Source: an uncultured Ruminococcus sp. (GTDB taxonomy: Bacteria; Bacillota; Clostridia; Oscillospirales; Ruminococcaceae). Taken from it: DNA of 32,753 bases. The stretch is taken from contig CAMWVV010000008.1 in assembly GCA_947177755.1 (NCBI GenBank), forward strand, positions 1 through 32,753, given 5' to 3'. The notes beneath the pieces were generated by a model. That model was not told where the DNA came from and did not search any database. It worked only from the letters and a program-made list of their open reading frames with translations. Numbering within the stretch: the stretch's first letter is position 1; every line of letters begins with the position of its first letter. Of the stretch, positions 1 to 32,753 are shown piece by piece. Made by a program: the position numbers and the translations under genes.

Positions 1-126
1 TATTAATAATCCTTTAAAATAAATTTCATTTCTGTGCATATATAAAATTAAAATACTAAAATCTTTATAGATTATAGTACAGTTGGAAAATGCTTAAATA
101 TTTACAAACAATTTGATAAACAAGCA

Positions 127-234
127 TTATTGCAAATGTTCTTTTATATAACCTAATATCCAACCATCAGCAATTCCTAATGCTATAACAATAATGGCAT
201 CTGATAAGGAAAGTAAGTAGTTTAATAATTCCAT
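127..234 (-). CDS. Small hydrophobic 35-aa protein (MELLNYLLSLSDAIIVIALGIADGWILGYIKEHLQ), not in the supplied ORF track
   Basis: Reverse-strand ATG at 234 preceded by a strong SD (AAAGGTGGTGAAACC-ATG); open to TAA at 127-129; single predicted TM segment; divergent from the XRE gene. Confidence 0.55.
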   Translation of the reverse strand: MELLNYLLSLSDAIIVIALGIADGWILGYIKEHLQ

Positions 235-262
235 GGTTTCACCACCTTTATAAAAATATAAA

Positions 263-281
263 TGTAGAGTTTATCTCTACA
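263..281. promoter_or_regulatory. Perfect inverted repeat TGTAGAG-TTTAT-CTCTACA, candidate operator of the XRE regulator
   Basis: 7-bp perfect arms, 5-nt spacer, centred in the divergent intergenic region between the 35-aa ORF and the XRE gene. Confidence 0.6.
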
Positions 282-324
282 AATTAGTATATCATTATCT
301 AAAAAAATTGTCAAGGAGGTATAT

Positions 325-546
325 ATGACATTTTCAGAAAGACTTATAGAACTTCGTAAGGAGAAAGGCTATACACAATCAATGATAGCACAAAAACTTG
401 GGATTTCCCGATATGCTGTAAGCGTAATGGAACGTGGAAAAAACAAGACTAATATTGATAAAGTATGTATTCTTGCAGATTTATTTGATGTCAGTGTTGA
501 TTATCTTATTGGTCGCACTGATGACCCGATACTGCACAGGAAATAA
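325..546 (+). CDS. XRE/Cro-cI family helix-turn-helix regulator
   Basis: SD AAGGAGG; protein MTFSERLIELRKEKGYTQSMIAQKLGISRYAVSVMERGKNKTNIDKVCILADLFDVSVDYLIGRTDD is a classic HTH_3 pattern. Confidence 0.93.
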   Translation: MTFSERLIELRKEKGYTQSMIAQKLGISRYAVSVMERGKNKTNIDKVCILADLFDVSVDYLIGRTDDPILHRK

Positions 547-550
547 ATCT

Positions 551-570
551 TTTCTTTTTCAGAAAAGTAA
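551..570 (+). repeat. 20-nt gene-end repeat TTTCTTTTTCAGAAAAGTAA, copy 1
   Basis: Identical to 7264-7283; 19 nt identical to 15365-15383; partial copy at 10201-10220. Confidence 0.6.
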
Positions 571-577
571 ATAAGTC

Positions 578-607
578 AAAAGCAAGGCGTTCGTCTTGCT
601 TTTTTAT
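578..607 (+). terminator. Intrinsic terminator-like hairpin AAAAGCAAGGC-GTTC-GTCTTGCTTTTTT
   Basis: GC-containing stem of at least 9 bp followed by a T-run, directly upstream of the transfer operon. Confidence 0.75.
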
Positions 608-630
608 TTAAAAAACAGGAGGAATTAACT

Positions 631-2583
631 ATGAATATGAGTGATGATGTAGCAGGAGCTACACTGCAAGTGAGCATGAAAGCAGCGGAAAAAGGAATAG
701 AACTGGGCAGTAAATTTGTTGATAAGGCAACTGATGATATTGCCCGACTTTTAAAGGCTCTGGGAAGATTAATCATCAGTAAAACAGATTTATCTGAAAT
801 AGGTGCAGGAAATACAAGTATCAAAAATCTTGTAAAAAATGCAAGAAAAAACGGTGATACGCTTTCGACTTCCGACAATGCTTTTTCAGAATCAGATATG
901 AAAATATTGCAGAAAAAAGCGAAACAATACGGCATACCGATTGCATTTACAGGTGACAAGGAAAATAATTATGCAAATGTCAGGACAAGTGATTTACCGA
1001 TTTTTCAGCGAATGTGTACTGATATGATGAAAGAAAAACTTGCTGAAAGACCGCAGGAACTGGGAAATTTCAAAGTCAAGGAATGGGAAGTACCATTCAT
1101 CACAAATGAGCTTAATAAATATGATTTATCTGCACAGTTTGGTAAAACCAAGAACGGTGAAAGTTTCTGCCTGTATGAAAAGGCTGACGAAAAGGCAATA
1201 ATGATTGCACGAAATGAATTTGTCAAGAAATGCGATGAACTAAAAGAAAATATGACTGTTACAAAAAATGAAAATTTTTATGTAATCAAAGATAAACATT
1301 CCGGAAAAGAGGTATCTTTTGACACAGTTCCGTCACGTGAAGAACTGTCGGAACAGATACAGAAAAACTTTGGATATGACCAGAATAAGGCTGACATAGC
1401 CTGTGCGAAATTCGGTGAAGAAAATCTGCAAGGCGAGGAAAAACAGAAGTTTTTCAGTAAAAATCCGCAGAATAAGTTTTCCAGAATTGATACAAATATC
1501 ACGATTCAGGGTGAGAGTATTTTTACAAAGGATTACACCTGTTGGCGAGTTACTCCAAAGACAGATAGCGTTCCGAGGATTGTTTTTCAGTCTGAAAACG
1601 GCAGATTTGCTGTGCTGAATCCCGAAAAACAGACAAAAAAGGATATGTATAAAACGTTGAATGAACAGCTGAACATTACTGATAAAGAGATAATGAACGC
1701 ACTTATTGATAAAGCAACAAAAGTATCAGATTACTATCAGGAACAGAACGTTAAGGAAATGAGTGATATACAGACGTTTGACGAATCAGAATTAATACTA
1801 CATCATTATGAACAGCTGCAAACTCATATAGATGAATCTAACAACGTTCATACCACTATACCGCAGACAGTTTCCAGTTTTGTTGAAAGACAGGACAAGG
1901 AGTATTTTTCTGTTGTAAGTACCATGGAGGGTAAAGAAAATATTTATAAAACAGATGGCACTGCGGAAGCAGAATATAAGCCAATATCAGACAGGCATGA
2001 ACTTATACTTTCTTTTTCAGATAAGAAAAATGCCCTGAATCAGCTTACGGAAATGTACAAAAAACAAGGTATTCCGGAAGATATTGCAAAGCAGATGTCT
2101 AAAGAAATTTTTGCAAAGGCTGAATCTCAAAGTCCGGAAAAAGTCCTACAAATAGAGGAAATCAGGGCAGAATCACAAACCGGAAAAACTGAAACAAAAG
2201 TAGTTGTGAAGTCAGGAAATCAGTCTGAAGAAATTGAAATTTCAGACCCTGAAAAAGCCATAAGTGAAATCACTGAAAAATTTGAAGTACCTGAAGCAGC
2301 AGCAATAATTGTAGTCGAAAAAGTCCAAGAAAATATCGAAAACAACGTTGAAGAAGAAAAAATTTCTGAATCAGATACAGAAGAAATACAGTCTGTAAAC
2401 GCACATGAAATTGATGATTTTCAGTATGATGAAATGGATATTCCGCCAATGCCTGACTGGATTCCCGATGATAATGATATTCCACCTGAAATGCCTGATT
2501 TCAGCGGAAATTTTGCGGATAACGTCCCTGATATTCCGGAAGCTCCTGAAATCAATATTCCGACTGGCAGAGGTGGCAGATAA
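631..2583 (+). CDS. PcfB/DUF3801-like conjugation protein with extended acidic/proline-rich C-terminus
   Basis: Immediately upstream of and overlapping virD4 (TAATG); N-terminal MSDDVAGATLQVSMKAAEKGIELGSKFVDKATDDIARLLKAL resembles DUF3801/PcfB; SD AGGAGG at 617-622. Confidence 0.7.
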   Translation: MNMSDDVAGATLQVSMKAAEKGIELGSKFVDKATDDIARLLKALGRLIISKTDLSEIGAGNTSIKNLVKNARKNGDTLSTSDNAFSESDMKILQKKAKQYGIPIAFTGDKENNYANVRTSDLPIFQRMCTDMMKEKLAERPQELGNFKVKEWEVPFITNELNKYDLSAQFGKTKNGESFCLYEKADEKAIMIARNEFVKKCDELKENMTVTKNENFYVIKDKHSGKEVSFDTVPSREELSEQIQKNFGYDQNKADIACAKFGEENLQGEEKQKFFSKNPQNKFSRIDTNITIQGESIFTKDYTCWRVTPKTDSVPRIVFQSENGRFAVLNPEKQTKKDMYKTLNEQLNITDKEIMNALIDKATKVSDYYQEQNVKEMSDIQTFDESELILHHYEQLQTHIDESNNVHTTIPQTVSSFVERQDKEYFSVVSTMEGKENIYKTDGTAEAEYKPISDRHELILSFSDKKNALNQLTEMYKKQGIPEDIAKQMSKEIFAKAESQSPEKVLQIEEIRAESQTGKTETKVVVKSGNQSEEIEISDPEKAISEITEKFEVPEAAAIIVVEKVQENIENNVEEEKISESDTEEIQSVNAHEIDDFQYDEMDIPPMPDWIPDDNDIPPEMPDFSGNFADNVPDIPEAPEINIPTGRGGR

Positions 2584-5033
2584 TGGCTAAGAAAGTCGGT
2601 GTCAGAAAAACAAGTAAATCAACACTTGTGATTTATGGAATTATAATTCTGCTGATAATTATTGTGTTCTGGTTTCTCGGAGCTTCTATGGATTTTGCAG
2701 TAAAACCAGACGGTAAAGTTGATATAAATCTGTTGGGAGACGGTTTCAACATAGTCATGAGTGACCCTGAAATATTATTTTCATCACTGAAAAATAAAGG
2801 CGGATATGCTCCGAAAATGCTATTTTTTGGCGTATGCAGTACAGGAATTTATGTACTTTACAAGTACACTGAGGATAAGAAACGTCTGCATCGCAAGGGA
2901 GTTGAACACGGTTCGGCAAAATGGGGTGACGATAAGGAAATGAAATCACTTGCTGAAAGCAAGGAAAAACCTCATGTTCAGCCGATTCTTACTTCTGATG
3001 GAAAGCGTGTTTTTGATAAAAAAGGCAACTTTGTAGGTGTTATTATCGACAACAATATTCTGCTTACAAAAGAAGTTTATCTGTCACTTAACTCAAAACA
3101 ACATCTTCTGAATCTGAATGTGCTTATCATCGGCGGTTCTGGTTCAGGTAAGACAAGATTTTTCGCAAAACCAAATATTATGCAGTTGAATACTTCATAT
3201 GTTACCACTGACCCAAAAGGCGAAATTTTGCAGTCTACTGGCAAAATGCTGACCGAAGCAGGATATGAAGTGCGTGTTCTGAATCTCATACAAATGGAAC
3301 ATTCTAACAACTATAATCCGTTTCATTATGTTTACGACTACAACGGTGATTTGTCACAGGATAACATTAAAAAAATGGTAAATGTTCTTTTCAAATCAAC
3401 AAAGGGCGACGGTGAAAAAGACGATTTCTGGAGTCAGAAAGGTCAGTCACTTCTTGAAGCAATTACATTTCTGCTTTTTGAAGAAAGTGAGTATAACGCT
3501 GAATTTGATGAAAACGGAAAAATTATTCCTGAAACAAGAGATACTTCACATCTTAATTTCTTTTCAGTCACAGAAAAAATGCGTAGACTGCAATATCCGC
3601 CACGTGGAAGTCAAGCACCTGACGGATTTTTCCTTGCAAGAAATCCTGATGAAAGTGAAGAAGATTTCCGTGCGAGGCAGTCAAAAGCATTTCTGTGTCC
3701 GCTTGATAAGGACTTCATAGAACTTGAAAAACGTAAGGGCGATACACTTGCAGGACGTTTGTACAAGGAAGTCCGCAACGCTCCGGAAGAAACGGGACAG
3801 TCATTCCTGTCAAGTGCGAACGTGAAAACTTTTATGTTCAATATGGACAACATGATGAATCTGACTTGCTGTGACAACATCAGACTTGAAACTTTGGGTG
3901 ACCGAAAAACAGCATTATTCCTGATTATTCCAGCAACTGATTCTACATATAACTTTCTTGTTGCTATGCTTTACACTCAGATGTTTGATGTTCTGGCGAA
4001 CCGTGCGAACTTCAAATATGGCGGAACACTGCCTGTTCATGTACGCTGTATTATGGACGAATTTGCGAACATTGGGCAAATTCCCGACTTTGATAAGGTA
4101 ATCGCCTTTGTTCGTTCTATGGGAATGTCACTTAATGTTATTGTTCAGAATCTTGCACAGTTAAAGGCAAGATATGAAAAAACTTGGGAAGTTATCACAG
4201 GTAACTGTGATAGTTTGCTGTTTCTTGGTGGTCAGGAGGAAAGCACTCTGAAATATATTTCCGAAGCTCTTGGTAAGGAAACAATTGACATCAGAGGATA
4301 TAACCGCACCAAAGGCAAGTCGCCCAGTACGTCCGAAAATAACAGTATTCTCGGACGTGAACTTATGCAACCAAATGAAGTTGCAACAATGCCCATCAGT
4401 GACTGTATCGTGCGGATACGTTCACATAATCCGTTTTACTGCTCCAAATATCCGATTGAAAAACACCCTAATTATAAATTTCTCGAAGATTACGACAAGG
4501 CAAATGCTTTTGATGTGAAAACTGTTCATGCCGTAACTTTACAGGAATTTACAGAAAAAAATAATAAAAAACAACCTGTTGAAATTGCAGATTCAAATTC
4601 AGAAAATCAGGAACAGGATAAGAAAATTGAAATAATTTTCAGTAAAAATGATATTCCTGAGATTGATTTTGAAACCTACGAAGAAGCTGAACTGTATGCA
4701 GAAGAAATTATCAGTGAAGCTTTTTCTGAGGAATATATTGATGATTCGCCTGAATTTGGAGAAATCTCTGAACTTGAATCATTCGATTTGGGCGAACTCA
4801 TCAGAACACAGGAGGAGGTGAATAATAATGAAGCTGATGAAGAAGTTTCTGCCATATCAGAGGAATCCAACATAGATGATACTGTTTGCTATGCAGACCC
4901 CGAAGAACTTGCTGAATCGTTTGAAGATGTAGAAAATCTGATAGAAGAAGCTTTTGCAGATACTACAGAATCATATGGTGAAGAATTTATGAGTGATTTA
5001 CTCGAAGACGATTACGGAATATTCGATGAATAA
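2583..5033 (+). CDS. virD4: VirD4/TraG-type type IV coupling ATPase
   Basis: N-terminal TM helices, Walker A-like IIGGSGSGKTRFFAKPN, TDPKGE, CIMDEFANIGQIPDF motif; long acidic C-terminal tail. Confidence 0.93.
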   Translation: MAKKVGVRKTSKSTLVIYGIIILLIIIVFWFLGASMDFAVKPDGKVDINLLGDGFNIVMSDPEILFSSLKNKGGYAPKMLFFGVCSTGIYVLYKYTEDKKRLHRKGVEHGSAKWGDDKEMKSLAESKEKPHVQPILTSDGKRVFDKKGNFVGVIIDNNILLTKEVYLSLNSKQHLLNLNVLIIGGSGSGKTRFFAKPNIMQLNTSYVTTDPKGEILQSTGKMLTEAGYEVRVLNLIQMEHSNNYNPFHYVYDYNGDLSQDNIKKMVNVLFKSTKGDGEKDDFWSQKGQSLLEAITFLLFEESEYNAEFDENGKIIPETRDTSHLNFFSVTEKMRRLQYPPRGSQAPDGFFLARNPDESEEDFRARQSKAFLCPLDKDFIELEKRKGDTLAGRLYKEVRNAPEETGQSFLSSANVKTFMFNMDNMMNLTCCDNIRLETLGDRKTALFLIIPATDSTYNFLVAMLYTQMFDVLANRANFKYGGTLPVHVRCIMDEFANIGQIPDFDKVIAFVRSMGMSLNVIVQNLAQLKARYEKTWEVITGNCDSLLFLGGQEESTLKYISEALGKETIDIRGYNRTKGKSPSTSENNSILGRELMQPNEVATMPISDCIVRIRSHNPFYCSKYPIEKHPNYKFLEDYDKANAFDVKTVHAVTLQEFTEKNNKKQPVEIADSNSENQEQDKKIEIIFSKNDIPEIDFETYEEAELYAEEIISEAFSEEYIDDSPEFGEISELESFDLGELIRTQEEVNNNEADEEVSAISEESNIDDTVCYADPEELAESFEDVENLIEEAFADTTESYGEEFMSDLLEDDYGIFDE

Positions 5034-5071
5034 TGTAATCAAAAAATTATAAGAAAAGAGGATTTTTCAAA

Positions 5072-5575
5072 ATGAAGATTTCAAAAAAGAAAACCACATT
5101 TACAAGACTTGTAACAGCCATGATTTCCACATTCATGCTTGTTATCGTTCTTTCTTTCAGTGCAGTATCCGTAATGGCTATGGCTGCTGACAGAACTCCT
5201 GAAGCAGTAACAGTTACAGAACTTCCGGCTGTCGAAGCAGAAGCAGAATTTACAGTTACTCCGCTTGATTCTCCTGAAAATATGAGCATTGAACCTGTTG
5301 TCGTACTTAATAATCAGCCAAATGTTGTCATGCTTGCCGGTGAAGGAAGTGGTTCATCATCTGCTGATGCATCTTATACCAAAGTAATCAACTTTTTCAT
5401 TACATGGATTCGCCGTATTGGTGCATTGGTTGCTCTTGTTGGTGCTGTAATGTTTGGTCTTGCAATCAAAAACAATGATGCAGACCAGAAACAGAATGGA
5501 CTTCTCACAATGGTAGCCGGATTTGTTGTTATCGCTATTACGACTGCTGTTGATATGTTTGACCTTTTCTCATAA
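5072..5575 (+). CDS. Maff2-like small membrane protein with signal peptide
   Basis: N-terminal hydrophobic signal; C-terminal VINFFITWIRRIGALVALVGAVMFGLAIKNNDADQKQNGLLTMVAGFVVIAITTA. Confidence 0.75.
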   Translation: MKISKKKTTFTRLVTAMISTFMLVIVLSFSAVSVMAMAADRTPEAVTVTELPAVEAEAEFTVTPLDSPENMSIEPVVVLNNQPNVVMLAGEGSGSSSADASYTKVINFFITWIRRIGALVALVGAVMFGLAIKNNDADQKQNGLLTMVAGFVVIAITTAVDMFDLFS

Positions 5576-5610
5576 AAAATAACACAACATATACATACCC
5601 TTAAAAATGT

Positions 5611-5642
5611 TGTCCGTTTCGGCTTTTCCGTCGGAACGGACA
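5611..5642 (+). promoter_or_regulatory. Strong intergenic hairpin TGTCCGTTTCGGC-TTTTCC-GTCGGAACGGACA between the two Maff2 genes
   Basis: 13-bp stem including G-U wobbles; followed by AGCTAAAAAAGGAGG, so no T-tract and not a classical terminator. Confidence 0.6.
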
Positions 5643-5665
5643 GCTAAAAAAGGAGGTTTTTTATA

Positions 5666-6160
5666 ATGTTTACTATGCTTGCGTCAATACTTCCAGTCCC
5701 ACCAAGCGATACTCCTGCCAATATTGCACAGAATGGACTGGACTTTTTCAGTACATGGATTGCACGTATCGGAGGATTGGTTGCATTTATCGGAGCAATA
5801 AAATTTGCACTGTCAATAAAAAGTGAAGATACAAAGGAGCAGTTACAGGCAGTTCTTGTCATGGTTTCAGGCTTTATGATTGTTTCAGCAATACGGGATT
5901 TGTCAATATTCAGCATTCCTAATATAGATCTGATTAGTCCGGAAATTGCTGCAAACCTTGAATTTCTTGCTGTATTGAATTTTATCGGAAAATGGACAAG
6001 ACGTGTCGGTGCTTTGGCATTGCTTTTAGGTGCATTAATGTTCGGATTTTCGGTCAAGGACAATAATGCAGGTGGTAAGGTCACATCACTGAAAACAATA
6101 TCAGCCGGAGGTCTTGCAATGGCAGTTTCTGCTATACTCCCGACATTTGCATATATGTAA
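5666..6160 (+). CDS. Membrane protein with two tandem Maff2-like units
   Basis: LDFFSTWIARIGGLVAFIGAIKFALSIKSEDTKEQLQAVLVMVSGFMIVSAI and LNFIGKWTRRVGALALLLGALMFGFSVKDNNAGGKVTSLKTISAGGLAMAVSAI both align with the preceding Maff2-like protein; SD AAAGGAGG. Confidence 0.7.
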   Translation: MFTMLASILPVPPSDTPANIAQNGLDFFSTWIARIGGLVAFIGAIKFALSIKSEDTKEQLQAVLVMVSGFMIVSAIRDLSIFSIPNIDLISPEIAANLEFLAVLNFIGKWTRRVGALALLLGALMFGFSVKDNNAGGKVTSLKTISAGGLAMAVSAILPTFAYM

Positions 6161-6170
6161 GGGGGATACT

Positions 6171-7262
6171 ATGAAAACTATAAATAAAAAAAAGTTTAAA
6201 GTTTGCTTTATAGCAGTTATTGTTTGCTTTTGTATGTTATTTCCAATTACTGCATTTGCTTCATTAGGAGATTATGAAATTCAGGATTTATATCAATCAA
6301 TAACTGATAATATTCGGGAAACAAATAAACTTTTAAAAAAAGCATTTGAATTTTCTCAGGTATCACCTTATGATGTTGTGAATGGTATTTCAGGAACAAC
6401 ACAGGGAAATATAGCTGTATCTATTATAAATGCATCAAAAACTATGTCTCTTACGGTGGCAACTCTTTTACTTATGGTTGATTTTTTTAAAAAATCCATA
6501 AATTTTGAATGGTCATCAAAATGGGAAAATGTACTGATTTTTCTTATAAAAATTATTGTCATAAAACAGATTGTTCAAAATGCTGATGTAATTATTGGAT
6601 ATATTTATTCTGGATTTCAGTATATCAATAATGTAGCAGTAAATACTTCTGAAAATTTTCTACCATGTGATAATAAAATCATTTATAATATTTCAGTACC
6701 ATATCGTGGAGATACACTTTTTGATTGGTGTGCAAGTCATTTATGGCACGTTGATATTCCATATACTTATAATATATCTCAGGATGCGGTTAAAATTTTC
6801 TATCCTGATGCGTTATTTCCAACATCTGGTTCATATATGATTGATGATTATATTTTTTCAATTCCAGTAGACAGACCATCTTTTACACCAATAATAGAAA
6901 GTATATTTTTACAGCCTTATTTCATTATTATGAAAGCAATAGCAATTGTAGTTTTTGTAATAGTTATAGGACGAGTATTTGAATTATCAGTATATACAAT
7001 TTTTGCACCATTACCGCTTGCAACATTTGCTTCTGATACTACTCATGATGTTGCAAAAAGTTTCATTAAAAACTATATTGCAACGGTTTTACAAATATCA
7101 GTAATCGTTGTGATGTTCATTGTATATGTTGCCATTAATAACTATTTCACAGCCAATGGATTTATAAATGTTAAGCTGATACAGCTTGTGGAACTTATTG
7201 CATTGGGACTTGGTGTTATAAAAAGTGGTGCATGGTCAAAGAAGATATGCGGTATAGGATAA
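6171..7262 (+). CDS. VirB6/TrbL-like polytopic membrane protein with signal sequence
   Basis: ATG at 6171 (GGGGG upstream) is better supported than the ORF-track start 6114; signal peptide then multiple TM helices; lies between Maff2 and PrgI genes as in Firmicutes ICEs. Confidence 0.75.
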   Translation: MKTINKKKFKVCFIAVIVCFCMLFPITAFASLGDYEIQDLYQSITDNIRETNKLLKKAFEFSQVSPYDVVNGISGTTQGNIAVSIINASKTMSLTVATLLLMVDFFKKSINFEWSSKWENVLIFLIKIIVIKQIVQNADVIIGYIYSGFQYINNVAVNTSENFLPCDNKIIYNISVPYRGDTLFDWCASHLWHVDIPYTYNISQDAVKIFYPDALFPTSGSYMIDDYIFSIPVDRPSFTPIIESIFLQPYFIIMKAIAIVVFVIVIGRVFELSVYTIFAPLPLATFASDTTHDVAKSFIKNYIATVLQISVIVVMFIVYVAINNYFTANGFINVKLIQLVELIALGLGVIKSGAWSKKICGIG

Positions 7263-7263
7263 A

Positions 7264-7283
7264 TTTCTTTTTCAGAAAAGTAA
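7264..7283 (+). repeat. 20-nt gene-end repeat, copy 2
   Basis: TTTCTTTTTCAGAAAAGTAA, 1 nt after the VirB6-like stop. Confidence 0.6.
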
Positions 7284-7301
7284 CAGATTGGAGTTTTTTA
7301 T

Positions 7302-7694
7302 ATGATTGAAGTCAAGATTCCAAAAGAAATACAGGATTACAAAAGCAAACTCGTTTTTGGTCTGACAACACGTCAGATTATCGCAATTGCCGGAGCATTA
7401 GCAGTTGGTGTACCTTTGGGTGTTCTTGGATATGGTCGTATTTCTGGAGATACATTGTCATGGATGGTTATACTGTCTGTTGTTCCGTTTGCTGGATGGG
7501 GATGGTTTACATTCAAAGATATGCGTTTTGAAGTTTTTATGAAGTCTTTTTTATCAATGAATTTTCTACCACAAAGGCGTGTTTATGAAGATACGGATAT
7601 TAATATATTTCATTCTCTGAGAGAAGAAATAATTGAAAATAATATTATAAATCAGCGAATTGAAAACGGTGACTATGAGTTTGATGATGAATAA
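7302..7694 (+). CDS. PrgI-family conjugal transfer protein (VirB3-like position)
   Basis: MIEVKIPKEIQDYKSKLVFGLTTRQIIAIAGALAVGVPLGVLGYG pattern, directly upstream of virB4. Confidence 0.88.
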   Translation: MIEVKIPKEIQDYKSKLVFGLTTRQIIAIAGALAVGVPLGVLGYGRISGDTLSWMVILSVVPFAGWGWFTFKDMRFEVFMKSFLSMNFLPQRRVYEDTDINIFHSLREEIIENNIINQRIENGDYEFDDE

Positions 7695-7709
7695 AAGGAG
7701 GTAATAGCG

Positions 7710-10199
7710 TTGTTCGGAAAAGAGAATAACACCAAAAAATCAGCAAGGGAAATTGACAGAAAACGTGAAGCAGAACTGAAAAAAGGGAAAACTAAAAAGA
7801 AAGATACTCCACAAAAACGTCAGGTCAAACGCACCACAATTCAGACTTTACCCTATGAGTGCTTTGTAAGCAACTATGTCGCTTTACTGAAAAGCAACGT
7901 AAAAATCGGCAGAGAAACGGCTAATCTGTACTCAAAAGTCTATCTTGTTCCGGACGTGAATTACTCTGCACTGACTAAAGAACAGCAACTTGAAAAAATG
8001 CAGATTTACATAGATTTACTGAACGGTTTTGACAGTACAGTAAGTTTGCAGGTCACAATGCTGAATAGTAAAATCAACAAGGAAGATTTTGAAAACAGGC
8101 TGTTGTTGAAAAACAAAAATGATGGTCTTGATGCAGAAAGACAGGAATTTAATGAAATCCTGCACGATAAAATCATGCATGGTCAGAACGGCATACAGTG
8201 CCGAAAATTTATAACCGTAACAGTTGCAGCAATCAATTTTGAAGCAGCAAGCACAAGATTTTTCAATATTGAGTCTCATCTGATAAGCTGTCTTAGCAGA
8301 CTTGGAACTGAACTCATCACACTGAACGCAAATGACCGTGTGCGACTTATGGCGGATATTCTTTGCGATGTAGACTCAAAAATATACTCTGTTTCACGTG
8401 AGGAGTTTGCAAGAAGAGCAGAAAAAATGATTTGTTGTCCGGATTATTTTGAGTTTAAAAAAGACTATTTTATGTACAACGACAAGTACGCAAGATGTCT
8501 TTATTTTAAGCGACTTCCGCAGTCTGTTATGGATACAATTTTCAAGGATATTATTGAAATGAACCAGTCTTTGATTATCAGTAAAAACGTTGAATTTGTG
8601 GAGCAGTCAGAAGCTCTTACTATTCTTCACAGAAAAATAACTGATATGAAACAGGAAGAAATTGCAAAGATAAAAAAGGCAGCAGCAGCGTCAAGAGGTG
8701 CATTTGTAGACCCGATTGAGGGTACACAGCTTGCAGTAGATAAGGTTCAGGCACAGGAATTTTTAGAGGATTTGCAGGAACGTAATCAGAAAATGACGTT
8801 GTGCCAATTCATCGTTATGCTTACAGCTGACAGTTTTGATGAATTACAGCAGAATACAGAAGCTCTTGAAATTATCTTGCGAAAATATCAGATTGAATCA
8901 ATCAATGCTCCATATCGTCAGGAACAAGCTTTTGCAAGTGTTCTGCCGTTGGGTAATTCATTTTCGTATGATAAGGAACACAACATTCAGACAAGACGTA
9001 CAATGTCATCAGAAAGTACAGCGGTTTTCATGCCATTCAATGCACGTGAACTGCTTCACGAAAATGGTTTGTTTTATGGACAGAACAAGCTTACAAAAAG
9101 TGTAATCATGTTTGACCGAAAAAAACTAAAAAATCCAAACGGCTTTATTTTCGGAGTTCCCGGAAGTGGCAAAAGTTTTCTTGCAAAACTTGAAATGATT
9201 TTTTCTATTCTGTCAACTGATGATGAAATCCTGATTGTTGACCCTGAACGTGAATACACAGCACTTGCGGAACTACTTGGCGGTGAAGTAATCTATATTT
9301 CAGAAAATTCCTCAACTCATATAAATCCTATGGATTTGACCGAAAATCCGGATAAAAATGATAAAGAATATAACCCTATCAAAGCCAAACTTGATTTTAT
9401 GCTGTCATTTTTCTCGGCGATTCTTGGTAATCAGGAAATTACACCAATTCAGAAAACTATTATTGATAACGTTATGCACATAACTTATAAAAAGTACGAA
9501 AAACCAACTTTAAAAGAGTATTATGCAGAACTTGAAAATTATGAAAAGACAGCGGTTGATGAAATAAAATCAGCGGTTACATATCTTAGGCAAACTTTGC
9601 ATTTGTATGTACATGGTTCGATGAATGTTTTTTCAAATCCGTCCAACGTGAATATCAATAAGCGGATTGTTGTGTACGATATTAAGGAACTCGGAAAAAA
9701 TTTACAGACTCTCGGAATGATGATTGTACTTGAAAATCTTTGGGACAGAGTAGCTAAAAATCGTACAAAAGGCATTGGAACAAGAATTTACATAGACGAA
9801 ATGTATCTGCTTTTTAAGTCTGAACAGTCGGCGAATTTCTTTTATGAGCTGTACAAACGTGCAAGAAAATGGGGCGGTATTCCAACTGGAATTACACAGA
9901 ATGTTGATGATTTGTTACGCTCTGAACTCGCACGTACCATGCTATCAAATACGCAATTTGTTGTTATGCTTTCACAAAATGCGACTGACCGTGACCAACT
10001 TTCAAGACTGCTGAATATATCACATGAAACTATGATGTATGTTACTAATGCAAGCTCTGGAAGTGGTTTGATTTATGCTGATGAATATGGAGCAATCCCT
10101 TTTGAAAATAAATTTCCGTCAAATACGAATCTTTATAGGATTATATCAACAAAATTCGGTGAAGATTTGAACAAACTGAAACAGGAAAGAAATATCTGA
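7710..10199 (+). CDS. virB4: VirB4/TraE-type conjugation ATPase
   Basis: TTG start after AGGAGG; Walker A FGVPGSGKSFLAKLEM; Walker B-like YIDEMYLLFKSE; C-terminal ITQNVDDLL...MLSQNATDRDQL. Confidence 0.93.
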   Translation: MFGKENNTKKSAREIDRKREAELKKGKTKKKDTPQKRQVKRTTIQTLPYECFVSNYVALLKSNVKIGRETANLYSKVYLVPDVNYSALTKEQQLEKMQIYIDLLNGFDSTVSLQVTMLNSKINKEDFENRLLLKNKNDGLDAERQEFNEILHDKIMHGQNGIQCRKFITVTVAAINFEAASTRFFNIESHLISCLSRLGTELITLNANDRVRLMADILCDVDSKIYSVSREEFARRAEKMICCPDYFEFKKDYFMYNDKYARCLYFKRLPQSVMDTIFKDIIEMNQSLIISKNVEFVEQSEALTILHRKITDMKQEEIAKIKKAAAASRGAFVDPIEGTQLAVDKVQAQEFLEDLQERNQKMTLCQFIVMLTADSFDELQQNTEALEIILRKYQIESINAPYRQEQAFASVLPLGNSFSYDKEHNIQTRRTMSSESTAVFMPFNARELLHENGLFYGQNKLTKSVIMFDRKKLKNPNGFIFGVPGSGKSFLAKLEMIFSILSTDDEILIVDPEREYTALAELLGGEVIYISENSSTHINPMDLTENPDKNDKEYNPIKAKLDFMLSFFSAILGNQEITPIQKTIIDNVMHITYKKYEKPTLKEYYAELENYEKTAVDEIKSAVTYLRQTLHLYVHGSMNVFSNPSNVNINKRIVVYDIKELGKNLQTLGMMIVLENLWDRVAKNRTKGIGTRIYIDEMYLLFKSEQSANFFYELYKRARKWGGIPTGITQNVDDLLRSELARTMLSNTQFVVMLSQNATDRDQLSRLLNISHETMMYVTNASSGSGLIYADEYGAIPFENKFPSNTNLYRIISTKFGEDLNKLKQERNI

Positions 10200-10233
10200 T
10201 TTTCTTTTTCAGTTTGTAAATGGGGGTGAAAAA

Positions 10234-11616
10234 TTGTCACGTAAAAAGCCAAAAAGTCGTATAAGAAAATGGTCTGAAAATGTTGTGAAAAAAGTAATAA
10301 AAACACCTTTTTCCATGACTGCCAATACAGCAAAAAACGCAGTTTCAAAAGCCAATCCGTTTGACCAGAAAATCAATAAAGATGATGTTGCAGATACAGG
10401 TACAGAGAGTATGCGACTTGCATACACAAGTGTAAAAAAAGGCAAAAATGCTATTAAAACGGTAAAAAGGTCTGTGAAAACAACTGAGAGGACAATAAAA
10501 ACTACTGGCACTGTTGTAAAAGGAACTGGAACAGTCGTTTACAGAACAACCGCTTTTACCATAAAATCTGCAATTTTAGTATCAAAATTTATCGTAAATA
10601 CTACCTTCCATGTTGTTGCTTCTTTGATGAATCCTGTAGTATTTATATTTGTAGGATTTGTTGTAATTTTTTTATTATGTTTTGGGGCAAGTTTAATGAT
10701 TATTTCTGGTGATAACACAGATAAATCAGCAAGAGTAAATGCTGCTGGATTAGTAAATGTTTCATCACAGTATCAGGTCGGACTTGAATATCTGAATACT
10801 GCTCTTGAAAATCATCAGAATAATTTTAATTCTCTGATTGATTCGCTGTATTTCAATTATGATGACCTTACGCACAGTACCCTTATATATATGGAACGCA
10901 CGGACGCAACAGGTGGAAAAGCAGTTTATGAAAAAAGTTTTGCTACTGATGAGCGAAAAAATGCTATAAAATCTGAATGGAACATATCAATTACAGAACG
11001 TGAATTTCTTGCAATTGCATATGTCTATCTTGAAAATGAAATGAACACTTCTGGTAATACAGAACACGGGATTTATGCAGTTTCGTATACTCAGGAAGTT
11101 TTTGATACTATCGTTTCAAAATGTTCCGTTTATAGTGACAGTGTTTATGGTGGTCAGAAATGCCCTGACGAAAACTGTACAAGGCACGTTGAGTACATAG
11201 ACAATCCCGATTATCAGGCAGCTGTTGAACGAACAAATAAAAGTTGGGCTGCGTGTGAAGAATGGGCAGATATTGCTAATTCAATAATCGAAGATGACAG
11301 CATTATCGCCGACGGATGGCGTATTGACAACTGGATAAGCGTATATAACATAAGTCCGTATTACTCAAATAATGGCTGGGACTTTTATGATTACCTGTAT
11401 GACCGATATATTGATAACTGGAATGTAATGGTATCAACACCTGAAAAAATCGAAGAAGTAACATATATCTGTGAATATCAGCACGATTTACATTCAATTG
11501 GTCTTGCATTTTTCGATAAGGAAACAGTCATGAACGCTTTGGACTTTGATGATATAAGCAAACAGTGGGTTGAACTGACAGAAAAAGGATTTGAAAATAA
11601 TCCCGATATTTCATAA
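10234..11616 (+). CDS. Basic, bitopic membrane protein of conjugation operon (CD1108-like); no recognisable peptidase domain
   Basis: TTG start after GGGGGTG; strongly basic N-terminus, one TM segment (NPVVFIFVGFVVIFLLCFGASLMII), large extracytoplasmic domain; position after virB4. Confidence 0.6.
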   Translation: MSRKKPKSRIRKWSENVVKKVIKTPFSMTANTAKNAVSKANPFDQKINKDDVADTGTESMRLAYTSVKKGKNAIKTVKRSVKTTERTIKTTGTVVKGTGTVVYRTTAFTIKSAILVSKFIVNTTFHVVASLMNPVVFIFVGFVVIFLLCFGASLMIISGDNTDKSARVNAAGLVNVSSQYQVGLEYLNTALENHQNNFNSLIDSLYFNYDDLTHSTLIYMERTDATGGKAVYEKSFATDERKNAIKSEWNISITEREFLAIAYVYLENEMNTSGNTEHGIYAVSYTQEVFDTIVSKCSVYSDSVYGGQKCPDENCTRHVEYIDNPDYQAAVERTNKSWAACEEWADIANSIIEDDSIIADGWRIDNWISVYNISPYYSNNGWDFYDYLYDRYIDNWNVMVSTPEKIEEVTYICEYQHDLHSIGLAFFDKETVMNALDFDDISKQWVELTEKGFENNPDIS

Positions 11617-11629
11617 AAGGGCTGATAAT

Positions 11630-12391
11630 ATGGAGTACATTTTATCTTTAAGCTATGGTAAAGACAGTCTTGCTTGTCTGGGTGCAATTGAAAAATTGAA
11701 CTTGCCAATTGATAGAATTATTCACGCTGAAATATGGGCAACCAAAACCATTCCTGCGGATTTGCCACCAATGATTGAGTTCAAGAAAAAAGCAGATAAA
11801 ATCATAAAAGACCGCTACGGAATAACTGTTGAACACGTTTCGGCAGGCATTACATATGAGGAGGTCTTTTATCATTTTGTAAAACCAAATGGAAAAAGTA
11901 TAAATTGTGGGCATATAAACGGTTTTCCTATGATAAAGGGAGCGTGGTGTAACAGTAAACTGAAGGTCAAAGCATTGAATAAAATTGATAAAAATGCAAT
12001 TTCCTATATTGGAATAGCTGTTGATGAAACAAAACGTTTCAAAGTTTTGTCTGAACATAAAATATCACCGCTTGTTATGGCAGAATGGACTGAAAAAATG
12101 TGTTATGACTGGTGTGATGAGAATGATTTGCTGTCACCAATTTATAATTCAGCAAGTCGTGGTGGTTGTTGGTTCTGTCATAATCAAAGTGTGAATCAAC
12201 TTAGATTATTAAGAAAAAATTATCCTCAATACTGGAATTTGCTTTTAAAATGGGACGAAGTATCACCGATAACTTTTAAGCCAAATCGTACTCTACATGA
12301 CTTTGAAAAAAGATTTTTACTTGAAGATAAAGGCTACATACAGCCAAATGACAGGCATTTTAGGTGGAAATTTTTGAATGAAAAACTATAG
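11630..12391 (+). CDS. Phosphoadenosine-phosphosulfate reductase-family / DndC-like PP-loop ATPase
   Basis: ATG at 11630 with SD AAAAGGG; PP-loop SLSYGKDSLACLGA; four-Cys pattern INCGH...GAWCNSKLK...GGCWFCHNQ. Confidence 0.82.
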   Translation: MEYILSLSYGKDSLACLGAIEKLNLPIDRIIHAEIWATKTIPADLPPMIEFKKKADKIIKDRYGITVEHVSAGITYEEVFYHFVKPNGKSINCGHINGFPMIKGAWCNSKLKVKALNKIDKNAISYIGIAVDETKRFKVLSEHKISPLVMAEWTEKMCYDWCDENDLLSPIYNSASRGGCWFCHNQSVNQLRLLRKNYPQYWNLLLKWDEVSPITFKPNRTLHDFEKRFLLEDKGYIQPNDRHFRWKFLNEKL

Positions 12392-12404
12392 AAAGGAAAA
12401 AATT

Positions 12405-12704
12405 ATGAAGCATAAGGAACGTGTACAGAAAGTGAAAAACTTTACTGAAAAAAATAAAGTTTTTGTGATAATGGCAGTTGTTGCAGTGATTTTTCTGTGT
12501 TCAAATTTCTTTTTCAGTAAAGAAAACAATGATATAACACCTGAAACAATTCAGAGTGAAGCTATGGAAAATACAGAGGAAACTGCCGCTAAACCTCAAT
12601 GGCAGTTTTACTGCACTGACCTCTGGGTATTATTGGGCGTAGGTGGATTATGTACAATAATGATTATTCGTGAACGAAAAAAAGCTAAGGAGGAATTACA
12701 GTGA
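12405..12704 (+). CDS. Small membrane protein of conjugation operon (two TM segments)
   Basis: Likely start 12405 (SD GAAAGG); VFVIMAVVAVIFLCSNFFF and LWVLLGVGGLCTIMII helices. Confidence 0.6.
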   Translation: MKHKERVQKVKNFTEKNKVFVIMAVVAVIFLCSNFFFSKENNDITPETIQSEAMENTEETAAKPQWQFYCTDLWVLLGVGGLCTIMIIRERKKAKEELQ

Positions 12705-13030
12705 ATTATTTTTGTGATGTACATATTCAGTCACGAAAAGATGAGGAACAAAGAATTTTCATTGTTCTGGACAAGGAAAAATTTGCAGAGTCTGAACTGC
12801 CTAAACTGACAAAGGAAATTCTGCTTGCAAACAACCAGTACAAAGATTTTACAGCGAAATATCGACCTAAAATAGTACTTGCCGATTATACGGTTTATTC
12901 AACTAATGCAGAAATATATGCAAGTTCACAGAACGAAGTTTTTGAAGAACTGATTCAGAATAAAAATGTGCAGTATATCGGAAAATCTGAGCTTAATGTA
13001 CTCTTGGAAAATCAAGTGCAAATGTTGTAA
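12701..13030 (+). CDS. Conserved-looking hypothetical protein
   Basis: GTG start overlapping the previous stop, SD AAGGAGG; 109 aa. Confidence 0.55.
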   Translation: MNYFCDVHIQSRKDEEQRIFIVLDKEKFAESELPKLTKEILLANNQYKDFTAKYRPKIVLADYTVYSTNAEIYASSQNEVFEELIQNKNVQYIGKSELNVLLENQVQML

Positions 13031-13071
13031 ATGAAGAAGTTGAGACGGCGAATATATCAAATGAAGATGGC

Positions 13072-14727
13072 ATGATTATTCCTGAACAAGCCGAAATTTC
13101 AGCAGATGCAGAGCAAATTACAATATCAATTGACCGTTCATATTCAGCTGTTCCTACTGAAGATTTGCAGATTAAAGGAGAAGTTATTGACGGTGTGGCA
13201 CAAATTACGCTCCCTGAATTTGACAAGACTGACTTTTTCACTCATGTATCAGGCTATACTTGGGGATTCAGCAGTAATCCTGACGGCAAAAAAATTGAGT
13301 ATTATGGCGGAAGTACATACAGTTTCGCAAAAGATACAAAACTTTATCGTGTACTTGTAAAATATGGTGGTGGAAGTGGTACGAAAGATGACCCGTATCT
13401 GATAAATTACTTTGACCAGTTGGAACTTATGGGCGAAGAAAAGGCAAGAGGTTATTTCAGACAGACAGAAGATATTGTTTTTCCTGAGTGGTCATCACAT
13501 AATCCGATTGATACAGTAAATAAGCTGAAATCAGACCCACAGGCTGAGTATTTTGAATATGACGGAAACGGTTATGCTATCAAAAATATTGATAATCCGC
13601 TGTTCGGGACGGTTTCGGGAGCAGTGATAAAGAATGTGAATATTCAGAATTCTTCTATAAATACAGTTGAATTTAAAGACTATGGATTTATTGCGTGTGA
13701 GGTTTATAATTATCGCTACGAAACTGAGGATGGTAAAAATTACGAAACGGGTGAAACACTTATTCAGCACTGTACAGTTTCACATTCTGCAATATATGCT
13801 GAAATTCCAAAAGAAGAAAATGCGACTGAAAGCGTTCAGGTTGTTACTGCTCCGGTAGTTGTTCCACCTGATTTGGTTGAGTATGATGAGGACGGAAATA
13901 TTATTGAAAAAACAACTTCTGAACCTGTTAAAGTCGTAAAACATGGTGAATATGCTATTGGTGCGATAACAGGTCTGGGTGGTCAGATTGAGAACTGCTA
14001 TGTTACAGATTTTGGAATATATGCTTCGCTTGATGACTATTTTCTGTATGCCGGAGGAATTTCTGGAAAGCCTGCAAATGTCGTCAATTCGGCAGTTTAT
14101 GATTTTTCAGCACAGGGAAATATTTTCAATGCAGGTGGTATCGCAGGAAGTTGTGGAGGTTCAAGAATGTATAATCCGACTGGAAAAGAATTGCCTGATT
14201 TTTATGGCGGAAATATTCAGGGTTGTCTTGCGAGAAATATAGTTCTTACTACAGAAGCTTCAGCAGGAGGAATTACCGGAGAAAGCAGTACAAATGTTGA
14301 AAATGCCATAATATCCAACTGTTACGCCAATGAATTGGACTTTAAAACAGGCGTATATGAAGATGAAAAGCTCATAAAATCAGGTTATTCAGGCGGTGTT
14401 TGTGGTACAGACGGCAAAGAAAATAATGGTCACAAAATAATGAATACCGTGTCTCCTTCCAATTTAAAAGTTATCGGAAGTAAAAAAGTATCAGAATATG
14501 ATGATACAGTACGTCTTGCACCTGATTACGCTTTTTATCAGGAAAATATCCTGACTGTTCTGAATAAAAACACCATAAATCCCGATAATCCGAAAGAAAT
14601 CTATACCGGAAATTTTATTTTCGGTGACAGCAGTTTATTCGGTGATGACAGCGGAAGTCTTGCATTTCCGTCTGAAATATCAGACCTTTTTGAAAAGATT
14701 TATAAGGAGGAAAATTCAGATGAATGA
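13072..14727 (+). CDS. GLUG/beta-helix adhesin-like protein
   Basis: GGGSGTKDDPYLINYFDQLELMG..YFRQTEDI..., EYDGNGYAIKNIDNPLFGTVSGAVIKNVNIQNSSI, then repeated AGGISG/AGGIAGS/AGGITGES/SGGVCGTDG strand-turn motifs. Confidence 0.65.
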   Translation: MIIPEQAEISADAEQITISIDRSYSAVPTEDLQIKGEVIDGVAQITLPEFDKTDFFTHVSGYTWGFSSNPDGKKIEYYGGSTYSFAKDTKLYRVLVKYGGGSGTKDDPYLINYFDQLELMGEEKARGYFRQTEDIVFPEWSSHNPIDTVNKLKSDPQAEYFEYDGNGYAIKNIDNPLFGTVSGAVIKNVNIQNSSINTVEFKDYGFIACEVYNYRYETEDGKNYETGETLIQHCTVSHSAIYAEIPKEENATESVQVVTAPVVVPPDLVEYDEDGNIIEKTTSEPVKVVKHGEYAIGAITGLGGQIENCYVTDFGIYASLDDYFLYAGGISGKPANVVNSAVYDFSAQGNIFNAGGIAGSCGGSRMYNPTGKELPDFYGGNIQGCLARNIVLTTEASAGGITGESSTNVENAIISNCYANELDFKTGVYEDEKLIKSGYSGGVCGTDGKENNGHKIMNTVSPSNLKVIGSKKVSEYDDTVRLAPDYAFYQENILTVLNKNTINPDNPKEIYTGNFIFGDSSLFGDDSGSLAFPSEISDLFEKIYKEENSDE

Positions 14728-15118
14728 TGAAAATGAAAAAGTTTACACACTGAAAAGTGTGCAGTCTGAAATCGAACGTCTTGAAAAATCAAGGCAGAAA
14801 AAGAAAGAGAAAATCAGTAATCTTACGGCAGAACTCAAGGAAGATAATACTAAAATGAAAGAACTTGAGAAGATTTATGATAATCTTTATCATGAGAGTT
14901 TACAGCAGAAAATCACTACTCTCTGGTTCAGGGAGGAAAAAATGTCTGCTGAACAGGTGGAAAAATTCCTTGAACTCAGCAAACAGATTCACGATAAAAT
15001 TGATACTCTGGATGTTCAGACTATCGTAAATGCCGTAACTTACGCTTATAACAAGCATTGTTCTGAGGATGAAATCAAAAAAGTTGACACTAATGTCAAC
15101 TTTTCATCAATAAAATGA
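14720..15118 (+). CDS. DUF4315-like coiled-coil protein
   Basis: ATG at 14720 after TAAGGAGG; heptad-rich SVQSEIERLEKSRQKKKEKISNLTAELKEDNTKMKELE; position upstream of XRE/topB. Confidence 0.6.
   Translation: MNDENEKVYTLKSVQSEIERLEKSRQKKKEKISNLTAELKEDNTKMKELEKIYDNLYHESLQQKITTLWFREEKMSAEQVEKFLELSKQIHDKIDTLDVQTIVNAVTYAYNKHCSEDEIKKVDTNVNFSSIK
15079..15104. promoter_or_regulatory. Perfect inverted repeat AAAAGTTGACA-CTAA-TGTCAACTTTT
   Basis: 11-bp perfect arms, 4-nt spacer, at the 3' end of the upstream CDS, 28 nt before the second XRE gene. Confidence 0.65.
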
Positions 15119-15131
15119 CAGGGGTGATTTT

Positions 15132-15383
15132 ATGACTGAGTTGAAGATTAATGAACTCAAAAAATATTCACTTGGCTGCTGTCTGAAACGTTTACGTTGG
15201 AAAAATGGCTTGACACAACAGAAACTTGCTAAATTAATAGGCTGTTCACAGTCTGCCGTATCAACGTGGGAGAGTGAATCCTGCATACCGCATGGACAGA
15301 CTCTTGAAAAAATGATAAAACTTTATGATTTGCCTTTTGATTTTTTTGATGAATCACTTGAATCTTCTTTTTCAGAAAAGTAA
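15132..15383 (+). CDS. XRE-family HTH regulator
   Basis: LKRLRWKNGLTQQKLAKLIGCSQSAVSTWESESCIPHGQTLEKMIKLYDLPFDFF. Confidence 0.9.
   Translation: MTELKINELKKYSLGCCLKRLRWKNGLTQQKLAKLIGCSQSAVSTWESESCIPHGQTLEKMIKLYDLPFDFFDESLESSFSEK
15365..15383 (+). repeat. Gene-end repeat, copy 3 (19 nt)
   Basis: TTCTTTTTCAGAAAAGTAA; its TAA is the stop codon of the second XRE gene. Confidence 0.55.
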
Positions 15384-15404
15384 TTATTGAAAGGACTTGA
15401 AAGA

Positions 15405-17459
15405 ATGAAATTAGTAATAGCAGAAAAGCCGAGTGTAGCAAAGGCAATATGCCCTGTACTCGGCACAACAACAAAGAAAAACGGCTATATGGAGGGTAAT
15501 GGTTACATAGTATCATGGTGTTTCGGACATCTTGTTGGATTGTATATGCCTAATGATTACGGCGAACAGTGGTCAGGAAAATGGAGCTTTGAACAGCTCC
15601 CCATGCTTCCGGAACAGTGGAAGTTCAAGATAAAATCCGACTGTGCTGCACAGTTTAAAGTGCTGAAAACACTGATGAATGACAGTAATGTAACAGAAAT
15701 TATCTGTGCAACCGATGCAGACCGTGAGGGCGAATGTATCTTTAGATATGTGTATAGGCTTGCAGGTTGTCGTAAGCCTGTAAAACGTCTCTGGGTGTCG
15801 TCACTTGAAGAAACAGCTATCCGTGACGGAATGAAAAAACTGAAAAGCAGTACAGAATATGATAATCTGTATTCGGCAGGATTTGCACGTGCAAAGGCTG
15901 ACTGGCTTGTTGGTGTAAACGCTTCACGACTGTTTTCAATCAGATACAGAACTCCTTTGAATCTCGGACGTGTCCAGACTCCGACACTTGCTATGATTGT
16001 AAAGCGTGACAGTGATGTAAAAAATTTTGTAAAGAAGAAATTTTTCACAGTTGATTTGAATTGCAGAAGTTTTATTGCAGTATCAGAAAGAATTGACGAT
16101 GAAAATACTGCTGAAAAAATTGCTGATTTATGTAACGGAAAAAATGCTGTTGTAACTGAGCTGAAAAAAGAAATAAAGGCTACAAATCCGCCTAAACTCT
16201 TTGACCTGACAACTTTACAGCGTGAAGCAAACAAGCAGTTCGGCTACACTGCACAGCAGACACTTAATGCACTCCAGTCACTTTATGAAGCAAAATTAGC
16301 TACATATCCACGTACAGATTCACAGTATTTATCTGACGATATGGAGCAGACTGCAACAAAAGTAATTTCAGACGTTTATAGTGTGTTTCCTGAGTTCAAC
16401 AGTGGTATTTCATACGTTCCAGATGTTAAACGCTGTATAAATAATAAAAAAGTTTCCGGACATCATGCAATTCTGCCGACTGAAAAAATCACTAAGGCTG
16501 ATTTATCAAAATTGTCCGAAGAACAGAAAAATATAATTATGCTCATCTCTGCACAGATTTTGCTTGCCACTGGAATACCACATAAATATGAAGCTGTAAA
16601 AGTAACGGTAAACTGCGAAAATACGCTGTTTATTGCCAATGGAAAAACAATAAGGGAGCGTGGTTGGAAAGCAATTGAGGAACGTGCCAAGGCGGTTATG
16701 AAAAATAAAAACAGCAGTGAAAATGAAGAAGATAATACAAAGTCGCTGCCCGAAATTTCACAAGGACAGACTTTCAGTAACATTTCCGCAAGAAAAGCTG
16801 AACATTTTACAGCTCCTCCCAAGCCTTACACAGAAGATACACTACTTTCTGCAATGGAACACGCAGGACTTGAAAATTATGATGATGATTCAGAGAAAAA
16901 AGGTCTTGGAACTCCTGCAACAAGAGCAGCAACTATCGAGGGACTTGTTATACACGGTTTTGCACAGCGTAAAGGCAAGCAGATTTTTGCAACTGAAAAA
17001 GGCGTAAATCTGATTAACTGCTGTCCTGAAGAAGTGAAATCGCCCAAACTTACTGCCGACTGGGAAATGCAGTTACAGCAGATTGAACGTGGAGAATATT
17101 CTGCTGAAGTGTTCATGAATGACATTGTTTCTTTTATAAGGAACATCTGCAAAAAGTACGGAACTATGGATACAAATGCTGTTTTTGCTGTAACTCAGGA
17201 AGAAATCGGCAGTTGTCCAAACTGCGGAAAACCTATCAAAAAGGGAAAATTCGGTTTTCATTGTACCGGAAAATGTGGTATGAATATTGCTAAAGTGTAC
17301 AATAAAGAGCTGACTGAAACACAACTGAAAAAACTGCTCGACGGTAAGGAAATTTCCTACACTGCAAATGGCAAAAAAACGGTTGTACTGCCTAAAGCTG
17401 TGAAGAATGAGTATAATGGCAAAATCTATTTTCAGTGGGAAACGCAAGGAGCATTATGA
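15405..17459 (+). CDS. topB: DNA topoisomerase III (type IA)
   Basis: MKLVIAEKPSVAKAI, ATDADREGECIFRYVY, LNLGRVQTPTLAMIV, YPRTDSQYLS, GLGTPATRA and a C-terminal Cys zinc motif. Confidence 0.95.
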   Translation: MKLVIAEKPSVAKAICPVLGTTTKKNGYMEGNGYIVSWCFGHLVGLYMPNDYGEQWSGKWSFEQLPMLPEQWKFKIKSDCAAQFKVLKTLMNDSNVTEIICATDADREGECIFRYVYRLAGCRKPVKRLWVSSLEETAIRDGMKKLKSSTEYDNLYSAGFARAKADWLVGVNASRLFSIRYRTPLNLGRVQTPTLAMIVKRDSDVKNFVKKKFFTVDLNCRSFIAVSERIDDENTAEKIADLCNGKNAVVTELKKEIKATNPPKLFDLTTLQREANKQFGYTAQQTLNALQSLYEAKLATYPRTDSQYLSDDMEQTATKVISDVYSVFPEFNSGISYVPDVKRCINNKKVSGHHAILPTEKITKADLSKLSEEQKNIIMLISAQILLATGIPHKYEAVKVTVNCENTLFIANGKTIRERGWKAIEERAKAVMKNKNSSENEEDNTKSLPEISQGQTFSNISARKAEHFTAPPKPYTEDTLLSAMEHAGLENYDDDSEKKGLGTPATRAATIEGLVIHGFAQRKGKQIFATEKGVNLINCCPEEVKSPKLTADWEMQLQQIERGEYSAEVFMNDIVSFIRNICKKYGTMDTNAVFAVTQEEIGSCPNCGKPIKKGKFGFHCTGKCGMNIAKVYNKELTETQLKKLLDGKEISYTANGKKTVVLPKAVKNEYNGKIYFQWETQGAL

Positions 17460-17755
17460 ATCTGTACAGAAGAAGCAGACCTTATGGCGGCATTGTAACA
17501 CTTATTGCGCAGGATTATACGGATATTCTGAACAATGACGAAGGTCAGAGCTGTATCTGTAATGCAGAGTTTCTCATATTTTTGAATATGAGTCCGACTG
17601 ACTGTGAGAATATCAGAAAAATGTATCATCTTTCTGATGATATGATGAAACATATCCATGATGTTTCCTGTGGGCATGGACTTCTTGCTATCAATTCCGA
17701 TTGGATTCCGTTTGAGTCAAGAGATGCTTCGGAACACATTGAATCAAGAATATGA
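17456..17755 (+). pseudogene. C-terminal fragment of a second, divergent VirB4
   Basis: MNLYRRSRPYGGIVTLIAQDYTDILNN...FLIFLNMSPTDCENIRKMYHLSDDMMKHIHDVSCGHGLLAINSDWIPFES aligns with the C-terminus of the intact VirB4 (ELYKRARKWGGIPTGITQNVDDLL...); start overlaps topB stop (ATGA). Confidence 0.75.
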
Positions 17756-17756
17756 C

Positions 17757-18161
17757 AAGACTGAATCATCCCCAAATAACAAATTGTCTGTTCATGTACG
17801 CTTTATGCTTGATGAATTTGCTAACAGCGTGTATATTCCTGATTTAGAAAAACATCTTGCAGTATGTGGTTCTCACAATATAAGCGTAAATATTACATTA
17901 CAGTGTATTGAACAATTAAAAACGCTTTATAAATATTGGGATATTATACTGAATAATTGTGGCAGCATATTGTTCTTCGGCTGTCATTCAGTTGAAACAT
18001 TGAAATGCTTTTCTGACTTTATTGGTAACCAAATAAGTATTGACCAATTGAAAACAATTGATACTGACAAATGTGTTTTAAACATTCATGATATGCCGAC
18101 TTTTTACGGCAAAAAGTTTGATGTTGAGAATCATATTAACTATGACAAACTTGAAAAATAG
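17757..18161 (+). pseudogene. C-terminal fragment of a second, divergent VirD4
   Basis: NKLSVHVRFMLDEFANSVYIPDLEKHLAVCGSHNISVNITLQCIEQLKTLYKYWDIILNNCGSILFFGCHSVETLK aligns with VirD4 YGGTLPVHVRCIMDEFANIGQIPDFDKVIAFVRSMGMSLNVIVQNLAQLKARYEKTWEVITGNCDSLLFLGGQEESTLK. Confidence 0.8.
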
Positions 18162-18219
18162 TATGTCATCGTGACACAAATAACAGTAAAAAAACCAAAA
18201 AATGAAAGAAGTGTAACTT

Positions 18220-18684
18220 ATGAAAAAGTACAGATTAAATTATGATAAATTATTTATCGTCAAAGGTGGAATCGAGGGTTTTGAATATAAGGGTGAAATA
18301 ATTGAAGCTCTGCAAATTTACTTTGAATATCGTGTTTTAGATAAAACAGGATATGAGAAGTTTTTTATTTGCTCCGATAACGAAGAAATGACAGAGCAGC
18401 TTATTGACGGATATGATTTGAACAGCTTTTATAAATGCAGTTTTGACCGTAGCAGAAAATTGGGATATTCAATGACACCTACAGAAATAGCCCTGAAAAG
18501 CGACTATGATGTAGTATACAACGTTGATTGCTGCTTTAAAGTGCTTCGTGATGAGGAATACCCAATCTTAATCTCACATGAAGAATTTTGTGATATTCTT
18601 TTGAGCAATGCAGAGCATTTTGACATCAGCGGTAATAAGCCTACACAATCTGTTTCCTATGGTGCTAGAAAAGAAAATGTTTGA
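18220..18684 (+). CDS. Hypothetical protein
   Basis: 154-aa ORF; no family recognised. Confidence 0.55.
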   Translation: MKKYRLNYDKLFIVKGGIEGFEYKGEIIEALQIYFEYRVLDKTGYEKFFICSDNEEMTEQLIDGYDLNSFYKCSFDRSRKLGYSMTPTEIALKSDYDVVYNVDCCFKVLRDEEYPILISHEEFCDILLSNAEHFDISGNKPTQSVSYGARKENV

Positions 18685-18931
18685 TTACTGCGGACTTTAC
18701 CCTGTGGAACGAAATGACGAATATATAAAATATGCTCAGATTCATGGCAGCGACACTAAAATAAATGGCTATCCAACTGATGTTGAAATATCAAACAAAT
18801 ATATTGATTTTGATAGCACAGTTATTTTTTATGTGACTTATGAATTTGCAAGAATATACATAAATGATTATATGGACATTAGTACAATACAGCTAATTGT
18901 AGACAGATGTAAAGAATTAGGCTGGAATTGA
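18677..18931 (+). CDS. Hypothetical small protein, overlapping the previous stop
   Basis: Most likely start ATG 18677 (ATGTTTGA overlap with previous stop) or 18659; no family recognised. Confidence 0.45.
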   Translation: MFDYCGLYPVERNDEYIKYAQIHGSDTKINGYPTDVEISNKYIDFDSTVIFYVTYEFARIYINDYMDISTIQLIVDRCKELGWN

Positions 18932-18970
18932 ATCAACAGTAATCATAACTGAAAAAGAAAAAATCATTGA

Positions 18971-19005
18971 AAAGTATTGAATTTAATACTTTAAATTGGT
19001 ATAAT
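18971..19005 (+). promoter_or_regulatory. Sigma-A-like promoter TTGAAT-17 nt-TATAAT overlapped by inverted repeat AAAGTATT-GAATTT-AATACTTT
   Basis: -35 at 977-982, -10 at 19000-19005, spacer 17; palindrome 18971-18992 covers the -35. Confidence 0.65.
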
Positions 19006-19021
19006 TAAGGAGGAAAATGCA

Positions 19022-22000
19022 ATGACAGAGAATGAGAAAATCAAAAAAGCCTTTACAGAGATACTTGATAACTACGATTGTTCATATGAAATCAATGACC
19101 TTGAAGCACTTCCGCATGACGTACAGATGCACATTGCGGAAGTATATTACCAAAGACCTTTTGATGAAGATAATCCAAATACTTACAGAATAAGCTATGA
19201 ACTTGACAGAGAGATTTTCAAGGCAATAAATATCAATGATTTCAGAAAGATAATCGGAGCGGACGAACTGAGACAGAATGGTATTGAAATTACTGATATA
19301 AAGACAACTTCATATATCGGAGGAGATTTCTATTTTGATAACTCTATGGATGATGATGATATACAGATTTCTTTCAGAGAAATTATAAAGGAAATTTCTT
19401 TTAAAAATTCCAATGATGAAAGTATGACATTTACAAGCTACAAAGATTTAAAAAAAGCACTTGATGACCCTGATAACAACTTTTTTCACAAGCCTGAAAC
19501 TGTTCAGAATACACCAGTAAGGAATTTCAGCAGTGCAGGAGCTGAAAAACTCCGTGAAATGACCGAAAGCAGTGATATGTACATTGATTTTCTGAAATTT
19601 CAGGGACGTGTGTTCAAGCACAATGCAAGTGTTGCACTTGAATTTTTCACGCAGAGACCGGAAACAAAATTCATCGCAACAAGAGAACAGTGGGCAAAAT
19701 CAAAGCGTACTGTCGCACAAGGAAGTGAAGCTATACGATTTGTTGATTCAGACGGCAAAAATACTGATTTTTATGACTTTTCACAGGTCGAGGAAACTAC
19801 TCCGCCATATCAGTGGACGATAAATAAAAGTAATGCAAATGCAATCAAATCACAGCTTGAAATACCTGAAAAAATGACGCTAATCAGCGGAGTTATAAAT
19901 TCTACCGTAAAGCCGGCACATATTACATCATGTATGTCTGCACTTGGAATACTGCCAAAGGATTATAAAGCGTTCAGCAAATCTTATTTAAACGCAATTC
20001 AGCTTGTAATTGCAGGTCGTCTTGAAATCGGCGGAAGTAATTTCAATATTCCGTCCGACCTGACAGCACTGAAAATGCTGAAAACTGAATCACAGAAGCT
20101 TGCATTTCTTACTTATGCTGCAAATACTGCCCGTGAATCACTCATGAAAATTGAAAGGGTAGCTCAGAATATAAACACAATGGAAAGGATTGAAAAAAAT
20201 GACTTACGAGAAATGGAAAACACTGACCCCGACAGAACAGAAAAACGTACCGGACGAGGAACTGCCATCAATACCTTCGGAATTACTGGAGAACAGCCTG
20301 ACAGAAGCGAAAGCAATGAGAGTGGACGGAATACTGGGTTGGGAAACAACACAGAAAGTCCCCAACGGAAAGAACACGAGATGGTTTCCGGAGTACAGAA
20401 TGAAGATGGTGGGCAGTCAGGAGTTCTGGTACAGGTTCGACCCGATATGCGGACTTTACAGCCTGAATCTGACAGAATTAGAGCCGTCGGTGGAGGAAGA
20501 ACCGATAGGGATTTATGGAATGAAGTGGATGACGTTCATGGAGGAGAATTATCCGCATCTGGTGGAGGAAATGAAGCTGTATCACAGGTATCTGACAGTA
20601 GCTCGTTCGGTGGAGAGGAACGCACAGGAGTACAGGGACTTACTGGACGACCAGTTCGCACAGGAGAATCCACGTCCGACGGACTTCGAGGAAGTGCTGA
20701 AATGGGAACAGGCGAAGATGTTTTACTCGGACAGCACAGTGATGAGGGAGATAGTTTTAGTTCCGGTGACGGAAGCATAGAAGAAAAACTAAATACAGTG
20801 TTTTCATCAGATGAAACAGAAAAAACGTCAACTGAAAAAGCTGACGTTTTTGTTTTGGATGATGAAAAAAGACTTGTGCAGATTACTGCTGAAATAGGTG
20901 AAAATCAAAAAAAATATGCTGACCTTATTAATAACGAGAATTATGAAGAAGCGACTAATATATCGCAGCAACTCACTGAACTTACTATTAAAGCAAAAGA
21001 ACTGAAAGAAAAAATACAGGCAAAACCTCTTACAAAAAAAGACGTAGACGTTATGCTTGAAATTAAACCACCGAGAAAATCCGTGCAGAATATGACCGAA
21101 ACTGATACAGCAAAAACAGTAAAACTTGAATCCATGCTTGGTAAGGGAATGGGCGAAAAATCACCATATGCTATGCGTAAAAAGGGTGGAAATAACTGGC
21201 GTAATGATGAGAGTAAAATGATAGATATTGTGGAAATTAAAACGCATAATATCTTGAAAAAGACAAAATTAGCTCGAAAAGATATAGACATTCAAAGTAT
21301 ACCAACAGGAACTTTCATAAATAATGATACAAACGCAGAAATTCCATTCGGACGAAACGGCATTGATGAAAGCATTGCTAAAGCAATTCAGGACAGCCGT
21401 AGTGTTTCTGTTGAGGCACGTATGAATGCACTTTATCATATGGAAGAAATCATCAGAGATTCTGTTTATTTTGACAGTCAGACTTCTGAATATCACCCTA
21501 AAAAATCCAAAAATAAATCTCCGAATACTATGTTTATGCATAGATTTTACGGAATAATGAAATATGATGATGATTTTTATCTAACAAATCTTGCTATTGA
21601 AGAATCATTCGATGCTGATGAAAATGGTGTCATTAAAGATACAAATAACAGTTTTTACAGCGTAAGGGACATAAAAATAACACCTGTTCAGCTACTGGGT
21701 TATCAAACCCACTCTCAAATGCCTCATGGCATCGAGGATGCTCCAACAAGTGTTAAAGTAAGTATACCACAATTATATCAGTTTGTCAAGTACTTTGATG
21801 AAAATTTTTTTGAAAATCCTAATGCTGTCGGACGTGAAGCAAGAGAAGCAGAACTTTATCAACAGGCTAAGTATGAAGATGCTCAGAACAATGACATAAA
21901 TCATACCGAAACGAAAAAACAGATTATTGAATTTGCAAAATCTAACAATATTTCTGTTCATGAAGCAATAAAGAAACTTGATGAACTTGAAGAAATATAT

Positions 22001-25000
22001 AACGGATTTCCTGCTTATGGAAAAACAAAGACAGACATAAAAAGAGCTAAAAATCCCTTTTTTGCTGAAAAAGTCAGAATAGCTTTTTCAGCAGTTTCTG
22101 AACAGGAAAATTACAGTGAAAATCAAAAACAATTCATGAAGGACTTAGAAACATTTACAATTACAAATAATGTTTCCGGTAATCCGATAGATGCAGCATT
22201 TCAAATGAACAGCAGATTCAAGGAAATTTACATAAGTGAAGAACAGGTTAATACCAATATATTTGACGGACATTTTTCGGCTGTAGCAGATAAACTTGTG
22301 AAAGAGTTCAAAACGCAAATGGAACTCCTGAAACAGGAAAAAGCACAGAAATCACCAACTGAAAAAGAAAAGAAATCAGCTCCTGAAACTGTCCAAATCG
22401 ACTTGGCAGAGGGAATTACAAATGCTCCGCAGATTCAGATAGATTCATCAGAACTTAAAATAGATATGGAGGAAATTCCGCAGATTATTTTCCTTGAAAC
22501 TGATAATTTAGACGGTAAATTTCATTTCAATGAAACTGTTTTCACTTACGATATTGAAAATGTTACTGTTAAAGTTCAGGAAAGTTCCGATAATCTGTAC
22601 GGCTTTGATAATCAGGAAACGCTTTCTGTTGAGGATGGTGCAGCACGAATCAGCGAATTACTGGAGCGTTATTCGGAGAAAAATATGCACATCAGTCTTG
22701 TGTATGAAAACGGCAAAAGTGAATCCCTCATGCAGTATATAAATCACGATTCAGATGATTATCCTATTATTAAAGCATCCCCCAACAAACAAGTACCGGA
22801 GTTTACAAATCCCAGAACTTGTACAGTGCAGGAGTATAACGATTTACTGGCAGAAGCAAGTAAAAATATTCCGGAGGGACAAGATTTTACACTGCATTTT
22901 AAAGTTGTTTTAAGTAACAAAAGGATATATGAGGAAAGGTTTAAATTAACAAAAGATACTGGAAAATTATCAGAAATTCTTCCTGCTTTTAAAAATGAGA
23001 AACAATCCGAAAGAGATTATTTAAAGGCTTTGAAAATGGTTTCAGACGAAGAAAATAGACTGACAAATTCAGAAACAATGGATGATTCAAATAATACCAA
23101 TACACCTGAAAATCCGTCTGAAAATACATCAGAAACTGTTGAAGAATCAGAGAGTCAGACTACAATCGAAAATGAGCAGAAATACCCATATGTATCTGTA
23201 AAAGCAGGTTGGAATTATGATAAATATATTGCACCTGAACTGGAAACAAGAGATTATACTGTTCCTGAATTTAATAATGCGTTGAAAAAACTGAGTGAAC
23301 GTTGGAATGGTGATGAATATGAAACAAAATCCGCTTTTGTCACACTTATAGTTCATCTGAGTGAAACAGAAAGTTTTGAAAAAAGACTATACGCAGAATA
23401 TCAGTTTGAAAGTCTTTCACAACGTCTTGATTATGATACTGACTGGCTTGATTCAGAAACAGAACTGCGAAAAGCTGTAGAAGAAGCCGAAAAACAGACA
23501 AAAACTTCTGGACTTACTGAAAAAGAAAAAGCTTTTTTAAGTGGTGAAATTACTCCGTTTATGGCTAAATCCGTGCTTTCGTGGGACGAAATTGAAAGCA
23601 TAGGATATATTATGTTTGAAAAAGGATATACAGAACGTTATGCTCCAAGGAAAAACTCAATATATGGAAACGGTCTGCATCAACCTGAGCTTTATGATAT
23701 AGTTAAACGTATGCACAAAAATGAAGATATTCGCAGAGAACTTGCCTTGTCATTGCTTGGAAATCAGCATACATTTACTACCACAAAGGGTAATGAGTTC
23801 AGCGTTGAATATGGAGAAGATTTTCTTACTGCAAAATATGGAAATGTGGAAAGACAAGTAGACTATATGGAACTTGGAAACTCTTTTCTTGTGTTGATAA
23901 ATAACGAATATAATAACATTGTTCACGACAGGACTGTGGAGGATTTACAATATGTCATTCCTAATCTAAGCACCGAAAATGCAGATAAACTTATCTCCGC
24001 CTTTGATAATTCACTAATGTACAATTGGCAGAATGATTTGCAGAAACAGCAGGAAATCAAACACTCACTTCATGATGTTCTTGGTGATGAGGAACTGACT
24101 GAAAAGGCTTTTGCTTCAATTGCTGAGATGAAGTATAATTACAAGCCTGATTTGAAGCAAAAACAGACTCAAGGTACATATAAAATTTATCAGCTTCCTG
24201 ATGATGAAAAGTATCACGGTATCCGCTTTACAGGTATGAAAACTCTTGAAAATGAAGGTATACAGCTTAATTTTGAGGATTATAACCTTGTGTATGAGGG
24301 TAAACTCTCTGAGTTTAAGGGTATTGATACTCTCGAAGATTTATACAAGCAGTTTAATATTGAACATCCCGAAGATTTTACAGGTCGTTCACTTTCTGTG
24401 AGTGATGTGATAGTAACAGAAACAGACGGAGAACAGAACGCATATTACTGTGATACTATGGGATTTACAGAAATGCCTGAATTTTTCTTGGAAAAATCCA
24501 TTTCTCAGGAAAATTCTGAATCTGAAAAAAACAACATGGATTTTGTCAAAGAAACTGTTTCAGAACGTCTGAAAAATTCTGAATACTTAAAATCCTCAGC
24601 AATTTCCAATACTCCGGAAGATTTCAGTTTTACATATCATGAAGAAACTGAACGTATTCTGATAGATATGCTTGGCGAAAATATAAGTGAACCTGAACAA
24701 GTCATTATAACACAGTTAATCAATGATACAGATTTGCAGAACAATACTTTCCAGTCTTTTATGGAAGAAATATATAATGATTTCCGTAAATCTAAACCTG
24801 AAAAATCTGCTGATGACTTGAAAATCGGAGACATTATCAGATATGACAGTGGAACTTGGCGAATAACTGATATAAAAGGTGACTTTTCACTTAATCTTGA
24901 AAACACTGATAAAAATTCTGTAATGCCTGTAAGGTCGTTCATCGGCAACTGGAAAGAGCAGCTTGTGAGGGACGGATTTGAATATGTTCCAGTAAAGGAA

Positions 25001-28000
25001 GTTATTGCACAAAAGCTATATGATACAGAGGTAAAATCTCAGGATTCTCAGGAGAAAAATATTACAGACGGTCAGATGTCGTTATTGGGAGATATTTCCG
25101 AAATATATCGAATTGTAACCTATTCCAATAATTCTGGTGCAGATGATAAGGAAGATTATACAACAATAAATGAAGCTATAGATGCAGGAAGACAGTACCT
25201 TGAAGATGATTATTACGACGGGTATGCAATTCTGAATACAGCAAAACACAGAATCGAACTGTATGGCGGTGAATTTCCCCGTGATGGAATATTCAGCGAA
25301 GAAGTATATGAAAACAGCGAGACATACGTTCCTACTCCGAATAACCCGACATCTGAAAAACTTTACAGGCGTTTTGCCAAAATGTTTCCTGATATTGTTT
25401 CAGGAGAACATACTTATGAACGTTATGGCAATGTTGGTGATGCGTATGAACCGCTTACAGTTGAACATCTGGGCGGAAATACCTATACTTTCATGACTTA
25501 TTTCATGCAGAACGGTGATTTAATGCGTGACCCTGATTTTGAGTTTGAACTTGACCACAAAAACAAGACTCTGAATATTCTGGAATATCAGCAAGACGGT
25601 ACTGTTTTCGGGACGATTTATCAGCGTGTTTACGATGAAAACAATAATCCTGATTTGAAACTGCTGTCTGCACTGGAAAAAAATTTTTTGCAGAATCTGA
25701 AAAATGCACATAATATGGAACGTCCGCTTACTTCTTACATTGATAAAAACGGAAATGAGTTCAATTCAGATAATGAGCCTGAAACTATTGAACCGGAAGA
25801 AGCTAAAATCAATGATAAATCGCCTGAATTACGTGAAGTTCTTAATGAATTTTCAGAAAAATATGGTCTTGGTGAACTGAATATTGAACCGAATCGTTAC
25901 AACTGGAAACTTATTGAAAAATTTGCTGATGGTACAGATTTTCCGCTTGGTGAAATTAACAGCCCTGAGTACGGAAAGCCGTTCACTTCTGATGAACTTA
26001 GAATTTCCCTTGAAGAATTTGAAAAAGCATCAAATGCAAGAAATCAGAATATTTCTGAAATTTACAGCAGACAATTAATTGCAGAAAGGTATGGCGGAGT
26101 TTCAGAACTTCCAAAAGTACAGAAAAATCTGCCCGAAATTACATATGCAAGCAGACCGTCTGAAAAAATAAGTAATAATATATCAGCAATCCGTGAAATG
26201 ATACGTCTTGAAAATGCCGAAAAATCGGGAGAAGAACTGTATGATAAAAGAAGTAACCAGTACAACAGCAAGCAGAATTCTGAATACCGTTTAAGACAAT
26301 ATTGCGGTTGGGGCGGTCTTTCACAGGTGTTTGATGAACGATTCAAACAGTATGATTATCGCCGTCAGGAACTGCAATCACTGCTTACTCCCGAAGAATA
26401 TGCAGAAGCAAAGGCAAGCTCTCTGAATGCCCATTATACGCCACAAATCATTATTGATGCAATGTACAAAGCAGTAAAAAATATGGATTTGCCACGTGAT
26501 GCAAAGATACTTGAACCAGCTTGTGGTACTGGAAATTTTATCAGCAGACTTCCTCACAGTTTCAGTGATGCTGAGGTTACAGGCGTTGAACTGGACAACA
26601 TTACGGCAAGAATTGCAAAACAGATTAATCGTGACAATGAAAAAGTTCAGATAATCAACAGCGGATTTGAAAATTCTGGTCTTGCTAACAATAGGTTTGA
26701 CCTTGCAATAGGAAATGTTCCTTTTGGTGACTACAATATGAACGACCCTGATTATGTTCAGGACTGGCGAATACATGACGCATTTTTCAGAAAAGCACTT
26801 GATAAAGTTGCATCAGGCGGTGTTGTAGCGTTTGTAACATCAACTGGTACTATGGATAAATCCAATCCGAAAATCAGGGAATATCTTGCAACACAGGCTG
26901 AATTGATAGGAGCTGTCAGACTTCCAAATAACGCATTTTCAGATGCAGGAACAGGTGTGCCGTCAGACATTATTTTCCTTAAAAAATGTGAAAATCCATT
27001 GCCTGCACATGAGCCAAAACCTGACTGGTGCTATACGATACCTGATAAGAACGGATTAAAAATCAATTCATATTTCGTACAGAATCCGCAGATGGTACTT
27101 GGTGAAATGAAGAAAACAACGTTTCAGGACAGGCTTACCTGTGAACCATTTGAGGGTGCAGACCTTGAAAAGCAGCTGAACGAAGCTATTAAAAATCTCA
27201 ATGCAAAAATTACTGTTACAAAGCGTGAAAAGGCAGTAAATGAACAGCGTGGAAACATTGAGCCTTGGGGGAAAAATTTTACTTTCCAGTTAAAAGATGA
27301 CAAAGTTTATTATCGTAACGGTGGTAAAATGGAAGAAATAAAATGTACTCAAACTGAAAATGAAATGATAAAAAGACTTTGTGAAATCCGTGATGTGACC
27401 CGTAAATTGATTGATTTACAGAAAACATCAGTACAGGATTCAGAGCTGATACCAGTGCGTGAAAGCCTTAATAAACTCTATGACGAGTACAGGGCAGAAC
27501 ATGGTGAATTATCTAATAAATCAGTAAAAAGACTGTTTGGCAGTGATTCTGATTATCCAATTTTGCAGTCACTTGAAAATTACGACAAAGAAACAGAAAA
27601 TGTCGAAAAAGCTGATATTTTCTTCCGTCGTACCGTTAATCCAATGCTTGAAATCAATTCAGTTGAAAGTGTGGAAGAAGCTTTGCAGGTATCACTTGAC
27701 CAGAAAGGTAAACCTGATATTCCGTACATGGCAATTTTGCTTGATAAATCACCTGAGAGTGTTTGTAATGAACTTCTTGAAAAAGGACATATATTCATCG
27801 ACCCTGAAAAAGAACTGCCTGACAAGCCGTTTTCTGGTGTTGTTGAACGCAGCGAATATCTTTCGGGAAACGTCCGCATGAAGATGACAATTGCTGAAGA
27901 ATATGCAAAATCAAATCCTGAATACAAGCAGAATGTTGATGCTTTAAAAACTGTAATTCCTGAAGATATAAAAGCTGACGAAATATCAGTGCAAATGGGC

Positions 28001-31000
28001 TGTGCATGGATTGAACCACAGGATTATACTGCTTTTCTGGAGCATTTAAGTGGGCGTACAGGATATAATTCACGTTCCTGCGATGTTAGTTATTCCCCGA
28101 CCACAGGCGAATTTGATGTACTTAATGCAAAAAGTAAAAAAGACCTGAATTTGAATGAAACAACTACTTATGGCACGGCTGATTTAAATATGTATCAGAT
28201 TGCAGAAAAGATTCTGAATCAGCGACGCATTGCTGTAAAGCGTGAAAAAATAAATCCAAAAGACCCGACGAAAACTGTTACCAGAACAGACCCTAAAGCT
28301 ACAAAAATTGCACTTGAAAAGGCAAAACTTATCCGTGCAGAATTTCAGAAATGGATTTTTGCGGACGACAAAAGAAAAGCTAAATATGAACGCAAATACA
28401 ACGATATATTCAACAGCATTGTCGGACGTAATTATGACGGTTCTCACCTTACTTTTTCAGGTATGGCAAATGATTTCACACTTCGTCCACATCAGAAAAA
28501 CTGCGTTGCAAGGGCGATTTATGGTGGAAATACGCTTGCTGCCCATGTTGTTGGTGCAGGAAAATCAGCCGTAATTTTCACGTCCGTAATGAAGAAAAAA
28601 GAACTCGGACTGATAAATAAAGCGTGTGTTGTTGTGCCGAAAGCACTCACGGAACAGACTGCTAACGAGTGGCGTAGAGTGTATCCTGATGCAAAGATTC
28701 TAACTGTAACAAATGATGATTTATCAAATGAAACAAAAAGAAATCTTTTTACTGCAAAAGTTGCAACAGGCTCTTATGATGCGGTAATTCTTTCGCAGGA
28801 ACAGTTTGAAAAAATTCCTATGTCAAAACAGTACAGAATTAATTTCATGCAGAAAGAACTTGACAGTCTTGAGGATATGCTTCGTGAAAAGAAAATTGAA
28901 AATCATGGCAAAAAAGATTATTCAGTAAAGGCAATTGAAAAATCAAAAAAGCAGTTGGAAGCAAAACTTGAAAAACTTCTAAATCCCAAAAGTGCATCAA
29001 AAGCAAAAGACGATTTACTTGAATTTGAACAGCTCGGATTTGATTATCTCGTCTGTGATGAAGCACACGCTTATAAAAATGGCTTTGTTCAGACCAAAAT
29101 GACAAATGTAGCCGGAGTCACTACAAAACCGTCAGGCAGAGCAGAAGATATGCAGATGAAAACTGATTACTTCAATGAACAACTCGGACAGGGACACATT
29201 TTATTTGCTACCGGAACGCCTGTTTCCAACTCGATGACGGAGCTTTATGTGATGACACGATATTTACGTCCTGACTTGCTGAAACAGGCGGGAGTTGAGC
29301 GTTTTGACGACTGGGCAGCAACTTTCGGAAACGTTGTAACCAAAAATCAGCAGACGGCGGATGGCACACTGAAAATGAAAACAAGTTTTGCAAGTTTTGC
29401 TAATCTGCCGGAACTCATGGCAATGTATAAGGAATTTACGGACGTTCAGAGTGCCGAAAAACTCAATCTTCCACGTCCGGAGCTGAAAACCGGAAAACCA
29501 CAGATAATCAGCGTTCCAGCAACTCCTGAGCAAAAAATGTACGTGCGTGAACTTGCAGAAAGAGCCAAAGCAATTGAGGAGGGTATAGTAGACCCTTATG
29601 AGGATAACCACCTTAAACTGACAAGCGAAGCACGTCTTATAGGTCTCGGAAACAATGCAGTAAAGGCACTTTATGAAAAGCGTGATGAAGAACTGCCGTA
29701 TGATTTTATTGATGACAAAAACAGTAAAGTTGATAAATGCGTTGAAAAAGTTGCAGAAATTTATGAAAAAACAAATGATACAAAAGGTGTACAGATTATC
29801 TTTTCGGACGTTGCTTTAAATTCGGACAACGGAAATTTTTCAGTTTATGACTACATAAAAGACGAACTTGTTGCAAAGGGAATACCTGAAGATGAAATTA
29901 TTTTCGCTCCGAAATCAGATTCAAAGGAACGTGAAAATATTTTCCGTGATATAAATAATTCAAAGTATCGTGTGGTAATTGCAAGTACCGGAACTCTTGG
30001 TACTGGTGCAAATATTCAGCAAAATCTGTATGCATTGCATCATATCGACGTACCGTGGAAACCGTCAGATTTTGAACAGCGTGAGGGCAGAATTTTACGT
30101 CAGGGCAATAAAAACAAGGAAGTCGAAATCTTCAATTATGTCACTGAGGGAACGCTCGACAGCTATCTTTATCAGACCGTAGTCAACAAGGCTCGTTTCA
30201 TCGCACAGCTTCTGGACAATAAATCTCCGGCAAGAGTTTCTGAGGACTGTGACGAAAAAGTGCTTACATACGGCGAATTTCAGGCAGCAGCCGAAGGTAA
30301 TCCTGATTTTAAGAGACGTATTGAAGTATCAAATGAAATTGTTGAACTTGCAATGCTGAAGAAAGAGTATGCCCATGAAACGGCTGTTACAAAGGAAAAA
30401 ATTGAAAAACTCCCAGAAGAAATCAAACTGAAAAAAGAAATGCTGTCACACGTCCAGAATGACCGAAAATCAGCCGCAAAAATTCAAGAACTTGCTCTTT
30501 CAAATCCGACCAAAAATAGTAATTATGTTGTGATGACAAAAGAAAAAGTCAATGAATATCTTTTGAAAATGGCACAGTCAAAACTTGCAAATCCTGAAAA
30601 AGAAATACCGTCCGTGAACATAAATAATTTCAAGGTTTCGGTTTATTTTGACAAGCAGAATAATGAAGTGAGATTCAGTGTCCAGGGTGAAAGTACATAT
30701 TCATGTGCTGCTGGAACTGCTGAAAATCAGGACAATTATCAGCGTCTGACCAATCTTTTTGAAAAGATGATACCTAAAAAGGAACAGGAAATTATAAAGG
30801 AAATTTCGGCACTTGAAGAAAATCTTGAACAGGCAAAAAAACGTGTGGAAATACCGTTTGCACAGGAAAAAGAACTTGAAGAAAAGATACAGGAATTTCA
30901 GGAACTCGAAGAAAAACTGTCCGGACTTTCAGTGCAGGAAGATGTTATACTTGACCCAGAAGAAGAACCGATTATCGAAACATCAGAAGAAAAATCAGCA

Positions 31001-31081
31001 CGTGAAAAAATTTATAATGTTGATGATGACGACTATCAACCGACAGAAGATGATGACAATTCAAGAAATATCAGACGTTAA
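19022..31081 (+). CDS. Giant polyvalent protein: ArdC-like N-terminal region, disordered linker, multiple LPD/DUF modules, N6-adenine methylase domain, SNF2/DEAH helicase domain (DarB-like architecture)
   Basis: Uninterrupted 4019 codons; methylase motifs ILEPACGTGNF and LAIGNVPFGDY; helicase motifs VVGAGKSAV, CDEAHAYKN, GTLGTGANIQ, DFEQREGRILRQGN; N-terminal FKHNASVALEFFTQRPETKFIATREQW; SD AAGGAGG. Confidence 0.9.
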   Translation: MTENEKIKKAFTEILDNYDCSYEINDLEALPHDVQMHIAEVYYQRPFDEDNPNTYRISYELDREIFKAININDFRKIIGADELRQNGIEITDIKTTSYIGGDFYFDNSMDDDDIQISFREIIKEISFKNSNDESMTFTSYKDLKKALDDPDNNFFHKPETVQNTPVRNFSSAGAEKLREMTESSDMYIDFLKFQGRVFKHNASVALEFFTQRPETKFIATREQWAKSKRTVAQGSEAIRFVDSDGKNTDFYDFSQVEETTPPYQWTINKSNANAIKSQLEIPEKMTLISGVINSTVKPAHITSCMSALGILPKDYKAFSKSYLNAIQLVIAGRLEIGGSNFNIPSDLTALKMLKTESQKLAFLTYAANTARESLMKIERVAQNINTMERIEKNDLREMENTDPDRTEKRTGRGTAINTFGITGEQPDRSESNESGRNTGLGNNTESPQRKEHEMVSGVQNEDGGQSGVLVQVRPDMRTLQPESDRIRAVGGGRTDRDLWNEVDDVHGGELSASGGGNEAVSQVSDSSSFGGEERTGVQGLTGRPVRTGESTSDGLRGSAEMGTGEDVLLGQHSDEGDSFSSGDGSIEEKLNTVFSSDETEKTSTEKADVFVLDDEKRLVQITAEIGENQKKYADLINNENYEEATNISQQLTELTIKAKELKEKIQAKPLTKKDVDVMLEIKPPRKSVQNMTETDTAKTVKLESMLGKGMGEKSPYAMRKKGGNNWRNDESKMIDIVEIKTHNILKKTKLARKDIDIQSIPTGTFINNDTNAEIPFGRNGIDESIAKAIQDSRSVSVEARMNALYHMEEIIRDSVYFDSQTSEYHPKKSKNKSPNTMFMHRFYGIMKYDDDFYLTNLAIEESFDADENGVIKDTNNSFYSVRDIKITPVQLLGYQTHSQMPHGIEDAPTSVKVSIPQLYQFVKYFDENFFENPNAVGREAREAELYQQAKYEDAQNNDINHTETKKQIIEFAKSNNISVHEAIKKLDELEEIYNGFPAYGKTKTDIKRAKNPFFAEKVRIAFSAVSEQENYSENQKQFMKDLETFTITNNVSGNPIDAAFQMNSRFKEIYISEEQVNTNIFDGHFSAVADKLVKEFKTQMELLKQEKAQKSPTEKEKKSAPETVQIDLAEGITNAPQIQIDSSELKIDMEEIPQIIFLETDNLDGKFHFNETVFTYDIENVTVKVQESSDNLYGFDNQETLSVEDGAARISELLERYSEKNMHISLVYENGKSESLMQYINHDSDDYPIIKASPNKQVPEFTNPRTCTVQEYNDLLAEASKNIPEGQDFTLHFKVVLSNKRIYEERFKLTKDTGKLSEILPAFKNEKQSERDYLKALKMVSDEENRLTNSETMDDSNNTNTPENPSENTSETVEESESQTTIENEQKYPYVSVKAGWNYDKYIAPELETRDYTVPEFNNALKKLSERWNGDEYETKSAFVTLIVHLSETESFEKRLYAEYQFESLSQRLDYDTDWLDSETELRKAVEEAEKQTKTSGLTEKEKAFLSGEITPFMAKSVLSWDEIESIGYIMFEKGYTERYAPRKNSIYGNGLHQPELYDIVKRMHKNEDIRRELALSLLGNQHTFTTTKGNEFSVEYGEDFLTAKYGNVERQVDYMELGNSFLVLINNEYNNIVHDRTVEDLQYVIPNLSTENADKLISAFDNSLMYNWQNDLQKQQEIKHSLHDVLGDEELTEKAFASIAEMKYNYKPDLKQKQTQGTYKIYQLPDDEKYHGIRFTGMKTLENEGIQLNFEDYNLVYEGKLSEFKGIDTLEDLYKQFNIEHPEDFTGRSLSVSDVIVTETDGEQNAYYCDTMGFTEMPEFFLEKSISQENSESEKNNMDFVKETVSERLKNSEYLKSSAISNTPEDFSFTYHEETERILIDMLGENISEPEQVIITQLINDTDLQNNTFQSFMEEIYNDFRKSKPEKSADDLKIGDIIRYDSGTWRITDIKGDFSLNLENTDKNSVMPVRSFIGNWKEQLVRDGFEYVPVKEVIAQKLYDTEVKSQDSQEKNITDGQMSLLGDISEIYRIVTYSNNSGADDKEDYTTINEAIDAGRQYLEDDYYDGYAILNTAKHRIELYGGEFPRDGIFSEEVYENSETYVPTPNNPTSEKLYRRFAKMFPDIVSGEHTYERYGNVGDAYEPLTVEHLGGNTYTFMTYFMQNGDLMRDPDFEFELDHKNKTLNILEYQQDGTVFGTIYQRVYDENNNPDLKLLSALEKNFLQNLKNAHNMERPLTSYIDKNGNEFNSDNEPETIEPEEAKINDKSPELREVLNEFSEKYGLGELNIEPNRYNWKLIEKFADGTDFPLGEINSPEYGKPFTSDELRISLEEFEKASNARNQNISEIYSRQLIAERYGGVSELPKVQKNLPEITYASRPSEKISNNISAIREMIRLENAEKSGEELYDKRSNQYNSKQNSEYRLRQYCGWGGLSQVFDERFKQYDYRRQELQSLLTPEEYAEAKASSLNAHYTPQIIIDAMYKAVKNMDLPRDAKILEPACGTGNFISRLPHSFSDAEVTGVELDNITARIAKQINRDNEKVQIINSGFENSGLANNRFDLAIGNVPFGDYNMNDPDYVQDWRIHDAFFRKALDKVASGGVVAFVTSTGTMDKSNPKIREYLATQAELIGAVRLPNNAFSDAGTGVPSDIIFLKKCENPLPAHEPKPDWCYTIPDKNGLKINSYFVQNPQMVLGEMKKTTFQDRLTCEPFEGADLEKQLNEAIKNLNAKITVTKREKAVNEQRGNIEPWGKNFTFQLKDDKVYYRNGGKMEEIKCTQTENEMIKRLCEIRDVTRKLIDLQKTSVQDSELIPVRESLNKLYDEYRAEHGELSNKSVKRLFGSDSDYPILQSLENYDKETENVEKADIFFRRTVNPMLEINSVESVEEALQVSLDQKGKPDIPYMAILLDKSPESVCNELLEKGHIFIDPEKELPDKPFSGVVERSEYLSGNVRMKMTIAEEYAKSNPEYKQNVDALKTVIPEDIKADEISVQMGCAWIEPQDYTAFLEHLSGRTGYNSRSCDVSYSPTTGEFDVLNAKSKKDLNLNETTTYGTADLNMYQIAEKILNQRRIAVKREKINPKDPTKTVTRTDPKATKIALEKAKLIRAEFQKWIFADDKRKAKYERKYNDIFNSIVGRNYDGSHLTFSGMANDFTLRPHQKNCVARAIYGGNTLAAHVVGAGKSAVIFTSVMKKKELGLINKACVVVPKALTEQTANEWRRVYPDAKILTVTNDDLSNETKRNLFTAKVATGSYDAVILSQEQFEKIPMSKQYRINFMQKELDSLEDMLREKKIENHGKKDYSVKAIEKSKKQLEAKLEKLLNPKSASKAKDDLLEFEQLGFDYLVCDEAHAYKNGFVQTKMTNVAGVTTKPSGRAEDMQMKTDYFNEQLGQGHILFATGTPVSNSMTELYVMTRYLRPDLLKQAGVERFDDWAATFGNVVTKNQQTADGTLKMKTSFASFANLPELMAMYKEFTDVQSAEKLNLPRPELKTGKPQIISVPATPEQKMYVRELAERAKAIEEGIVDPYEDNHLKLTSEARLIGLGNNAVKALYEKRDEELPYDFIDDKNSKVDKCVEKVAEIYEKTNDTKGVQIIFSDVALNSDNGNFSVYDYIKDELVAKGIPEDEIIFAPKSDSKERENIFRDINNSKYRVVIASTGTLGTGANIQQNLYALHHIDVPWKPSDFEQREGRILRQGNKNKEVEIFNYVTEGTLDSYLYQTVVNKARFIAQLLDNKSPARVSEDCDEKVLTYGEFQAAAEGNPDFKRRIEVSNEIVELAMLKKEYAHETAVTKEKIEKLPEEIKLKKEMLSHVQNDRKSAAKIQELALSNPTKNSNYVVMTKEKVNEYLLKMAQSKLANPEKEIPSVNINNFKVSVYFDKQNNEVRFSVQGESTYSCAAGTAENQDNYQRLTNLFEKMIPKKEQEIIKEISALEENLEQAKKRVEIPFAQEKELEEKIQEFQELEEKLSGLSVQEDVILDPEEEPIIETSEEKSAREKIYNVDDDDYQPTEDDDNSRNIRR
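20199..20780 (+). CDS. TnpV-like protein overprinted in the +1 frame within the giant ORF
   Basis: ATG 20199 (in-frame TTG at 20190), SD-like GGAAAGG at 20182-20188; protein MTYEKWKTLTPTEQKNVPDEELPSI...PIGIYGMKWMTFMEENYPHLVEEMKLYHRYLTVARSVERNAQEYRDLLDDQFAQENPRP... resembles TnpV (PLGKYGRMR..YLKEHR...L....LY.HL.EI...A) in layout. Confidence 0.72.
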   Translation: MTYEKWKTLTPTEQKNVPDEELPSIPSELLENSLTEAKAMRVDGILGWETTQKVPNGKNTRWFPEYRMKMVGSQEFWYRFDPICGLYSLNLTELEPSVEEEPIGIYGMKWMTFMEENYPHLVEEMKLYHRYLTVARSVERNAQEYRDLLDDQFAQENPRPTDFEEVLKWEQAKMFYSDSTVMREIVLVPVTEA

Positions 31082-31094
31082 ATTTTAATATCAG

Positions 31095-31132
31095 AAATGC
31101 CCTTGCTATAAAAAAAGTGAGGGCATTTTTTT
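31095..31132 (+). terminator. Intrinsic terminator-like hairpin AAATGCCCTTGC...GTGAGGGCATTTTTTT
   Basis: 12-bp stem (2 G-U) plus T-tract just after the giant ORF stop. Confidence 0.8.
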
Positions 31133-31155
31133 GAAAAAAATCAAGGAGTAAATTT

Positions 31156-32220
31156 ATGCAAAAAGAAAATTTTAATCAGCTTGTACAGTCCGCACGTGAA
31201 GCAGATTTGCTTTCATATTTTCAGAAAAGCGGATACCATATTGACCGTCACGGAGATAATTATTACGTAAAAGAAATTCGTGGCTTGTGCATAAAACAGG
31301 ACAAAAATCAGTGGTACAATCATTACACGAATACCGGCAGGACAAATAATTCAATCGACTGCCTTACGCTTGTTCTTGGAAGAAGTTTCAATCAGGCAGT
31401 CTATGAACTTACAGGAAAAGATGTATCAAATATGCGTTCATCAGACTATCCAAAAAAGCAAGCTCCGCAGTACACATCACCTCCAAGACCACCCAAAACT
31501 GAAAAGGAAAATAAGGTTCTGAAAATGCCTGAACAAGCTCCTAATATGCGTCAGATGTTTGCATATTTTTGTCAGACAAGAAAAATTCCGGCACAAATTG
31601 TTGAGGAACTTGTTCACGCAAAACTGCTTTATCAGTCGCAGAATACTTTCAATACGGTTATCAATGGAGTACCAAAAACTTTCCAAAACGCCAATGCTAT
31701 TTTTGTGCATAGAAATGAAAAAGGCGAAGCAGTCGGTGGAGAAATTCAGGGCTGTAATTCGTTCAAAAGATACAAAAGAGTTGTTGCTGGAACTGGTGAA
31801 AGTGCGTTTATGTTTACTCCGTTTCCTGCAAAAGACGGCAAGCCGAAACGTGCATATATTTTTGAAAGTGCAATTGATTTGATGAGTTTTTACACGTTCT
31901 GTGACAAGAGAAAATTAACAGGTGCAGTGTTCGTTTCAATGGCAGGAGTTAAACCGACTGTCCCGAAAAAATTGCAGGAACAGGGAGTGCAGATTATCTC
32001 CTGTGTGGATAATGATGATGCAGGAAGAAAATTTGAAGAGGAAAATAATTTTGAACGTTCCGAAAGTGTGAAAGGCTATCTTGACTATAAAGGATTCAAG
32101 GACTGGAATGAACTTTTAGTATTCAAAAGTGAAAATCCAAACGCAAATATTATGGAAAAAAGTCCTGCCCCACAGGAACAAAAAAACGACAAACCTAATT
32201 TCTTTTCAAGGAGAAAATAA
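31156..32220 (+). CDS. DUF3991/Toprim-domain primase-like protein
   Basis: N-terminal QWYNHYTNTGRTNNSIDCLTLVLGRSFNQAVYELTG and Toprim-like YIFESAIDLMSFYTFCD...GVQIISCVDNDDAGRKFEE; SD AAGGAG. Confidence 0.85.
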   Translation: MQKENFNQLVQSAREADLLSYFQKSGYHIDRHGDNYYVKEIRGLCIKQDKNQWYNHYTNTGRTNNSIDCLTLVLGRSFNQAVYELTGKDVSNMRSSDYPKKQAPQYTSPPRPPKTEKENKVLKMPEQAPNMRQMFAYFCQTRKIPAQIVEELVHAKLLYQSQNTFNTVINGVPKTFQNANAIFVHRNEKGEAVGGEIQGCNSFKRYKRVVAGTGESAFMFTPFPAKDGKPKRAYIFESAIDLMSFYTFCDKRKLTGAVFVSMAGVKPTVPKKLQEQGVQIISCVDNDDAGRKFEEENNFERSESVKGYLDYKGFKDWNELLVFKSENPNANIMEKSPAPQEQKNDKPNFFSRRK

Positions 32221-32504
32221 TGAAAACCAAAAGAAAAAATTCAAAAAGAGGTACAGTTGAGGTTTTCATTACAGCCGATTTATGTAACTCTTTAATATCA
32301 GCTCTGGACAGTTTCATTGTTGCAGATTCTGGAAACAAGTACGCTGTTTATGCACAGAAAATCAAGGATAAAATTCTGAAACATGGTCGTTGTTTTATGA
32401 ATGGTGATGAAGAAAATGTTGCAGTTTATTTTTACGAAAATGAAGCTGCACTGCTGATAAAAATGTTTGCAATTTATGTAAATGCAACTGAAAATACTGA
32501 CTGA
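32220..32504 (+). CDS. Small hypothetical protein of mobile element
   Basis: ATG overlaps the previous stop (TAATG); 94 aa. Confidence 0.6.
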   Translation: MKTKRKNSKRGTVEVFITADLCNSLISALDSFIVADSGNKYAVYAQKIKDKILKHGRCFMNGDEENVAVYFYENEAALLIKMFAIYVNATENTD

Positions 32505-32560
32505 AAAAGTATGAGGAAAATTAAAAAATATGAATACCTATAAAGTTGATAAGAATATAA

Positions 32561-32753
32561 AAAAGGGGTCTGGGGATTTCCACAGTCTGCGGAGCAGAAG
32601 AAACTTTCCGCACGATTTTTTTGGAGAAAAAATTTCAGATTTTAGTAAAAATCCGTCGGAAAGTTTCAGCCGTCAAGGTCGCAGACTTTGCCCAATAAAT
32701 GAAGCGAAGCGGAATGTCCAGTTTTGATGAGCCTTTTAGGGCTTGTCAAAACT
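32561..32753. other. Structured non-coding region, candidate oriT
   Basis: Nested inverted repeats AGTCTGCG/CGCAGACT and GAAACTTTCCG/CGGAAAGTTTC, then a 14-bp hairpin AGTTTTGATGAGCC-TTTTAG-GGCTTGTCAAAACT running to the window edge; GC-richer than surroundings. Confidence 0.6.

Follow-up and report, generated by a model that had tools for sequence, protein, structure and literature searches.

Genomic Layout of the Nested Gene

The window studied here is a whole stretch of 32,753 nucleotides from an uncultured Ruminococcus sp. Its gene set is that of a conjugative element (VirD4/TraG, PrgI, a VirB4-like ATPase, a topoisomerase and a Toprim/DUF3991 protein), and these conjugation genes provide the mobile-element setting of the small gene considered below. 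The gene at 2583-5033 is partially duplicated at 17658-18161, where 167 aa of a VirD4/TraG coupling protein are encoded. An earlier note, made without any database search, had claimed that an ORF at 20190/20199-20780 lies wholly inside a giant ORF in another frame. Both the coordinates and the frame were confirmed: the inner ORF is entirely contained within the ORF 19022-31081 and is read in the +1 frame, one base ahead of the giant frame. The features of the locus are as follows:

19022..31081, + strand: giant polyvalent-protein gene, host of tnpV (4019 aa; LPD3, YodL, DUF6908, methyltransferase and SNF2/helicase domains)
19484..20173, + strand: ArdC-N-like N-terminal domain of the giant protein (alignment; weak PF08401 matches; Listeria homologues named 'ArdC-like' by NCBI)
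20184..20189, + strand: putative Shine-Dalgarno sequence of tnpV, AAAGGA, 9 nt before ATG 20199 (read as Glu-Arg in the giant frame, with an AGG codon)
20199..20780, + strand: tnpV, 193 aa plus stop, out of frame in the giant gene (PF14198 match, homologues, tnpV-frame codon periodicity)
20201..20779, + strand: giant-frame reading of the overlap, a hydrophilic linker rich in G/R/S/D/E (composition)
21305..21625, + strand: LPD3 domain of the giant protein (PF18798)
24179..24484, + strand: YodL domain of the giant protein (PF14191, E 3.6e-26)
26507..26719, + strand: methyltransferase domain of the giant protein (PF13649)
28475..30106, + strand: SNF2/SF2 helicase region of the giant protein (PF04851, PF00176, PF00271)

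The product has 196 aa when read from TTG 20190 and 193 aa from ATG 20199; judged from sequence alone, the ATG, with AAAGGA 9 nt upstream, is the better start. The GC content of the overlap reaches 49.5%, versus 36.4% in the remainder of the giant gene, and the local G+C counts previously reported (31 in 20401-20460 and 17 in 20881-20940) are correct. When the codons of the giant gene are shuffled among synonyms, a +1 run of at least 201 codons appears by chance in 0.75% of cases (p = 0.0075), the longest run outside the overlap being 117. ORF length by itself is thus weak evidence for tnpV, and we did not rely on it.

Identity of the TnpV Protein

The identification of the inner product as TnpV, also put forward in the earlier note, held. 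In a profile search, it matched Pfam TnpV (PF14198) with 30.2 bits for a curated cut-off of 27 (residues 95-189 of 196), while its close homologues are 84-93% identical and have both frames open. It is because of this match and of the comparison of homologues, rather than of ORF length, that the overlap can be considered settled. Like the known members of the family (Tn4451 and related IMEs), the window protein scores above the curated cut-off, but those members are free-standing, whereas the window gene is embedded out of frame and its protein features an additional N-terminal part of ~75 aa. Neither NCBIfam nor PADLOC returned a match, and no relatives turned up when viral contigs were scanned with five individual TnpV proteins. 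Two of the loci collected (L130 and L205) match TnpV only weakly and carry little weight.

A structural model of the 193-aa protein, computed from a 5-sequence alignment, is mediocre (pLDDT 62); it has a beta part and four helices, and the TnpV core is predicted, with low confidence, to be helical. This weak model found no fold match in the PDB or in a viral library, and no known DNA-binding fold was matched. Matches of the TnpV profile to NEDD8 in the PDB (E 0.04-0.1) were judged to be due to chance.

Taxonomic Distribution of Embedded and Free-Standing tnpV

Homologues were collected from the family and phylum to which the genome of the window belongs, from GTDB genomes and from plasmids; TnpV was absent from the control genomes. 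They fall into two classes, 66 distinct embedded genes and 52 distinct stand-alone genes. The 66 embedded loci span many genera of Clostridia and Bacilli, and tnpV always lies in the +1 frame, in nearly all cases just past the ArdC-N-like domain, with the giant frame continuing as a long ORF that starts about 700-1400 nt upstream where the contig allows. The two frames share about 350-580 nt, and the third frame of tnpV genes holds about 13 stops per gene. Finished plasmids, those of Ruminococcus albus 7 among them, bear embedded tnpV in both Clostridia and Bacilli. The cultured strains whose plasmids carry the pair belong to R. albus 7 (pRUMAL02), Listeria seeligeri (p60), Carnobacterium maltaromaticum, Enterococcus faecalis, Virgibacillus, Cohnella and Monoglobus, while a sequence search found the L. 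monocytogenes type on about 95 Listeria plasmid records (frames checked in three).

A search model of the giant N-terminal domain recovered 50 full-length relatives, all of which (50/50) have a +1-frame tnpV shortly downstream; this proportion is biased, since the model was itself built from tnpV-bearing loci. Distant giants devoid of tnpV do exist (L208, on an E. faecalis plasmid, and L157). The giant of L208 (1901 aa) has neither tnpV nor a long linker, its methylase following the N-terminal domain after a short stretch. This locus is a possible outgroup for dating the embedding.

Several individual loci deserve a brief comment. The window's own genome bears a second embedded tnpV (L098, contig C11, 2810-3301), only 16% identical and hosted by a different giant gene (3565 aa), as well as a free-standing copy (L001, contig C113) with one in-frame TGA. 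L035 comes from a contig labelled Alistipes senegalensis (Bacteroidota), yet its element is nearly the same as those of Ruminococcus; the contig is probably misbinned, or else the element was transferred recently. Finally, a Salmonella IncHI2A plasmid has a free-standing tnpV (L202) in the vicinity of aac(6')-aph(2''), and a sequence search also found this tnpV on plasmids of Klebsiella, Enterobacter and Citrobacter.

Evidence for Two Coding Frames

Giant-frame stops are absent from the 66 embedded tnpV genes (0), versus 1-14 per gene (mean 6.1) in the 52 stand-alone genes. Since the embedded set is defined by an open giant frame, this zero is partly due to selection of the loci; the control is the stand-alone set, in which no gene is stop-free. 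In a set of 43 embedded loci, no giant-frame stop was observed, against 139 expected after synonymous shuffling of the tnpV codons (about 3 per gene), 390 expected with the codon usage of the flanks and 581 in the third frame. The shuffle is conservative, because it retains the depletion of T at third positions of tnpV (9.6% in embedded genes vs. 23.4% in free genes).

The start signals tell the same two-frame story. Across these 43 loci, tnpV always begins with ATG (43/43) and is preceded by a Shine-Dalgarno sequence in 42, with an initiation-type spacing in nearly all, compared to 3.4% of 2791 control ATGs taken in the +1 frame of the remaining giants. As the tnpV start was picked among several candidates, the Shine-Dalgarno count is somewhat inflated. 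The giant-frame arginine codon lying under this motif is AGG in 37 of the 43 loci vs. 11% elsewhere (p = 3.6e-29).

Substitutions within the overlap fall on third positions of tnpV, i.e., first positions of the giant frame, whereas outside the overlap it is the third positions of the giant frame that change. In each of the 30 alignable pairs, TnpV shows higher conservation than the giant peptide (mean 79% vs. 64%), although these pairs share members and are not independent. The window and L035 differ by 74 changes, of which 43 are synonymous in TnpV and only 5 in the giant frame; random changes would yield 21% and 26%, respectively. Moreover, distances between TnpV sequences correlate with those between giant N-termini (64 loci, r = 0.90, the highest value among 999 permutations being 0.15), which fits one old association rather than repeated insertion.

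Altogether, constraint at the level of residues sits in the tnpV frame, while the giant frame is constrained to remain open and hydrophilic; selection on the latter is documented by the absence of stops and by hydrophilic composition, not by residue conservation. What defines a nested gene (an inner ORF wholly inside an outer one, in another frame and with its own start signal) is found here, as is selection on both frames, both on the evidence of the sequences alone. The earlier claims of a real gene within a gene, of a constrained tnpV frame and of a permissive hydrophilic linker in the giant frame thus held: both frames are open in homologues, a Shine-Dalgarno sequence is present, and constraint is stronger in the tnpV frame. 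None of the observations named in advance as refutations was made, as a profile match was found, stops are not frequent in homologues, and the giant frame is not the only one under constraint.

The Giant Polyvalent Protein and Its Linker

The giant protein combines a DNA methylase, a SWI2/SNF2 ATPase and LPD domains in a single chain, and thereby qualifies as a polyvalent protein in the sense used for conjugative elements (Iyer et al. 2017, PMC5512222). It shares with the proteins described there YodL, LPD, the DNA methylase and the SWI2/SNF2 ATPase in one chain, with a possible ArdC-N head as well, but the text of that paper mentions neither tnpV nor overlapping genes. According to the alignment, the ArdC-N-like domain immediately precedes tnpV in nearly all homologues, whereas PF08401 (ArdC-N) matches only 8 of 29 members, and weakly (best E 3.8e-4), the window copy being below the cut-off (E 0.095). 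An AlphaFold model of the giant N-terminus was too poor (pLDDT 40) and was discarded.

Over the 43 loci, the overlap read in the giant frame has a mean hydropathy of -1.23, versus -0.56 in the flanks, and is rich in Gly (15% vs. 5.5%), while Phe, Tyr, Trp and Cys are nearly absent.

Further downstream, the giant protein is mosaic (window 20940-23100, aa about 640-1360). While the TnpV proteins of the window and of L034 are 93% identical, their giant proteins are only about 50% identical over aa 640-960 and cannot be aligned over aa 960-1360, after which similarity returns to 80-100%. This looks like a possible exchange of modules downstream of tnpV. In Listeria, the giant frame ends at 501 aa in L. 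monocytogenes pLM1-2cUG1 and pCFSAN038814 (L209 and L210), versus a 2017-aa form in L. welshimeri pLIS49 (L215), yet tnpV is identical in all three.

Embedded or Free Ancestor

When 117 TnpV cores are placed in a tree, embedded sequences are scattered throughout, while 38 free ones form a single nested clade (support 98/96) and several free singletons are found elsewhere. Parsimony requires 12 events if only escapes (embedded to stand-alone) are allowed and 18 if only captures are, but the state of the root is undecided with equal costs. Escape is weakly preferred over capture, and the earlier proposal that the tnpV frame is the ancestral one was not shown.

Alternative Explanations

The alternative that survives best concerns function and is compatible with the nesting itself. 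TnpV has been postulated to be an Xis-like excisionase for Tn4451 (PMC3158075), in which case its position within the giant gene would be incidental. Besides this proposal, the presence of stand-alone tnpV genes near recombinases and relaxases speaks in its favour. However, embedded tnpV occurs in Listeria, Enterococcus and Carnobacterium on replicating plasmids, which argues against an excisionase-only role, tnpV tracks the ArdC-like N-terminus, and the model, though weak, resembles no known DNA-binding protein. An excisionase would be expected to adopt a fold of the winged-helix type and to be required for excision; the low-confidence model shows a beta part with four helices. We regard this explanation as unlikely.

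Two other hypotheses appear very unlikely. According to the first, tnpV is real but the giant ORF is a chance read-through, the ArdC-N gene and the helicase gene being separate and the overlap untranslated in the giant frame. Annotation pipelines indeed sometimes split the giant, as on pEFM9-2 (TnpV followed by an N-truncated SNF2 gene), but pKUB3006-2, whose tnpV stretch is identical, has the same giant annotated as one CDS, and the contrast in giant-frame stops between embedded and stand-alone genes goes against it. According to the second, programmed frameshifting into the tnpV frame yields an ArdC-N/TnpV fusion and no free TnpV. The frames do overlap and a run of A immediately precedes the ATG in the window; however, only 6 of 43 loci have a homopolymer run of at least 6 close to the start, and it is because slippery runs are not conserved that such an entry is improbable. 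The universal ATG and the near-universal Shine-Dalgarno sequence and initiation-type spacing also oppose it, as does the fact that stand-alone tnpV has its own start.

Finally, the idea that only the giant ORF codes, the +1 ORF being a by-product of a low-complexity linker, can draw on an ORF length that is only mildly unusual, but is all but excluded by the Pfam match, the homology to free-standing tnpV genes, the Shine-Dalgarno sequences at tnpV starts and the tnpV-frame conservation seen in every pair.

Proposed Mechanism and Significance

Nesting, a fixed frame, a start signal, constraint on two frames and long co-inheritance are established by the sequences. That tnpV and the giant gene form a true nested pair is very likely, even if the production of both proteins is inferred in the absence of expression data. 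In our proposal, the mRNA of the ArdC-N/methylase/SNF2 polyvalent protein would carry an internal Shine-Dalgarno sequence and ATG, at which ribosomes would initiate to make free TnpV in the +1 frame, both proteins being made from one message. The same DNA would then encode the conserved TnpV core in one frame and, in the other, a hydrophilic linker after the ArdC-N-like head, presumably kept free of stops by selection, chiefly because tnpV third positions avoid T when a GA-, AA- or AG- codon follows. As for TnpV itself, its most likely role, a weak inference without functional evidence, would be that of a small accessory protein acting with the ArdC-type protein in the transfer or establishment of the incoming element. 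A shared role of this kind is suggested because tnpV is tied to the ArdC-like end, and it might in turn explain, just as tentatively, why TnpV is tied to the giant gene on both plasmids and integrated elements.

A bolder reading can be put forward, in which the nesting in conjugative elements is ancient and Bacillota-wide. TnpV would then be the obligate nested companion of the ArdC-type polyvalent protein: one message would yield both, and the two would work together in the recipient cell. The free tnpV genes of Tn4451-type transposons would descend from embedded copies that escaped. Taken jointly, these propositions would go slightly further than we are ready to believe.

Returning to the nested pair itself, it resembles Rz/Rz1 of phage lambda (PMC5295617) in that a small gene with its own start lies wholly inside a larger one in another frame, but differs by its host, which encodes a protein of several domains and about 500-4200 aa and belongs to conjugative elements, and by the existence of free genes in the tnpV family, which serve as a natural control. 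With the long overlapping genes of E. coli O157:H7 (PMC9927249), it shares a long overlap in bacteria; those are antisense, whereas tnpV and the giant gene are on the same strand and conserved across classes of Bacillota. Only a few long bacterial overlaps are fully established (PMC9927249), and few same-strand ones are so well supported, with many independent loci and free-standing relatives as a control. The overlap of tnpV and the giant gene was not found described in the open-access literature that we searched, which leaves out most subscription journals, so that novelty means not found rather than proven. The pair offers a natural system for studying evolution in two frames, and connects TnpV, a transposon protein so far without explanation, with a polyvalent protein linked to transfer. 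The nesting is also directly testable, since an ATG-to-ACG change at the tnpV start would leave the giant protein unaltered.

The nesting further explains why one of the two genes, either TnpV or the SNF2/ArdC gene in its full length, is lost when conjugative elements are annotated. In the public records that we checked, one or the other is annotated in full, never both. For Cohnella and Monoglobus, TnpV is listed without any giant gene, though the giant frame is open over 2086 and 2193 aa, respectively; the plasmid gene table being incomplete, this is a soft point. On E. faecalis plasmids with an identical tnpV stretch, there is either one 'SNF2-related' gene (pKUB3006-2) or 'TnpV' and a shortened SNF2 gene (pEFM9-2), while Listeria records mostly read 'ArdC-like', with 'TnpV' in a few.
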